From NCBI RefSeq assembly GCF_900113745.1, contig NZ_FOQL01000001.1, positions 992,001 through 1,056,000 on the forward strand: a stretch of DNA of 64,000 nucleotides. Reading direction: 5' to 3'. Below are positions 1-64,000 of this stretch, piece by piece; positions within the stretch are counted from its first letter, which is position 1, and every line of letters starts with the position of its first letter. Origin of the DNA: Pseudomonas guineae (lineage in GTDB: Bacteria > Pseudomonadota > Gammaproteobacteria > Pseudomonadales > Pseudomonadaceae). Under the pieces are notes generated by a model that was given only the letters and a program-made list of their open reading frames with translations, was not told the origin of the DNA and searched no databases. A program made the translations under genes and the position numbers.

Positions 1-17
1 TGACGAATCCGACGGCC

Positions 18-31
18 TTGATCCAGGTCAA
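18..31. promoter_or_regulatory. Candidate Anr/FNR box at left edge
   Basis: TTGATCCAGGTCAA fits the Anr/FNR consensus TTGAT-N4-ATCAA with one deviation in the right half. It sits in a longer near-perfect palindrome (positions 14-35). The only gene to its right in the window runs leftward and ends at 131, so a regulated gene would have to lie left of position 1. The match is visible; function is inferred. Confidence 0.45.
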
Positions 32-130
32 GGCCTTACTAAAGAGTATCCCCCGCGCATGCAAGCTCCGCTGTGGTTGATTGTCGCGTGGCAGCCTGCC
101 ACAAGGATTGCAGTGCGTCGCATGCGGCGT

Positions 131-685
131 TTAGCGCACCAACATGGCCTCGGCCACTTGCTGGCGCCGCGCCTTGCCGCACAGCTGCTCAACCAGCGTC
201 AGGGCGAACTCCAGCGCAGTACTAGGGCCTTGGCTGGTGATGCAGTTGCCATCGACCACTACCGATTGATCGACAAACACGCAGCCGCTCAAGTGATCGC
301 TGAAGGCCGGGTAGCAGGTCATGCGCCGTTGCTTGAGCACACCGTACTGCTGCAACGCCAAGGCAGGCGCGGCACAGATACCCGCAAACAACTTGCCAGC
401 CTTGGCCTGCTCACGCACCCGTTCGGCCAGCGGCTCATGCTCGGCCAGATGCTGCGCACCCGGCATGCCGCCGGGCAGCACGATCAGGTCGAAGGGCTGG
501 GCCAGCACATCAACCAACATAACGTCGGCGGTCAAGCGGGTACCACGAGCGCAGGTGATCATCCGTCGGCTTTCAATGCTCGCCACAATCACCTCGACCT
601 CGGCACGCCGCAACACATCGATCAGGGTCACGCACTCAAGGTCTTCGACACCGTCAGCGACGCTAATCAGGGCTCGCGCAGTCAT
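131..685 (-). CDS. DJ-1/PfpI family protein
   Basis: A 184-residue single-domain protein of the DJ-1/ThiJ/PfpI superfamily, related to YajL. The nucleophile-elbow motif AGICAAPA places the reactive cysteine at C104, and E17 in the N-terminal GVEDLE stretch matches the glutamate that activates that cysteine in the family. Family members have been linked to oxidative-stress protection, chaperone activity or glyoxalase/deglycase chemistry, and the sequence does not decide between these. No signal peptide, so cytoplasmic. It is divergent from the purine permease at 872 and its own promoter should lie in the shared 186-bp gap. Confidence 0.88.
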   Translation of the reverse strand: MTARALISVADGVEDLECVTLIDVLRRAEVEVIVASIESRRMITCARGTRLTADVMLVDVLAQPFDLIVLPGGMPGAQHLAEHEPLAERVREQAKAGKLFAGICAAPALALQQYGVLKQRRMTCYPAFSDHLSGCVFVDQSVVVDGNCITSQGPSTALEFALTLVEQLCGKARRQQVAEAMLVR

Positions 686-871
686 CCCGTTCTCCTTATT
701 AATGCCGTGCGTAAACTGCCTGACCGGTCATAAATTCACCGCACCCAGACGAGCTGATATGATGCGCGCCTTTTTCCAGATCACCAGCAAAAACATGCAC
801 AGACTCGTGGATGTGCTTTGCTTTCGGTTTGCATAAACACGGCGCACACAGCCGTAATTGGGGAGTTCCAC

Positions 872-2164
872 ATGCTGGAAAGACTGTTCCAACTTAAGGC
901 CCACAACACCACGGTGCGCACCGAGATGCTGGCGGGGCTGACCACCTTCCTGACGATGGCCTACATCCTCTTCGTCAACCCCAACATCCTTGCCGAAACC
1001 GGCATGGATAAAGGCGCTGTGTTCGTTGCCACATGCCTGGCTGCGGCCATCGGCTCGGCCATCATGGGCCTGGTTGCCAACTATCCGATCGCGCTGGCGC
1101 CGGGCATGGGCCTCAATGCCTTTTTTACCTACACCGTGGTGCTGACCATGGGCCACACCTGGCAAGTGGCACTGGGCGCGGTCTTCCTTTCAGGGATGAT
1201 CTTCTTCCTGCTGTCGATCTTCAAAATTCGCGAGTGGATCATCAACAGCATTCCGATGGAGTTACGCGCTGGTATTGCCGCTGGTATTGGCTTGTTCCTG
1301 GCGATCATCGCGCTGAAAAATGCCGGCATCGTGGTGGATAACCCAGCGACTCTAGTCGGCTTGGGCGACCTCAGCCAAGGCGGCGCGCTACTGGCTTGTC
1401 TGGGCTTCTTCGTGATTGCCGCATTGGCTTACCGCCGCGTCACCGGTGCCGTGATGATCGGTATTTTGCTGGTCACCGGCCTGTCGATTTTGCTCGGCCT
1501 GTCGCAGCTCGACGCCGTGGTCTCGATGCCACCGTCTCTGATGCCGACGCTGCTGCAGCTGGACATCATGGGCGCGCTGGATATCGGCTTGCTCAGCGTG
1601 ATTTTCGCCTTCCTCTTCGTTGACCTGTTCGACACCTCTGGCACCCTGATCGGCGTCGCGCAGAAAGCCAAGCTGCTCGACAAAGACGGCAAAATGCCCA
1701 AGCTCGGGCGCGCACTGCTGGCCGACAGCACCGCGACCATGGCAGGCGCCGCACTGGGCACCTCGACCACTACCAGCTATATCGAATCAGCGGCGGGCAT
1801 CAGTGCCGGCGGACGCACCGGCCTGACGGCTTGCGTGGTTGCCGCGCTGTTTCTGCTGAGCCTGTTCTTCGCGCCGCTAGCAGGCGCCGTACCGGCCTTC
1901 GCCACCGCCCCCGCACTGATGTTTGTGGCGGTGCTGATGATGAGCAGCCTGGCGCAGATCGACTGGGATGACCTCACCGTTGCCGCCCCAGTGGTTATCG
2001 CTGCCCTGGCTATGCCGCTGACCTTCTCGATTGCCAACGGCATTGCCTTTGGCTTTATCGCCTGGACCGTGATCAAGCTACTGGCTGGCCGCTGGCGCGA
2101 CCTCAACCCCGCCTTGGTGGTGTTGTCGGCCTTGTTTGTGATCAAGCTGGCGTACTTCGCCTGA
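872..2164 (+). CDS. NCS2-family purine (adenine/guanine/hypoxanthine) permease
   Basis: A polytopic inner-membrane protein of 430 residues in the AzgA/PbuG branch of nucleobase:cation symporters. Family hallmarks are the N-terminal TTFLTMAYILFVNP segment and the mid-protein VDLFDTSGTLIGVA motif, which in this branch carries substrate- and ion-binding residues. About a dozen hydrophobic helices can be traced. The frame is open from 818, but ATG at 872 has GGGAG seven bases upstream and gives the expected family N-terminus. The exact base transported cannot be read from sequence. A strong hairpin follows the gene. Confidence 0.9.
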   Translation: MLERLFQLKAHNTTVRTEMLAGLTTFLTMAYILFVNPNILAETGMDKGAVFVATCLAAAIGSAIMGLVANYPIALAPGMGLNAFFTYTVVLTMGHTWQVALGAVFLSGMIFFLLSIFKIREWIINSIPMELRAGIAAGIGLFLAIIALKNAGIVVDNPATLVGLGDLSQGGALLACLGFFVIAALAYRRVTGAVMIGILLVTGLSILLGLSQLDAVVSMPPSLMPTLLQLDIMGALDIGLLSVIFAFLFVDLFDTSGTLIGVAQKAKLLDKDGKMPKLGRALLADSTATMAGAALGTSTTTSYIESAAGISAGGRTGLTACVVAALFLLSLFFAPLAGAVPAFATAPALMFVAVLMMSSLAQIDWDDLTVAAPVVIAALAMPLTFSIANGIAFGFIAWTVIKLLAGRWRDLNPALVVLSALFVIKLAYFA

Positions 2165-2170
2165 TGACCT

Positions 2171-2202
2171 TGCGGGTGGCTTCAAGCCACCCGCACCCTT
2201 TT
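2171..2202 (+). terminator. Terminator-like hairpin after the purine permease gene
   Basis: A perfect 10-bp stem (2171-2180 with 2186-2195) has a five-base loop and is followed by CCCTTTTG. The short, interrupted T run suggests a leaky terminator; trmA starts 15 bases later. Confidence 0.6.
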
Positions 2203-2216
2203 GAAAAGAGCCCCGC

Positions 2217-3305
2217 ATGAGCCGTTCCCAGTTCGATCCCGCCAACTACGCCGCCCAGCTTGCTGAAAAGCAGCAGCGCCTGATCGAGCTGCTGGCGCCT
2301 TTTAATGCCCCCGCACCCGAGGTATTCGAGTCAGCACGCGAGCACTATCGCTTGCGCGCTGAGTTTCGCCTGTGGCGCGAGGGCGATGACCGTCACTACG
2401 CCATGTTCGAAGCCGGCGATAAACACACGCCGATTTTCTTCGAAGACTTCCCCATTGCCAGCGCGCAGATCAACACCCTGATGCCGCGCTTGAAAGCGGC
2501 ATGGCAAGCCAGCAGCGCGCTGAGCTTTAAGCTGTTCCAGGTCGAATTCCTCACCACCCTGGCCGGCGACGGAATAATTACCCTGTGCTATCACCGTCCG
2601 CTGGATGACGCCTGGCAGGTGGCCGCCGAGCAGCTCGCCGCTGAACTGCAGGTGAGCATCATTGGCCGCTCCAAAGGTAAGCGCATTGTCATCGGCAAGG
2701 ATTATGTTGAGGAGAAGCTCAGCGTCGCCGGCCGCACCTTCAGCTATCGTCAACCAGAAGGCGCCTTCACCCAGCCCAACGGTGAAGTGAACCAGAAGAT
2801 GCTGAATTGGGCCTTTGAAGCGCTCGGTGAACGCCAGGACGACTTGCTCGAGCTGTACTGCGGCAACGGCAACTTCACCCTGCCGCTGGCCACGCGCGTA
2901 CGCAAAGTGCTGGCCACCGAGATCAGCAAATCCTCGGTAAATGCCGCCCTGGCCAATCTGGCGGATAACGGCATAGACAACATCACCCTGGTGCGTCTGT
3001 CCGCCGAAGAGCTGACCGAAGCGCTGAATGAAGTGCGCCCGTTCCGCCGCCTGGCCGGTATCGACCTGAAAAGCTATGACTTTGGCTGCGTCTTCGTCGA
3101 CCCGCCGCGCGCCGGCATGGACCCGGACACCTGCGAGCTGACCCGCCGCTTTGAGCGCATTCTGTATATCTCCTGCAACCCGGAGACCCTGGCCGCTAAC
3201 ATCGCGCAACTCAGCGACACCCACAAAGTGACGCGCTGCGCGCTGTTCGACCAGTTCCCCTACACCCACCACATGGAGTCAGGTGTGCTGCTGGAGCGCC
3301 GCTAG
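2217..3305 (+). CDS. trmA: tRNA (uracil-5-)-methyltransferase TrmA
   Basis: SAM-dependent enzyme that makes 5-methyluridine at position 54 of the T loop of tRNAs. The 362 residues match the usual TrmA length. The SAM-binding stretch [14 protein letters not shown] lies in the middle. The catalytic nucleophile is C320 in YISCNPETL and the general-base glutamate is E354 in [12 protein letters not shown]; the DPPRAG motif precedes them. Short length and absence of an N-terminal TRAM domain separate it from RlmD/RlmC. Confidence 0.95.
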
Positions 3306-3307
3306 TT

Positions 3308-3694
3308 TTACTGGCGCGGCAACCCGCGCAGCGCCCAGAAGCACAACCCCACAGACACCACTTCCAGCAGCAGCGCGTAGAAGTTGAAGGTCTGCTGCGC
3401 GCCGCCATCCAGCCACAGGCCGCCGATACGCGCCAACGCCAACGAGCTGTACAGCAGCACCAGCAGGGTCAAGGCGGCGCGGGTCAGGTCTAGGCGGCTG
3501 AGTGACAGCCCAATAAACGCCGCCAGGCCGATCTGCAATCCGCCGTAAAACGCGCGCATGTCGGTCGCCGCCGCGGGCGACATCAGCAGCATGCCGCTGA
3601 GGTTGGCCATTTCATGGGGGTTGATGAAATAAGCCAAACCCAGGCCAGCCAACGCCAGCAATTGAATCAGCAGAATTACGCGTGCAAATAGCAT
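3308..3694 (-). CDS. Small four-helix membrane protein, DUF4345-like
   Basis: About 128 residues with four hydrophobic segments and short loops, resembling the DUF4345 group of small inner-membrane proteins; no function is known. Two start codons are possible, at 3703 and 3694. I chose 3694 because TAAGG lies nine bases upstream of it, whereas it touches the first ATG. The gene converges on trmA with only two bases between stop codons, so no terminator separates them. Confidence 0.7.
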   Translation of the reverse strand: MLFARVILLIQLLALAGLGLAYFINPHEMANLSGMLLMSPAAATDMRAFYGGLQIGLAAFIGLSLSRLDLTRAALTLLVLLYSSLALARIGGLWLDGGAQQTFNFYALLLEVVSVGLCFWALRGLPRQ

Positions 3695-3819
3695 GAACAG
3701 CATCCTTAGCCCGGGGATCGGCTTTGCAGCATAAGCGGACTTCGTGCGTTTCGGAAATCCACTGTGGTTGCTCTGCAGATTGGGCGGTAAGCTTCCAGCA
3801 TCACTCTAGGAGCCCACTT

Positions 3820-4254
3820 ATGCGCCCGCTTATTCTTCTCGCCGGCCTACTCAGCAGCCTGAGCGTTGCTGCCGAACCGCTGACCATTGACGTCCATCGC
3901 GACCCCAATTGCGGCTGCTGCAAAGCCTGGATCAGCCACTTGCAAGACAACGGCTTTACCGTCAACGACCATGTTGAGAACGACATGAGCGCGGTTAAAC
4001 AGCGCCTGGGCGTGCCGCCCCGCCTCGCGTCCTGTCATACCGGGGTGATCAGTGGCCAGTTTATCGAAGGTCATGTGCCGGCTGCCGATATTCTCAAATT
4101 GCGCCAACGCCCCGACCTCCTTGGCGCGGCAGTACCGGGCATGCCCACCGGCTCGCCAGGCATGGAGTACGGCAACGTACGTGACGCCTATCAGGTCATC
4201 GGCCTGGATAAACAGGGCGCCGAGCAGATAATCAATGAATATCCGGCCAACTGA
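3820..4254 (+). CDS. Periplasmic DUF411 metal-binding protein
   Basis: A 144-residue exported protein of the DUF411 family, often found near copper-handling genes. A cleavable signal peptide ends near VAA-EPL. The mature part begins with a thioredoxin-like strand and the cysteine motif DPNCGCCKAW; a further cysteine lies in ASCHTG and a PTGSPGME motif follows, all typical of the family. The frame is open from 3724, but ATG 3820 has TAGGAG upstream and directly starts the signal sequence. There is no copper operon here. A copper- or thiol-related periplasmic role is inferred from the family. Confidence 0.82.
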   Translation: MRPLILLAGLLSSLSVAAEPLTIDVHRDPNCGCCKAWISHLQDNGFTVNDHVENDMSAVKQRLGVPPRLASCHTGVISGQFIEGHVPAADILKLRQRPDLLGAAVPGMPTGSPGMEYGNVRDAYQVIGLDKQGAEQIINEYPAN

Positions 4255-4319
4255 GCCACGGATAACTGGCCTACGGCGAGCCAGCACACACGCCCGCCAC
4301 TTATTACAGGACGACAACC

Positions 4320-5189
4320 ATGCGCTGGAAACGCGGAAGACGCAGTGACAACGTGGTGGATGCGCGTGGCAGCAGCTCACGAATGGGCGGCGGCAAAGGG
4401 CTGACCTTGGGCGGCGTGGCCATTGTGGTCGTCATCGGCCTGCTCAGCGGCCAGGACCCCTTGCAGATCCTCGGCCAACTGGCCGGACAAGCCATGCAGG
4501 GCGGCTCCGTGGGCGCACCACAAAGCGCTGCGCCCGCTAGCAATGATCAACAGGCAGAGTTCGTTCGTGCCGTACTCGGCGACACCGAAGACACTTGGCG
4601 GGATATCTTCCAGGGCGCCAATCGACAGTACCGCGATCCAACCCTGGTGCTGTTTCGCGATGGAGTCAACTCCGCCTGCGGCTTCGCCGACTCGGCAGTC
4701 GGGCCGTTCTACTGCCCGGGTGATCAGCGGGTGTATATCGACCTGGCGTTTTTCCGCGAGCTGGATCAGCGCTTTGGCGCCGCGGGGGATTTTGCCCAAG
4801 CCTATGTGATTGCCCACGAAGTCGGCCATCACGTACAGACGTTGCTCGGCGTATCGGCCAAGGTCAACGCCGCCCGCCAGCGTGGCGAGCGAGTCGAAGG
4901 TGCCAGCGGCTTACTGGTGCGTCAGGAGCTGCAAGCCGATTGCCTGGCAGGCGTGTGGGCCTATCACGGCCAGCGCCGCAATGACTGGTTGGAACCGGGC
5001 GATATCGAAGAAGCGTTGAACGCTGCCAACGCCATCGGTGATGACCGCTTGCAGAAGCAGGCCCGTGGCCAGGTGGTGCCGGACTCCTTCACCCATGGCA
5101 CCTCCGAGCAGCGCGTGCGTTGGTTTAAAACCGGCTTCGACGGCGGTGATATCGGCCGTTGCGATACCTTCAAGGCTGCCCGTCTCTAG
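4320..5189 (+). CDS. ypfJ: Neutral zinc metallopeptidase (YpfJ type)
   Basis: A 289-residue protein of the YpfJ/putative neutral zinc metallopeptidase family. A short basic N-terminus (RWKRGRRSDNV) leads to one transmembrane helix near residues 27-45, suggesting an inner-membrane anchor with the catalytic domain outside. The zincin motif HEVGH is at residues 166-170, and the downstream LQADCLAG segment probably supplies the third zinc ligand, as in the family. Physiological substrates are unknown. The closing SEQRVRWFKTGFD segment is characteristic. A bidirectional terminator follows. Confidence 0.9.
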   Translation: MRWKRGRRSDNVVDARGSSSRMGGGKGLTLGGVAIVVVIGLLSGQDPLQILGQLAGQAMQGGSVGAPQSAAPASNDQQAEFVRAVLGDTEDTWRDIFQGANRQYRDPTLVLFRDGVNSACGFADSAVGPFYCPGDQRVYIDLAFFRELDQRFGAAGDFAQAYVIAHEVGHHVQTLLGVSAKVNAARQRGERVEGASGLLVRQELQADCLAGVWAYHGQRRNDWLEPGDIEEALNAANAIGDDRLQKQARGQVVPDSFTHGTSEQRVRWFKTGFDGGDIGRCDTFKAARL

Positions 5190-5214
5190 GCACTGCCCCA
5201 CAATAGAACGGCCA

Positions 5215-5253
5215 TAAAAAATGCCGTTACTGCTTAAGTGAACGGCATTTTTA
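5215..5253. terminator. Bidirectional rho-independent terminator
   Basis: AAAAAATGCCGTT (5216-5228) pairs with AACGGCATTTTT (5241-5252) around a 12-base loop. The A and T flanks allow termination of both converging genes, the metallopeptidase and the RIO kinase. Confidence 0.88.
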
Positions 5254-5272
5254 TATCTAGCAGCGCTTGCGC

Positions 5273-6160
5273 TTACTGCGCCCAGGGGGGCGGGGGCTCT
5301 TCACCTTTGGGTGCGTCTTCGGCGTTAAGCAATGCCTGACGGCGCTCTTCGTCGGCCAGTGCGGCCTTGATTTCGCGCATCACCGCGTCGATGTCGGCGT
5401 CTTCTTCGGGGTCATCAAACTCGCCGGTCAACGGACTTTCTGGGGTCAGTTCTCCCGCCTCAAAAAGTGCCCACATTTCCTTGGCGTACTTGGTATAGCG
5501 CAGTTCCGGGGCAAACTGACCGAAGTACTCGGACATGTTGTGCACGTCGCGCTCAAGCATCTTGAAGGCATGGTTATTACCGGCTGCATCCACCGCTTGC
5601 GGCAAATCGATAATCACCGGACCTTCGGGACCGAGCAGCACGTTAAATTCAGAAAGGTCGCCATGCACCAAGCCGGCGCAAAGCATCTTCACCACTTCCT
5701 GAATCATAAAGGCATGAAACTCGCGGGCATCATCAGGGTGCAGGTCGACATCGTTGAGGCGTGGCGCAACATCACCCTCACCATCGTTGACCAACTCCAT
5801 CAGCAGCACGCCCTCAAGGAAGTCATACGGCTTGGGTACCCGCACGCCAGCGTTAGCCAGGCGGAACAAGGCCGCGACCTCAGCGTTCTGCCAGGCGTCC
5901 TCCTGGCCCTTGCGGCCGTACTTCGAGCCCTTGGCCATGGCCCGCGCGTCACGGCTGTTACGCACCTTACGGCCTTCCTGGTACTCGGCGGCCTGGCGAA
6001 AACTGCGCTTATTGGCTTCCTTGTAGACCTTGGCGCAGCGCAGCTCATCGCCACAGCGCACCACATACACTGCGGCTTCTTTACCGCTCATCAGTGGGCG
6101 AACCACTTCATCGACCAGCCCGGCCTCAACCAGAGGCTCAATACGTTTTGGCGTCTTCAT
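5273..6160 (-). CDS. RIO1-type atypical serine protein kinase
   Basis: A 295-residue bacterial member of the RIO kinase family. Visible kinase elements are the ATP-binding lysine K44 (CAKVYK), catalytic loop HGDLSEFN with D168 and N173, and the metal-binding aspartate D185 in VIIDLPQAVD. The flexible region between K44 and residue 90 is rich in basic residues, like the RIO-specific loop. The C-terminal 60 residues are acidic and end in a proline-rich tail. P. aeruginosa has a close relative (PA4780, from memory). Eukaryotic RIO kinases act in ribosome maturation; the bacterial substrate is unknown. Confidence 0.88.
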   Translation of the reverse strand: MKTPKRIEPLVEAGLVDEVVRPLMSGKEAAVYVVRCGDELRCAKVYKEANKRSFRQAAEYQEGRKVRNSRDARAMAKGSKYGRKGQEDAWQNAEVAALFRLANAGVRVPKPYDFLEGVLLMELVNDGEGDVAPRLNDVDLHPDDAREFHAFMIQEVVKMLCAGLVHGDLSEFNVLLGPEGPVIIDLPQAVDAAGNNHAFKMLERDVHNMSEYFGQFAPELRYTKYAKEMWALFEAGELTPESPLTGEFDDPEEDADIDAVMREIKAALADEERRQALLNAEDAPKGEEPPPPWAQ

Positions 6161-6474
6161 CAGCTTTAATCAGGGGTCCTGTGTTGCCCAAGTCGGCTAT
6201 GCCGCCCGTTATACGTCAATCCGCGCCAAGCGCCCACCCTCATCAGCGCAGTGCGGCTCAACGGCGTACGAAATATTGCTGCAAAGTCTCCCTAAAAACA
6301 TAACGTTGATAGCCCACGTATCGCCGTACTGAAAGCCTGCTAGGGGTTATATATGCCGCCGCAAACCCGCGCAGGACCAGACCATTGAGTTCAGCGCGGC
6401 TTTGAAAGTCAGAAGTGGATTGGCAAACGGACAGACGCCGTCGACAATCCGCTCATACTCAAGGAGACCCGCCC
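6161..6474. other. Intergenic region between the RIO kinase gene and ada
   Basis: About 314 bp with no convincing gene. It must hold the divergent promoters of the RIO kinase and ada. An A/T-rich TTATATAT stretch near 6347-6354 could be part of a -10 element, but no well-spaced -35 partner is seen. The only clear signal is the ada ribosome site AAGGAG at 6461-6466. Confidence 0.4.
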
Positions 6475-7503
6475 ATGCTCGACAGCGCCTTCTGCTGGCA
6501 GGCCATCTGTGCACGCGATGCCGAACAGGACGGGCAGTTTGTGTTCGCCGTGCGCAGCACCGGCATCTACTGCCGGCCCAGTTGTCCGGCGCGACGCCCC
6601 AAGCGGGACAACGTCAGCTTCCATGCGGATGCCGCCGCAGCTACTGCAGCCGGTTTCCGCCCCTGCAAACGCTGCGCGCCGCACGGGCAGAGCCCGGCCG
6701 AACATATGGATGCCCTGGTTGTGGCGGCCTGTGAGCGGCTCAATACCACTGAACAGCCGCTCAGCCTCACCCAATTGGCCGAGCACATCGGCCTATCTGC
6801 CTCGCACCTGGCGCGCGCATTTAAGGCGCGTACCGGGCTGACACCGAAAACCTGGAGCGACGCACAACGCCGCGCTCGACTGGAGCAGCAGCTACCTATG
6901 GCCGCTAGCGTGCTGGAAGCCGCCTTGTACGCGGGTTACTCCGGCACCCGCGCGCTCTATCAGCAGCCTGCAACCCTGACCCCAGCGCAGCGCCGCCAAC
7001 GTGGCGCAGGTGAACGGCTGCGTTACAGCATCGCGCCCTGCCCGCTCGGCCTTGTATTACTCGCCAGTAGCGACAAAGGCATCTGCGCACTGCTGTTTGG
7101 CGATGATCCCATCGCTCTTCTGGCTGAGCTGCAACAGCGCTTTGCCGACGCCGAACTGCAGGTCGATGATCTCGATTTGGCTGACGGGCTGCGCCAAATA
7201 GTGGCGCAGCTCAGCGAACCGCAGCGTGCGGCGCAGCTGCCGTTGGATATTCGCGGCACGGCTTATCAGCAGCAGGTATGGCACGCCTTGCAGCAGATTC
7301 CTGCGGGGCAAACGTGCACCTACGCCGAGCTGGCCGGACAGCTCGACAGCCACCCGCGCGCCGTGGCTCGCGCTTGCGCCAGTAACCCGCTGGGCCTGCT
7401 CATACCTTGCCACCGCGTGATTGCTAGCAACGGCAGCCTCAGCGGTTATCGCTGGGGGCTGGAGCGCAAGGCCGCCCTACTCAAGGGTGAAGCGGGATCG
7501 TAG
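6475..7503 (+). CDS. ada: Ada: methylation-responsive activator and O6-methylguanine-DNA methyltransferase
   Basis: A three-part DNA repair regulator of 342 residues. The N-terminal zinc domain has cysteines C33, C37, C64 and C67; C33 in GIYCRPSCP matches the residue that accepts methyl groups from phosphotriesters and switches the protein into an activator. A central AraC-type helix-turn-helix follows. The C-terminal methyltransferase domain carries the PCHRV active site with C312, which takes methyl groups from O6-methylguanine. ATG 6475 is chosen over the longer frame because AAGGAG lies just upstream. The segment linking the HTH to the repair domain looks slightly shorter than in E. coli Ada. 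It should autoregulate. Confidence 0.93.
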   Translation: MLDSAFCWQAICARDAEQDGQFVFAVRSTGIYCRPSCPARRPKRDNVSFHADAAAATAAGFRPCKRCAPHGQSPAEHMDALVVAACERLNTTEQPLSLTQLAEHIGLSASHLARAFKARTGLTPKTWSDAQRRARLEQQLPMAASVLEAALYAGYSGTRALYQQPATLTPAQRRQRGAGERLRYSIAPCPLGLVLLASSDKGICALLFGDDPIALLAELQQRFADAELQVDDLDLADGLRQIVAQLSEPQRAAQLPLDIRGTAYQQQVWHALQQIPAGQTCTYAELAGQLDSHPRAVARACASNPLGLLIPCHRVIASNGSLSGYRWGLERKAALLKGEAGS

Positions 7504-7535
7504 CGCCAGGCATTACTGCGCCCTGATTTTCAGGC

Positions 7536-7665
7536 AAAAAAAGAGCGGCACCACCTCGGTGGGCCACTCCAAATCACGGAGTTGCGAACATCACGCTGCT
7601 ACGCAAATCGGTAGCAACGTGATGTTGGATTACTTTTCCAGAGTCGCAGTCACACCTGTCATATG
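7536..7665 (-). ncRNA. Candidate structured small RNA or speA 3' transcript
   Basis: Read on the minus strand, this stretch forms three successive hairpins. The first has 16-base arms (7587-7602 and 7611-7626) fully paired with one G-U. Next is a small stem, ACTCC with GGAGT. Last comes an imperfect GC-rich stem (7543-7569) followed directly by seven U residues, a textbook intrinsic terminator. A separate hairpin at 7720-7742 already follows speA, so this second terminator implies an independent transcript or a processed 3' UTR. A weak TATGAC -10 lies near 7665; the 5' end is a guess. I do not recognise it as a known Pseudomonas RNA. Confidence 0.38.
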
Positions 7666-7719
7666 CGGCAGCGCACGAGGGCATGAAAAACCCACAGCGC
7701 CTAGCACCCTAAACGCAAA

Positions 7720-7742
7720 CGGCCCCGCACTAGACGGGGCCG
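7720..7742 (-). terminator. Probable speA terminator hairpin
   Basis: A perfect 8-bp stem CGGCCCCG/CGGGGCCG has a seven-base loop, 31 bases past the speA stop. On the minus strand it is followed by TTTGCGTTT, a weak U tract, so read-through is likely. Confidence 0.55.
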
Positions 7743-7773
7743 CTGCAGTTACATCAGCGCTTGCTAGAACCGA

Positions 7774-9687
7774 TCAAGAAGACAGGTAGGAAGAACGGGT
7801 CAGCCCCAGACGCAATGCGTCGAGGAACTGGGTGCGCTCACGCGGGCTGATCTTGGCGCTGGCCACCTTGTCACGGTAATGAGTCATCAACTCCTCCGGC
7901 GACAGGTGCACGTAGCGCAGCATGTCCTCGATGGTGTCGTGAGTTTCGATACCGGCGTGGTACACGCTGCCGTCCTGATTCTGGTAGATGTTCACCGAAT
8001 CGGTGTCGCCGAACAGGTTGTGCATATCACCAAGAATTTCCTGATAGGCACCCACCAGGAATATCCCCAACAGGTAGTCCTCACCCTCACGCACTTCGTG
8101 CACCGGCAGGCTGGTTTCGATGCTCTGCTCGTCAACGTACTGACGGATCTTGCCGTCAGAGTCGCAAGTCAGGTCCTGCAACACGGCGCGGCGCAGCGGC
8201 TCCTCGTCGAGACGGTTGAGCGGCAGAATCGGCAGCACCTGGCCGATGGCCCAGGTGTCGGGCAGGCTCTGGAACACCGAGAAGTTGCAGATGTACTTGT
8301 CCGCTAGCTTGTCATTCAGTTCATCCAGCACCTGACGGTGCGAACGCTGACGCGCCTTCAACGAATTGTGCAAACGGCGGCACACGGCGAAGTAGCACTG
8401 CTCGGCCAGAGCTTTCTCAGTCAGGCTGAGTTTGCCGTCGGCGTACTGGCTGGCCACATCGCTCATATAGTGCGTGGCGCGCCAGTAGGTTTCGGTGACC
8501 ATCTCAATATCGGTCGGGCCAAGCAGCTCAACCAGATAACGCACGGTTTCCGGCAGGCTGGTGACGTCTTCGACCTTGGGGATTTCGTCGTTGTGCTTTT
8601 CCACGTCAGTAACCTGCACCACCAAAATGGCGTGGTGCGCGGTCAACGAGCGGCCGCTTTCCGAGAAAATGTGCGGGTGCGGCAGCTCCTGCGCGTCGCA
8701 GAACTCTTTGAGCATGCCGACCACGACACCGGCGTAGTCATCCATGTCGTAGTTGATCGAGCTGGCGTTACGCGAGTGGGTGCCGTCGTAATCCACGCCC
8801 AGGCCGCCGCCAACGTCGATATGGTCGACCGGCAGGCCGAGGCCGCGCAGCTCGCCGTAATAGCGGATGGCTTCCTTGAAGCCGTGCTGGTAATCGGCCA
8901 AATTGGCGATCTGCGAACCCATATGGAAGTGCAGCAGGCGGATGCCCTGATCCAAGCCCGCCGCGCGGAAACGCTCAACCACCGACAACAGCTGCGCTGC
9001 CGACAGACCGAACTTGGATTTCTCGCCGCCGGTATCCGCCCACTTACTCGAAGCCAGTGACGACAGGCGCACGCGCAGGCCGATCTGTGGGGCGACCTTG
9101 AGTTCGGCCGCCTCCTCGATCACCAGCTGCACTTCGGATTCTTTCTCGATCACGATAAACACGTTGTGGCCGAGCTTCTGCCCCATCAACGCCAGCTTGA
9201 TAAATTCACGGTCTTTGTAACCGTTGCAGACGATGGTACCGCCCTTGGGTGCCAGTGCCAGCACCGCCATCAGCTCAGGCTTGGAACCGGCTTCCAGACC
9301 AATGGAGACGTTCTGCGTGGCGATGATGTTCTCCACCACCGCTTCCTGCTGGTTGACCTTGATCGGATACAGCGCGGTGTACTGGCTCTGGTATTCCAAG
9401 CGCTCGATATTAGCATCGAAGGCACCGGTCAGCTGGCGCACGCGGTCTTGCAGAATATCGGGAAAGCGCACCAACAATGGCAGCGACAGGCCGCTGGAGC
9501 GCAGCTCATCGAGCTGCTCATAGAGGTCGATTGGCGTGCTCTGCGGGCCATTCGGGCGTACTTCGACACGGCCTTTTTCATTGATCGCGAAATAACCCGC
9601 GCCCCAATGACGAATGCCATAAACGCTGCGGCTGTCCGCAACGGTCCACTGGCTGCCGTCATCTTTGCGTGTGCGTCGTGCAGACAT
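7774..9687 (-). CDS. speA: Biosynthetic arginine decarboxylase SpeA
   Basis: PLP enzyme converting arginine to agmatine, the first step of putrescine and spermidine synthesis. The 637 residues fit the SpeA family (fold III, alanine-racemase-like barrel). The PLP lysine is K110 in YPIKVNQQ. The [10 protein letters not shown] and [13 protein letters not shown] motifs and the late CDSDGKI segment that bears the catalytic cysteine in this family are present. The frame extends to 9729, but the minus-strand ATG at 9687 has GGGAG upstream and matches the [10 protein letters not shown] start known from pseudomonads. Confidence 0.95.
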
Positions 9688-9811
9688 TGAAGTCTCCCTT
9701 ACTGGCGATAGTGGCCTTGGCATAACCAAGGCGCATACAGATTAAAGTCTGGAAATGACAATAGCTCGGCACTTGACAGTGTAACTGCCGAGCACGTTTG
9801 AAAAGACGGGA

Positions 9812-10183
9812 TCAGCCGCCGGACTTCTTGGCCTTGAAGCCACGTTTGATCAGTTCGCCAAGCAGCAGCTCAACGTGATCACCCTGAATCTCGATCACCC
9901 CGTCTTTGAGCGAACCGCCGCAGCCGCAACGCTTCTTCAGCGCGGCCACCAGCTCTTTTAGCGGCTCTTCGGCCAGCGGCACACCGCTGATACTGGTCAC
10001 CGTTTTACCGCCACGGCCCTTGGTTTCGCGGCGCACACGGGCGATGCCATCACCGTCGGGGATCTGGGTTTGTTTGCAGGTGCAGGCGTCCACTGGCTGA
10101 CTGCAGCCCGGGCAATGCCGGCCGCTGTCGGTGGAATACACCAAGCCGCTGAGGGCGGCTAATGACGAAGCTTTCTTGACCAC
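9812..10183 (-). CDS. yciH: SUI1/YciH-type translation initiation factor homologue
   Basis: A 123-residue protein. The N-terminal part carries a CPGC...CTC cysteine cluster that may bind zinc; the C-terminal part is the SUI1/eIF1 fold with the conserved KGRGGKTVTSISG loop and RCGCGGSLKDG motif. Bacterial YciH has been implicated in start-site fidelity and translation under stress; the role here is by homology. The start is a GTG with GAGGA eight bases upstream. An 8-bp inverted repeat at 9764-9793 just downstream may end its transcript before speA. Confidence 0.9.
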   Translation of the reverse strand: MVKKASSLAALSGLVYSTDSGRHCPGCSQPVDACTCKQTQIPDGDGIARVRRETKGRGGKTVTSISGVPLAEEPLKELVAALKKRCGCGGSLKDGVIEIQGDHVELLLGELIKRGFKAKKSGG

Positions 10184-10364
10184 CGGTTTGTCCTCGAAGG
10201 GGTCAGGATAGCGACTGGCTGATAATGATCAACCGCAAGGCCCCACTCTGGCAGGGGCAGCGCACCCAGGCTTACAGCCAAGGTTTGGAGGCGGCGCAGT
10301 GTAACGGCAAAAAACACTGCTGCTAAGTGTAAAAATGCGCCATTACTCGGTGGATAGGCGACGC

Positions 10365-10404
10365 TGTGCAGGATGCCGAACAAACCGTCTACATATCCTG
10401 CACA
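10365..10404. repeat. Perfect 10-bp inverted repeat upstream of yciH
   Basis: TGTGCAGGAT (10365-10374) and its exact complement ATCCTGCACA (10395-10404) are separated by 20 bases, in the 329-bp gap between the NUDIX gene and yciH. It could be an operator, a hairpin or a decayed palindromic repeat. Nothing else in the gap besides the REP-like element at 10446-10517 is recognisable. Confidence 0.5.
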
Positions 10405-10445
10405 AAGCCTTAAACGGCGTGGGTTTAGCACCACTGGTTAAGGCC

Positions 10446-10517
10446 GCAGGATGGGTTGAGCCTGCGATACCCACCAATCAGGCGGCATGGGTATCGCTTC
10501 ACTCAACCCATCCTACG
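10446..10517. repeat. REPIN-like palindrome pair (copy 1)
   Basis: Two head-out copies of a REP-like unit: the left begins GCAGGATGGGTTGAG and the right, read on the minus strand, begins GTAGGATGGGTTGAG. Each folds back through a GATACCCA arm. The right head overlaps the end of the NUDIX gene, whose TAG stop (10513-10515) is the TAG of the GTAG head. Confidence 0.75.
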
Positions 10518-11049
10518 TAATAGCAGCCAGGTAACGCTGCAAGGCGGCCAGTGAATCGGGGCAATAAGGCAAATGCTGAGTCTCCGCCAAGGCCTGCTCG
10601 ATGGAGATAAATCGCGCCTCCAACACTTCTTCCGGCTGTAACACCAGCGGCGCATCGGACACAGCCGAATACGCCATGCACCAAAGTCGGCTTTCCGGCG
10701 AGTCGTAACGAAAATGAGCATGCTCAACTAGCACCGCGTCACCGATACCCAGCTCTTCCGCCAGTTCGCGAGCGGCGGATTCGGCATAGCTTTCATCTGC
10801 GAGCACCATACCGCCGGCGGCTACATCCCAGTAACCCGGATACAGCGCCTTACTCAAAGTACGCCGGTGTACGCAGAGCAGGCCGGCACTGTTGAACAGC
10901 AGAATATAGGTGCCCCGACCACGCAAGTGTCGCTGGCGTAACTCGCTGCGCAGTACGCTGCCCAGCAACTGATCATCCTCGTCGACCCAGGCGATGCGCT
11001 CGCTATCCGAGGCAGCGCGGTGCGCCACCTCGGCTTCAGACCAGGCCAC
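10513..11049 (-). CDS. NUDIX hydrolase (YfcD-like)
   Basis: A 178-residue NUDIX pyrophosphohydrolase. The full Nudix box is present around residues 79-101 and reads G-x5-E-x7-REL-x-EE-x-GI, supplying the Mg2+ ligands. The N-terminal region with WVDEDDQLLG resembles YfcD and the IPP-isomerase-like subgroup, but catalytic residues specific to isopentenyl diphosphate isomerase are not evident, so the substrate is open. Start is a GTG three bases after the upstream DUF2333 stop, implying translational coupling. The stop codon lies in the head of a REP-like element. Confidence 0.9.
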   Translation of the reverse strand: MAWSEAEVAHRAASDSERIAWVDEDDQLLGSVLRSELRQRHLRGRGTYILLFNSAGLLCVHRRTLSKALYPGYWDVAAGGMVLADESYAESAARELAEELGIGDAVLVEHAHFRYDSPESRLWCMAYSAVSDAPLVLQPEEVLEARFISIEQALAETQHLPYCPDSLAALQRYLAAIT

Positions 11050-11052
11050 CGA

Positions 11053-12126
11053 TCAGCCCTGCGACAGCAGTTGGCGCAGATCAATCAGGCCTGCATTGGC
11101 CCGCGAAATGTAATTAGCCATCACCAACGAGTGATTGGCCAGCAAGCCATAACCGCTGCCATTGAGGATCATCGGACTCCACAAGGGCTCCTGCGCGGCC
11201 TCCAGCTCACGGATGATCTGGCGCACACTGACGGTGGCGTTCTTCTTCGCCAGTACATCGGCGAAATCCACCTCAATGGCGCGCAACAGGTGCGCCAGCG
11301 CCCACGCTTGGCCACGGGCCTCGTAGAACACGTTATCGATCTGCAACCACGGCGTTTCGTAGTTCACGCCCTCGACAAAGTTCTCCTGCGAGGCACTGTC
11401 AGTCTGCGCCGGATCGACTTCATTGGTGTTCAAACGCACCTGGCCAACGCTGGCCGAGAGACGCTGCGACAGCGACCCCAAGCGCGTGGCGGCATCACCC
11501 AACCAGTTGTTTAGGTTGTCAGCACGGGTGTAGAACTGCGAACCGGAGCGGCTCGGGTCAGATAAACGGGCCAGGTAGCGGTCCAGCGACTTGATGCCTT
11601 CAGCATACTCGGCCTCAGAAGCGGGCAGCGCCCAGCTTTTGTGGTCAAAGTGGAAGCGTGGCTCGGCCTTGGCCAAGTCCGGATCTTCAGTGGACTGCGA
11701 CTGCGAACGAGTGAAGTCCTTGCGCATCGCCCGCGACATATCGCGCACCTGCACCAGCACACCAAACTCCCAGCTCGGCATATTGTCCAGCCACAGGCCC
11801 GGTGGCGCGAGGTCGTTAGACAGGTAACCACCCGGTTTATTCAACAGGGTGCTGGCGACTTGCTTGAGGGTTTCGCCGGTGGTGTAGCCATTCACCAGCT
11901 TGTGCCCGCGAGCCTGGGCAGCCGCTTCGGCGCGTTGCTGCACAGAAAATTGTGCAGGCTCCTGGCTCCAGTACCAGCCGACGACCAGCGCCAGCAGCAG
12001 AAAGAGCCCGAGCAACCCACCTAGGGTTCGCAGAACCCAGTTAGCGGAGGACTTGGTGGGGGTACTGTCGGCTGAGCCGGTTGCGCCAGCAGACGCAGCG
12101 GCAGTTCGATTCTTCCAATCCAGCAT
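11053..12126 (-). CDS. DUF2333 family inner-membrane protein
   Basis: A 357-residue protein of the DUF2333 family, function unknown. A polar, alanine/threonine-rich N-terminus of about 30 residues is followed by one transmembrane helix (WVLRTLGGLLGLFLLLALVV) and a long soluble, largely helical domain that should be periplasmic. Conserved-looking stretches include PGGYLSNDLAPPGLWLDNMP and SWEFGVLVQVRDMSRAMR. It is next to the NUDIX hydrolase gene with three bases between stop and start, a pairing that, from memory, is kept in P. aeruginosa. Confidence 0.85.
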   Translation of the reverse strand: MLDWKNRTAAASAGATGSADSTPTKSSANWVLRTLGGLLGLFLLLALVVGWYWSQEPAQFSVQQRAEAAAQARGHKLVNGYTTGETLKQVASTLLNKPGGYLSNDLAPPGLWLDNMPSWEFGVLVQVRDMSRAMRKDFTRSQSQSTEDPDLAKAEPRFHFDHKSWALPASEAEYAEGIKSLDRYLARLSDPSRSGSQFYTRADNLNNWLGDAATRLGSLSQRLSASVGQVRLNTNEVDPAQTDSASQENFVEGVNYETPWLQIDNVFYEARGQAWALAHLLRAIEVDFADVLAKKNATVSVRQIIRELEAAQEPLWSPMILNGSGYGLLANHSLVMANYISRANAGLIDLRQLLSQG

Positions 12127-12447
12127 GGCATTGTCCTTTTTTACTCAAGTAGCGAGGTCGCATCGGCCACCCCTGCTTTGCTGCAGGACCGGCCGTAAGC
12201 TGCTCGTTCGACCACAATCCCCTCGCAGGGTTGCGCGACTGACTTGCACTATAAGTGAAGCGCGGGCGAGTGCGCAGCGTGAACGGCAAACTTAGCAGCG
12301 CAAATCCCCCTGTGATATCTGTGAACACATAGACAGAAGGTCGACGTCAAAAGATCGACGGCGCTAGCAAAACCGTTCGTCGGTGGTACGATTACTAGCA
12401 ATAAGCCATCACCTCCCAGCACAAGCCGACCAAATCGAACCCGCACC
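12127..12447. other. Divergent regulatory region between the DUF2333 gene and gcbA
   Basis: 321 bp without a supportable gene. It must contain the divergent promoters. A small inverted repeat (GTCGA at 12340, TCGAC at 12355) is visible. I find no clear sigma-70 or sigma-54 promoter, and gcbA lacks an obvious Shine-Dalgarno sequence. Confidence 0.4.
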
Positions 12448-14067
12448 ATGACCGAGCACGAAGACCCCAGCAGCGACCGCCTCAAGCAGCACTTCGCGCA
12501 GCGCGTTATCAATCAGGCGCGGCAGGTATTGGAAGTCTGGCAGCGCCTGCAGCGCAGTGAGTGGAACGAGAATGGCATGGGCGAGCTGCGCGAAGCGACG
12601 CAGCTGCTGCAACGCTATGCTGATCGCTTTGATCAGGCCGAGCACAGCCAGCTGGCAGCGGAAATAAATAGCTGCTTACAACGGGTAGCCGACAACCGCA
12701 GTCGCCTTAATAGCCCACTGATCAGCCAACTCAACGAGCTATTGCAGCGCCTGTCACGCACCGGCCTGCGCCACGGCGACCGCTTCGAGCAAAGCGTGCT
12801 GCCACCGCTGCGAAAACCGGTCTACCTGGCCTTGCAGCATATTGAGCGCGCCGAACAACTGGTGCAGCGCCTGGAGTTCTTTGGCATGACGGCCATCGCC
12901 ATGGACACAGCCAACGCGTTTCGCAATGCCATGCTTGAACGCCATCCGGCGGCGATCCTGATTGAGGTCGATTTCTCTGGCCCCGGCGGAGGCCTGCAGC
13001 TGGCGCAGAGCGTGCAAGAAGGCCTGAAGCATAAGATTCCGCTGCTGTTCTTCAGCGCCGAAGACACCGACACCATGAGCCGCTTGTCCGCTGTGCGTGC
13101 AGGGGGCCAGGCATTTTTCACTGGCAGCCTGGATGCCTCGAACCTGTTCGAGCGCATAGAAGTGCTGACCAATGTCGCTCAATACGAACCTTACAAGGTG
13201 CTGATCATCGACGACTCGCGGGCCCAGGCCACGCACACCGAACGCGTGCTCAATAGCGCCGGCATTATCACCCGTACCCTGACCGAGCCCATTCAGGCAA
13301 TGAGCCACTTGGCCGATTTTCAGCCGGACCTGATCATCCTCGACATGTACATGCCCGAGTGCAACGGCCCGGAATTGGCTCAGGTGATACGCCACAATGA
13401 CCGTTATGTCAGCGTACCGATCATCTACCTGTCCGCCGAAGACGACCTGGACAAGCAGCTCGACGCGATGAGTGAAGGCGGTGACGACTTCCTCACCAAG
13501 CCGATCAAGCCGCGCCATTTGATCGCCACCGTGCGCAACCGCGCGGCTCGTGCGCGCAGCCTCAAGGCACGTATGGTGCGCGACAGCCTGACCGGCCTGT
13601 ACAACCACACCCATACCCTGCAACTGCTCGAAGATGCACGCTTTCGCGCCGAACGCGACGGCAGACCGTTGAGCTTTGCGATGATCGATATCGACTTCTT
13701 CAAGAAGGTCAACGACACCTACGGTCACCCCATGGGCGACCGGGTAATCAAGAGCCTGGCGCTGTTTCTTAAACAGCGCCTGCGCAAGAGCGACCATATT
13801 GGCCGTTACGGTGGCGAAGAGTTTGCCGTGGTCATGCCTGACACCGACGCCGAATCAGCCCGCCGGGTACTCGATGAAATCCGCCAGCGCTTCGCCGAAA
13901 TCCAATATTCGGCGCAGCCCCACGACCTGTCTTGCACTTTCAGCTGCGGCATCAGCCAGCTAGCCCCACAACGCAACGGCAGCCTGCTCTCGCAACAGGC
14001 TGATGAGGCGCTGTATGTGGCCAAGCACGGCGGGCGCAATCAGGTGGCGATTTACCAGAACGACTGA
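12448..14067 (+). CDS. gcbA: GcbA-like diguanylate cyclase with two receiver domains
   Basis: A 539-residue cytoplasmic c-di-GMP synthase. Residues 1-125 form a helical, Hpt-like region. The first receiver domain has E173 where a phospho-accepting aspartate is expected, so it is probably not phosphorylated. The second has an intact acceptor D299 (IILDMYMPE). The GGDEF domain follows, with active site GGEEF at 455-459 and an inhibitory-site RxxD (RKSD, 446-449) exactly five residues upstream, so product inhibition is expected. Position between the DUF2333 gene and ctpL matches P. aeruginosa PA4843 (GcbA), which promotes surface attachment. No clear ribosome site precedes the ATG. Confidence 0.9.
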   Translation: MTEHEDPSSDRLKQHFAQRVINQARQVLEVWQRLQRSEWNENGMGELREATQLLQRYADRFDQAEHSQLAAEINSCLQRVADNRSRLNSPLISQLNELLQRLSRTGLRHGDRFEQSVLPPLRKPVYLALQHIERAEQLVQRLEFFGMTAIAMDTANAFRNAMLERHPAAILIEVDFSGPGGGLQLAQSVQEGLKHKIPLLFFSAEDTDTMSRLSAVRAGGQAFFTGSLDASNLFERIEVLTNVAQYEPYKVLIIDDSRAQATHTERVLNSAGIITRTLTEPIQAMSHLADFQPDLIILDMYMPECNGPELAQVIRHNDRYVSVPIIYLSAEDDLDKQLDAMSEGGDDFLTKPIKPRHLIATVRNRAARARSLKARMVRDSLTGLYNHTHTLQLLEDARFRAERDGRPLSFAMIDIDFFKKVNDTYGHPMGDRVIKSLALFLKQRLRKSDHIGRYGGEEFAVVMPDTDAESARRVLDEIRQRFAEIQYSAQPHDLSCTFSCGISQLAPQRNGSLLSQQADEALYVAKHGGRNQVAIYQND

Positions 14068-14136
14068 GTGCGCTCGCGCGGAACATTTGAGCCAGAAGCA
14101 GCAACCATCTCGCAGAAAACTGTGACGTAGTCAGCA

Positions 14137-14154
14137 CCGTCATATTACGGTCAC
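14137..14154 (+). promoter_or_regulatory. PHO box (PhoB site) upstream of ctpL
   Basis: CCGTCAT-ATTA-CGGTCAC matches the PHO-box pattern CTGTCAT-N4-CTGTCAY with one mismatch in each heptamer and the correct 11-bp period. An A/T-rich TAAATT about ten bases downstream is suitably placed as the -10 of a PhoB-activated promoter. Phosphate-starvation control of ctpL is known in P. aeruginosa. Confidence 0.72.
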
Positions 14155-14236
14155 GAAAAAGCAATAAATTCTCAGGCTTAGCAGCTGCCTGACGCCCGCG
14201 TCGACAGCCGGAACCGTTCGCTATCGGTCGAGCCTT

Positions 14237-16201
14237 ATGCGCCTGAAATCCCTGACTAACCTCAACACCCTGCTGCTGGTCACCGTTTGCGTTGCCCTGG
14301 CCGCGACACTTTGGTGGTCGCAGCGCGCCCTGGAGCGTCCCTACCTGCTGATGACGCGCTACCTGAGCCTGTCGCAGCAATTTCAGGGCGAGGCCGTGCA
14401 GAACATCAACGCCTACCTGAAAAGCGGTGATGCCCTGCGCCACAACGCAGCATTGCAAGCGCTGGATAACCTCGAACAGGCCACTGCCGAGCTGCCTTCT
14501 GAACTGGCGACCAACCTGCGCACTAGCTTCACCGAACTCAAGGCGTTCAGCGCCAGCCAGCTGCTGGCCGCCGGCAAGCTCTCTGCCGACCAACAAGGCC
14601 TGCTGTTGCAGGCTGAACGTGAAATGGATGCGGCGCTAGAGCAGCTGGCGCAGTACGCCGACAATGGCGAAACCAAAGCCGCTGCCCTTTATCGCGGCCC
14701 GCTGCTCAGTGCCGCCCGCCACCTCACGCGCTTGGCCCATGCCCGCGACAAGCTGGTGCGCAGCGGCCGCAGCGAACTGGCCAGTGAGGTCGAACGTGAG
14801 CTGGCAGCCCTGGGCAAACAGGCGCAGGCACTCAGCGACCTGCCGCTACTCGGCGTGACCGACGCCAACCCATCATCCAACACCACCTTTGCCGACCTGC
14901 TAGGGCTAGACGCAAGCAACGAAAGCAACCAGGCCGAAGATCGCGGCATCGCCCTTAAACGTGACCTGGACAGCCTACTCAAGCGCTACCCAGGCGAACT
15001 GCAACGCACCCGCGACCTGATCGTGCAGCGCACCGCGCTGGCCAGCAGCACCCGCATTCAGGTCGACCAGGTGCAGCAGGCACTCGCGGCCCTGGAGCCA
15101 CGGGTACGCGCCGAACACGGGCGTATCCAAGGCGAAGTGCAGTTGATCCTCGGCCTGATGATTGGCCTGATCCTGCTGATTGCCTTGATTATTGACACCC
15201 TGCAGCGCCGCCTGACCCGGGTACTCAGCCATCTGGCGCCTGCCCTGTCGACCTGGGCCCAGGGTGATTTCGCAGCAGACATTCAGCTGGATTCACGCAC
15301 CCAGGAATTACGCGACATCGAGGCATCGCTGAACCATCTGCGCGTCTATTTAGTCGATCTCGTCGGCACCATTCGCCAGCATGCCGAACAGGTGGTGGGC
15401 TCCAGCCGCACCCTGGCCGACCTCAGCGGCGGCTTGCACGGCGGTGCCGAACGCCAGGCCGGCGACACTGCACAGATCCGCGATGCCCTCGGCGAACTGC
15501 AAGCGACCATTCAGCAAGTGGCCGGCGACGCCAGCCAAGCCGCTGCAGCCAGTCACGATGCCAACCGCGCGCTAGAGCACGGCCAGCACGTAATCGGCCA
15601 TAGCCTGACCGGCCTGCATGCACTGGTCGAGCAAGTGCAAGGCAATGCTCAGGCCATCGAACGCCTGGCCGAAGAAACCACAGCAATCGGCGACGTACTG
15701 ACCGTCATTCGTAGCGTCGCCGAACAGACCAACCTGCTGGCGCTGAATGCCGCCATTGAGGCGGCACGAGCCGGGGAGATGGGCCGCGGTTTTGCCGTGG
15801 TAGCCGATGAGGTGCGATCACTGGCGCAACGCACCAGCGGCGCAACGGCGCAGATTCAGGAACTGATCGGCCGCCTGCAACAAGCCGCTCTAAAATCGGT
15901 ACAGGCCATGCGTGCCCAGGTCGAACACGCCGAAACCACCGCCAGCCAGGCCGCTGCGGCTGATGGCGCACTGGATGAAATCGTCGTCGCGATCCGCACC
16001 ATCGCCAGCATGGCCGAACGCATCGCCGCCGCCACGGCGCAGCAAAACGGCGCGGTCAGCGATATTCGCGGGCACAGCGAGCGCATCCACACGCTGGGCG
16101 GCGACAACCTGCAGCGCATTGGCGAGGGGCGCCATCAGGGTGAGCAGCTGCTGCAACTCGGCGGCCAACTGCACACTGCGGTGCAGGCATTCCGGGTTTA
16201 A
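14237..16201 (+). CDS. ctpL: CtpL-like methyl-accepting chemotaxis protein
   Basis: A 654-residue chemoreceptor. A transmembrane helix near residues 10-28 is followed by a long, all-helical periplasmic ligand domain of roughly 270 residues; the second helix ([17 protein letters not shown]) lies near residue 303, then a HAMP domain. The cytoplasmic signalling tip contains [19 protein letters not shown] and [15 protein letters not shown], which contact CheA and CheW. There is no C-terminal CheR-binding pentapeptide. Placement after gcbA matches P. aeruginosa PA4844 (CtpL), a receptor for taxis to low inorganic phosphate. A PHO box 80 bp upstream supports the same role. Confidence 0.88.
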
Positions 16202-16316
16202 CGCGGCAATCTGTCGCGGCCATTTAACCGGCAGACAACACCGCTTACAGCCTTGATCGTGCCCTGAGTCACCCGCCTCCGTTATGATGCGGCGATTCCC
16301 GCATCACGAGTCTGCC

Positions 16317-18083
16317 ATGCACCGTTTACTCAGCCTGCTTCTGCTATTGGTCGTGCTGCCTGCCAGCGCCAGCCTGTTCGACAAGCCGCCCGCACCGGCG
16401 CAACTGGGCACGCCGCTGAATAACAGCGCCGACTTCCTGCCGGTAAGCGAGGCGTTCAAGCTGAGCCTGATCGACAGCTCCAGCACCTCGGTCAAATTGC
16501 GCTTTGTCGCTGCAGAAGGCTATTACCTGTATCGGCACCGTTTCAGTTTTAGCAACGAGCCGAGCGACATCCGTCTGAGCCAAGCCATTCTGCCGACCGG
16601 TAAGGCCAAGCACGATGAGTTCTTTGGCGATGTCGAGGTGTACTACGAGGTGCTGGATGTCGAGGTGCCGGTCGACAACCCGGACAATCGCCCCTTCAAC
16701 CTCAGCGTTAACTACCAGGGCTGCGCCGACAAAGGCCTGTGCTACCCACCGGAAACCGAGGTCTTGGCGATTGGCGGCGGCGCAGCTGCCAGCAGTGCCA
16801 GCCCTGATGCGGCAACGCCGTGGAGCTGGACCGATCTGGCGCTGTTCTTCCTCGGTGGCCTGGCACTGACCTTCACCCCCTGCGTGCTGCCAATGCTGCC
16901 GATTCTCACCGGCGTGGTGCTGCGCGGCCAGCCTGGCGGTCTACGCAGCTTGGTGCTGTCGTTGGCCTATGTACTGCCAATGGCCCTGAGCTTTGCCATC
17001 CTCGGCGCGCTGATGGGGCTGTTCGGCGCTGAGTTGAATTTGCAGGCGCGCCTGCAATCGCCCTGGGTACTGGTGCCCTTTGCGATTTTCTTCGCACTGT
17101 TCGGCGCGGCCAGCCTGGGCTTTCTCGAACTACGCTTGCCAGCCGCCCTCGACGACCCACTGCAGCGCTTAAGCCAACGCCTGCAGGGCGGTACGATATT
17201 GAGCGCCGCGGCACTGGGGGTGCTTTCCAGCGTGCTGGTTTCACCCTGCGTCTCCGCGCCACTGGCCGGCGCGCTGCTGTATATCAGCGCCAGCGGCGAC
17301 GCCCTCGGTGGCGGCCTCAAACTGCTGGCCCTGGGCATGGGCATGGGCGCACCGCTGGTGTTATTCGCCGTCGGCGGCGGCGCCTTACTGCCAAAATCCG
17401 GAACCTGGATGATTACGGTGCGCAACCTGTTTGGCGCCTTGCTGATGGCAGTGGCCATCTGGCTGCTAGAGCGCGTCCTACCCGGCCAGGTCAGTTTGGC
17501 GCTATGGGGCCTGCTGGCGGCTGGCACCGCACTTTGGCTTGGCGTACTGGAGCTGACCCCAAAAACCCACCACCAAAAACTCGCACAGCTACTCGGCCTG
17601 CCCTTGCTGGTCTACGCCCTAGTCGCCTGGGTCGGCGCATTGCAAGGCCAAGACGACCCATTGCGCCCACTCGGGCGCATGGTAAGCAGCGCCGAGGCCA
17701 CCCAAGTGCAATCCGGCCAATGGCAAACAATCAGCACACCCACTGAGCTGGATGCCGCCTTGCTCGCTGCCAAAAGCGATGGCAAACCACTGCTACTCGA
17801 CTGGTACGCCGACTGGTGCATCAGCTGCAAAGTCATTGAGCGCGAGGTGCTGACCGCGCCCGAAGTTGGCCGACAACTGGGCGACTATCAGCTGGTGCGC
17901 TTCGACATCACCGACAGTAACCCCGCGCAGCGCGCCCTGCTCGACCGTTACCAGCTGTTTGGCCCACCGGCGATTCTGCTGTTCGATGGCAAGGGGGGCG
18001 AATGGCGCGACCTGCGCGTCGTAGGGGAAGTGGATGCCAAAACCTTCGCAGCGCGCCTGAGCACAGCGCGCGAACGTTTTTAG
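16317..18083 (+). CDS. dsbD: Thiol:disulfide interchange protein DsbD
   Basis: Carries reducing power from cytoplasmic thioredoxin across the inner membrane to DsbC, DsbG and cytochrome c maturation. 588 residues with the three classic parts: signal peptide and N-terminal immunoglobulin-like domain with cysteines in QGCADKGLCYPP; an eight-helix membrane domain with a cysteine in TFTPCVLPMLP and another in VSPCVSAPLAG; and a C-terminal thioredoxin-like domain with CISC (C501, C504). The frame opens at 16284, but ATG 16317 starts directly at the signal peptide and is preferred; ribosome sites are weak for both. Confidence 0.94.
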   Translation: MHRLLSLLLLLVVLPASASLFDKPPAPAQLGTPLNNSADFLPVSEAFKLSLIDSSSTSVKLRFVAAEGYYLYRHRFSFSNEPSDIRLSQAILPTGKAKHDEFFGDVEVYYEVLDVEVPVDNPDNRPFNLSVNYQGCADKGLCYPPETEVLAIGGGAAASSASPDAATPWSWTDLALFFLGGLALTFTPCVLPMLPILTGVVLRGQPGGLRSLVLSLAYVLPMALSFAILGALMGLFGAELNLQARLQSPWVLVPFAIFFALFGAASLGFLELRLPAALDDPLQRLSQRLQGGTILSAAALGVLSSVLVSPCVSAPLAGALLYISASGDALGGGLKLLALGMGMGAPLVLFAVGGGALLPKSGTWMITVRNLFGALLMAVAIWLLERVLPGQVSLALWGLLAAGTALWLGVLELTPKTHHQKLAQLLGLPLLVYALVAWVGALQGQDDPLRPLGRMVSSAEATQVQSGQWQTISTPTELDAALLAAKSDGKPLLLDWYADWCISCKVIEREVLTAPEVGRQLGDYQLVRFDITDSNPAQRALLDRYQLFGPPAILLFDGKGGEWRDLRVVGEVDAKTFAARLSTARERF

Positions 18084-18203
18084 CACCTGCAGTCACACAT
18101 CTGCCGCAATATGCACTCATCGTGTCGACTATTGCAGAGAACTAGACAGCCCGACGCTGTCGCGGCATAGTCCTGCGCAGTAGAAAAACAAGGATTAAGG
18201 ATC

Positions 18204-18653
18204 ATGGCGACCTTACTGGTATTGCACGGCCCCAACCTCAACTTGCTCGGCACCCGCGAGCCGGGGGTTTATGGCGCAGTGACTCTAGAGCAGATCAATC
18301 TTGATCTCGAGCGCCGTGCCCGCGAGGCCGGCCACCATCTGCTGTACCTGCAGAGCAATGCCGAATACGAATTGATTGAGCGCATCCACGCCGCCCAGGG
18401 CGAAGGTGTCGACTTTATCTTGATCAATCCGGCCGCTTTTACTCACACCAGCGTCGCATTACGTGACGCATTGCTGGCAGTGAGCATCCCATTCATCGAA
18501 GTGCATTTGTCTAACGTGCACAAACGCGAAGCTTTCCGCCATCACTCCTACTTTTCCGATGTTGCTGTAGGGGTGATCTGCGGCCTTGGCGCCAGTGGTT
18601 ATCGGCTGGCCCTGGAGGCTGCACTCGAACAACTTGAACTTAAGCGCCCCTGA
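18204..18653 (+). CDS. aroQ: Type II 3-dehydroquinate dehydratase
   Basis: Third step of the shikimate pathway: reversible dehydration of 3-dehydroquinate to 3-dehydroshikimate, carried out by a dodecamer. 149 residues, the normal type II length. [18 protein letters not shown] carries the N-terminal motif with the flexible-lid arginine and the catalytic tyrosine; the catalytic histidine lies in [25 protein letters not shown] precedes the ATG. accB follows 22 bases later, an arrangement usual in pseudomonads, and the genes are probably cotranscribed. Confidence 0.95.
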
Positions 18654-18675
18654 CCTCACCGGGAGTTAAACCACT

Positions 18676-19131
18676 ATGGATATTCGTAAAGTCAAAAAAC
18701 TGATCGAGCTGCTGGAAGAATCCGGCATCGACGAGCTGGAAATTCGCGAAGGCGAAGAATCCGTGCGCATCAGTCGCCACAGCAAACAACCCGCCTTCAT
18801 GCAGCAACCGATGTACGCCCCGGCGCCTGCCCCAGCCGCTCCGGCTGCAGCACCCGTAGCCGCTGAAGCCGCTACTCCAGTGGCCGCCAAGCTGAACGGC
18901 ACTGTGGTACGTTCGCCGATGGTCGGCACCTTCTACCGCGCCTCTGGCCCGACCTCGGGCAACTTTGTCGAAGTCGGCCAAAGCGTGAAGAAAGGCGACA
19001 TTCTGTGCATCGTTGAAGCGATGAAAATGATGAACCACATCGAGGCTGAAACTAGCGGCGTGATCGAATCCATCCTGGGCGAAAACGGCCAGCCGGTGGA
19101 ATACGACCAGCCTCTGTTCACCATCGTTTGA
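18676..19131 (+). CDS. accB: Biotin carboxyl carrier protein of acetyl-CoA carboxylase
   Basis: Carries biotin between the carboxylase and carboxyltransferase centres when malonyl-CoA is made for fatty acid synthesis. 151 residues: an N-terminal helical segment (residues 1-40), an alanine/proline-rich flexible linker (about 45-72) and the C-terminal biotinyl domain. Biotin attaches to K117 in EAMKMMN. RBS GGGAG lies upstream. The stop codon is 17 bases before the accC start and the two genes surely share an mRNA. Confidence 0.96.
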
Positions 19132-19148
19132 ACCGAGGAGAGCCAGCG

Positions 19149-20498
19149 ATGTTGGAAAAAGTTCTGATCGCCAACCGCGGCGAGATCGCCTTGCGCATCG
19201 TGCGCGCCTGTAAAGAGCTGGGCATTAAGACCGTCGCGGTGCACTCCACCGCCGACCGTGAATTGATGCACCTGGGCCTGGCCGACGAGTCGGTGTGCAT
19301 TGGCCCGGCCTCTGGCGCACTGTCTTACTTGCAGATCCCAGCGATTATCGCCGCGGCTGAAGTGACCGGCGCCACGGCTATTCACCCCGGCTACGGCTTC
19401 CTCGCAGAAAACGCCGACTTCGCCGAACAGGTGGAAAACTCCGGCTTTGCCTTTGTCGGCCCGACCGCTGAAACCATCCGCCTGATGGGCGACAAGGTTT
19501 CCGCCAAGCACGCCATGATCAAGGCCGGCGTCCCCGTGGTACCCGGCTCCGACGGCCCACTGCCGGAAGACGAGGAAACCGCCCTACAGATTGCCCGCGA
19601 AGTCGGTTACCCGGTGATCATCAAGGCCGCCGGCGGCGGCGGTGGTCGCGGCATGCGTGTGGTGTACAAAGAAGAAGACCTGATCAAATCGGCCAAGCTG
19701 ACGCGCAGCGAAGCCGGTTCGGTATTCGGCAACCCAATGGTTTATCTGGAGAAGTTCCTTGGCAATCCACGTCACGTGGAAGTCCAGGTGCTTTCCGACG
19801 GCCAGGGCAACGCCATTCACCTAGGTGATCGTGACTGCTCACTGCAGCGCCGCCACCAGAAGGTTCTGGAAGAAGCGCCAGCCCCAGGCATCGATGAGAA
19901 AGCCCGTGCGGAAGTACTGCAACGCTGCGTCGATGCCTGCATCGAGATCGGCTATCGCGGTGCTGGTACCTTCGAGTTCCTTTACGAAAACGGTAATTTC
20001 TACTTTATCGAGATGAACACTCGCGTGCAGGTTGAGCATCCGGTATCAGAGATGGTTACCGGCATCGATATCGTCAAGGAGATGCTCAGCATCGCCGCTG
20101 GCAACAAACTCTCGTTCAAGCAGAGTGACGTAGTCATTCGTGGCCACTCGCTGGAGTGCCGGATCAACGCCGAAGATCCGGACAACTTCATGCCCTGCCC
20201 CGGCAAGGTCAAGCACTTCCATGCCCCTGGCGGCAATGGCGTGCGCGTGGATTCGCACTTGTACAGCGGCTACACCGTTCCACCGCACTACGACTCGCTG
20301 ATCGGCAAGATCATCACCTACGGCGCCACCCGCGAAGAAGCCATGGCGCGCATGCGCAATGCCCTAGACGAGATCGTGGTTGACGGCATCAAGACCAACG
20401 TACCGCTGCACCGCATGCTGGTACGTGACAAGGGCTTCTGCCAAGGCGGCGTGAATATTCACTACCTAGAGAAAAAACTGGGTATGGATAAGCATTAA
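19149..20498 (+). CDS. accC: Biotin carboxylase subunit of acetyl-CoA carboxylase
   Basis: ATP- and bicarbonate-dependent carboxylation of the AccB biotin. 449 residues, identical to the standard AccC length when read from ATG 19149 (GAGGAG upstream); the frame runs on to 19128 but the extra seven residues are not expected. The ATP-grasp glycine-rich loop [12 protein letters not shown] is at mid-N-terminus, and the catalytic [20 protein letters not shown] motif is present. A strong terminator follows, ending the aroQ-accB-accC unit. Confidence 0.96.
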
Positions 20499-20531
20499 GA
20501 ACCGCTGCCTGTCAGCGCTACTGAAATGCTA

Positions 20532-20565
20532 AACAAGGGCTGCCATTAGGCGGCCCTTGTTGTTT
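20532..20565 (+). terminator. Rho-independent terminator after accC
   Basis: AACAAGGGC-T-GCC pairs with GGC-G-GCCCTTGTT around an ATTA loop (20532-20561), followed by TGTTTCC. Confidence 0.8.
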
Positions 20566-20656
20566 CCAGTAGCTAGGCGGTGGCAGCCGCACCACCCCTT
20601 CAAGTAAGCTGCGCGCCAATTTGCGCCATTCCGCCACAACGCTCACGAGGTTTCCC

Positions 20657-21535
20657 ATGCCCTGGTTACAAGTCCGTCTCGCCATCACCCCAGAGCAGGC
20701 AGAAACCTACGAAGACGCGCTACTGGAAGTGGGCGCCGTATCGGTGACCTTTATGGACGCCGAAGACCAGCCAATTTTCGAGCCAGATCTGGGCACCACA
20801 CCCCTGTGGTCGCACACCCACCTGCTGGCCCTGTTCGAAGCCGATACCGACGCCCACGCAGTTTTTGCCCATTTGCAGCTGCTGACCGGCGCCGAGTTGC
20901 CGGAGCACCTCGCCGAAGTCATTGCTGATCAGGATTGGGAACGCAGCTGGATGGACGGGTTCCAGCCAATGCGCTTCGGCCAGCGCTTGTGGATTGTACC
21001 GAGCTGGCATGCCGCCCCCGAACCCGACGCGGTTAATCTGCTGCTCGACCCAGGCCTGGCCTTCGGCACCGGCACCCACCCCACTACAGCCCTGTGCCTT
21101 GAGTGGCTAGATGGGCAAAACCTGCACGATTGCAGCGTGATCGACTTCGGCTGCGGCTCGGGCATCCTCGCCATTGCTGCCCTGCTGCTCGGCGCGCCAC
21201 AGGCGGTCGGCACCGATATCGACATTCAGGCTATCGAAGCCTCACGTGACAATGCCGGGCGCAACGGCATCGAACCGGCGCGTTTCCCGCTCTACCTGCC
21301 CGAGGACATGCCACAAGACCCCGCAGACGTAGTGGTGGCCAACATCCTCGCCGGCCCGCTGGTGGCACTCGCGCCGCAGATCACCCGCCTGGTTAAAGCC
21401 GGTGGCCGCCTGGCGCTGTCAGGTATCCTCGCCGAACAGGCCGAAGAAGTGCGCGCTGCCTATGCCGACTCTTTTGACCTCGACCCAACAGCCGACAAAG
21501 ATGGCTGGGTCCGCATCAGCGGCGTGCGCCGCTAG
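20657..21535 (+). CDS. prmA: Ribosomal protein L11 methyltransferase
   Basis: SAM-dependent trimethylation of lysines and the N-terminus of L11. 292 residues, the family length. The N-terminal substrate-recognition domain (about 1-100) precedes the Rossmann methyltransferase domain with the SAM motif [16 protein letters not shown] and the late [10 protein letters not shown] motif. [13 protein letters not shown] is the PrmA signature before motif I. ATG 20657 is chosen over the upstream in-frame start because ACGAGG lies just before it and it yields the family N-terminus MPWLQVRL. Confidence 0.95.
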
Positions 21536-21596
21536 GCACCGCTGCATTGCCGAGCGCTTGCGCTAGACTAACCGCCTTGTTTATTCGGATTGCCGC

Positions 21597-22874
21597 ATGA
21601 CCCAGAGCTTCGTCACCCAGTGCCCCCATTGCCGCACCAGCTTTCGCGTGAGCCTCACGCAGCTGGGTGCCGCGCACGGGGCCGTGCGCTGCGGAGCCTG
21701 CCTGCATGTGTTCAACGCCGCGCAACAGCTGCGCGAACAGGGCCAGCAACTGGCTGCCAGCCCGGCGGTGCCGACGCCAGCACCCGCGCCACAGCCTAAC
21801 CCAGCGCCTGCGCAGCCTGCAGTCCATCAGGCAGTGCCCAGCAACGCAGCGCCTGCCAGCAACAAAGCCAACGATACCCTATGGATTCATGATGATCTGG
21901 ACCTCGACAGCCTTGATCTCGACGAGGAGTTGGCCAAGTTAGAAGCCCAGGAGCAGCAGCTGTCCAAGCAGTTTCTAGCGATTGATGACGCCCCTAAATA
22001 CGCCGAGAGCTTTCTCACCCCGCCGGCCATAGAGCACGACCCACACGACGAACGCTGGGCCGAAGCGCTGCTGCAAAATGAACTGAACACGTCAGCCGCG
22101 AGCCTGCCCGTGAAGCCGCAACCCTTGACACCGCCGCCAGTCGAGTCGATCAGCGCAACCGATGACAACCTTTCCGCCAGTCACAGCCACGACCCTGCGC
22201 CCGAAATCGAACACATTGAGCTGCACGCCGAACGCGAGTCTTTTAGCGCGCTAACTGATGCCCCGCTCGAACACGCGCCGCGCGCAGCCATGCCGAAAAA
22301 ACCCGAGCGCAACGAGCCAGGACTGCGCGACGAGCATCTGTTCGAGCTGGACGACGAGCCGCTAGAGCTGGACTGGCAACCGCCGCAAAAACCCTGGGGT
22401 CGCTGGATAGGCTGGGGCCTGCTGAATCTGCTGGGCGCAGTCGCGCTGGCCGGGCAATACACGGCGTATCACTTCAATGAGCTGGCTCGCCAGGATCAGT
22501 ACCGCCCCTGGTTTGAGCAACTGTGCCCGGCAGTCGGCTGCCAGCTGCCGTCTAAGGTCGACATCAGCCAAATCAAGAGCAGCAACCTGGTGGTGCGCAG
22601 CCATCCGGAGTTCAGCGGCGCACTGGTGGTCGACGCCATCCTTTACAACCGCGCGCCCTTCTCGCAACCCTTCCCGCTGCTGGAAATGCGCTTCGCTGAT
22701 ATCAACGGCCAGCTGCTTGCCAGCCGCCGCTTCAAACCCAGCGAATACCTCGCCGGCGAGCTGGCCGGCAACGCCGAAATGCCGCCGCAAACGCCGATCC
22801 ACATCTCCCTGGACATTCTCGACCCAGGCACCCAGGCGGTGAATTACAGCCTGAGCTTCCACTCACCGGAATAG
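21597..22874 (+). CDS. DUF3426 protein with N-terminal MJ0042-type zinc ribbon
   Basis: A 425-residue protein of unknown function. It opens with a zinc-ribbon of the MJ0042 type (CPHC...CGAC, residues 9-36), then about 200 low-complexity residues rich in alanine, proline, glutamate and aspartate. A single transmembrane helix near 265-285 leads to a C-terminal DUF3426 domain (QLCPAVGCQLP onward). The predicted layout puts the zinc finger in the cytoplasm and DUF3426 in the periplasm. It regularly follows prmA and precedes dusB-fis in pseudomonads. The ATG has no strong Shine-Dalgarno sequence. Confidence 0.85.
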   Translation: MTQSFVTQCPHCRTSFRVSLTQLGAAHGAVRCGACLHVFNAAQQLREQGQQLAASPAVPTPAPAPQPNPAPAQPAVHQAVPSNAAPASNKANDTLWIHDDLDLDSLDLDEELAKLEAQEQQLSKQFLAIDDAPKYAESFLTPPAIEHDPHDERWAEALLQNELNTSAASLPVKPQPLTPPPVESISATDDNLSASHSHDPAPEIEHIELHAERESFSALTDAPLEHAPRAAMPKKPERNEPGLRDEHLFELDDEPLELDWQPPQKPWGRWIGWGLLNLLGAVALAGQYTAYHFNELARQDQYRPWFEQLCPAVGCQLPSKVDISQIKSSNLVVRSHPEFSGALVVDAILYNRAPFSQPFPLLEMRFADINGQLLASRRFKPSEYLAGELAGNAEMPPQTPIHISLDILDPGTQAVNYSLSFHSPE

Positions 22875-23054
22875 CCAAGATCAAGCAGATTGGTTGAGGA
22901 TCCGCCACGACCAAACCCATCGCGATAAGCCCAGAGCTGTTCATAATTTGTTCAAAACAGCCTTTCTCCGGTCATCCAGAGCGGGTATCATGCCCACCCT
23001 TTTTCGCACTCTCCTATTGGTCTCAACAGCACGTCTCTTGAGCAGGGAAGCCCT

Positions 23055-24053
23055 ATGTCGGCGCTACGCATCGGCCCTTATACATTGCCAAACTCGTTGA
23101 TCCTCGCCCCTATGGCGGGCGTCACGGATCAGCCGTTTCGCCAGCTGTGCAAGCGCATGGGTGCCGGCTTGGTGGTATCGGAAATGGTCACCAGCGACAT
23201 GCGCCTGTGGCATACCCGCAAGTCGAGCCTGCGCATGATGCATAACGGTGATCCCGAGCCACGCTCGGTGCAGATCGCCGGAGGTGATCCGCAGATGCTC
23301 GCCGAGGCGGCCCGCAAGAACGTCGAACTGGGCGCACAGATTATCGACATCAACATGGGCTGTCCGGCCAAGAAAGTCTGCAACAAGGCTGCCGGCTCCG
23401 CCCTCTTGAAAGATGAAGCATTGGTTCGCGAGATTGTTCAGGCGGTGGTCGCTGCCGTCGATGTGCCGGTGACCCTGAAAATCCGCACCGGCTGGGACCG
23501 TGAGAACAAGAACGGCGTCAGCGTAGCGAGAATCGCCGAAGACGCCGGCATTGTTGCGCTGGCTGTGCATGGCCGCACCCGCGCCGACCTGTACATGGGC
23601 GACGCTGAATACGACACCATTGCCGCGATCAAGCAGGCGGTGTCGATCCCGGTGCTGGCCAATGGTGATATTGATTCACCCGAGAAGGCTAAGGCCGTGC
23701 TGAGTGCCACCGGCGCGGACGGCCTGCTGATTGGCCGCGCGGCGCAAGGTCGGCCGTGGATATTTCGTGAGATCGAGCACTACCTGCGCACCGGTGAACA
23801 CCTCCCGGCACCCAGCTTGTGTGAGGTGGAACGCATTCTGCTTGAACACCTGGCTGCACTGCATGCCTTCTACGGCGACGTAATGGGTGTGCGTATTGCC
23901 CGCAAGCATGTCAGCTGGTATCTCGCAACCTTGCCGGGCGCCAAGGAGTTTCGCGCCCAATTCAATCGTCTGGACAGTACGGACGCGCAGTGCGCCAACG
24001 TTCGCGAGTTCCTCAGCGAACGGTATAACAATGGAGAAGGGGTGGCCGCATGA
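23055..24053 (+). CDS. dusB: tRNA-dihydrouridine synthase B
   Basis: FMN/NADPH enzyme reducing uridines in the tRNA D loop. 332 residues. The N-terminal TIM barrel starts with [15 protein letters not shown] and contains the [19 protein letters not shown] motif (residues 100-118) with the family cysteine. [10 protein letters not shown] and [14 protein letters not shown] bind FMN phosphate, and a small helical C-terminal domain contacts tRNA. The last four bases overlap fis (ATGA), the classic dusB-fis operon in which fis translation depends on the upstream gene. A TATCAT at 22986-22991 with a GC-rich stretch after it is a possible -10. Confidence 0.94.
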
Positions 24054-24370
24054 CGATGTTGACTGAGACTTTAGGAAGTGACATGGCTCCTGCGAGTGAA
24101 AACAGTAGTTTGAAGCAGCACCTCAATACGCCGAGTGAAGAGGGGCAAACCTTGCGCGGCAGTGTTGAGAAAGCTCTGCAGAACTACTTCGCCCATCTTG
24201 AGGGCGCTGACGTCTGTGACGTCTACAACCTGGTGCTGACCGAAGTGGAGGCGCCGCTGCTGGAAACCGTGATGAATTACGTCAAGGGCAACCAGACCAA
24301 GGCTTCCGAACTCCTCGGCCTGAATCGCGGCACCCTGCGTAAGAAGCTCAAGCAATACGACCTGCTCTAA
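24050..24370 (+). CDS. fis: Nucleoid protein and global regulator Fis
   Basis: DNA-bending homodimer that controls rRNA and tRNA promoters, recombination and chromosome architecture. 106 residues; the C-terminal half has the dimer helices ([20 protein letters not shown]) and the recognition helix-turn-helix ending [16 protein letters not shown], nearly invariant among gammaproteobacteria. The N-terminal 30 residues are more variable, as in other pseudomonads. Start overlaps the dusB stop by four bases. A strong terminator 14 bases after the stop ends the operon. Confidence 0.97.
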
Positions 24371-24383
24371 CCCCCAACTCCCG

Positions 24384-24414
24384 AAAAGGGCGGCCCACAT
24401 GAGCCGCCCTTTTT
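24384..24414 (+). terminator. Terminator of the dusB-fis operon
   Basis: AAAAGGGCGGC (24384-24394) pairs with GCCGCCCTTTT (24403-24413) around an eight-base loop, with a U run. It lies between fis and purH. Confidence 0.92.
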
Positions 24415-24444
24415 GCTGATACTTCCGCCCTGATGGACTCTGAA

Positions 24445-26049
24445 ATGACCGACCAGACCACCCGCCTCCCCGTTCGCCGTGCCTTGATCAGCGTTTCCGA
24501 CAAGACCGGCATCCTTGAGTTTGCCCGTGAGCTCGTCGCCCTCAATGTGGAGATCCTGTCCACCGGCGGCACCTACAAACTGCTCAAGGACAACGGCGTG
24601 CAAGCCGTGGAAGTGGCCGACTACACCGGCTTCCCGGAAATGATGGACGGTCGCGTCAAGACCCTGCACCCGAAAATTCACGGCGGCATTCTCGGTCGTC
24701 GCGCCCTCGACGGCGCCGTCATGGACGAGCACGGCATCAAGCCGATCGACCTGGTTGCAGTCAACCTCTACCCGTTCGCCGCCACCGTGGCCAAACCTGG
24801 CTGCGACCTCGCCGACGCCATCGAGAACATCGACATCGGCGGCCCGACCATGGTCCGTTCCGCAGCGAAAAACCATAAAGACGTGGCCATTGTGGTCAAC
24901 GCTGTCGATTACGCCGGCATCGTCGAGTCGCTGAAAGCCGGCGGCCTGAGCTACGCCCAGCGCTTCGACCTGGCCCTGAAAGCCTTCGAGCACACGGCCG
25001 CCTACGACGGCATGATCGCCAACTACTTGGGCACTATCGAGCAGAGCCGCGACACGCTGTCGACTGCCGAGCGCAACCTGTTCCCACGTACCTTCAATAC
25101 CCAGTTCATCAAAGCGCAAGACATGCGCTACGGCGAGAACCCGCACCAAAAAGCGGCGTTCTACGTCGAGCATGCCGACGAGGCCTGCGTGGCAACCGCC
25201 GTGCAGCTGCAGGGCAAAGAGCTGTCGTTCAACAACGTGGCCGACACCGACGCCGCGCTGGAATGCGTGAAGAGCTTCGTCAAACCGGCCTGCGTCATCG
25301 TCAAACACGCCAACCCGTGCGGCGTGGCCGTAGCGCTGGACAGCGAAGGCGGTATCCGCCAGGCCTACGAGCGGGCCTACGCCACTGACACCGAGTCGGC
25401 CTTCGGCGGCATCATCGCCTTCAACCGCGAGCTGGACGGCGCCACTGCCCAGGCCATCGTTGAGCGCCAGTTTGTCGAAGTGATCATCGCGCCGAAAATC
25501 AGCGTCGAAGCCCGCGCCGTAATCGCCGCCAAAGCCAATGTGCGCCTGCTCGAGTGCGGCGAATGGTCGGCTGAGCGCAGCCCAGGCTGGGACTTCAAAC
25601 GCGTTAATGGCGGCCTGCTGGTACAGAGCCGCGATATCGGCATGATCACCGCCGACGACCTGAAGATCGTCACCCAGCGCGCGCCGAGCGAGCAGGAAGT
25701 ACACGACCTGATCTTCGCCTGGAAAGTGGCCAAGTTCGTCAAATCCAATGCCATCGTCTACGCCAAAGGCCGTCAGACCATCGGTGTCGGCGCCGGTCAG
25801 ATGAGCCGCGTCAACTCCGCGCGCATTGCTGCAATCAAAGCCGAGCATGCTGGCCTGCAAGTGGCGGGTTCGGTGATGGCGTCCGACGCCTTCTTCCCGT
25901 TCCGCGATGGTTTGGATAACGCCGCAGCCAATGGCGTCACCGCGGTGATCCAGCCGGGTGGTTCGATGCGCGATGCAGAAGTCATCGCCGCGGCAGACGA
26001 AGCCGGGATTGCCATGGTGTTCACCGGCATGCGCCATTTCAGGCATTAA
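24445..26049 (+). CDS. purH: Bifunctional AICAR transformylase / IMP cyclohydrolase
   Basis: Catalyses the last two steps of IMP synthesis. 534 residues from ATG 24445, which matches the pseudomonad start [12 protein letters not shown]; an in-frame ATG at 24433 is possible but not supported by homology. The N-terminal cyclohydrolase domain carries SVSDKTG and [16 protein letters not shown]; the C-terminal transformylase domain has [23 protein letters not shown] and QPGGSMRD. purD follows after 199 bp that contain a REP-like palindrome. Confidence 0.97.
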
Positions 26050-26181
26050 AAACGGCCGCACTCGGACAGGCATCTGCGGCGTTGCCTGGTCCTTCCTCAA
26101 TGCTCATTGCCAGTAGGCAACTCCGCAGGAAGAAGCACCAGGCGCCTTGCATCTACCAGCCCGATCACGACCTCGATATTT

Positions 26182-26212
26182 GTAGGGTGGATAGCGCTTT
26201 TTCTATCCGCCG
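26182..26212 (+). repeat. Single REP-like palindrome in the purH-purD gap
   Basis: GTAG followed by GGTGGATAG, a spacer CGCTTTTTC and the return arm TATCCGCC. This is the only unpaired member of the GTAG repeat family in the window. Confidence 0.65.
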
Positions 26213-26248
26213 AACGGGCCCAAGGCCCGCCTCCATTGGGAGAGAGAC

Positions 26249-27538
26249 ATGAACGTATTGATCATCGGCAGCGGCGGTCGTGAACACGCCCTGGCCTGGA
26301 AAGTGGCGCAAGACAAGCGCGTCACTAAAATCTTCGTTGCCCCAGGCAACGCCGGCACAGCCACTGAAGCCAAATGCGAGAACGTCGCCATCGACGTGCT
26401 GGATATCCAGGCGCTAGCCGACTTCGCCGAGCAGAATGCGCAGCTGACCATAGTCGGCCCGGAAGCGCCGCTGGTGGCCGGTGTGGTTGACCTGTTCCGC
26501 ACGCGCAAACTGGATATCTTCGGCCCCACCGCTGCCGCCGCGCAGCTGGAAGGTTCCAAGGCCTTCACCAAAGACTTCCTCGCCCGTCACGCGATTCCGA
26601 CTGCCGATTACCAGAACTTCACCGAAGTCGAACCGGCTCTGGCTTACCTGCAAAAGGTCGGCGCGCCGATCGTGATCAAGGCCGATGGCCTGGCCGCCGG
26701 TAAAGGCGTGATCGTCGCCATGACCCTGCAGGAAGCTGAAGACGCCGTGCGCGACATGCTCGCCGGCAATGCCTTTGGCGAAGCCGGTTCACGCGTAGTC
26801 ATCGAAGAATTCCTCGACGGCGAAGAAGCCAGCTTTATCGTCATGGTCGATGGCGCCAACGTGCTGCCAATGGCCACCAGCCAGGACCATAAACGCGTCG
26901 GCGACGGCGACAGCGGCCCGAACACCGGCGGCATGGGCGCCTACTCACCGGCACCGGTAGTGACTGCCGAGATCCACCAGCGCGTGATGGACGAAGTCAT
27001 CTACCCAACCGTGCGCGGCATGGCCAGCGAAGGCAACGTCTACACCGGCTTCCTCTACGCCGGGCTGATGATCGACAAAGCCGGCCAGCCGAAGGTGATT
27101 GAATTCAATTGCCGTTTCGGCGACCCGGAAACCCAACCGATCATGGTGCGCCTGGAGTCGTCACTGGTGCTGCTAGTCGAAGCCGCACTGGCCAAGGCAC
27201 TGGACAAGGTCGAAGCCACCTGGGACCCGCGCCCAACCGTGGGCGTGGTCATCGCCGCTGGCGGTTACCCAGCCGATTACGCCAAAGGCGATGTAATCGA
27301 AGGCCTCGAGGATGCCGCGCAACTGGACGGTAAAGTCTTCCACGCCGGTACCGCGCTCAAGGACGGTCAGATTGTCACTGCCGGCGGGCGCGTGCTGTGT
27401 GCCACCGCTATCGGCCGCACGGTTGAGGAGGCCCAGCAACAGGCCTACCGCTTGGCCGAAAAGATCAGCTGGAGCGGTAGCTTCTACCGCAACGATATCG
27501 GTTACCGCGCGATTGCCCGCGAACACGAAGAAAAGTAA
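26249..27538 (+). CDS. purD: Phosphoribosylamine-glycine ligase
   Basis: ATP-grasp ligase joining phosphoribosylamine and glycine to make GAR in purine synthesis. 429 residues, the usual size. The N-terminal loop [19 protein letters not shown]-grasp lysine region [14 protein letters not shown], and [21 protein letters not shown] motif are intact; [12 protein letters not shown] provides metal ligands. RBS GGGAGAGAG precedes ATG. In pseudomonads it sits between purH and retS, as here. A perfect 12-bp hairpin follows. Confidence 0.97.
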
Positions 27539-27548
27539 CGGTAAAGAC

Positions 27549-27580
27549 GACAATGGTGGCTAATTGGCCACCATTGTCAT
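27549..27580 (+). terminator. Terminator-like hairpin between purD and retS
   Basis: Perfect 12-bp stem (27549-27560 with 27567-27578) with a six-base loop, but followed by ATATTACC rather than a long T run, so termination may be partial. Confidence 0.6.
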
Positions 27581-27581
27581 A

Positions 27582-27609
27582 TTACCCGGACGAACAGCTT
27601 GGCTATAAT
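27582..27609 (+). promoter_or_regulatory. Likely sigma-70 promoter of retS
   Basis: A perfect TATAAT (27604-27609) lies 30 bases before the GTG start of retS. TTACCC at 27582-27587 is a poor -35 with 16-bp spacing, so the promoter may need an activator or be moderate in strength. Confidence 0.55.
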
Positions 27610-27639
27610 CCGTCCACTTAATATTGAAGGGAATTCACT

Positions 27640-30420
27640 GTGCGCCGGCTGAGGATTGCCACCTACCTGCTACTCAGCTCCTTGCTGATGGCCCTCACTG
27701 CAGCGGCAGCGCAAGCAAGTGCGCAGGCATCTTGGTCAAGCCTTAGCGACCCGAGCGCTGAGTTACAACTTAATGACGTGCGCAGCCCCGAGCGCAGCGC
27801 GCAGTTCCGCCCCAGCGACCTCACCCAGCTCTACACCCCCGGCGGCAATAGCGCGCTGTGGCTGCATTACCGTCTGCCCGCTGATACCGATGCGCAGATG
27901 CTGCGTATATTTGCGCCTTACCTGGCCTACCTTGATCTCTACGTGCTGCAAAACGATGAGCTCATCGCGCAGGAACACACCGGTAGTAACCTGCCGCTCT
28001 CCAGCAGACCCTTGGCCAGCCGCGACTTTCTTTTACCGCTGCCAAAATCCGAGCAAGCGCTGGATATCTACCTGCGCCTAACGTCGGAACAAGCATTGCG
28101 CCCCAGCATTACCCTGCAAAGCGCTCAAGCCATGGCGGCCGATGATAATCGCCCGTTGCTTTTCGGTTTGTTGCTCGGTTGTCTGGGCATGTTGGTGGCT
28201 TATAACCTTGTACGCTATGCGTACATCCGCGCCGCCAGCAGCCTGTGGTTGGCTGCCATGCAAACCTGCCAAGTGATCGTGGTGCTCAGCCTGCTGGGCA
28301 TCAGCACGCCCTGGCTGGGTGAGTTGCAAAGTTTGCAGCCGCAGATCGTCAACCTATCGATGTTGCTGGTTGCGCTTTGCGCACTGTGCTTTACCGCCAG
28401 CTTCTTCCATAAGGTCTGCCTCAACACCCCGCTGAATTATCTGCTCGCCGGGGAAGTGGTGCTAATCGGCATCGCCTGCGTGGTACTGCTGGTGGCTACC
28501 AATCTGCAGTACAACCAACTGGTCTACCTGCTCAACGCGGTTGCTGGTTTGACTATCCTGCTGGTCTCGCTGACCCACTGGCGGCATGGTTACCAACCGG
28601 CACGCTTGTTCAGCCTGGCAGCGCTGGTGTTCTGCGCGGCGTTCATCTGTGCCCTGCCGATTTTCTTCGGCTACTGGTCAGTGCAGAGCGAATCGATCGC
28701 CTACGGCCTGCTGGCCACGACCATAGTCAGCGGCTTTATGCTCAGCATGGCCGCCAGCGAACGGCAGCGGCGGATCATGCAGGAACACTTCAGCACCAGT
28801 AGCGCCCTCGCCGCCAGCACTGCCGAACTAAAAGCTAAAGCCGAATTTCTCGCTAAGATTAGCCACGAAATTCGCACCCCGATGAATGGTGTGCTGGGCA
28901 TGACTGAACTGTTGCTTGGCACGCCACTGTCCGCTAAGCAGCGCGACTATGTGCAAACCATCCACAGCTCGGGCAATGAGCTGCTGACCTTGATCAACGA
29001 AATCCTCGACATCTCCAAGCTTGAATCCGGGCAGATCGAGCTGGATGACGTGCAGTTCGACCTCAACGCGCTGATTGAGGATTGCCTGGACATCTTCCGC
29101 GCCAAAGCCGAGCAACAGAAGGTTGAGCTGATCAGCTTTATCCAGCCGCAAGTGCCTAGGGTGATCAGCGGCGATCCCACACGCCTGCGCCAAGCCCTGC
29201 TGAGCTTGCTGGACAACGCCTTCAAGCAGACCGATGAAGGCGAAATTTTGCTGGTGGTAGCACTCGACAACAATGCTGGCGCAGCGCGCCTGCGGATTGC
29301 CGTGCAAGACAGCGGCAAGCCACTGGACGCCAGCGAACGCGACGCGCTGCTGAATGCCGAGCTACACAGTAAAGACTTCCTCGCGGCGACCAAGCTAGGC
29401 GGTCGTCTTGGCCTGATCATCGCGCGCCAGCTGGTGCGCCTGATGGACGGCGAGTTTGGTATCCAGGGCGGCAACGGCCGAGGCTCAACCCTGTGGCTGA
29501 CCCTGCCGCTGGATGCCGCGCGCCTGGAACTGCCCACTGCGGACATCGACGCCTCGCTGCAAGGCGCACGCCTGCTGGTGGTGGATGACAACGACACCTG
29601 CCGCAAGGTCCTGGTGCAACAATGCAGCGCCTGGGGCATGCAGGTCAGCGCCGTACCGTCGGGCAAAGAAGCCATGGCCCTGCTGCGCACTAAGGCGCAC
29701 CTGCGCGAGTACTTCGATGCCGTGCTGCTGGACCAAGACATGCCCGGCATGACCGGCATGCAGCTGGCGGCGCGCATCAAAGAAGACGCCAACATCAACC
29801 ACGACATCCTGCTGATCATGCTCACCGGCATCAGCCAGGCACCGAGCAAGATCATCGCGCGCAACGCCGGAATCAAACGCATCCTGGCCAAGCCGGTGGC
29901 CGGCTACACCCTGAAAACCACCCTGGCCGATGAGTTGGCGCAGCGTGGCAAAGGCGACTCGCCGATGTTCACCCCAGTCACGGTGAGCACAGCGCTGCAT
30001 GTGCCCAGTGACTTCCGCATTCTGGTGGCCGAAGACAACACCATCTCCACCAAGGTCATTCGCGGCATGCTCGGCAAGCTCAACCTGCAGCCCGATACCG
30101 CCAGCAACGGTGAAGAAGCACTCAGCGCGATGAAAGCACAGCAATATGACTTGGTGCTGATGGATTGCGAAATGCCAGTGCTCGATGGCTTCTCCGCCAC
30201 CGAGCAGCTGCGCCACTGGGAAGCTGCCGAGCAGCGCCCGCGCACCCCAGTGGTGGCACTCACCGCGCACATTCTCAATGAGCACAAAGAACGCGCGCGC
30301 CAGGTCGGCATGGACGGGCACATGTCCAAACCGGTGGAAATGTCGCAACTGCGTGAACTGATTGAGCACTGGGTGGCCGAGCGGGAAATCCGCCTCAAGC
30401 GCGCCGCCTTGCCATCCTGA
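27640..30420 (+). CDS. retS: RetS-like hybrid sensor histidine kinase
   Basis: A 926-residue inner-membrane hybrid sensor. It has an N-terminal signal, a periplasmic 7TMR-DISMED2-type domain (about 30-165), seven transmembrane helices (about 175-380), a dimerisation/phosphotransfer domain with H409 (KISHEIRTPMNG), a degenerate ATPase domain and two receiver domains with D698 and D842. The G1 box reads DSGKP (557-561) instead of DxGxG, so kinase activity is doubtful. RetS in P. aeruginosa binds GacS and blocks the Gac/Rsm switch to biofilm growth; purD-retS gene order is the same. Start is GTG with GAAGGGA upstream. Confidence 0.92.
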   Translation: MRRLRIATYLLLSSLLMALTAAAAQASAQASWSSLSDPSAELQLNDVRSPERSAQFRPSDLTQLYTPGGNSALWLHYRLPADTDAQMLRIFAPYLAYLDLYVLQNDELIAQEHTGSNLPLSSRPLASRDFLLPLPKSEQALDIYLRLTSEQALRPSITLQSAQAMAADDNRPLLFGLLLGCLGMLVAYNLVRYAYIRAASSLWLAAMQTCQVIVVLSLLGISTPWLGELQSLQPQIVNLSMLLVALCALCFTASFFHKVCLNTPLNYLLAGEVVLIGIACVVLLVATNLQYNQLVYLLNAVAGLTILLVSLTHWRHGYQPARLFSLAALVFCAAFICALPIFFGYWSVQSESIAYGLLATTIVSGFMLSMAASERQRRIMQEHFSTSSALAASTAELKAKAEFLAKISHEIRTPMNGVLGMTELLLGTPLSAKQRDYVQTIHSSGNELLTLINEILDISKLESGQIELDDVQFDLNALIEDCLDIFRAKAEQQKVELISFIQPQVPRVISGDPTRLRQALLSLLDNAFKQTDEGEILLVVALDNNAGAARLRIAVQDSGKPLDASERDALLNAELHSKDFLAATKLGGRLGLIIARQLVRLMDGEFGIQGGNGRGSTLWLTLPLDAARLELPTADIDASLQGARLLVVDDNDTCRKVLVQQCSAWGMQVSAVPSGKEAMALLRTKAHLREYFDAVLLDQDMPGMTGMQLAARIKEDANINHDILLIMLTGISQAPSKIIARNAGIKRILAKPVAGYTLKTTLADELAQRGKGDSPMFTPVTVSTALHVPSDFRILVAEDNTISTKVIRGMLGKLNLQPDTASNGEEALSAMKAQQYDLVLMDCEMPVLDGFSATEQLRHWEAAEQRPRTPVVALTAHILNEHKERARQVGMDGHMSKPVEMSQLRELIEHWVAEREIRLKRAALPS

Positions 30421-30496
30421 TAGGGTCACCGGGATTGCCCGGCGGCCTCTACACTCGTACCCTGCCTCCCCTTATTGATCGAGACGAGTCCTAGTC

Positions 30497-31093
30497 ATGG
30501 CGTCCGCGCTATTCAGCCTGTATTTGAAACTGTTGGTGCTCTACAGCCCCTTCTTCGTGCTGTCGTGCTTTATTGGCTTGAGCCGTGGCTACACGGTCAA
30601 AGAGCGTAAGCGCCTGGCCTGGAAGGTCGCGCTTGGCGTATTGATCGCCAGCGTGCTGCTGTACCTGTTCGGTAAACACATCTTCACCCTGTTCGGCATC
30701 ACCATTGATGCCTTCCGCATCGGTGCGGGCAGCGTGCTGTTTATCTCGGCGCTGGGCATGGCCCAGGGTAAGTCGGCCGTACAGACCGATAACGTGCAGC
30801 AAGACGTGACTATCGTGCCGTTGACCATCCCGTTGACCGTCGGCCCCGGCACCATCGGCGCCCTACTACTGATGGGTGCCAGCCAACCGGACTGGAGCGA
30901 CAAGGCCGTGGCCGTGCTAGGCATCGCCCTGGCCAGCTTCACCGTGGGCGTGGTGCTTTATATGTCCAACCAGTTCGAGCGCTTGCTCGGCGATCAGGGC
31001 CTGCAGATCGTCAGCCGCCTGATGGGCCTGTTCGTTTGCGCCCTGGCCGCGCAAATCATCTTTACCGGGGTAAAAAACTACCTGATCAGCTGA
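30497..31093 (+). CDS. MarC family integral membrane protein
   Basis: 198 residues with about six transmembrane helices in two similar halves, characteristic of the MarC/NAAT family. TIPLTVGPGTIGALLLMG is the family signature. Some archaeal members were described as amino acid transporters, but most bacterial ones have no proven substrate; E. coli MarC is not needed for multiple antibiotic resistance. RBS is weak (GAGACGAG). In P. aeruginosa a single gene also lies between retS and the urea transporter genes. Confidence 0.85.
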   Translation: MASALFSLYLKLLVLYSPFFVLSCFIGLSRGYTVKERKRLAWKVALGVLIASVLLYLFGKHIFTLFGITIDAFRIGAGSVLFISALGMAQGKSAVQTDNVQQDVTIVPLTIPLTVGPGTIGALLLMGASQPDWSDKAVAVLGIALASFTVGVVLYMSNQFERLLGDQGLQIVSRLMGLFVCALAAQIIFTGVKNYLIS

Positions 31094-31149
31094 CACTCAG
31101 CCTTCACGCCCCAGCACAGCACACACCCACGCACCACAACACGCCCTTC

Positions 31150-31164
31150 GCACCTGCATGGTGC
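31150..31164. promoter_or_regulatory. NtrC-type binding site upstream of urtA
   Basis: GCACC-TGCAT-GGTGC is a perfect match to the NtrC dimer consensus GCACY-N5-GGTGC. It lies about 160 bp upstream of the sigma-54 -24 element, a normal distance for an enhancer site. This ties the downstream urea genes to nitrogen limitation. Confidence 0.75.
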
Positions 31165-31187
31165 AACCACACCGACAACCATCACAC

Positions 31188-31215
31188 CGCCCCCCGGCTG
31201 CACAGCCGGGGGGCG
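31188..31215. repeat. Perfect 13-bp GC-rich palindrome between NtrC site and sigma-54 promoter
   Basis: Arms 31188-31200 and 31203-31215 are exact complements rich in C/G runs, separated by CA. It could end marC transcription (no U run follows) or act as a DNA structure in the enhancer-promoter loop. Confidence 0.6.
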
Positions 31216-31321
31216 CAACACCTGCGGCTGCCCGTTAACCACGACATTCCCCAGGCCATAGCGCACCTCAGGGCCTATCCGCGCGTGTTGCCGGGCGCGA
31301 TCTGCCTGGCCTTACGCAAAC

Positions 31322-31337
31322 AGGCACAGCAATTGCT
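31322..31337 (+). promoter_or_regulatory. Sigma-54 promoter of the urt operon
   Basis: AGGCAC-AGCAA-TTGCT fits the -24/-12 consensus TGGCAC-N5-TTGCW with one mismatch, with invariant GG (31323-31324) and GC (31335-31336) at exact spacing. Transcription should start near 31348, leaving a leader of about 120 bases that opens with an 8-bp hairpin (31352-31368). Confidence 0.8.
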
Positions 31338-31468
31338 CTAGTCCTGTCGGGGACAGCGCAGCGCTGTCGACGTTTCCGGGTGCAGCTTATGCCCCGTTGC
31401 TTCACTGCCAAGACCAATAAGCCCAAATCAGCAGTTAACAAAGTATCTTTGTGAATGGAGATCGCACC

Positions 31469-32734
31469 ATGCAACGTCGCAATCTGATCAAGGCCCTAAC
31501 CCTTTCCGCCTCTATCGCCGCCATGGGCATGACCTGGACCGTGCAGGCCGCCGAGACGATCAAGGTCGGCATCCTGCACTCGCTGTCCGGCACCATGGCC
31601 ATTTCGGAAACCTCGCTGAAAGACATGGCGTTGATGACCATCGACGAAATCAACGCCAAGGGCGGCGTTAACGGCAAGCAGCTTGAAGCCGTTGTGGTTG
31701 ATCCCGCCTCCAACTGGCCGCTGTTCGCCGAGAAAGGCCGTCAACTGCTGACCCAGGACAAGGTCGATGTGGTGTTCGGCTGCTGGACCAGCGTGTCGCG
31801 CAAATCAGTATTGCCGGTATTTGAAGAGCTCAACGGCCTGCTGTTTTACCCCGTGCAGTACGAAGGCGAAGAGATGTCGCCTAACGTCTTCTACACCGGT
31901 GCGGCGCCAAACCAGCAAGCCATCCCGGCGGTCGAGTACCTGATGAGCGAAGACGGCGGCGCCGCCAAGCGCTACTTCCTGCTCGGCACCGACTACGTCT
32001 ACCCGCGCACCACCAACAAAATCCTGCGCAGCTTCCTGGTCAGCAAAGGCGTCGCCGAGAAAGACATCGAAGAGGTCTACACCCCGTTCGGTCACAGCGA
32101 TTACCAAACCATCGTCGCCAACATCAAGAAGTTCTCCGCCGGCGGCAAAACCGCGGTGATCTCCACGGTTAACGGTGACTCTAACGTGCCGTTCTACAAA
32201 GAGCTGGCTAACCAGGGCATCGAAGCCACCGACATCCCGGTGGTGGCCTTCTCGGTCGGCGAAGAAGAACTGCGCGGCATCGACACCAAGCCGCTGGTCG
32301 GCCAACTGGCGGCTTGGAACTACTTCCAGTCGGTGGAGAACCCGGTCAACACCGAGTTCGTCAACAAGTGGAAGGCCTACGCCAAGGCCAAGAACCTGCC
32401 AGGCGCCGACAAAGCCGTGACCAACGACCCGATGGAAGCCACCTACGTGGGCATCAACATGTGGGCACAAGCGGTCGAGAAAGCCGGCAGCACCGACGTC
32501 GACAAGGTGCGTGACGCCCTCGCCGGCCAGACCTTCGCCGCGCCAAGCGGTTACACCCTGACCATGGACAAAACCAACCACCACCTGCACAAGCCGGTGA
32601 TGATCGGCGAAGTACAGGAAGACGGGCAGTTCGAAGTCGTCTGGCAGACCGAAGGCCCGCTGCGCGCCCAGCCGTGGAGCCCTTACATCGAAGGCAACGA
32701 CAAGAAGCCGGATTACGCGGTCAAATCGAACTAA
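31469..32734 (+). CDS. urtA: Urea ABC transporter substrate-binding protein
   Basis: Periplasmic receptor that captures urea for UrtBCDE. 421 residues with a signal peptide ending near VQA-AETIKVG. The N-terminus MQRRNLIKAL has twin arginines in a Tat-like context (RRNLIK), so export by Tat rather than Sec is possible. The mature protein is a Leu/Ile/Val-type binding protein of the amide/urea group; EGEEMSPNVFYTGAAPNQQ and WKAYAKAKN are typical of UrtA. A start at GTG 31451 is open, but ATG 31469 follows TGGAG and starts the signal peptide. Regulated by the upstream sigma-54 promoter. Confidence 0.94.
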   Translation: MQRRNLIKALTLSASIAAMGMTWTVQAAETIKVGILHSLSGTMAISETSLKDMALMTIDEINAKGGVNGKQLEAVVVDPASNWPLFAEKGRQLLTQDKVDVVFGCWTSVSRKSVLPVFEELNGLLFYPVQYEGEEMSPNVFYTGAAPNQQAIPAVEYLMSEDGGAAKRYFLLGTDYVYPRTTNKILRSFLVSKGVAEKDIEEVYTPFGHSDYQTIVANIKKFSAGGKTAVISTVNGDSNVPFYKELANQGIEATDIPVVAFSVGEEELRGIDTKPLVGQLAAWNYFQSVENPVNTEFVNKWKAYAKAKNLPGADKAVTNDPMEATYVGINMWAQAVEKAGSTDVDKVRDALAGQTFAAPSGYTLTMDKTNHHLHKPVMIGEVQEDGQFEVVWQTEGPLRAQPWSPYIEGNDKKPDYAVKSN

Positions 32735-32746
32735 GCACCCGCTAAA

Positions 32747-32821
32747 CCCGGCCCCTATCCGGGCACGCCAAGCCCGGCCTGAGTCCGGGTCACGGCTTAT
32801 CGCCGGCAGCACTGCTGCCGG
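32747..32821 (+). other. Three tandem stem-loops between urtA and urtB
   Basis: In the 111-bp gap are CCCGG/CCGGG hairpins at 32747-32763 and 32773-32789, both with seven-base loops, and a perfect 8-bp stem with a three-base loop at 32803-32821. None has a U tract. Such structures after a binding-protein gene usually protect its mRNA 3' end and lower expression of the membrane genes that follow. Confidence 0.6.
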
Positions 32822-32845
32822 TGGTATTTCCAAAGGACTGCCGCA

Positions 32846-34417
32846 ATGCCCACTGCTTTTAGCCGAATTCTATTCAGCCTGCTGTTGCTGCTGCCTATGG
32901 CTGCGCAAGCAGGTGACGCCAATGATTTTGCCGCTGCCAACCCCGCCAAGCAGGCCAGCCTGCTGCAACAGTGGTCGGCCAACCCTGACAGCGCGCGCTT
33001 AGCGTTGCTCGAAGCGCTGCAACAAGGCCGCGTGGCCGCAGACAGCAGCAAACAGGCATTTATTGAACACGACGGCAGCTACCGCGCCGTCGAAGGTGAT
33101 GCCGCCCCCACTGGGCAGACCCGCAAACTGCGCCTGAATAACCGCATGCGCGGTTTGATCAGCACCGCCATGGCCAGCCACCAGTTGCTATCCGACGACC
33201 CGGCGCTGCGTCTGGCCGCCGCGCAGGAATTACAGAAGCGCGCCAAGCCAGCGCAATTAGCGTTACTCGAAGCCAGCGTGGCCCGCGAAGCCGATGACGC
33301 GGTACGCGACGCGCTGACCCTGGCGCTGGCCAACCTGCAGCTGGTCGATAGCGACCCAACTGTGCGTTTGGCTGCTGTGCGCCTGCTCGGTGAAACCGGC
33401 GAGCCGCTGGCGCGCACTCGCCTGGAAACCCTGCTGGATCCCGACGTCGAGAGCGACCCCAGCGTGCGCACCGCGGCCGAGACCAGCCTGGCGCAGGTCA
33501 AACGTAAACTGCTGGTCGGCGAGCTGCTCGGTCAGGCGTTCAGCGGCCTGTCACTCGGTTCGATTTTGCTGCTCGCCGCGCTGGGCCTGGCCATCACCTT
33601 CGGCCTGCTCGGGGTGATCAACATGGCCCACGGCGAAATGCTCATGCTCGGCGCCTACTCCACCTACATGGTGCAGGTGCTGTTCCAGCGTTTCGCCCCG
33701 GAAGCCCTGGCGCTCTATCCGCTGGTGGCGCTACCGGTGGCATTCTTCGTCACTGCGGCCATCGGCATGGCGCTGGAGCGCACGGTGATCCGCCACCTCT
33801 ACGGTCGTCCGCTGGAAACCCTGCTGGCCACCTGGGGCATCAGCCTGATCCTGATCCAGTTGGTGCGGGTGATGTTCGGCGCGCAAAACGTCGAAGTAGC
33901 CAACCCTTACTGGCTGTCCGGTGGCATCCAAGTGCTGCCCAATCTGGTGCTGCCGTATAACCGCATTGTGATCATCGGCTTCGCCCTGTTTGTGGTGCTG
34001 CTCACCTGGCTACTGCTGAACAAGACCCGCCTGGGCCTCAACGTCCGTGCCGTCACCCAGAACCGCAACATGGCCGCCTGCTGCGGCGTGCCGACCGGGC
34101 GGGTGGACATGCTCGCTTTCGGCCTCGGCTCCGGCATCGCCGGCCTCGGCGGCGTGGCCCTGAGCCAGATCGGCAACGTCGGCCCGGACCTCGGCCAGAG
34201 CTACATCATCGACTCCTTCCTGGTGGTGGTACTCGGCGGCGTCGGCCAACTGGCCGGTAGCGTCATGGCCGCCTTTGGTCTGGGCATCGCCAACAAGATT
34301 CTCGAACCGCAGATCGGCGCCGTACTCGGCAAAATTCTGATCCTCGCGCTGATCATTCTGTTTATCCAGAAACGTCCGCAAGGCCTCTTCGCACTCAAGG
34401 GACGGGTGATCGACTGA
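32846..34417 (+). CDS. urtB: Urea ABC transporter permease UrtB
   Basis: Inner-membrane permease of 523 residues, long for a branched-chain-type permease because of an N-terminal exported extension. A signal peptide (residues 1-20) is followed by about 190 residues with HEAT-like helical repeats (LALANLQLVDSDPTVRLAAVRLL), and the LivH-type membrane domain starts near residue 225. This architecture is typical of UrtB. LLGVINMAHGEMLMLGAYS is the permease signature. The stop overlaps the urtC start by one base. Confidence 0.94.
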   Translation: MPTAFSRILFSLLLLLPMAAQAGDANDFAAANPAKQASLLQQWSANPDSARLALLEALQQGRVAADSSKQAFIEHDGSYRAVEGDAAPTGQTRKLRLNNRMRGLISTAMASHQLLSDDPALRLAAAQELQKRAKPAQLALLEASVAREADDAVRDALTLALANLQLVDSDPTVRLAAVRLLGETGEPLARTRLETLLDPDVESDPSVRTAAETSLAQVKRKLLVGELLGQAFSGLSLGSILLLAALGLAITFGLLGVINMAHGEMLMLGAYSTYMVQVLFQRFAPEALALYPLVALPVAFFVTAAIGMALERTVIRHLYGRPLETLLATWGISLILIQLVRVMFGAQNVEVANPYWLSGGIQVLPNLVLPYNRIVIIGFALFVVLLTWLLLNKTRLGLNVRAVTQNRNMAACCGVPTGRVDMLAFGLGSGIAGLGGVALSQIGNVGPDLGQSYIIDSFLVVVLGGVGQLAGSVMAAFGLGIANKILEPQIGAVLGKILILALIILFIQKRPQGLFALKGRVID

Positions 34418-35508
34418 TGACTATGCCACTCAATCAAACCCTGCTGGCCCGCGCCAGCGCCAAGCTTGGCCCGCAGGCGTCAATTTCCATCGGCTTACTG
34501 GTGTTGCTGGTGCTGCTGGCCATGCCGGTGCTGCACCTGCTGCCCGCAGACAACGCCCTGCATATCTCCGCTTACAGCCTGACCCTAGTCGGCAAAATCC
34601 TCTGCTACTGCATCGTCGCCTTGGCGCTCGATCTGGTCTGGGGTTACGCCGGCCTGCTGTCCCTCGGCCACGGTCTGTTCTTCGCCCTCGGCGGTTACGC
34701 CATGGGCATGTACCTGATGCGCGAAGCGGCCGGCGATGGTTTGCCGGCCTTTATGAGCTTCCTCGCCTGGACCGAGTTGCCTTGGTACTGGACCGGCACC
34801 GACAACTTCCTCTGGGCGCTGTGCCTGGTGGTACTGGCCCCCGGCTTGCTGGCGTTGGTGTTTGGTTATTTCGCCTTCAATTCACGGATCAAGGGCGTGT
34901 ACTTCTCGATCATGACCCAGGCGCTAACGTTCGCCGGCATGCTGCTGTTCTTTCGCAACGAAACCGGTTTTGGCGGCAATAACGGCTTTACCAACTTCAA
35001 GACGATTCTCGGCTTCGATATCACCGCAACCCACACCCGCGCGGTGCTGTTCCTCGCCACCGTACTGCTGCTGGTGGCCAGTCTCTATCTCGGCTGGCGG
35101 CTGGCACGGAGCAAATTCGGCCGGGTGCTGACGGCGCTGCGCGACGCGGAAAACCGCCTGATGTTCTGCGGCTACGACCCGCGCGGCTACAAGCTGTTTA
35201 TCTGGGTCTTGAGCGCGGTGCTATGCGGCCTGGCTGGCGCGCTGTATGTGCCGCAGGTGGGCATCATCAACCCCAGCGAAATGTCGCCAACCAACTCCAT
35301 CGAGGCCGCGGTGTGGGTGGCTTTGGGCGGACGCGGCACGCTGATCGGCCCACTGCTCGGCGCCGGCCTGGTCAATGGCATGAAGAGCTGGTTCACCGTG
35401 GCCTTCCCTGAATACTGGCTGTTCGCCCTGGGCTTTCTGTTCATCGTCGTCACCCTGTTTCTGCCCAAAGGCGTGATCGGCCTTCTGCGCAAGAAAGGAG
35501 AGCAATAA
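34417..35508 (+). CDS. urtC: Urea ABC transporter permease UrtC
   Basis: Second permease, 363 residues, LivM type, with roughly nine to ten transmembrane helices. LDLVWGYAGLLSLGHGLFFALGGYAMG is the family region, and RVLTALRDAENRLMFCGYDP forms the cytoplasmic loop that contacts the ATPases. ATG at 34417 overlaps the urtB stop by one base (TGATG); a second ATG two codons on is possible. Its own stop overlaps urtD by one base, so urtBCD are translationally coupled. Confidence 0.94.
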   Translation: MTMPLNQTLLARASAKLGPQASISIGLLVLLVLLAMPVLHLLPADNALHISAYSLTLVGKILCYCIVALALDLVWGYAGLLSLGHGLFFALGGYAMGMYLMREAAGDGLPAFMSFLAWTELPWYWTGTDNFLWALCLVVLAPGLLALVFGYFAFNSRIKGVYFSIMTQALTFAGMLLFFRNETGFGGNNGFTNFKTILGFDITATHTRAVLFLATVLLLVASLYLGWRLARSKFGRVLTALRDAENRLMFCGYDPRGYKLFIWVLSAVLCGLAGALYVPQVGIINPSEMSPTNSIEAAVWVALGGRGTLIGPLLGAGLVNGMKSWFTVAFPEYWLFALGFLFIVVTLFLPKGVIGLLRKKGEQ

Positions 35509-36359
35509 TGCGCGCGACTCCGACACCCGACTTGATGCTTGAGCCAGCCTTCGACGCCGCCGGTAGCGGCCGCGACGCTATTGGCGCCAGCAGCCTGGCC
35601 AACAAGGGCCTGAACACTCGCCACGGCACCATCCTGACCCTGGAAGAGATCAACGTCAGCTTCGATGGCTTCAAGGCGCTGAGCAACCTGACCCTATATA
35701 TCGGCGTCGGTGAATTGCGCTGCATCATCGGCCCTAACGGCGCTGGCAAGACCACCATGATGGACGTGATCACCGGTAAAACCCGCCCCGACAATGGCGT
35801 GGCCTACTTCGGTGAAACCCTCGATCTGACCCAGATGAGCGAAGTGGCCATTGCTCAATCCGGCATCGGCCGCAAGTTCCAGAAGCCCACGGTGTTCGAG
35901 GCACTCAGCGTGTTCGAAAACCTTGAATTGGCGCAGAAAACCAACAAGTCAGTGTGGGCCAGCCTGCGCGCCAAACTGAGCGGCGAGCAGCAAGACCGCA
36001 TCGATGAGGTGCTGCAGACGATCAAGCTCGACAACTCACGCCAACGCCCGGCCGGCTTGCTTTCCCACGGACAGAAGCAGTTTCTGGAAATTGGCATGCT
36101 GTTGGTGCAAGACCCACAACTGTTGCTATTGGACGAACCGGTGGCGGGCATGACCGACGCGGAAACCGAGTTCACCGCCGAGCTGTTCAAGTCTCTGGCG
36201 CGCAAGCATTCGCTGATGGTGGTCGAGCACGACATGGGCTTCGTTGGCTCCATCGCCGACCACGTCACCGTGCTGCACCAGGGCAGCGTGCTGGCCGAAG
36301 GTTCGCTGGAGCAGGTGCAGAACGATGAACGGGTGATTGAGGTTTATCTCGGCCGGTAA
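35508..36359 (+). CDS. urtD: Urea ABC transporter ATPase UrtD
   Basis: LivG-type ATP-binding subunit of 283 residues, with an N-terminal extension of about 45 residues before the ABC domain, which UrtD proteins commonly show. Walker A is GPNGAGKTT, the signature region reads LLSHGQKQFLEIGM, Walker B is LLLLDEPVAGM and the H-loop is VVEHDM. It pairs with UrtE. A REPIN-like element separates it from urtE although both should lie on one mRNA. Confidence 0.94.
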   Translation: MRATPTPDLMLEPAFDAAGSGRDAIGASSLANKGLNTRHGTILTLEEINVSFDGFKALSNLTLYIGVGELRCIIGPNGAGKTTMMDVITGKTRPDNGVAYFGETLDLTQMSEVAIAQSGIGRKFQKPTVFEALSVFENLELAQKTNKSVWASLRAKLSGEQQDRIDEVLQTIKLDNSRQRPAGLLSHGQKQFLEIGMLLVQDPQLLLLDEPVAGMTDAETEFTAELFKSLARKHSLMVVEHDMGFVGSIADHVTVLHQGSVLAEGSLEQVQNDERVIEVYLGR

Positions 36360-36369
36360 ACCTTTGGCC

Positions 36370-36476
36370 ATCCACCCTACGTCGCATCAGTAGGGTGGAT
36401 GACGCTGTTTTCATCAACCAAAGACAGCGCACGGTGAATGGATAAAGCGCCAGCTACGCGCCCCCATCCATCCTAC
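36370..36476. repeat. REPIN-like element between urtD and urtE (copy 3)
   Basis: Three GTAG-headed units: a reversed head (CCACCCTAC, 36372-36380) and a forward head (GTAGGGTGGAT, 36390-36400) form an 11-bp inverted repeat; a further reversed unit ends CCATCCTAC at 36476. Each full unit folds on itself. Confidence 0.7.
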
Positions 36477-36496
36477 GCAGAAACAAGGACACAACC

Positions 36497-37195
36497 ATGC
36501 TGCAAGTCCAACAGCTCCACCAATATTACGGCGGCAGTCATATCCTCCGCGGCCTGTCATTCGAGGCTAAGGTCGGCGAAGTCACCTGCCTGCTCGGGCG
36601 CAACGGCGTGGGTAAAACCACCTTGCTGAAATGCCTGATGGGTCTGATCCCGGCCAAAGAAGGCGCGGTGCAATGGGAAGGCCAGCCGATTACTGCGCTC
36701 AAACCACACCAGCGCGTGCATGCGGGCATCGCCTACGTTCCCCAGGGCCGCGAGATTTTCGGCCGCCTGACCGTGGAAGAGAATCTACTGATGGGCCTGT
36801 CACGCTTCCCTGGCAGCGACGCCAAGGTAGTGCCGGAATTTATCTACGAACTGTTCCCGGTACTGCGCGAGATGAAGCAGCGCCGTGGCGGCGACCTCTC
36901 CGGCGGGCAACAGCAACAGCTGGCGATTGGCCGTGCACTGGCGAGCAAGCCGCGTCTGTTGATCCTCGATGAGCCCACCGAAGGTATTCAGCCGTCGGTG
37001 ATCAAAGAGATCGGCGTGGTAATCAAGAAGCTCGCCGAACGCGGCGACATGGCCATCCTGCTGGTTGAGCAGTTCTATGACTTTGCCGCCGAACTGGCCG
37101 ATCAGTACCTGGTGATGAGCCGCGGTGAAGTTGTCCAGCAAGGTCGCGGCGAAAGCATGGAAGCCGATGGTGTGCGCGGACTGGTTGCGATCTGA
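36497..37195 (+). CDS. urtE: Urea ABC transporter ATPase UrtE
   Basis: LivF-type ATP-binding subunit, 232 residues. Walker A GRNGVGKTT, signature LSGGQQQQLAIGRAL, Walker B LLILDEPTEGI and H-loop LLVEQF are intact. The QGREIFGRLTVEENL segment is typical of UrtE. RBS is AAGGA. Completes the urtABCDE transporter; urease structural genes follow after one small membrane gene. Confidence 0.95.
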   Translation: MLQVQQLHQYYGGSHILRGLSFEAKVGEVTCLLGRNGVGKTTLLKCLMGLIPAKEGAVQWEGQPITALKPHQRVHAGIAYVPQGREIFGRLTVEENLLMGLSRFPGSDAKVVPEFIYELFPVLREMKQRRGGDLSGGQQQQLAIGRALASKPRLLILDEPTEGIQPSVIKEIGVVIKKLAERGDMAILLVEQFYDFAAELADQYLVMSRGEVVQQGRGESMEADGVRGLVAI

Positions 37196-37260
37196 ATGGC
37201 GACGCCGAGCCTGCACTTTGCGCATAATCGGCGCTTCGCTTATGGCCCGAGTACCCAATA

Positions 37261-37671
37261 ATGATCTGGCGCCACCTGCTTCTACCACTCACCGCAATAG
37301 CTGGCCTGAGCATGGTCATCTGGGGCGGCTTTATGCCTGACTACTGGATGCTCCGCCACCTGCCGCCCGGCACTGAGCCCGCCTACCCGCTGCAGACCGT
37401 GCTGACCTTCTGCGCGATTATCCTAGCCGAATGCCTGCTGCTGTTGGCCGTGCTGCGCCCCGGCTCCTATTGCCGTTCGTGGGGCCGCGCCCTGTGCGCC
37501 AGCCTGCTTGCACTGGCGATAGCCGGGTTCTGGTTGAGCGGCTTTATGCACGCGCCGCCTTACTACGGCATGCACCTGCAATGGTGGCTCTGGGTCACCC
37601 TCGGTTTGCTCATGCTAACCCTCTTGTCCGCTGGCCAAGCCTGGCGGCAGCGGCGCAAGGTGGCCGAATGA
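37261..37671 (+). CDS. Small membrane protein of unknown function
   Basis: 136 residues with four predicted transmembrane helices and two longer polar loops ([18 protein letters not shown] and [15 protein letters not shown]). I do not recognise a family. It lies between urtE and ureD, and its stop codon overlaps the ureD start by four bases (ATGA), so it belongs to the urea operon. P. aeruginosa also has an uncharacterised gene at this place. A link to urea, ammonia or nickel handling is inference from position alone. Confidence 0.78.
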
Positions 37672-38501
37672 ACGCACCTGCCTCTGTATTCACGCCCAAC
37701 TGGCAGGCCGAGCTGGAACTGGCCTACGGTCACGACGGTGCGGCAACACGGCCCACCCTGCGCCGCCATAAAGGCCCACTACGGGTACAGAAGCACCTGT
37801 ATGCAGAAGGGCCGGACGTATGCCAGCACATTATCGTCCACCCGCCGGGCGGGATTGCCGGCGGCGATCGCTTGGATATTTGCGCCACGGTCGGCGCTAA
37901 CGCCTGGGCGCAGCTGACCAGCCCAGGCGCCGCCAAGTGGTACCGCGCCGCCGGCCCTGCTTACCAACAGCTCAACCTGCGCGTGGCCGCCGGGGCCACC
38001 TTGGAATGGCTGCCGCAGGAAACCATCATCTACTCAGCGGCCCAAGCCGAACTCACTACCGAGATCGACTTGGAGGGCGACGCCAAGCTGCTGTACTGGG
38101 ACATCATCGCCCTCGGTCGCCCGGCCAGTGGTGAGCGTTTCGACGCTGGGCACTTTCAAGCGCAGCTAAATATTCGCCGCGACGGCCAATTACTTTGGCA
38201 CGAACGCCAGCGCGTCATCGGCGGCGATGGCCTGCTCGAGTCGCCCATAGGCTTGGACGGTAAGCCGGTATTCGCCACATTGCTTATCACCGGCGAAATC
38301 GACAACGAATTGCTTGAAAGCTGTCGAGAGCTGCCCAACCCAGTGCGCGGCGACCTGACTCAACTACCCGGCCTGTTGGTCGCTCGCTGCCTGGCCAGCG
38401 AAGCGCTGCAAGCGCGCGCCTGGTTGATCGATCTTTGGCGCCTACTGCGCCCTGAGTTGCTAGGTCGCACTGCCGTCCCCCCACGAATTTGGAGCACGTA
38501 G
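37668..38501 (+). CDS. ureD: Urease accessory protein UreD
   Basis: Chaperone that binds apo-urease and helps UreF and UreG deliver nickel. 277 residues. The family stretches [25 protein letters not shown] and [12 protein letters not shown] are clear. The frame is open from 37431, but ATG 37668 overlaps the preceding stop and starts a normal UreD. The TAG stop (38499-38501) is part of the GTAG head of a REP-like element, so insertion of the repeat may have set the present C-terminus. ureE, ureF and ureG are not in the window. Confidence 0.93.
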
Positions 38502-38566
38502 GGTGGGCAACCGCGCAGCGTTGTCCACCACCTACAGGTGGATGTGAAAAACGACATCCTCCCTAC
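38498..38566. repeat. REPIN-like element between ureD and ureA (copy 4)
   Basis: Left unit GTAGGGTGGGCAAC...GTTGTCCACC and right unit, on the minus strand, GTAGGGAGGATGT...ACATCCACC, placed head-out. The left head supplies the ureD stop codon; the right end is 15 bases before the ureA start. Confidence 0.8.
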
Positions 38567-38581
38567 GAACGGAGCAAAACG

Positions 38582-38884
38582 ATGGACCTTACACCGAGAG
38601 AGAAAGACAAACTGCTGATTTTCACCGCCGGGTTAGTGGCCGAACGCCGCCTGGCACGCGGGGTGAAACTCAACTACCCGGAGGCCATGGCCTACATCTC
38701 TGCGGCCCTGCTGGAAGGCGCCCGCGACGGCCAGACCGTGGCCGACCTGATGCACTACGGCACCACCCTGCTGACCCGCGATCAGGTGATGGAAGGCATC
38801 CCGGAAATGATCCCGGACATTCAGGTTGAAGCCACCTTCCCGGATGGCACCAAGCTGGTTACCGTCCACCAGCCCATTGCGTAA
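38582..38884 (+). CDS. ureA: Urease gamma subunit
   Basis: 100 residues, exactly the usual UreA size. Starts [35 protein letters not shown] and [20 protein letters not shown]-like C-terminal motifs are typical. ATG 38582 follows GGAG; longer in-frame reading through the REPIN is an artefact. Urease hydrolyses urea to ammonia and carbamate; the gamma subunit is structural. The acetyltransferase gene follows five bases later. Confidence 0.96.
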
Positions 38885-38889
38885 TCAGC

Positions 38890-39387
38890 ATGCCTATTAT
38901 TGATGCTACCCAAGCCGACCTGCCCGCCATCCTCGCCATCTACAACGACGCGGTCGAGCACACCACGGCCATCTGGAATGAGACCCAAGTTGACCTGGCC
39001 AACCGCCAGACTTGGCTGGCCGAGCGCACGGCTGCCGGCTTCCCGGTCTTGGTCGCCCATGATGACGCAGGCAGCGTGGTTGGCTACGCCAGCTATGGCA
39101 CCTGGCGCGCTATCGAGGGCTTTCGCCATACCGTTGAGCATTCGGTGTATGTGCGCAGCGACCAACGCGGTCAGGGCCTGGGCCCGCTGCTGATGCAGGC
39201 GCTGATCGAGCGCGCCCAACAGGCTCGCCTGCACGTCATGGTTGCCGCCATTGAAAGCGGCAACAGCGCCTCAATCCGCCTGCACGAGCGCCTCGGTTTC
39301 GTCACCACCGGACAGATGCCGCAAGTCGGCCGTAAGTTCGACCGTTGGCTCGATCTCACTTTTATGCAATTGATGCTGGAGCACTAG
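38890..39387 (+). CDS. GNAT N-acetyltransferase, methionine sulfoximine/phosphinothricin type
   Basis: 165-residue GNAT enzyme using acetyl-CoA. The pyrophosphate-binding loop [12 protein letters not shown] is present, with [15 protein letters not shown] and [21 protein letters not shown] marking the Pat/MddA subgroup that acetylates methionine sulfoximine, methionine sulfone and sometimes phosphinothricin. P. aeruginosa PA4866 is a close match at the same position, between ureA and ureB. As methionine sulfoximine inhibits glutamine synthetase, a place in a nitrogen operon is sensible. ATG spacing of five bases after ureA suggests coupling. Confidence 0.92.
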
Positions 39388-39391
39388 CGCA

Positions 39392-39697
39392 ATGATTCCC
39401 GGCGAATACCAGATCCAAGACGGCGATATCGAGCTCAATGTTGGCCGTCGCACCCTGGCCCTGACGGTGGCCAATAGCGGCGATCGACCGATTCAGGTTG
39501 GCTCGCACTTTCACTTTTTCGAAACCAATGACGCGTTGGCATTTGATCGCGCCGCCACGCGTGGCATGCGCCTGAATATTCCGGCCGGCACCGCGGTGCG
39601 TTTCGAACCGGGACAATCACGGCAAGTTGAATTGGTCGACCTCGCTGGCCAGCGCCGGGTGTTCGGCTTTGCTGGCCGGGTGATGGGCGATCTCTGA
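39392..39697 (+). CDS. ureB: Urease beta subunit
   Basis: 101 residues, the standard UreB length. [37 protein letters not shown] and [18 protein letters not shown] are near-invariant family segments. Starts four bases after the acetyltransferase stop. A REPIN-like element separates it from ureC by 120 bp, unlike the tight ureB-ureC spacing in most bacteria. Confidence 0.96.
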
Positions 39698-39709
39698 ACA
39701 CAGCCACTC

Positions 39710-39801
39710 GTAGGGTGGGGCGGGCGGCGCTCCGTTGAGCGCACCGACACCCATAATCTCGCAACGATGGGTTACGCCACTACGTGGCTAACCCATCCTA
39801 C
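39710..39801. repeat. REPIN-like element between ureB and ureC (copy 5)
   Basis: Left head GTAGGGTGGGGCG at 39710; right unit on the minus strand begins GTAGGATGGGTTAG at 39801 and returns through TAACCCATC. The right half closely matches the right half of copy 6. It ends 16 bases before the ureC ATG, next to the ribosome site. Confidence 0.78.
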
Positions 39802-39817
39802 GGACAGGACTCAAAGC

Positions 39818-41518
39818 ATGAAAATTTCCCGCCAAGCCTATGCCGATATGTTCGGCCCCACCGTCGGCGACAAGGTGCGCCTGGCCGATACCGAGCTGTG
39901 GATTGAAGTGGAAAAAGACTTCACCACCTACGGCGAGGAAGTGAAATTCGGCGGCGGCAAAGTCATACGCGACGGCATGGGCCAGGGCCAACTGTGCGCC
40001 GCCGATGTGGTCGACACGCTGATCACCAACGCGCTGATCATCGACCACTGGGGCATCGTTAAAGCTGACGTCGGCCTGAAAGACGGCCGCATCGCCGCCA
40101 TCGGTAAAGCCGGCAACCCGGACATCCAGCCCGACGTGACCATTGCCATCGGCGCGGGTACCGAAGTGATCGCCGGTGAGGGCATGATCCTTACCGCCGG
40201 CGGCATCGACAGCCATATCCACTTTATCTGCCCACAGCAGATCGAAGAGGCGTTGATGAGCGGCGTGACCACCATGATTGGCGGCGGCACTGGGCCGGCT
40301 ACCGGCACCAACGCCACCACCTGCACGCCAGGGCCTTGGCATATGGCGCGCATGCTGCAGGCCGCTGACGCCTTCCCGATGAACCTAGGCTTTACTGGCA
40401 AAGGTAACGCCTCCTTGCCCGAACCGCTGATTGAACAAGTCAAAGCCGGTGCGATTGGCCTCAAGCTGCATGAAGACTGGGGCACCACCCCGGCGGCGAT
40501 CGATAACTGCCTGAACGTGGCCGACCAATACGATGTGCAGGTGGCGATCCACACCGACACGCTCAACGAGTCCGGCTTCGTCGAAACTACCTTGGCCGCG
40601 TTCAAGGGCCGCACCATTCACACCTATCACACCGAAGGTGCAGGCGGTGGTCATGCGCCGGACATCATCAAGGCCTGTGGCTTTCCCAACGTGCTGCCGT
40701 CCTCGACCAACCCGACCCGGCCCTTTACCCGCAACACCATCGACGAACACCTCGACATGCTCATGGTCTGCCACCATCTCGACCCGAGCATTGCCGAGGA
40801 TGTGGCCTTTGCCGAATCGCGCATTCGCCGTGAAACCATCGCCGCCGAAGACATCCTGCACGACCTCGGCGCGTTCAGCATGATCAGCTCAGACAGTCAG
40901 GCCATGGGCCGCGTCGGCGAAGTGATCACCCGCACCTGGCAGACCGCCGACAAGATGCACAAGCAGCGCGGTCCGCTACCAGGCGATGGTGCAGGCAACA
41001 GCAACTTCCGGGTCAAACGCTACATCGCCAAATACACCATCAACCCGGCCATCACCCACGGCATCAGCCATGAAGTAGGGTCGATTGAAGTGGGTAAATG
41101 GGCGGACCTGGTGCTCTGGCGTCCGGCCTTCTTCGGCGTGAAACCGACGCTGATTTTGAAGGGTGGCGCGATTGCCGCCAGCCTGATGGGCGACGCCAAC
41201 GCCTCGATCCCGACGCCGCAGCCGGTGCACTACCGACCGATGTTCGCCAGCTATGGTGGCAGCCGCCACGCCACCAGTTTCACCTTTATCAGCCAGGCCG
41301 CATTTGATGCCGGAGTACCCGAGCAACTCGGTTTGAAGAAGAAGATTGGTGTGGTCAAAGGCTGTCGTGAGGTGCAGAAGACCGACCTGATCCACAACGA
41401 TTACTTGCCGAACATCGAGGTGGATGCGCAGAACTATCAGGTCAAGGCAGACGGCCAATTGCTCTGGTGCGAACCGGCGGATGTGTTGCCGATGGCGCAG
41501 CGTTATTTTCTGTTCTGA
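39818..41518 (+). CDS. ureC: Urease alpha (catalytic) subunit
   Basis: 566 residues, the standard length, holding the dinickel centre. Nickel ligands are visible in HIHFICPQQ, the lysine to be carbamylated lies in [15 protein letters not shown], further histidines in [13 protein letters not shown] and [15 protein letters not shown], the mobile-flap histidine in MVCHHLD, and the aspartate ligand in [12 protein letters not shown] 39818 is chosen because it gives the conserved [15 protein letters not shown]; the longer frame reads through the REPIN. Needs UreDEFG for nickel loading. Its stop is two bases from that of the converging downstream gene. Confidence 0.97.
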
Positions 41519-41520
41519 AG

Positions 41521-42288
41521 CTAGCGACTGACTTCAAGCAAGCGAGACGGCAAGCTCCGGCTGGGGAACCAGCGCTGGAAAGTAAGAGCGAAGCTGCCAT
41601 CACGCTTCATCTCATCCAGAGCGACTTGCCAACGCATCACAACCGCAGGGTCAGTGGTCGGCGAAAACACCAAGTAGGACTCGTGCAGGAGAAACACCCA
41701 CTGCGCCTCTACTTGGTCAGGCGTCATGCCGACTAAGCCGAGTAGATCAGGCAGCGCGATGTCGCTCGCCGCTAACACCTCGCCCCGACCGCTGCGAAAC
41801 ATTTCCATCATCCGCTCCGCGGATGTCACCGTATAAATATTGCGGAAGCCTTGATCCGCCAGGTATTGATAGCTGTACCACTGGCGAGGCAGAACCAATT
41901 GCCGAGGTTGCGCCGCCGCCATGCTATCGATCAACAGACCAGAGCCTTTACGGGTATAGAAACGGTTGATTGAAAGGGAGATTGGCCCGACCCACTGGAA
42001 CGATTTTTCTCGCTCTGCAATACGCGCCACGGTGAAGAGCCCTACATTCGGGGTGCCCTGTGCCTTGGCATAACCGCGCGTCCAAGGTGCCAGTACGATG
42101 CGCACCTCATCCCCAGCAAGCACCGCCAGCTGCTGAATCAGCTCAGTGGAAAAGCCCGTGATCAGACCATCGCGGCTGAAATTCAATGGCGGACTTTCTT
42201 CGGTGTACAGCTGCAACTCAGCCGCTGATAACAACGAGATACCCGACAGCCACAAACACACGCATAAGGCGCTGCGCTGCATCAACAT
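41521..42288 (-). CDS. Orphan periplasmic solute-binding protein, family 3 (A)
   Basis: 255 residues with a signal peptide ending near LLSA-AELQLYTEE. The rest is a small type II periplasmic binding protein (SBP_bac_3) with LAPWTRGYA, FQWVGPI and WYSYQYL segments. The same segments recur in the protein encoded at 44878, so the two are paralogues. No ABC permease or ATPase gene is near either. Such lone proteins may feed a transporter elsewhere or serve as sensors. Start 42288 is preferred over 42357 because it leads straight into the signal peptide. Confidence 0.85.
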   Translation of the reverse strand: MLMQRSALCVCLWLSGISLLSAAELQLYTEESPPLNFSRDGLITGFSTELIQQLAVLAGDEVRIVLAPWTRGYAKAQGTPNVGLFTVARIAEREKSFQWVGPISLSINRFYTRKGSGLLIDSMAAAQPRQLVLPRQWYSYQYLADQGFRNIYTVTSAERMMEMFRSGRGEVLAASDIALPDLLGLVGMTPDQVEAQWVFLLHESYLVFSPTTDPAVVMRWQVALDEMKRDGSFALTFQRWFPSRSLPSRLLEVSR

Positions 42289-42476
42289 CACCCACCATGC
42301 GCGGGCGTCGCGCCGGTAACCCGTCAGGATAGAGTCACGCACTGCACTAACCATCACGCGCCCTCTAGCAGAAGGTCATTAATGCTAGGAAGTATAGATG
42401 AACACGTTGCTGACTTTCGAGCAGCCTCACGCCCGAAAAAAGACGCCGAGTTGTTGCTCACCCAAGACCAGCTCAA

Positions 42477-42743
42477 TCAGCGCAGCTGGCTATCTTTGCT
42501 ACCGCGTCGGTTATAGCCACCGCTGGCTTGCTGCTGTTGATCATCCGCGTCCTGGCAGACCACGCACAACCTCACGCCTTGCACAGCCTTGCGTCGCGCC
42601 TCTGGAATGAGCGCATCGCACGCTTCGCAGTGCGTCAGGCTTTCACCACTGGGCAGCTGGCTACGGGCGCGCTGGATGGCGTCCTCGATGCTGCTGTCGA
42701 TCTGTTCCTGTACCGCGCCGTCATTACTCCAACCGCCGGCCAT
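42477..42743 (-). CDS. DksA/TraR C4-type zinc-finger protein (YbiI-like)
   Basis: 88 residues, the size of E. coli YbiI. An N-terminal amphipathic helix (AVQEQIDSSIEDAIQRARSQ) precedes the four-cysteine finger CEACDALIPEARRKAVQGVRLCVVC-like C-x2-C...C-x2-C motif. It lacks the long coiled coil that DksA inserts into the RNA polymerase secondary channel, so it is not a full DksA. Its role is unknown. The frame extends to 42821, but ATG 42743 has a perfect GGAGGTGAT ribosome site. Confidence 0.88.
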   Translation of the reverse strand: MAGGWSNDGAVQEQIDSSIEDAIQRARSQLPSGESLTHCEACDALIPEARRKAVQGVRLCVVCQDADDQQQQASGGYNRRGSKDSQLR

Positions 42744-42822
42744 GATCACCTCCACATGCATTGCCCTTAGTACACGATATGGACGCCACTGTGCCTCATT
42801 ACAAGCGCAGCTGATCGGCAAC

Positions 42823-43686
42823 TTACTCTTTTACATTCATAAACTCTTTAGCCCAGACGATATAGTCCTCCGGCTGGGTGTAGGTATGCGTCAGTTCGGT
42901 CGCGCTGAGGTCGCTGGACTGCGCCCCGCGCTGCTCGCGCAGGCAATCGTAGGTGGCCTTGATAGCCGCGAAATAGGCCGCATGGCCATTGACCACGATA
43001 CGTACGCCAAGGCTCGCCAAGCGGGTGTTATCACGCAGCTTGGGGTTGCCATACGTGACCAGCATCAGCGGCACGCTCAAGGCAGCCGATATCTGCTCCA
43101 GATGGTCAAAGTCCTCGACACCGACCAAGCAAATGGCATCGGCACCTGCAGCTTGGTAAGCCTGAGTACGGCGAATCACCTCGTTAATATCCAGCAGCCC
43201 TGCATGGGTTCGGGCGATAACCGCAAGGTCTGAATCGAAACGGGCCTCTAAGGCCGCACGGATTTTACCGACGCCCTCGTCGATGCTGATCAGGTCTGTG
43301 GATTTGCGCCCGAACTGTGCCGGCAGCAGGGTGTCCTCGATGGTCAGCGCGGAAACCCCCGCACGCTCTAGCTCAACCACCGTGCGCATCACGTTCAGCG
43401 CATTACCGTAGCCGTGATCAGCATCGGCAATCAACGGCAAGCGGCTGACCCGGCCAATACGGGTGGCTTGCTCGGCAAACTCGCTGAGGGTGATCAGGGC
43501 GAAGTCAGGGGCGGCCAGAACTTGTAGTGAAGCTACAGAACCGCCCAGAATTCCGACCTCAAAACCGAGGTCAGCGGCGATACGTGCTGCCATGGGATCG
43601 AATACGGAGGCGGTGTGATAGCAGCTATTTGCAGCGAGAAGCTTACGAAATTGCACGCGTAGGTCGTGATGCGAAGCTATTTGCAT
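42823..43686 (-). CDS. Oxaloacetate decarboxylase, PEP mutase/isocitrate lyase superfamily
   Basis: 287-residue TIM-barrel enzyme. [17 protein letters not shown] and [12 protein letters not shown] are the Mg2+-binding and flexible segments of the superfamily; the KCGH loop of isocitrate lyases is absent. Length and sequence match P. aeruginosa PA4872, for which oxaloacetate decarboxylase activity was reported. It is a soluble enzyme, unlike the sodium-pumping membrane decarboxylases. It is followed 79 bases downstream by the YbiI-like gene on the same strand. Confidence 0.87.
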
Positions 43687-43803
43687 GGAAATGCACCATC
43701 AGTCATGTGTCGGATCTAGGCGAGCGATTATGTAGTAAAACTACATAATCGGCCAGCGACCTTACACCCCGCCCTCAGCGCATAAACCGCAACGCCGCCT
43801 GCA

Positions 43804-44802
43804 TCAGCCTAGCTCAACCGGCAAACGTGGGCCAAAGCCGGCGCCAGTGAGCAAGCCATAAGCCATCCACAGCATCACCCCGATATACAGCATGCGCGGC
43901 AGCCAGGTGGTCAGCTGCTCGGTCAAGCTATCCAGCTTCTGGGTTTCCACGCGGGCGTAGTTGAGCAAGCTGGCCGGGAGAGTGCCGCTGGCCTCTCCCG
44001 AGCGAATCAAGCCAAGCGCCAAACCCTGGCCGGGGAAGGTGAGAGCCGCCAACGCTTGAGCCAAGGTCTGGCCACGCTGAATAGCCAAGGGCACAGCACT
44101 GAAGCGTTGGCGCAGCGGCGCATGGCTGATCACCGCACAGGCCTTGGGCAAGGCCTCAAGCATCGGCATACCGGCTTCCAGCATCAGCCCCAGGCTGGCA
44201 AAAAAGTCGCGCAGGTTACGCCGCAGCAGTGCTGGCCCCATTAGCGGCAGCCTTGCAAACACGCTATCGAGAGCCCTAGTTGCGCCGGCAGGCGTGTGTT
44301 CGCGACGCCGATAAAGCCCGCGCCCCAAGGCATAGAGTGAGCCCAGCACCAGCAAGGGCCAGAGCACACCCCATAGATAACCCGCGCCGCTCAGCTGGCC
44401 ACCGACCAGCGCCGGCAGTGGCTGAATAAACAGCGCCAACACCAGCACAGCGCCAGGCAACAGCAAGCGTGATTTCAAGGCAGCGGCCTGTTGCGCCTGG
44501 TGTGTATAGCGCTCCGCCAGCCGCTGATAGATCGTCGCCAGGCAACCGCTGGCCTGGCCAGCGCGCAGCAGAGTAGCGTCCAGCGGGGTAAACAAACCGC
44601 TGCGTAAGCCGGCGCTGGCGATGTCGCTACCTACGGCAATCTGCGTTTGCAGGCTGGCCAGCGCAGTCTTGGCCCCTAAGGGCACACTCACGCTAAGTAG
44701 CGCTCGCTCGACCGGCACGCCAGCCTGTTCCATTGCAGCAAGGTGAGCGAACAACTGGGCGCGCGCAGCAAAGTTTAGCTGGGCAGGGCGTGCGGTGGGC
44801 AT
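43804..44802 (-). CDS. Stand-alone type II secretion/pilus F-family inner-membrane protein
   Basis: About 332 residues with two GspF/PilC (T2SSF) domains. Each has a cytoplasmic helical bundle containing the GxxL...R-x-G-E/Q motif: LLRAGQASGCL in the first and LIRSGEASGTLPASL in the second. Transmembrane helices are near 120-140, 150-168 and close to the C-terminus (MLYIGVMLWMAYGLL). No GspE ATPase, prepilin or secretin gene is nearby, so either its partners are elsewhere or it works in an unknown assembly. ATG 44802 is preferred; the frame is open to 44832. Confidence 0.82.
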   Translation of the reverse strand: MPTARPAQLNFAARAQLFAHLAAMEQAGVPVERALLSVSVPLGAKTALASLQTQIAVGSDIASAGLRSGLFTPLDATLLRAGQASGCLATIYQRLAERYTHQAQQAAALKSRLLLPGAVLVLALFIQPLPALVGGQLSGAGYLWGVLWPLLVLGSLYALGRGLYRRREHTPAGATRALDSVFARLPLMGPALLRRNLRDFFASLGLMLEAGMPMLEALPKACAVISHAPLRQRFSAVPLAIQRGQTLAQALAALTFPGQGLALGLIRSGEASGTLPASLLNYARVETQKLDSLTEQLTTWLPRMLYIGVMLWMAYGLLTGAGFGPRLPVELG

Positions 44803-44877
44803 AAGCAGACTCAGGAAGTTATGGGCGACCAACCGTTAGGTGCTCAGTTAGCCGCGCTTAAGGGCGGAGTAGATGCC

Positions 44878-45639
44878 TTAAGGCGCCGGCATTAAGGCAT
44901 CTAAACTGTAAGGCTCGCCGAACCAGCGCTGATGAATACGCTGCAAGCTACCATCATGGCCCGACTGCTCAAGTGCTTGCTGCCAACGTTGCACCAGCGC
45001 CGGGTCAGTGCTCTTGGAAAAGGCAATGTAGGAGTTGTTAGCCATAAAGGTGTACTGCAACTCGACCTCATCACGGCGCATGCCCTGCTCCGCAAGCATG
45101 TTATCCAGAACCAGATTATTGGCTACTAACAACTCGATGCGACCATGCTTGAACATCTTCACCATATGCTGCGGTGTTGGTACGCCATAGAGGTTTTTCA
45201 GGCCCTGCCCGCGAAGGTACTCGTAGGAATACCAATTTTTGGGCACCACCAGCGTACTGAACTGCTCGACATCCTTTACCCCGCGTATAGATAACCCGGC
45301 ACCACGCCGCGAGTAGAAACTGGTGCGCCCCAGGGCAATCGGCCCAACCCATTGGAACAGTGCCTCGCGCTGAGGCGTACGCACCATAGCGAACAACCCG
45401 CTGTTAGCTTCGTGCTGCACCTGGTGATAGCCGCGGGTCCAAGGCACCAATTCGATCCGAGCAGCCTGCCCGGTACGCTGGATCAGCAATTCGGTCACTT
45501 CCACCGCCATACCGGTTAGCGTGCCATTTTCGATATAGCTGAGCGGGCGGTATTCCTCGGTATACAGGCGCAATTCTGCCGCCAACGCCGAAGTACAGTA
45601 GCCAAGCAACAACACGCCGAGCCAAATCGCCAACCTCAT
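44878..45639 (-). CDS. Orphan periplasmic solute-binding protein, family 3 (B)
   Basis: 253 residues: signal peptide ending TSALA-AELRLYTEE, then an SBP_bac_3 fold with VPWTRGYHQ, FQWVGPIALG and NWYSYEYLRGQGL, the same landmarks as the paralogue at 41521. The middle region GRIELLVANNLVLDNML corresponds to the ligand-binding lobe. No transport genes accompany it. Ligands of family 3 are usually polar amino acids, but the divergence here prevents a guess. Confidence 0.85.
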   Translation of the reverse strand: MRLAIWLGVLLLGYCTSALAAELRLYTEEYRPLSYIENGTLTGMAVEVTELLIQRTGQAARIELVPWTRGYHQVQHEANSGLFAMVRTPQREALFQWVGPIALGRTSFYSRRGAGLSIRGVKDVEQFSTLVVPKNWYSYEYLRGQGLKNLYGVPTPQHMVKMFKHGRIELLVANNLVLDNMLAEQGMRRDEVELQYTFMANNSYIAFSKSTDPALVQRWQQALEQSGHDGSLQRIHQRWFGEPYSLDALMPAP

Positions 45640-45750
45640 GGGGCACTACCTACAGAACATAAAATAATTAGCCGAGTCCAATTGCGAGGATTGGTCGCCA
45701 GCCACTGGAGCTCTCATCAATACAGTCTTGCGGCAAGCCAACACAAGCGA

Positions 45751-46692
45751 TTACGGACTGCCAGACAGCTCTAACTCGAGGTCCTGCTCCCACTGAGCTA
45801 GATTACCGCGAGTTACCTGCCTCACCTGCAACGCAATGTTTACCGGTTCAGAGGGTAACTCGCCACGCAACCCTTGCGCAGCCAACTGCACGGCGCGATA
45901 ACCAATGGCATGGGCTTGCTGGATAAACAGGCTGTGAATCTCGCCTTTACGCAACGCGTCGAGCAACAAGGCATCGCCATCGAAGCCGATATGCAGAACG
46001 TCCCCCGCCTTACCGAGCCGCCGCATCGCTGCCAGCGCCGCACGCGAGCTGACACTATTGGGCGTGAATATCCCGGCCAGCTGCGGCAGATCATCCCGCA
46101 AGGCATTTACCGCAGCCTGACTGTCGTTACCGATGTAAGCATCCACCAGCACATTCAGCCCGCCTTCTTGCGCGCCCTGGCGAAAACCTCGCTCACGCTC
46201 GCTGGTCGAGGTTACATCCGCCTGCAAGCGCAATAGCGCGACATTACCTCGCCCAGCGAGCGCAGCCGCCATGGTTTGGCCAGCCTCGAGGCCGGCACGA
46301 AAATTGTCGGTAGTCACCACGCCGCGCGCTGCGCTGCCGGGCATATCACGGTCGAAATAAATGGTAATTACGCCACTGGCTGCCAATTGCTGCACGCGCG
46401 CGGTAATTGCATTACCGCTGGGGGCGATAACCAGCGCCTTGCAGCCACGCGCCAACGTCCAGCTGATCATCTGTAACTGGGTTTCGACCCGCCCCTCGCG
46501 GTTAGGGCCACGAAAGTAGATATCCAACCCCTGTTCTTTGGCTGCCTGCCGAGTGCCGGCCTCTACCTGCAACCAAAACGGCGCAGTGCTAGCCGCCACC
46601 ACGCCCACACACTCCTTGGCCGATGCGTTAACAGCCCAACTGGTTAATATCATAAGTAGCAGCGCAGATTTCGACCCGCATCGCCTGTGCAT
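45751..46692 (-). CDS. Orphan sugar-type periplasmic binding protein (LacI/RbsB fold)
   Basis: 313 residues with a signal peptide ending NASA-KECVGVV and a type I periplasmic binding fold (Peripla_BP_4). GCKALVIAPSGNAITARVQ, VITIYFDRDMPGS, STSERERGFRQGAQ and AGIFTPNSVSSRAALAAM match RbsB-like proteins. There is no permease or ATPase gene next to it. It may instead present ligand to a sensor kinase or chemoreceptor, as some RbsB-like proteins do. It is the first gene of the leftward group of three lone binding proteins. Confidence 0.87.
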   Translation of the reverse strand: MHRRCGSKSALLLMILTSWAVNASAKECVGVVAASTAPFWLQVEAGTRQAAKEQGLDIYFRGPNREGRVETQLQMISWTLARGCKALVIAPSGNAITARVQQLAASGVITIYFDRDMPGSAARGVVTTDNFRAGLEAGQTMAAALAGRGNVALLRLQADVTSTSERERGFRQGAQEGGLNVLVDAYIGNDSQAAVNALRDDLPQLAGIFTPNSVSSRAALAAMRRLGKAGDVLHIGFDGDALLLDALRKGEIHSLFIQQAHAIGYRAVQLAAQGLRGELPSEPVNIALQVRQVTRGNLAQWEQDLELELSGSP

Positions 46693-46904
46693 CAGCTATC
46701 ACTCCCAATACGTAGCCACGGCTCACGCTGAACTAAACAAGCAGTGAGCGTCACTGCAGAGTCACTGATATCAATTTAGCATCAGAGCGTGACTCTCGCC
46801 GAGCCTCGCGCTAGCGGTTATCCACCGAACTCGCGGGATAAACCCATAACATCCGCATTTGCTAAATTTTAATGGCCAGCCCCTACGCTCAGCCGTCTGC
46901 TCAT

Positions 46905-46942
46905 CGCCGGCCAAGGCTAAAAAGACCTCTCGGCGTTTTTTT
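46905..46942 (+). terminator. Terminator-like leader structure before the VC0807-family gene
   Basis: CGCCG (46905-46909) pairs with CGGCG (46931-46935), with a weaker AGG/CCT inner pairing, followed directly by seven T residues. The gene upstream runs leftward from 46692, so no rightward transcript is known to need ending here. It may be an attenuator in the leader of the next gene or end a short RNA. The rest of the 297-bp gap (46693-46989) shows only a direct repeat of GTCACTG (near 46750-46768). Confidence 0.4.
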
Positions 46943-46989
46943 CACCTTCAAGGCGACAGCTGGGCTGGTAGCCGCCGCCCAAGCAGGCG

Positions 46990-47751
46990 ATGATCACTGA
47001 TCTTTCCTGCACCTTGAATGACATGACCGATACCACGCAAAGCACTCAGGCCACGCACAAACCCCGCCCGCTGATCGATTTACTGGTCAGCATCATTATC
47101 CCCTCCTTGATTCTGATGAAGCTCAGTGGTGAGGCCAAACTCGGCGCTGACGGTGCGCTGATGCTGGCACTGGCCTTCCCGCTGGGCTGGGGCAGTTTCG
47201 AGCTGCTCAAGTACCGCAAATTCAACTTTATTGCTCTGCTCGGCCTGGTCAGCGTGCTGCTTACCGGCGGTATCGGCCTGCTCAAGCTGGACAACCAGTG
47301 GCTGGCAATCAAAGAAGCGGCGATTCCCGGCCTGATCGGTATCGCCGTGCTGGTGTCGACACGCACGCGCTACCCGTTAATTCGCACCATGCTGTTCAAT
47401 AAGAACGTACTCAACGTCGACAAGATTCATGAGTGCCTAGAGCAGGCCGGCAATACCGCGCAGTTCGAGGCGCGCCTGCTCAGGGCCACTTACTGGCTGA
47501 GCGGCACCTTCTTCTTTTCCTCGGCGATGAACTACGCACTGGCCAAGTGGATTGTGATCAGCCCGGCCGGCAGTGAAGCCTTCAATGCCGAGCTTGGGCG
47601 GATGAACCTGCTCAGCTATCCAATGATCGCGATCCCCTCGATGATCATGCTGATGGCCGTCTTCTATTACCTGTGGCGCACCATCCACGGCCTCACTGGC
47701 CTCAAGCTGGAAGATGTGATGGCCAATGCCGAACAGGAAAAGCAGCCCTAA
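46990..47751 (+). CDS. VC0807-family integral membrane protein
   Basis: 253 residues (242 if translation starts at ATG 47023), with five or six transmembrane helices. The sequence resembles the uncharacterised VC0807 family: PLIDLLVSIIIPSLILMKL at the first helix, then EAAIPGLIGIAVLVSTRTRYPLIR. The ends are charged and cytoplasmic-looking. Neither start has a convincing ribosome site; MTDTTQST at 47023 may be the true N-terminus. The YqaA gene follows 24 bases later. Confidence 0.75.
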   Translation: MITDLSCTLNDMTDTTQSTQATHKPRPLIDLLVSIIIPSLILMKLSGEAKLGADGALMLALAFPLGWGSFELLKYRKFNFIALLGLVSVLLTGGIGLLKLDNQWLAIKEAAIPGLIGIAVLVSTRTRYPLIRTMLFNKNVLNVDKIHECLEQAGNTAQFEARLLRATYWLSGTFFFSSAMNYALAKWIVISPAGSEAFNAELGRMNLLSYPMIAIPSMIMLMAVFYYLWRTIHGLTGLKLEDVMANAEQEKQP

Positions 47752-47775
47752 GCGAATCTGACTGGTGCGCCACGG

Positions 47776-48219
47776 ATGCTGACGCTCTCCGCTTACCTCG
47801 GTCTGTTCCTCTCGGCGCTGGGTGCAGCCACGCTGTTGCCGCTGCAATCGGAAAGTGTGCTGGTGGCGCTGCTGCTGAGCGGCACCTACGTGCCCTGGAT
47901 GCTTGTCGCCATTGCTAGCGCGGGTAACGTCCTCGGCGCGCTACTCAACTGGCTACTTGGCCGCTACCTCGAACACTTTCGCCATAAAGCCTGGTTCCCG
48001 GTCAGCGAGGCGCGCCTGCAACAAGCGCAGCGCGGCTATGCGCGTTACGGCCGCTGGTCGCTGCTGTTAAGCTGGGTGCCGGTGATCGGTGACCCACTGA
48101 CCTTGGTGGCAGGGGTAATGCGCGAACGCGTGTGGATTTTCCTGCTGATCGTCAGCCTGGCGAAAACCGCCCGTTATGCTGTATTGGCAGCCCTCACTCT
48201 CGGCTGGAGCAGCATTTAG
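47776..48219 (+). CDS. YqaA-type small DedA/VTT-family membrane protein
   Basis: 147 residues, the short YqaA branch of the DedA/SNARE-associated superfamily. SAGNVLGALLNWLLGRYLEHF and RYGRWSLLLSWVPVIGDPLTLVAG are the two re-entrant/helical motifs with the conserved arginine and proline seen in the group. Larger DedA proteins translocate undecaprenyl phosphate or other lipids; YqaA proteins are untested. Likely cotranscribed with the VC0807-family gene. Confidence 0.87.
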   Translation: MLTLSAYLGLFLSALGAATLLPLQSESVLVALLLSGTYVPWMLVAIASAGNVLGALLNWLLGRYLEHFRHKAWFPVSEARLQQAQRGYARYGRWSLLLSWVPVIGDPLTLVAGVMRERVWIFLLIVSLAKTARYAVLAALTLGWSSI

Positions 48220-48365
48220 CGCTATGCGGCAGACGCCATATCACCAACGGTAAGTGGCAAAGTTGAGCATCTATCGTGCCTCCGCGATACTGCGCCACCT
48301 CGCGCAGGTCGTGCGCGGGGTCAGTTGCAGAACGACGGAATGAGTGCAGTGGACTTACAGCCAAG

Positions 48366-49343
48366 ATGAAAAGAAGCGACCTGATCTGGACCCTAGTGGG
48401 CCTCAGCGCTGTTGTGCTGTCGTGCTACTTGCTCTATCACCAGGTACGCACTATTTCCCTGGATGAAATCGCCGACAGCCTGCGCGCCATTCCACGCATG
48501 AATTGGCTACTCGCGGGTGCCGCCACACTGGGCGCCTATAGCGCTCTGGCCTGGTACGACCGCATCGCCCTCGCCCACCTGGGTAAAAAAATCCCATGGC
48601 GCTTTATCAGCCTGTGCTCCTTCACCACCTATGCGCTGGCTCACAACATTGGCGCCTCGGTGTTCTCTGGTGCACTGGTGCGTTACCGCGCCTACCGCAG
48701 TAAAGGCATGACGCCGCAGGAAATTGGCATCCTGATCGTCTTTTGCTCCTTCACCTTTATTCTCGGCACGCTACTAGCCAGCGGCTGCGTTTTGCTCTTG
48801 GAACCGGATCTGATTCACCGCGTGACCAAGGTCACGCCGCGGGTGTCCGAGATCATCGGCGGGCTTTTACTGCTGTTGGTCACCCTCTATGTGCTCGGTT
48901 CCTGGCGGCAGTTCAAACCGCTGCATTGGCGCAAACTGCATATCGAATACCCGCGCCTGCGGATTGTCGCGCGCCAGCTATTGGCAGGGCCATTGGAGTT
49001 GGCCTGCGCCGCCGCCATCATCTACTTTGCCCTGCCGGCCGAACACAACCCGGGTTATCTGGTGGTGTTCGGCGTGTTCCTTGCTTCGTTCTCGCTGGCG
49101 CTGTTGTCCCACGCCCCCGGCGGTTTAGGCGTACTCGAAGTGACCTTCCTCGCGGCCATGCCCGAGCTCCCGGCAGCGGACGTACTCGCCGCGCTGATCG
49201 TGTTCCGCGGCTTTTATCTGTTGCTGCCGTTTGCACTGTCGCTGCTCATCGTCGTTGGCTTCGAGTGGAGCCAGTGGAAGAGCCGTCGCGAAAACAGTCC
49301 CACTCTGCCCAACCCTAAGCCGCGCCAATCTCCAGATAACTAG
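48366..49343 (+). CDS. Flippase-like LPG synthase transmembrane-domain protein (UPF0104)
   Basis: 325 residues with eight or so transmembrane helices of the lysylphosphatidylglycerol synthase membrane-domain family (PF03706). YALAHNIGASVFSGALVRYRAY and SHAPGGLGVLEVTFLAAMP are the diagnostic motifs. The cytoplasmic aminoacyl-transfer domain of MprF is absent, so it cannot make lysyl-lipid and is more likely a lipid translocase or regulator. ATG 48366 is preferred to the longer reading from 48276, which has unlikely residues. The 146-bp gap after YqaA may contain its own promoter. Confidence 0.87.
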   Translation: MKRSDLIWTLVGLSAVVLSCYLLYHQVRTISLDEIADSLRAIPRMNWLLAGAATLGAYSALAWYDRIALAHLGKKIPWRFISLCSFTTYALAHNIGASVFSGALVRYRAYRSKGMTPQEIGILIVFCSFTFILGTLLASGCVLLLEPDLIHRVTKVTPRVSEIIGGLLLLLVTLYVLGSWRQFKPLHWRKLHIEYPRLRIVARQLLAGPLELACAAAIIYFALPAEHNPGYLVVFGVFLASFSLALLSHAPGGLGVLEVTFLAAMPELPAADVLAALIVFRGFYLLLPFALSLLIVVGFEWSQWKSRRENSPTLPNPKPRQSPDN

Positions 49344-49544
49344 GGGAGCATTGCGCGGCGCACTCGCATAGAATGCGCGGCCGTTTTTTGTGTTCGGCAC
49401 ATCCATGTGCTTCGACTTGCGGGCTTACGCGCATGAGCGTTTCCCCGTTTTTTTGTGACCAGCCCTCTATGGCGGTCACCCTTGGGGCCGTTAGTGCGCG
49501 ACATCAAAAAATCTCCCGATTATTTTTCAGGAACAGCGCGCCGC

Positions 49545-50810
49545 ATGACTCTTTCTACTCCCGCCCGCGCCTGCGGCATCGACTTCGGCACCTCCAACTC
49601 CACCGTCGGCTGGCTACGGCCGGACGCTGAGACGCTGATCCCTCTTGAGGACGGTAAAATCACCCTGCCGTCCGTAGTGTTTTTCAATATGGAAGAGCGC
49701 CGCCCGGTGTATGGCCGCTTGGCGCTGCAGGAATACCTGGAGGGCTATGAAGGCCGCCTGATGCGCTCGCTGAAAAGCCTGCTGGGAAGCAAGCTGCTGA
49801 AAAGCGAAACCACCGTGCTCGGCAGCGCCCTGCCGTTCAAGGACCTGCTTGGCTTCTTTATCGGCGAGCTGAAAAAGCGCGCGGAGACCACCGCCGGCCG
49901 ACCGTTTGAAGAAGTGGTGCTGGGCCGCCCGGTGTTCTTCGTCGATGACGACCCGGTCGCCGACCTTGAAGCGCAGAACACCTTGGTCGCCGTCGCGCAC
50001 AAGCTCGGCTTCAAGGACGTGTCGTTCCAATACGAGCCAATTGCTGCGGCCTTCGATTACGAGTCGGGGATCAGCCAGGAAGAACTGGTGTTGATCGTCG
50101 ACATCGGCGGCGGCACCTCGGACTTCTCCTTAGTGCGTCTGGCCCCCGAGCGCCGTAACGTCGTCGACCGCAGCAGCGACATTCTCGCCACCGGCGGCGT
50201 GCATATCGGCGGTACCGATTTTGACAAGCAGCTGTCGTTGGCCGGCGTCATGCCGCTGTTCGGTTATGGCAGCAAAATGAAAAGCGCCGCGCCGATGCCC
50301 ACCAGCACCCACCTGAACCTGGCGACCTGGCACACCATCAACGCGGTCTATTCCGCGCAGTCACAGCGCCAGCTGCAAAGCATGCGCTACGACATCGTCG
50401 ACCCCACCGGCATCGACCGCCTGTTTCAACTGATCGAGCGCCGCGACGGCCACTGGCTGGCCATGCAAGTGGAGGACAGCAAGATCGCCCTCACCGAGCA
50501 GGATGCCAGACCGATTGACCTTGGCCGCCTTGAGCCAGGCCTGATCGCCGAACTGACCCGCGAGCTGTTTGAGGCGGCCATCGAACCGCTACTTGAGCGC
50601 GTACGCGCCAGTATCACCCAGCTGCTCGGCGATGCTGGCGTCAGCGTTGCGCAGGTCGACACGGTGTTTTTTACCGGCGGCTCCAGCGGCATTCCGGCGT
50701 TGCGCCAGAGCGTGGCCGCGATGCTACCGAATGCCCGCCATGTCGAAGGCAACACTTTCGGCAGCATCGGCAATGGCTTGGCGATTGAAGCGCAGAAGCG
50801 GTACGGCTGA
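49545..50810 (+). CDS. yegD: Hsp70-family protein, YegD type
   Basis: 421-residue actin-fold ATPase corresponding to the nucleotide-binding part of Hsp70. Phosphate loops CGIDFGTSNSTVGW and LIVDIGGGTSDFSLV and the adenosine motif FFTGGSSGIPALRQ are intact. It lacks the beta-sandwich substrate-binding domain of DnaK, as E. coli YegD does, so classical chaperone activity is doubtful and function is unknown. The frame opens at 49455, but ATG 49545 starts close to the first ATPase motif. A REPIN-like element starts five bases after the stop. Confidence 0.9.
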   Translation: MTLSTPARACGIDFGTSNSTVGWLRPDAETLIPLEDGKITLPSVVFFNMEERRPVYGRLALQEYLEGYEGRLMRSLKSLLGSKLLKSETTVLGSALPFKDLLGFFIGELKKRAETTAGRPFEEVVLGRPVFFVDDDPVADLEAQNTLVAVAHKLGFKDVSFQYEPIAAAFDYESGISQEELVLIVDIGGGTSDFSLVRLAPERRNVVDRSSDILATGGVHIGGTDFDKQLSLAGVMPLFGYGSKMKSAAPMPTSTHLNLATWHTINAVYSAQSQRQLQSMRYDIVDPTGIDRLFQLIERRDGHWLAMQVEDSKIALTEQDARPIDLGRLEPGLIAELTRELFEAAIEPLLERVRASITQLLGDAGVSVAQVDTVFFTGGSSGIPALRQSVAAMLPNARHVEGNTFGSIGNGLAIEAQKRYG

Positions 50811-50814
50811 GGCC

Positions 50815-50901
50815 GTAGGATGGGTTGAGCGCAGCGATACCCATCTCCCACCACACTATCGACTTGATGGGTTACGCCGCTACGCGACTAACCCATCCTA
50901 C
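50815..50901. repeat. REPIN-like element between yegD and ygiQ (copy 6)
   Basis: The cleanest copy. Left unit GTAGGATGGGTTGAGCGCAG returns through ACCCATC; the right unit on the minus strand reads GTAGGATGGGTTAGTCGCG and returns through TAACCCATC. The two heads face outward, 87 bp in all. Confidence 0.85.
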
Positions 50902-50934
50902 GGCTGCGCAGTCCCCACCACGCCTGCAACCATC

Positions 50935-50975
50935 GCCATAAAAAACGCCAGCTCAAGGCTGGCGTTTTTTATGGC
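50935..50975. terminator. Bidirectional terminator between yegD and ygiQ
   Basis: An 18-bp perfect stem (50935-50952 with 50958-50975) with a five-base loop contains ACGCCAGC/GCTGGCGT flanked by A6 and T6, so it can stop both converging transcripts. Confidence 0.93.
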
Positions 50976-50981
50976 GCAGAA

Positions 50982-53303
50982 TCAGCGCGGCACAGCTGGC
51001 TTCTTCACGGGTTTCTTGCCCTTACCCTTGGCGGCATCGGAACGCTCTTTGGCGGCCTGCTGGTTGCGCACCTGCGCAGCCGCTTTGGCCTGCTCACGCT
51101 TGTCCCATGGGTTGCCACCTGCCGCACCGGTGTCACGCGGCGGCAGGCCGGTGTGCTGGGTCAACATCGGTTTAGCCTTGGTAGTTTCCTTGGCCACTTT
51201 GTGGCTGCCCGCCGGCGTCGAGTTTTTACGCCGCGCGCTCTGGTAGCCGTCAGTAGCCGGCTGATGCAGCGGAATCAGCTGATTCTTGCCCGGCCCGATC
51301 AGGTCAGTACGGCCCATACGGGTCAATGCTTCACGCAGCATCGGCCAACCTTTCGGGTCGTGATAACGCAAGAAGGCCTTGTGCAGACGACGCTGCTCTT
51401 CGCTCTTAACGATGGTCACGCTGTCGCTTTTGTAGCTGACCTTACGCAGCGGGTTCTTGCCCGAATGGTACATGGCCGTGGCCGTGGCCATCGGCGACGG
51501 GTAGAAGGCCTGCACTTGGTCGGCCCGGAAGCCGCTGCTTTTCAGCCACAGCGCCAGGTTCATCATGTCTTCGTCGGTGGTGCCCGGGTGCGCAGCGATA
51601 AAGTACGGAATTAGGTACTGCTCTTTGCCCGCCTCTTTCGAGTACTTCTCGAACATGCGCTTGAACTTGTCATAGCTGCCGATGCCCGGCTTCATCATCT
51701 GATTGAGCGGACCTTCCTCGGTGTGCTCCGGGGCGATCTTCAGGTAACCACCAACGTGGTGGGTGACCAGCTCTTTCACATATTCCGGTGACTCAACAGC
51801 GAGGTCGTAACGCAGACCAGAAGCGATCAAAATCTTCTTCACACCCGGCAGGGCACGGGCGCTGCGATACAGCTGAATCAACGACGAGTGATCGGTGTTC
51901 AGGTTCGGGCAGATGCCGGGGAACACGCACGACGGCTTACGGCACGCGGATTCAATTTCCGGGCTCTTGCAGGCGATGCGGTACATGTTCGCGGTCGGGC
52001 CGCCGAGGTCGGAAATTACCCCGGTAAAGCCCGGCACTTTGTCGCGGATCTCTTCGATCTCGCGAATGATCGATTCTTCCGAACGGTTCTGGATGATGCG
52101 GCCTTCGTGCTCGGTAATCGAACAGAAGGTACAGCCGCCAAAACAGCCGCGCATGATGTTCACCGAGAAGCGAATCATGTCGTAGGCGGGAATTTTCTCT
52201 TTGCCATACACCGGGTGCGGAACACGCGCATAGGGCATGCCAAACACGTAATCCATCTCTTCGGTGGTCATCGGGATGGGTGGCGGGTTGAACCACACAT
52301 CCACCTCACCATGTTTCTGCACCAGTGCACGGGCGTTACCCGGATTGGTTTCGAGGTGCAATACCCGGTTGGCGTGGGCATACAGCACCGCGTCGCCACG
52401 CACTTTCTCCATCGACGGCAGACGGATCACCGTCTTATCGCGGGTCATGCGTGGGCTAGCCAGCAACTCCACCACCTTGGCTTCGTTCGGGTCTTCAACT
52501 GGGCCCTTTTCCTGCTCGATGGCGCAGGCCTGGGTGTCCTGGGTGTTCACGTACGGGTTGATGATCTTGTCGACCTTACCCGGCCGGTCGATACGGGTGG
52601 AGTCGACCTCGTACCAGCCCTGCGGCGTGTCACGGCGGATAAACGCGGTGCCGCGCACATCGGTGATGTCTTCGACTTTCTGCCCGTAAGACAGACGCTG
52701 GGCCACTTCAACGATGGCGCGTTCGGCGTTGCCATACAGCAGAATATCGGCACTGGCGTCGATCAGGATCGAGTTGCGCACGCGGTCTTGCCAGTAGTCG
52801 TAGTGGGCGATACGGCGCAGCGAGGCTTCGATGCCACCGAGCACGATCGGCACGTTTTTATAGGCTTCTTTACAGCGCTGGCTGTACACCAAGCTGGCCC
52901 GATCAGGGCGCTTACCGGCCATACCGCCAGGGGTGTAGGCATCATCCGAGCGGATTTTTTTATCGGCGGTGTAGCGGTTGATCATCGAGTCCATGTTGCC
53001 GGCCGCGACGCCGAAAAATAGGTTCGGCTCGCCGAGCTTCATAAAGTCGTCTTTCGACTGCCAATTTGGCTGCGCGATGATGCCGACCCGAAAGCCCTGG
53101 GACTCTAGCAGCCGGCCGATGATCGCCATACCAAACGAGGGGTGATCAACATAGGCATCACCGGTGACGATGATGATGTCGCAGCTGTCCCAGCCAAGCT
53201 GATCCATCTCTTCCCGACTCATCGGCAAGAAAGGCGCAGGGCCGAAACACTCGGCCCAGTACTTTGGATAATCGAATAACGGCTTGGCGGTTTGCATGGA
53301 CAT
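50982..53303 (-). CDS. ygiQ: YgiQ family radical SAM protein
   Basis: About 773 residues. The central radical SAM domain has CFGGCTFC (C-x3-C-x2-C) binding the 4Fe-4S cluster that cleaves SAM. The N-terminal domain ([17 protein letters not shown]) resembles the B12-binding-like fold of the family, and the C-terminal 90 residues are basic, alanine/lysine-rich and probably disordered. The reaction is unknown. The frame runs to 53363; I place the start at 53303 (MSMQTAKP), with 53297 nearly as likely. A TATATT at 53352-53357 (minus strand) is a good -10. Confidence 0.9.
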
Positions 53304-53560
53304 GGAAAGTGACCGGCGTTGACGAACAGGGATGGTAAATCGCGGCCGCGTAATATAGCACAAAATTTAACCAAACCCGACTCAAACACTAGGATTAATG
53401 GCTGTGGTACCGCTGCCAACAGCCCGCCTCGCCTCAGAGGCTTCGCGCGCCACTCGAGGCCCTAAGCCCAGCACGACTCAGATCAGCCGCGCGATGAAGG
53501 CGACGCAGGGACTAACGGCGCACGCCTGCAGGAGAGCTGCGCTCAGGTGTACGACCTTGC

Positions 53561-54640
53561 TCAGCTATTGCGATAGCGCCGCGGCACCCGCGCAGTGACC
53601 TTGCTGAGCAGCTCGTAGCCAATAGTACCAGCGGCCTGCGCCACCTCATCTACCGGCAACTGCGCGCCCCATAACTCCACCACATCACCCTCAGCAGCAT
53701 CGGGCAGGTCGGTCAAATCAACGCTTAGCATATCCATCGATACCCGCCCGACCAGCGCTACGCGCTGACCTCGCACGATCACTGGCGTACCCGTCGGAGC
53801 ATGCCGCGGATAGCCATCGGCATAACCGCAACTCACCGTACCAATACGTGACTGCCGTTCGGCGCACCAGCTAGCGCCATAACCGACGGCCTCACCAACG
53901 GCCACATCGCGACAGGCAATCAGCTGCGCCGTCAGGCTCATCGCCGGGCGCACACTCAACTCTGCCGCAGTCAAATCAGCGAATGGCGTCGCGCCGTAGA
54001 GCATGATGCCGGGGCGCAGCCAATCCATATGCGCCGCCGGAATGGTCAGAATCGCCGCCGAGTTAGCCAGTGAGCGCTGGGCAAAATCCAGGTCTAGTAG
54101 CTCGAGAAACTGCTCAAGCTGCAGCTCGATGGTTTCACTGCCGCGCTCATCCGCGCAGGCAAAGTGGCTAAGCAAATTCAACTCAGCGACCTGCACCGCG
54201 CCGTGCAGATGCCCGTGCCATTCACGCAGCGCAGCCGCACTAAAACCCAGCCGATGCATACCACTGTCGAGTTTCAACCAAACATTCAACGGCCGACTCA
54301 GCGTGGCCGCGAGCAACTGCTGTGCCTGCAGGGCATTGTGTAGCACCACGTCCAGGCCTAGCTGCGCAGCAAATTGATATTCATCCGCAGCAAAGCAACC
54401 TTCTAGCAGCAGGATGCGCGCTTCGCCATGTAAGGCACGCACCTCAGCGGCCTCCTCCAGGCAGGCCACAGCAAAGCCATCGGCGATACCGTGCAGGGCC
54501 GTCACCACCTCGCGCACGCCGTGCCCATAGGCATTCGCCTTGACCACTGCAAACGCCTGTCGCCCCGGCGCGCAACGCTTGGCCACGGCATAATTGTGAG
54601 TGATCGCAGACAAATCGATGGAGGCAACAAGCGGGCGCAT
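53561..54640 (-). CDS. alr: Alanine racemase
   Basis: PLP enzyme interconverting L- and D-alanine for peptidoglycan. 359 residues. The PLP lysine is K34 in AFAVVKANAYGHG; the second catalytic base is the tyrosine in GEAVGYGASW, and SRIGTVSCGYADGYPR follows. ATG 54640 with AAGGA upstream gives the family N-terminus MRPLVASIDLSA. It lies downstream of dnaB, separated by a bidirectional terminator, so it must have its own promoter or rely on read-through. Confidence 0.95.
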   Translation of the reverse strand: MRPLVASIDLSAITHNYAVAKRCAPGRQAFAVVKANAYGHGVREVVTALHGIADGFAVACLEEAAEVRALHGEARILLLEGCFAADEYQFAAQLGLDVVLHNALQAQQLLAATLSRPLNVWLKLDSGMHRLGFSAAALREWHGHLHGAVQVAELNLLSHFACADERGSETIELQLEQFLELLDLDFAQRSLANSAAILTIPAAHMDWLRPGIMLYGATPFADLTAAELSVRPAMSLTAQLIACRDVAVGEAVGYGASWCAERQSRIGTVSCGYADGYPRHAPTGTPVIVRGQRVALVGRVSMDMLSVDLTDLPDAAEGDVVELWGAQLPVDEVAQAAGTIGYELLSKVTARVPRRYRNS

Positions 54641-54655
54641 GACAGCAATGTCCTT

Positions 54656-54698
54656 AAAAAAACGGGCGCCCAGTTTAACCACTGGCCGCCCGTTTTTA
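54656..54698. terminator. Terminator between dnaB and alr
   Basis: AAAAACGGGCG-CCCAG pairs with CTGG-CCGCCCGTTTTT around an eight-base loop. On the minus strand it follows dnaB and ends in a run of U; it lies within 60 bases of the alr start. Confidence 0.9.
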
Positions 54699-54739
54699 TT
54701 GATCTGGCTCGCTAAGACGCTGCGTTGCACGCCATAGCG

Positions 54740-56134
54740 TCAATCTTCGTCGAACTGATAACTGCCTGGCGCGAGGTTTTCGAAGCGCGAATACTTACCG
54801 AGGAAGGCCAGCCGCGCGGTTCCCAACGGGCCGTTACGCTGTTTACCGATGATGATCTCAGCGACGCCCTTGTACTCGGTCTCAGGGTGATACACCTCGT
54901 CGCGGTAAACGAACATGATGATGTCGGCGTCCTGCTCGATGGCCCCAGACTCACGCAGGTCGGAGTTGATCGGGCGCTTATTCGGGCGCTGTTCGAGGCC
55001 GCGATTGAGCTGTGACAAGGCGATTACCGGGCAGTTAAATTCTTTGGCCAAGGCCTTCAGCGAGCGGGAGATTTCGGAAATCTCGTTAACTCGACTGTCG
55101 CTGCTGGAGCCGGGAATCTGCATCAACTGCAGGTAGTCGACCATGATCAGGCCAATCTCGCCGTGCTCACGGGCCAAGCGTCGTGTGCGCGCGCGCATTT
55201 CCGAAGGCGAGATGCCAGCCGTATCGTCAATAAACAGCTTGCGGTCGTTAAGTAGATTGACCGCCGAGGTTAGCCGCGGCCAGTCGTCATCGTCGAGCCG
55301 ACCGGCACGAACCTTGGTTTGATCGATGCGACCCAAAGAGGCGAGCATACGCATGACGATGGAGTCGGAGGGCATCTCTAGGGAGTACACCATCACCACC
55401 TTGTCGCTGCGCATCAGGGCGTTTTCCACCAGGTTCATGGCAAAGGTGGTTTTACCCATGGACGGACGACCGGCAACAATGACCAAGTCTGCCGGTTGCA
55501 AGCCACTGGTCAGGTCGTCCAGCTCATTAAAGCCAGTGGACAGGCCGGTGATCGCATCGCCGTTATTGAACAGGGTGTCGATACGGTCGATGGCCTTGAC
55601 CAGAATATCGTTGATCCCAATCGGGCCGCCGGTCTTCGGCCGCGCCTCAGCGATCTGAAAGATCAGACGCTCGGCCTCATCGAGAATTTCGGCACCGGTG
55701 CGGCCTTGCGGCATATAAGCGCTGTCGGCGATTTCGCCACTGATGCCGATCAGCTGGCGCAGCGTAGCGCGCTCGCGAATGATCTGCGCATAGGCCTTGA
55801 TGTTGGCCACCGATGGGATATTTTTCGCCAACTCGCCGAGATAAGCCAACCCGCCGACCTGCGAAAGCTGCCCTTCTTGGTCCAGCTGCTCGGACACAGT
55901 CACCACGTCAAAAGGGTGGTTGCGCTCCGCCAGCTTGAAGACAGCACGGAAGATCAGGCGGTGATCGTGCCGATAGAAATCACCATCGGACACCGCATCA
56001 AGCACGCGCTCCCAAGCATTGTTGTCGAGCATCAAGCCACCCAGCACGGCTTGCTCAGCCTCGATCGAGTGCGGCGGCACCTTCAGGGCAGAGGTTTGCA
56101 GGTCGTACTGTTCGGGCAGGCTGATGTCGTTCAT
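54740..56134 (-). CDS. dnaB: Replicative DNA helicase DnaB
   Basis: Hexameric 5'-3' helicase of the replication fork. 464 residues: an N-terminal collar domain (SIEAEQAVLGGLMLDNNAWERV), a linker, and a RecA-like motor with Walker A GRPSMGKTTFAMN, Walker B region LIMVDYLQLM and the DnaB-specific LSQLNRGLEQR. There is no intein. ATG 56134 yields the expected MNDISLPEQYDLQTSALKVP; the frame is open to 56185. Last gene of the rpsF-rpsR-DUF2232-rplI-dnaB unit. Confidence 0.97.
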   Translation of the reverse strand: MNDISLPEQYDLQTSALKVPPHSIEAEQAVLGGLMLDNNAWERVLDAVSDGDFYRHDHRLIFRAVFKLAERNHPFDVVTVSEQLDQEGQLSQVGGLAYLGELAKNIPSVANIKAYAQIIRERATLRQLIGISGEIADSAYMPQGRTGAEILDEAERLIFQIAEARPKTGGPIGINDILVKAIDRIDTLFNNGDAITGLSTGFNELDDLTSGLQPADLVIVAGRPSMGKTTFAMNLVENALMRSDKVVMVYSLEMPSDSIVMRMLASLGRIDQTKVRAGRLDDDDWPRLTSAVNLLNDRKLFIDDTAGISPSEMRARTRRLAREHGEIGLIMVDYLQLMQIPGSSSDSRVNEISEISRSLKALAKEFNCPVIALSQLNRGLEQRPNKRPINSDLRESGAIEQDADIIMFVYRDEVYHPETEYKGVAEIIIGKQRNGPLGTARLAFLGKYSRFENLAPGSYQFDED

Positions 56135-56249
56135 AAGGCTCAGGAAAACAATTCTATTTTTGAAAAACAAAGGGCACGGCATCACTTTCGCAATGCCGTG
56201 CCCGATGTTAGCGAGCCTACACCTAAGTGCAAGCCCGTTCAGCAGCCCA

Positions 56250-56696
56250 TTAGGCGGCTACAACAACAACCCTAACGGTTGCTTCAACGTCGCTGTGCAG
56301 GTGCACGGCTACGTCGTATTCGCCGAGGTGGCGAATGGTGCCGTTCGGCAGACGCACTTCAGCTTTAGCCACTTCAACGCCAGAGGCGGTCAGGGCTTCA
56401 GCGATGTCGTGAGTACCGATGGAGCCGAACAGCTTGCCTTCATCGCCCGCAGTAGCGGTAATGGTGACTTCCAGTTCAGCCAACTGAGCAGCACGGGATT
56501 CAGCGTAAGCTTTCTTCTCGGCAGCCAGTTTTTCCAGCTCAGCGCGACGGGCTTCAAACGTTGCAATGTTTGCAGCGGTTGCAGCAGTAGCTTTGCCTTT
56601 CGGCAGCAGGAAGTTACGACCGTAACCGGACTTAACATTCACTTTATCGCCCAGGTTGCCCAGGTTGGCGATTTTTTCCAGCAGGATCAGTTCCAT
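56250..56696 (-). CDS. rplI: 50S ribosomal protein L9
   Basis: 148 residues with the two-lobed L9 structure: N-terminal rRNA-binding domain [19 protein letters not shown]...[12 protein letters not shown], long connecting helix ([21 protein letters not shown]), and C-terminal domain with [17 protein letters not shown] ribosome site. Lies 21 bases after the DUF2232 gene. Confidence 0.97.
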
Positions 56697-56717
56697 TTGG
56701 TAATAACCTCTTAACTT

Positions 56718-57611
56718 TTAACCTTCACCGTTCGTAGGGCCCGAGCCTTGTTTACGCTCAAAGCGACCACGAAAATCAAACAGACTGTCGACAATGGCCA
56801 AAACCACCAGTAACGGATAAGTCAGCTGCATAAACAGCAACAGCGTGATGTACAACCCAACCAGCCAGAACTTGCCTAGCCGACCTTGCGCCACCACCCC
56901 ATGCAACAGGGCGATACCCGCAAACGCTAACGGCACACTGCACAACGGGGTCAACATGGCCATTTGCGGACCCAGATTGGGCCCCAACAGCATGCCGACC
57001 AACAGCAACATCGCCAGCGGTGGAGGGAGGCGTAGCGCGCGAAACTCACTGCCAAAACCACCCGGGTTATACAACTGCGCCTGCCAGAAGCGCCCAAGCA
57101 TCAGGCTCAACAAGCTGACTATCTGCAACAACGCCGCGATCAAGCCGGTCAGTACCGGTGCAATCAGGCTATCCAAACGCGCTCGCTCATCCACCGACAT
57201 TTGCTGGTGAACCCCTTCGAGCATTTGCGGCATGAGCTTCTGCAGCTCAAGCGCCATTGCCTCGATGGGCTCGCGGAACACCGCGCCCAAGACCAACCCG
57301 TACACCAAGCCCAATGCCACACTGCAAAGCAGTACACGATTCCAGGACAGATTAGCGCGCAATAACAACGCTAACCCCAGCGCACCGAGCAACACCAACA
57401 GGGTGCGCGGCTCACCAAAATACCACCAGCCAATGGCCGGCAGCAGGGCCCAAACGAGGATGCCAATGGCATCACTCCAACCGCGCCGCAGAAGCACCAG
57501 GCTTCCAGCGGCAGCACTTAACCAGAACAACAACGGCAATGCCGCAGAAACCACCACTACGAGAGTGGCCTGCATACGGCCGCGCATAATGAATTCAGCT
57601 AAGGCGCGCAT
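56718..57611 (-). CDS. DUF2232 family membrane protein
   Basis: 297 residues with about eight transmembrane helices, related to the YybS/DUF2232 family (PF09991). Function unknown; many members lie near ribosomal protein and replication genes, here between rpsR and rplI, as in other pseudomonads. The only long soluble part is the loop VFREPIEAMALELQKLMPQM onward (about residues 110-150). Ends in a short polar tail. RBS AAGGGA. Confidence 0.85.
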   Translation of the reverse strand: MRALAEFIMRGRMQATLVVVVSAALPLLFWLSAAAGSLVLLRRGWSDAIGILVWALLPAIGWWYFGEPRTLLVLLGALGLALLLRANLSWNRVLLCSVALGLVYGLVLGAVFREPIEAMALELQKLMPQMLEGVHQQMSVDERARLDSLIAPVLTGLIAALLQIVSLLSLMLGRFWQAQLYNPGGFGSEFRALRLPPPLAMLLLVGMLLGPNLGPQMAMLTPLCSVPLAFAGIALLHGVVAQGRLGKFWLVGLYITLLLFMQLTYPLLVVLAIVDSLFDFRGRFERKQGSGPTNGEG

Positions 57612-57647
57612 GCAATTTATCCCTTACTTCTTGTCGAACATCTGGTC

Positions 57648-57878
57648 TCAGCGGCCGTGGCTGTCGGTGTAAGGCAGCAGGGCCAGGAAGCGGGCGCGCT
57701 TGATAGCGGTAGCCAGCTGACGCTGATAACGAGCCTTAGTACCGGTGATACGGCTAGGAACGATCTTGCCGGTTTCCGAGATGTAAGCTTTCAGCGTGTT
57801 GAGATCTTTGAAATCGATCTCTTTCACTTCTTCTGCGGTGAAACGGCAGAATTTACGACGACGGAAGAAACGTGCCAT
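57648..57878 (-). CDS. rpsR: 30S ribosomal protein S18
   Basis: 76 residues with [20 protein letters not shown] at the N-terminus, and [27 protein letters not shown], the rRNA- and S6-binding part. AGGAG ribosome site; 28 bases after rpsF. Confidence 0.98.
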
Positions 57879-57906
57879 GAGAGTGGCTCCTCAATAGATC
57901 CGTGGA

Positions 57907-58329
57907 TTACTCGTCAGCGTTGTCGCTGTCGTTGTTGTCGCTGTCATCGCCATCAGTAGAATCGGCGTTTTCAGGACGGTCACGACGCTCACGGCGCTCA
58001 CTGCGGTTTTCTTCGGCCTTGAGCATCTCGGACTGGTCGATAACGGCCTCGTCGCGACGGATGACCAAGTTACGGATCACGGCATCGTTGTAACGGAAGT
58101 TGTCTTCCAGCTCAGCCAAAGCTTTGCCAGTGCACTCAACGTTAAGCATCACGTAGTGAGCCTTGTGGACGTTGTTGATGGCGTAAGCCAGCTGACGACG
58201 ACCCCAATCTTCTAGGCGATGAATCTTGCCGCCGTCTTCTTCGATCAGCTTGGTGTAACGCTCAACCATGCCGCCGACTTGCTCGCTCTGGTCCGGGTGA
58301 ACCAGAAAGATGATTTCGTAATGACGCAT
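57907..58329 (-). CDS. rpsF: 30S ribosomal protein S6
   Basis: 140 residues. The core [20 protein letters not shown]...VRRDEAVID is normal S6. The last 30 residues form a strongly charged tail rich in E, R, D, N and S ending in SDNADE; E. coli S6 also has an acidic tail, to which RimK adds glutamates. AAGGAG lies upstream. First gene of the operon; the leader contains a hairpin that may bind S6:S18 for autoregulation. Confidence 0.97.
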
Positions 58330-58350
58330 AAATGCTCCTTACGGGTTGTA

Positions 58351-58374
58351 GCCTGCCGCGAAGTGCGGTCAGGC
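58351..58374 (-). promoter_or_regulatory. Hairpin in the rpsF leader, possible S6:S18 regulatory motif
   Basis: On the minus strand GCCTG-A-CCGC pairs with GCGG-CAGGC around a small loop, 22 bases before the rpsF start. Autogenous S6:S18 sites carry a hairpin with a CCG near a bulge in just this position, but I cannot verify the consensus structure by eye. Confidence 0.4.
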
Positions 58375-58450
58375 AAGGAGTGAATTTCACTTGTTTGTCT
58401 TGCTGAAACAGAAAGGCGCAAACACGCCTGCCGTAGCGGCAAGGGGCGCT

Positions 58451-58479
58451 ATTCTAGTGAAGCACCCTGCCACACGCAA
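58451..58479 (-). promoter_or_regulatory. Sigma-70 promoter of the rpsF operon
   Basis: On the minus strand TTGCGT, 17 bases, TAGAAT, followed by AGCGCCCC. The GC-rich stretch after the -10 is typical of promoters repressed by ppGpp. Confidence 0.65.
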
Positions 58480-58577
58480 GACGAACTGGTGATTAATTGA
58501 ACAATCAGGCGTCAGCGAGAAAAGTAATCTTTCTCCCGCCAAAGAACGCCGAGCGCCCTTGGCGCCCAGCCCAAGTG

Positions 58578-59333
58578 TTACTTCTTCTTGCCGCCAGCCT
58601 TGCGCTGACGCAATGCCTCAAACAGGCAAACACCGGTCGCCACTGAGACGTTGAGACTGCTGACGCTGCCCTCCATCGGCAGCTTGACTAGGTAATCGCA
58701 ATGCTCACGCGTCAGACGACGCATGCCCTTGCCTTCTGCCCCCATGATCAGCACGGTCGGCCCGGTCAGGTCATGATCATACAAGTCCATCTCCGCCTCA
58801 CCGGCCGTACCCACAATCCACAGGCCACGCTGCTGGAGCTTCTCCAGGCTGCGCGCAAGATTGGTCACCGCCACCAAGGGAATCACCTCGGCAGCACCAC
58901 AGGCCACTTTGCGCACGGTAGCGTTGAGTGTGGCGGATTTATCCTTGGGCACAATCACCGCTAGCGCACCGGCCGCATCGGCGGTGCGCAGGCAAGCACC
59001 CAGATTATGTGGATCAGTCACACCGTCGAGCACCAACAACAAGGGCGCACCCTCGGTACGATCAAGTAGCTCATCGAGCATGGCCTCACCCCAGACCTGA
59101 CTAGGGCTAACATCAGCCACAACGCCCTGATGCACACCCTCGACCCACGAGTCCATCTCGCGACGCTCGCACTGACCGACCGCAACCCGCGAATCCGCAG
59201 CCAAGGCCAGGAGCACCTGCACGCGAGGGTCATTACGCCCCTCGGCTAACCAGATTTGCTTAACCCGCTTAGGGTGATGACGCAACAGCGCCTCTACCGC
59301 ATGCACGCCGTAGATTTTTTCCAGCTGACTCAT
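58578..59333 (-). CDS. rlmB: 23S rRNA (guanosine-2'-O-)-methyltransferase RlmB
   Basis: SPOUT (SpoU) methyltransferase for G2251 of 23S rRNA. 251 residues: N-terminal L30e-like substrate-binding domain, then the knotted SAM domain with LDGVTDPHNLGACLRTADA, LIMGAEGKGMRRLTREHCD and LPMEGSVSSLNVSVATGV. The start overlaps the rnr stop by four bases, so the two RNA-processing genes are translated together. The C-terminus is short and lysine-rich. Confidence 0.96.
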   Translation of the reverse strand: MSQLEKIYGVHAVEALLRHHPKRVKQIWLAEGRNDPRVQVLLALAADSRVAVGQCERREMDSWVEGVHQGVVADVSPSQVWGEAMLDELLDRTEGAPLLLVLDGVTDPHNLGACLRTADAAGALAVIVPKDKSATLNATVRKVACGAAEVIPLVAVTNLARSLEKLQQRGLWIVGTAGEAEMDLYDHDLTGPTVLIMGAEGKGMRRLTREHCDYLVKLPMEGSVSSLNVSVATGVCLFEALRQRKAGGKKK

Positions 59334-61867
59334 GACTTCGCCTTACGTTTGCGCGGCCCACTTGACGATGGCGCACCACCCGCAGCAGCACCCTTACGAT
59401 GGGAGCTCGACTTACCCGGCTTTGCCGCCGACTCGCCTTTGGGCGAACCCTTGGCGGGCTTGCTCTTTGAATCATTGAGCAGCGACTTTTTCAGCGCGCG
59501 ACTCTTGTCTACATCAGAGCCAGCCGACGCTTTACGCTCGCCGCGACGTCCAGTCTTGCCCGCCGCCGATTCAAAACCGCCGCGACGCGTGCCAGCAGGC
59601 GCTGCAACCTTTTCTTCGGCCAACTCGAAATCGATCTTGCGCTCATCAAGATCGACGCGCATGACCTTGACCTCGATGCTATCGCCCAGACGGAAGCTAC
59701 GCCCACTGCGCTCGCCCGCCAGACGGTGATGCACTGGATCGAAGTGATAGTAATCACCCGGCAAGGCGGTCACGTGCACCAGCCCTTCAACATAGATGTC
59801 CTTCAATTCGACGAACAGACCAAAACCAGTCACTGCGGTAATCACACCGGGGAAGGTTTCACCGACGCGGTCTTTCATAAACTCGCACTTGAGCCAGTTC
59901 ACCACATCGCGAGTCGCCTCATCGGCACGACGCTCGGACATCGAGCACTGTTCGCCGAGCTGTTCGAGAATCGGATCATCGTACGGATAGATACGCGCAC
60001 GCGGCATGATTGCAGCACCCGCGCGCTTGACGTGCGGCGTGTCGAGCTTGGAGCGAATCACACTGCGAATCGCCCGATGGATCAATAGATCTGGGTAGCG
60101 ACGAATCGGCGAAGTGAAGTGCGCATACGCCTCATAATTCAGGCCGAAGTGGCCCTGATTGTCGGCACTGTAAACCGCCTGACTGAGGGAGCGCAGCATC
60201 ACGGTCTGGATCAGGTGGTAATCAGGCCGCCCGCGAATGCTTTCCAGCAACTGCTGATAGTCCTTCGGCGTAGGGCCGTCTTTGGACTTACCGCGATGCA
60301 GCGAGAGACCAAGCTCGGTGAGGAACGCTTTCAGTTTTTCTACACGCTCTGGCGGCGGACCATCATGCACACGATACAGCGCAGGGATTTCATGCTTCTG
60401 CATAAACGCTGCAGTCGCGACGTTGGCGGCGAGCATGCACTCTTCAATCAACTTGTGCGCATCGTTGCGCTGAGTCGGGCAAATATCCGAAATCTTGCGA
60501 TCTGCACCGAAGATGATCCGAGTTTCCTGGGTTTCAAAGTCGATGGCGCCGCGCTCATGGCGCGCCGCCAGCAAGACCTGGTACAGCGAATACAGCTGCT
60601 TGAGATGCGGCAGCACCTCGTTGTATTCCCCACGCAGGGCTTTGCCTTCAGTGCTTTTCGGCTGTTCAAGCATGGCACTGACCTTGTTGTAGGTCAGGCG
60701 CGCATGGGAATGGATCACCGCCTCATAGAACTGATAGTCGGTCATCTTGCCGGTTTTCGAGATACTGATCTCGCAGACCATGGCCAAACGATCTACCTGC
60801 GGATTCAGCGAGCAGAGACCATTGGACAGCTCTTCTGGCAACATCGGAATAACGCGCTCGGGGAAGTACACCGAGTTGCCTCGCACCTGAGCCTCAGCAT
60901 CCAGCGCAGAATCTATTTTCACATAATGAGAAACGTCAGCGATGGCGACATAGAGCTTCCAGCCGCCAGAGAATAACCGCCAGTTACTGCCGTTCTTCTC
61001 ACAGTAAACTGCGTCATCAAAGTCACGAGCATCTTCACCATCGATGGTCACGAACGGCAGATGGCGCAGGTCAATACGTTTCTCTTTGTCCTTCTCTTCA
61101 ACTTCCGGCTTGAGCTTGCCCGCCTCTTTGACCACAGCCTCAGGCCACACATGGGGAATATCGTAGCTGCGCAGTGCAACATCGATTTCCATGCCAGGGG
61201 CCATGTAGTTACCAACCACTTCAACCACATCACCTTGCGGCTGGAAGCGTGTAGTCGGCCAGTGGGTGATTTTCACCTCAACAAACTGGCCCTGCTTAGC
61301 ACTTGCGTTACGCCCTGGCGTCACCAGCACTTCTTGCTGGATCTTCGGGTTATCCGCGACAACAAAGCCGACACCACTTTCTTCGTAGTAACGACCGACG
61401 ATGCTTTCATGCGCGCGGAGGATCACCTCCACCACAGCACCTTCACGACGGCCACGCCGGTCGAGCCCAGAAACTCGCGCCAACGCACGGTCGCCATCGA
61501 ACACCAAGCGCATCTGCGCAGGACTCAGGAATAAGTCATCACTGCAGTCATCCGGCACCAGAAAACCAAAACCATCACGGTGGCCACTGACGCGCCCCAG
61601 AATCAGGTCGAGCTTGTCTACCGGCGCATAAGTTCCACGACGGGTATAGATCAGCTGACCATCGCGTTCCATGGCGCGCAAACGACGACGCAGCGCTTCG
61701 AGCTGCTCATCAGTGGCCATACCGAACTCATCGGCCAGCTCTTCACGGCTCGCAGGAGAGCCACGGTCAGACAAGTGCTGCAGGATCAGCTCGCGACTTG
61801 GGATGGGGTTTTCGTATTTTTCCGCTTCACGAGCGGCCTCGGGATCGAGGGATTGCCAATCGGCCAT
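59330..61867 (-). CDS. rnr: Exoribonuclease R
   Basis: 3'-5' hydrolytic exoribonuclease able to unwind structured RNA; acts in rRNA quality control and trans-translation. 845 residues: N-terminal winged helix (ILQHLSDRGSPASREELADEF), cold-shock domains, the RNB catalytic domain with the acidic cluster TIDGEDARDFDDAVY, an S1 domain (GETFPGVITAVTGFGLFVEL) and a long lysine/serine-rich basic tail of about 95 residues. Promoter probably lies in the AT-rich stretch 61950-61980, divergent from the tRNA. Confidence 0.96.
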   Translation of the reverse strand: MADWQSLDPEAAREAEKYENPIPSRELILQHLSDRGSPASREELADEFGMATDEQLEALRRRLRAMERDGQLIYTRRGTYAPVDKLDLILGRVSGHRDGFGFLVPDDCSDDLFLSPAQMRLVFDGDRALARVSGLDRRGRREGAVVEVILRAHESIVGRYYEESGVGFVVADNPKIQQEVLVTPGRNASAKQGQFVEVKITHWPTTRFQPQGDVVEVVGNYMAPGMEIDVALRSYDIPHVWPEAVVKEAGKLKPEVEEKDKEKRIDLRHLPFVTIDGEDARDFDDAVYCEKNGSNWRLFSGGWKLYVAIADVSHYVKIDSALDAEAQVRGNSVYFPERVIPMLPEELSNGLCSLNPQVDRLAMVCEISISKTGKMTDYQFYEAVIHSHARLTYNKVSAMLEQPKSTEGKALRGEYNEVLPHLKQLYSLYQVLLAARHERGAIDFETQETRIIFGADRKISDICPTQRNDAHKLIEECMLAANVATAAFMQKHEIPALYRVHDGPPPERVEKLKAFLTELGLSLHRGKSKDGPTPKDYQQLLESIRGRPDYHLIQTVMLRSLSQAVYSADNQGHFGLNYEAYAHFTSPIRRYPDLLIHRAIRSVIRSKLDTPHVKRAGAAIMPRARIYPYDDPILEQLGEQCSMSERRADEATRDVVNWLKCEFMKDRVGETFPGVITAVTGFGLFVELKDIYVEGLVHVTALPGDYYHFDPVHHRLAGERSGRSFRLGDSIEVKVMRVDLDERKIDFELAEEKVAAPAGTRRGGFESAAGKTGRRGERKASAGSDVDKSRALKKSLLNDSKSKPAKGSPKGESAAKPGKSSSHRKGAAAGGAPSSSGPRKRKAKS

Positions 61868-61980
61868 TAGAGGTAATTCACCTTATCTACACAAATTCGG
61901 TTTGCCATGTGCCTATTGAAGCGCGAAACCACTGTCCAGGTCAGCACAGCACACAGAATAAAATATTTTAACAACAGGGG

Positions 61981-62009
61981 TTTACAAGTAAAAACCCGGT
62001 CCGTATTAT
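61981..62009 (+). promoter_or_regulatory. Sigma-70 promoter of tRNA-Leu
   Basis: TTTACA, 17 bases, TATTAT, followed by GCGCGCC. Strong match with a GC-rich discriminator, the usual form of stringently controlled stable-RNA promoters. Transcription should start near 62016. Confidence 0.8.
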
Positions 62010-62050
62010 GCGCGCCACAACGACGGGAAACGAAGTTAACCGAGTTGTAG

Positions 62051-62081
62051 TTGATCGCAAATAAGCTTTTTTTGCAATCAA
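62051..62081 (+). other. Leader hairpin next to tRNA-Leu
   Basis: TTGATCGCAAA (62051-62061) and TTTGCAATCAA (62071-62081) pair with one mismatch and end one base before the mature tRNA 5' end. It could assist RNase P processing or be removed as a precursor. Confidence 0.5.
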
Positions 62082-62082
62082 T

Positions 62083-62169
62083 GCCCAGGTGGTGAAATTG
62101 GTAGACACGCCAGCTTCAGGTGCTGGTGACCTTACGGTCGTGGAAGTTCGAGTCTTCTCCTGGGCACCA
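62083..62169 (+). tRNA. tRNA-Leu (anticodon CAG)
   Basis: 87 bases with encoded CCA. The acceptor arms GCCCAGG and CCTGGGC pair fully, with discriminator A. The anticodon stem CCAGC/GCTGG encloses loop TTCAGGT, giving CAG, which reads CUG leucine codons. A long variable arm (type II tRNA) and the T arm GTTCGAGTC are visible. It follows rnr divergently, as in P. aeruginosa. Confidence 0.97.
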
Positions 62170-62173
62170 ATTC

Positions 62174-62202
62174 AAAAAACCGAGCTACTGGCTCGGTTTT
62201 TT
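62174..62202 (+). terminator. Terminator of tRNA-Leu
   Basis: AAAAAACCGAGC pairs with GCTCGGTTTTTT around a TACTG loop, four bases past the CCA end. Confidence 0.93.
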
Positions 62203-62273
62203 ATTGGGCGCGATTTAACACAGCAGATCCAAGCAATACGGCGGACGCATGCGCCCATCCGCCGCAAGACGAC

Positions 62274-64000
62274 TTAAACGCGAAACTGCCCCAAGCTAGC
62301 CTTGAGCTTCTTCGCCAGCCCATCCAATACCCGACCGCTATTGGCTGTGGCCGCCACCGCTTCCGCCGCACGCTGCGCTTCGACATGTATCACTTCGACA
62401 CGGCCACGCACAGCATCCGCGCCGCTTGCCTGATGCGCCGCTGCTTCGCTCGCAGCATTGATTGCACCGTGCACCTCCTCCACCGCATCACGCACCGACT
62501 GCTGTACCTGCGCACTTTCACGCAACGCTGCCAAACCCTGACCCGCCTGCTTACCCGCCTGACCAATCGCCTCAACCGCTTCGCGCGCGCCCTGTTGCAG
62601 CGCACCGATATGGGCCTGAATATCGCCCGTGGACTGCTGCGTCTTACTGGCCAAAGCCCGCACTTCGTCCGCCACAACAGCAAAACCGCGACCGCTTTCA
62701 CCCGCCCGCGCGGCCTCAATCGCGGCATTCAGCGCCAGCAGGTTGGTTTGCTCGGCGATGGAGCGAATCACCGTCAGCACCACTTCGATTTGCTCACTTT
62801 GCTTAGCCAGCCGCTCGATCACTGCCGAACCAGTTTCTACACGCAACACCAACTCTTCGATCGAACCACCCACACGCAGCGCAATCGCAGCGTTCTCGTC
62901 CGCGGCCTGGCGAATCGCCCCGACGCGCTGCAGAGCCTCACGCATAGCCAGGCTTTCTGCCTGCGCCTCACCTGCCATTTCAGCCAAGGCCTGCAGGCTA
63001 CCCGCCACTTCATCGCGCTGACGCTCAGCGGCCGACTCGGCCGCTGCACTACGGGCCGCCAGATGACCAATTTCCTGCCCAGTGAGTGATGCCACCTCAC
63101 CCGCCTCACGTACAATCGGCTGCAACTTGGCGACGAAACGATTGACCGCTGCCGCCATGTCGCCAATTTCATCACGGCTATTGAGCTCCACTCGGCGAGT
63201 CAGATCCCCCTCGCCCGCCGCCCAATCATTCAATACCGCAATCAAGGTATGCAGCTTGCTGACCACTCGCCGCCCCAGCACCAGCGCCAACACCAGCAAA
63301 ATCACCAACGCCACCGCCATCAACCCCACACTGATATTCCAGCGCAACCCGGCGGCAGCCTGTTGGACCACCTCACGACTGCTCTGCTCCATACCGCCAG
63401 CCGTATCACGGGCAATACTCAAACGCGCCGCTAACGCATCCGCACTGCTGGTGGCCGCACCGCTTAAACTGTCAGAAACCAAGCGCCCGCTACTGCCGAT
63501 CAGATCGACGAAGCGCGCATCCAGCTTCGCCAACTCTTCATCTACCGACGCAGTGGAAACCCCCAATAGAACCTTGCCTATATCAGAACCCATCGGACTG
63601 ATCGTGGCCTCGGCGATGTACACACCTGAATCACTCGCCGCCGCCTGCAGCACTTTATCCAGCGCACCGCCACCCTCACCCTTAGCCAGCAGCGCACGCA
63701 CGCGTGAATCCTGGCGGTTAAGGTGCCGCGTCAGGCGCTTACCTTGCGCATCGAGATACACCGCAAATAAAACTGATGGATTGCGGTGCGCGCCACGCAC
63801 CAATTCGGTCAGCGCGGGCACGTCGGCATCCCAAATTGCCTTGGGCGCAACAGCCGACAACAGCTGCGCCAGCTCGTCCGCAGAGCGCTTGAGGTTACTG
63901 TCCAGCACCGCGCGGATTTGCACCTGCTCCTCACCCAGTCGAGCGGAAAGGCCTTTGGCTAACTGGGCCTGAGTACTAATGGAAAGACTGTCCAAGCCAC
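62274..64000 (-). CDS. Methyl-accepting chemotaxis protein, N-terminus cut by window edge
   Basis: At least 573 residues; the frame is open through the right edge, so the first transmembrane helix and start lie outside. The visible part has a periplasmic sensor domain with a Cache-like [15 protein letters not shown] stretch, a transmembrane helix ([20 protein letters not shown]), a HAMP domain with [19 protein letters not shown], and the signalling domain with [19 protein letters not shown]. No CheR-binding tail. It is paralogous to ctpL in the cytoplasmic half only. Ligand unknown. Confidence 0.9.

Follow-up and report, generated by a model that had tools for sequence, protein, structure and literature searches.

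We analysed a 64-kb stretch of DNA, referred to as the window, from a host genome of 4.15 Mb whose nearest named UrtA relatives belong to Pseudomonas. On the plus strand, purD is followed by a 7TMR-DISM hybrid histidine kinase gene, marC, a 375-bp gap, urtABCDE, a 136-aa ORF, ureD, ureA, a GNAT ORF, ureB, and ureC. The kinase domains were found by profile search, and from their order we take this gene to be retS. The features in and downstream of the gap are as follows.

30497..31093, plus strand: marC-family gene (PF01914, TIGR00427), upstream of the gap
31148..31168, plus strand: gntR remnant island around the NtrC site, matching the L065 gntR coding sequence at 20/21 bases
31150..31164, strand not applicable: NtrC-type site GCACC-TGCAT-GGTGC, exact match
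31188..31215, strand not applicable: GC hairpin with 13-bp arms and a 2-nt loop, T-run on neither side
31316..31344, plus strand: gntR remnant island around the sigma-54 promoter, 24/29 bases identical to the G109 and L001 gntR
31322..31337, plus strand: sigma-54 -24/-12 element AGGCACAGCAATTGCT, from a pattern scan
31348, plus strand: predicted transcription start, placed by its spacing from the -12 GC
31352..31368, strand not applicable: perfect 17-bp palindrome GACAGCGC-A-GCGCTGTC, covering roughly +5 to +21 relative to the predicted start
31469..32734, plus strand: urtA with ATG start (TIGR03407, above cut-off)
32846..34417, plus strand: urtB (TIGR03409)
34417..35508, plus strand: urtC (TIGR03408)
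35508..36359, plus strand: urtD (TIGR03411)
36497..37195, plus strand: urtE (TIGR03410)
37261..37671, plus strand: 136-aa ORF between urtE and ureD, hydrophobic by eye, overlapping the ureD start
37668..38501, plus strand: ureD (PF01774)
38489..38884, plus strand: ureA (PF00547); these are ORF limits, with the family match starting at about 38582
38890-39387, within the urease cluster: GNAT acetyltransferase ORF, ArsN1-like below cut-off
39392..39697, plus strand: ureB (family profile match)
39767..41518, plus strand: ureC (family profile match)

The initial annotation had described the gap as a nitrogen-control promoter, and its sequence motifs were confirmed. The NtrC half-site pair is exact, and the GC palindrome has perfect 13-bp arms at 31188-31200 and 31203-31215. 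The sigma-54 element, one mismatch away from TGGCACRNNNNTTGCW, has the claimed exact spacing, with GG at 31323-31324, GC at 31335-31336, and exactly 10 bases between them. This GG-N10-GC spacing places the predicted +1 near 31348, in agreement with the earlier estimate, and the end point that had been given for the region, 31469, coincides with the first base of the urtA ATG; the predicted leader is thus about 121 nt long. The NtrC and sigma-54 sites lie 172 bp apart, start to start. The exact NtrC pattern matched once in the 64-kb window and at 22 places in the genome, compared with 3 for the reversed pattern, and the loose sigma-54 pattern (≤2 mismatches) was common in the whole window (24 observed versus 29.7 expected). 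First-order Markov simulations of the gap (n = 3000) yielded an exact NtrC site in 11 runs, a sigma-54 site with ≤1 mismatch in 34 runs, and both together in none; the co-occurrence of the two sites in the gap is not due to chance. NtrC-activated promoters usually have two NtrC sites in tandem. The gap contained one exact site and, as the next best, one with two mismatches inside the hairpin, and these did not form a tandem pair. Further sigma-54-like sites with one mismatch were seen in the window at 97-112 (plus strand) and at 54312-54327 (minus strand); the latter, AGGCACAGCAGTTGCT, differs by one base from the urtA element. A 101-aa ORF at 31036-31341 was considered as a coding remnant and ruled out, as its frame is broken in the related locus L014.

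To assess conservation, we compared 80 related urtA upstream regions, 78 from named Pseudomonas and two from metagenome bins, with control windows located 3' of the urtA start in the same loci. A sigma-54 site (≤1 mismatch, 520 bases) was present in 78/80 upstream regions and in 7/1600 controls. Exact NtrC sites were found in nine of the 80 compared with 2.9% of controls; the loose NtrC pattern (two mismatches) occurred in 78/80 but also in 54% of controls, and therefore carries little weight. In the usual layout of these loci, a sigma-54 site stood between about -50 and -73 of urtA and the NtrC-like sites were weaker. Both ntrC and rpoN are encoded in the host genome (TIGR01818 and TIGR02395, above cut-off). 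In P. putida KT2440, where urt is also nitrogen-controlled (PMC8050072, PMC7801951) and occupies PP_4841 onward, a PurtA reporter described as sigma-54 type was induced 8.8-fold on nitrogen depletion (PMC8050072), and the increase in urtABCD under nitrogen limitation was ascribed to NtrB/NtrC with reference to Hervas et al. (PMC7801951). RNA-seq in the latter study gave 12.7-fold induction of urtA in the wild type and 11.1-fold in an rpoN mutant under nitrogen limitation (PMC7801951, Table 2), which speaks against strict RpoN dependence in P. putida and is the kind of outcome that the initial annotation had named as contradicting its promoter reading; the P. putida urtA upstream region was not identified among the compared loci, and its layout may account for this outcome. 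On the conservation in 78/80 loci, the presence of ntrC and rpoN, and the published induction in P. putida, the predicted NtrC/sigma-54 promoter of urtABCDE is well supported; this part of the initial reading stands, whereas the role it gave to the palindrome in looping is unsupported.

Sigma-54 polymerase waits in a closed state at -24/-12 and requires an ATP-driven activator (PMC4591121), as is also generally known. Under nitrogen shortage, we infer that phosphorylated NtrC would bind at 31150-31164, that the DNA between the sites would loop, and that NtrC, acting over about 190 bp, would open the polymerase waiting at 31322-31337, so that transcription would start near 31348. Among relatives the spacing of the two sites ranged from 82 to 246 bp, which fits a looping enhancer.

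The genes urtABCDE, the small ORF, ureD, ureA, the GNAT ORF, ureB, and ureC all lie on one strand. Between 30300 and 42000, a scan for sigma-70-like promoters found none (2.8 in shuffles), and terminator-like sites showed no excess (11 versus 9.5 in shuffles). The gene layout suggests that in the window the ure genes likely follow urt on one message, and the joint nitrogen control of urea transport and hydrolysis put forward in the initial annotation is plausible on this basis. In P. putida, unlike in the window, urease lies apart from urt (ureD = PP_2842; PMC8050072); on nitrate, ureD (log2 4.38) and urtA (log2 4.37) both increase, from these separate loci (PMC8050072). Several other observations were made in this region. 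The 136-aa ORF at 37261-37671 gave no match in a Pfam search, and L065 and L197 have only about 20 bp in its place. The GNAT ORF resembles ArsN1 resistance acetyltransferases, with scores below their cut-offs, and is present in most of the ure-bearing loci among those listed. A match to Rfam RF02514 (5' ureB sRNA, 124 bits) at 39964-40250 on the minus strand is antisense to ureC and may reflect coding conservation only.

The 13-bp GC hairpin is predicted to fold strongly as RNA (-28.9 kcal/mol, z -5.0). Among the compared loci, its core was found only in the window's own genome and that of L014. The initial annotation had assigned the palindrome a part in looping, and this was unsupported, because of the restriction of the core to these two genomes and because the NtrC and sigma-54 sites keep their order without it over 82-246 bp. 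On this comparison the palindrome is a local addition, outside the urt switch common to relatives. A function in the control region, either in looping or as a marC terminator, is unlikely in our estimation. The strength of the hairpin argues for it, as does the perfect stem that L014 retains despite differing arm letters, which is a hint of some function; against it, the core was in no further genome compared, it is unneeded for the order of the sites elsewhere, and the GC hairpin lacks a T-run and was absent from the terminator-like sites of the scan. Two further readings of the palindrome were rejected. It is not a repeated element, as the core pattern occurs once in the genome, and it is not a relic of a marC terminator, as such a hairpin was absent between marC and atzF in the five intact loci examined, two of which had unrelated 7-8-bp hairpins. 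The 17-bp palindrome at 31352-31368, just behind the predicted start, has one exact place in the genome, is identical in L014, and is a possible operator. An Rfam search of the urtA leader gave no match, and its fold was no better than those of shuffles (z -0.28).

In relatives of the window the gene order is marC-atzF-gntR-urtA. There gntR lies between atzF (allophanate hydrolase) and urtA, immediately preceding the latter, with extra DNA between atzF and gntR in some of the loci listed, and the NtrC and sigma-54 sites lie within the gntR coding sequence, 240-246 bp apart. Such internal sites were read in L001, L002, L003, L004, L006, L011, L055, and L065, intact or degraded, L004 and L011 having degraded forms. 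The codons for R-T-W-(L/M)-V form the NtrC site, and those for E-A-Q-(L/Q)-L-L the promoter. In G109, whose UrtA is 99% identical to that of the window, the order is marC-atzF-gntR-urtABCDE-ure, and its gntR, which encodes a protein with GntR and FCD domains (Pfam), contains an exact NtrC site and AGGCACAGCTATTGCT 246 bp apart. Relative to urtA, these sigma-54 sites lie within the upstream gene in the sense orientation, and we infer that the gntR-coded promoter drives urtA in these relatives.

We further examined whether the sites depend on the position of gntR. From 91 loci, 73 distinct sequences were taken in, with matches below 57% identity left out; of 80 places, 30 and 39 were taken in, L199 fell below the identity filter, and 10 were left out. 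Setting aside the fragments L041 and L157 left 71 gntR genes for the codon comparison, 40 adjacent to urtA and 31 non-adjacent. Both sites (≤1 mismatch, homologous codons) were present in 26/40 distinct adjacent genes and in 0/31 non-adjacent ones, and the sigma-54 site alone at the homologous codons in 31/40 versus 1/31 (Fisher p 5.7e-11, ignoring relatedness). Most of the adjacent sigma-54 copies were the 16-mer of the window or differed from it by one base. Fourteen of the 40 adjacent genes lacked the full pair, five of which (L127-L131) retained the sigma-54 site only. In 11 of these 14 loci, a scan of the 520 bases ahead of urtA for an alternative sigma-54 site (≤1 mismatch) found none except in L127 and L128, where the copy is the gntR-coded one. 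The non-adjacent gntR genes mostly lie behind atzF without urtA; in one of them, L187, an exact NtrC site is present, and urtA is likewise missing behind this gene.

The contrast extended to the choice of codons. Ala205, an alanine in all 71 genes, is encoded by GCA in 37/40 adjacent and 0/31 non-adjacent genes, and Leu208 by TTG in 36/40 and 11/31, respectively; in the adjacent genes as a whole, sites included, GCA and TTG account for 15% of alanine codons and 11% of leucine codons, respectively. At these two promoter positions the difference is one of codon usage only. For codon 207, 21/40 adjacent genes have CTA and the non-adjacent ones mostly encode glutamine; as codons 207 and 122, the latter in the NtrC site, mostly encode other amino acids in the non-adjacent genes, the contrast there is not purely synonymous. 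A sliding-window test of synonymous conservation revealed no outliers, the NtrC window ranking second (z 1.87) and the sigma-54 window 11th (z 1.52). In a family-wide sample, for which 30 (22 new) and 20 of 72 places were taken in and 22 left out, both sites were found at 240 or 246 bp in 19/33 adjacent and 0/9 non-adjacent loci. One of the 22 left out, G352, was already in the first comparison, and L221, L230, and L231 repeat genomes of that comparison, so the two counts are not additive. Within the single genus g12, both sites were present in 8/9 adjacent loci (the exception being L215) and in 0/3 non-adjacent ones.

The window itself has lost this gene. The host genome contained no close gntR (best match 31%) and no close atzF, the best being a 50% atzF-like gene elsewhere in the genome, so the sigma-54 site of the window is not inside an intact gene. 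Recognisable gntR sequence was left in the gap only as about 20 bp around the NtrC site and 29 bp around the promoter; these islands (31148-31168 and 31316-31344) scored 37 and 33, while 100 shuffles reached at most 27. Among the compared loci we met nine marC-urtA loci without an intact gntR, which do not amount to a census, and six of these kept both sites, namely the window, L014, L041, L021, L190, and L200. The NtrC site is exact in five of them and has one mismatch in L041, and the spacing to the sigma-54 site ranges from 82 to 207 bp with the order unchanged. The tail of gntR is still encoded in L041, and a decaying gntR pseudogene with several deletions and insertions is present in L200. 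Compared with L154, L200 is identical at 31/31 bases inside the sites and 432/628 outside them; the flanks within 40 bases are also fairly well conserved (54/80 and 64/80), and there are further perfect runs of 15 bases. L021 and L190 have no recognisable gntR, and their gntR origin is deduced from the order of the sites and from the tree.

The remaining three of the nine loci, L191, L207, and L208, kept neither old site. Ahead of urtA they share a different sigma-54-like sequence, TGGCACGGATGCTGCC, and the UrtA tree alone groups them together, which would fit a replacement of urt along with its own promoter. L201, L203-L206, and L209 had no marC in the compared stretch. In a midpoint-rooted MarC+RetS tree of 27 chosen loci, the window and L014 are sisters (support 1.0) surrounded by gntR-bearing loci; four branches hold the gntR-less loci that keep the sites (window and L014; L041; L021 and L190; L200). 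The midpoint-rooted UrtA tree instead groups the window with G109 and L014 with L195/L196; this conflict with the MarC+RetS tree points to recombination in urtA.

A second sigma-54 element, of the form TGGCAC-N5-TTGCT and accompanied by loose NtrC matches, was observed ahead of atzF in L001, L189, L193-L197, and L202. With sigma-54 elements ahead of both atzF and urtA, such loci contain two successive candidate nitrogen promoters. This arrangement offers another origin for the gap of the window, in which both atzF and gntR were deleted in full, so that the atzF promoter, with its NtrC-like and sigma-54 sites, came to lie ahead of urtA. All eight atzF upstream regions have a sigma-54 site (≤1 mismatch) and a loose NtrC match (≤2 mismatches), and the 3' end of the window element, TTGCTCTAG, is also found ahead of atzF in L196. 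Both elements of the window resemble gntR more closely: in local alignments the NtrC element scored 17-35 against seven gntR genes (17 being the L196 gntR) and 12-19 against the eight atzF upstream regions, and the sigma-54 element 30-38 versus 16-26. The window core AGGCACAGC has the gntR form, whereas the eight atzF copies read TGGCACC or TGGCACT, and the route through gntR is visible in L041 and L200. We regard an origin from the atzF promoter as quite improbable.

The direction of change could also be reversed, with an intergenic promoter as the ancestral state and a later insertion of atzF-gntR, in which the gene came to extend across the sites. In most of the 80 loci a sigma-54 site stands at about -50 to -73 of urtA with no gntR ahead, so a urt promoter does not need gntR. 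Later insertion nevertheless receives hardly any credence from us, since gntR-bearing loci are spread over the MarC+RetS tree with the gntR-less ones nested among them, L041 keeps the gntR tail only, and the gntR in L200 is decayed. Furthermore, the bare GG-N10-GC skeleton, lacking the promoter letters, is encoded by 28/31 non-adjacent gntR genes. The same skeleton could suggest that the internal sites are a functionless by-product of the protein sequence, as a stretch of the E-A-Q-x-L-L type by itself yields GG-N10-GC in these 28 genes, and part of the adjacent versus non-adjacent contrast lies in amino acids rather than codons. The protein sequence does not account for the invariant Ala205 being GCA in almost every gene beside urtA and in none elsewhere, and the sites outlive the GntR protein in several lineages, which makes a by-product very improbable.

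The reading we prefer is that the enhancer and promoter were formerly coded in the last half of an FCD-type gntR in the order marC-atzF-gntR-urtA. The window lineage would have lost atzF and gntR, and selection would have kept the two DNA sites. Taken together, the sequence comparisons suggest that the gap probably holds a functional sigma-54 promoter, activated by NtrC, for urtABCDE and probably also for urease, and that this promoter was once gntR-coded and has outlived the loss of that gene.

Intragenic sigma-54 promoters are known from E. coli, inside rlmD driving relA (NtrC-activated), inside nagB, and inside yqeC (PMC4591121). In the E. coli cases a sense sigma-54 promoter inside one gene drives the next (PMC4591121), and the sense sigma-54 sites inside gntR would act in the same way in the relatives of the window. 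The relatives differ from E. coli in that one gene also encodes the NtrC site and that this gene is a regulator located next to the urea genes; in the window it is lost and the sites remain. The leader also differs, at about 121 nt predicted in the window versus 360-760 nt in the E. coli cases (PMC4591121). A comparative study of NtrC regulons lists urtABCDEF and ureABC as targets in several orders and atzF in Rhizobiales (PMC5343134); its sections on these targets do not list Pseudomonas for urt and make no mention of intragenic sites (PMC5343134). Likewise, the portions of the P. putida reports that deal with urt describe no gntR gene or coded sites (PMC8050072, PMC7801951). Among the open-licence papers listed in literature searches, we recognised none on an intragenic urtA promoter in Pseudomonas. 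What appears to be new is a control region that is written in the codons of a neighbouring regulator and outlives the regulator gene.

We tentatively suggest that codons may long have served as the enhancer and promoter of a neighbouring gene in three genera (g1, g12, and g15). Loss of the regulator would then have turned a doubly controlled urea module (GntR and NtrC, with amidolyase and urease branches) into one controlled by NtrC only, leaving a selected fossil promoter. If this is true, the GntR protein, or transcription through gntR, once modulated the embedded urt promoter. The several lineages that dropped the protein and kept the DNA sites would provide a natural test for the function of promoters and enhancers in coding sequence. 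Promoter searches restricted to intergenic DNA would miss the urt promoter in gntR-bearing relatives, and a neat intergenic control region may arise through gene loss instead of site gain.
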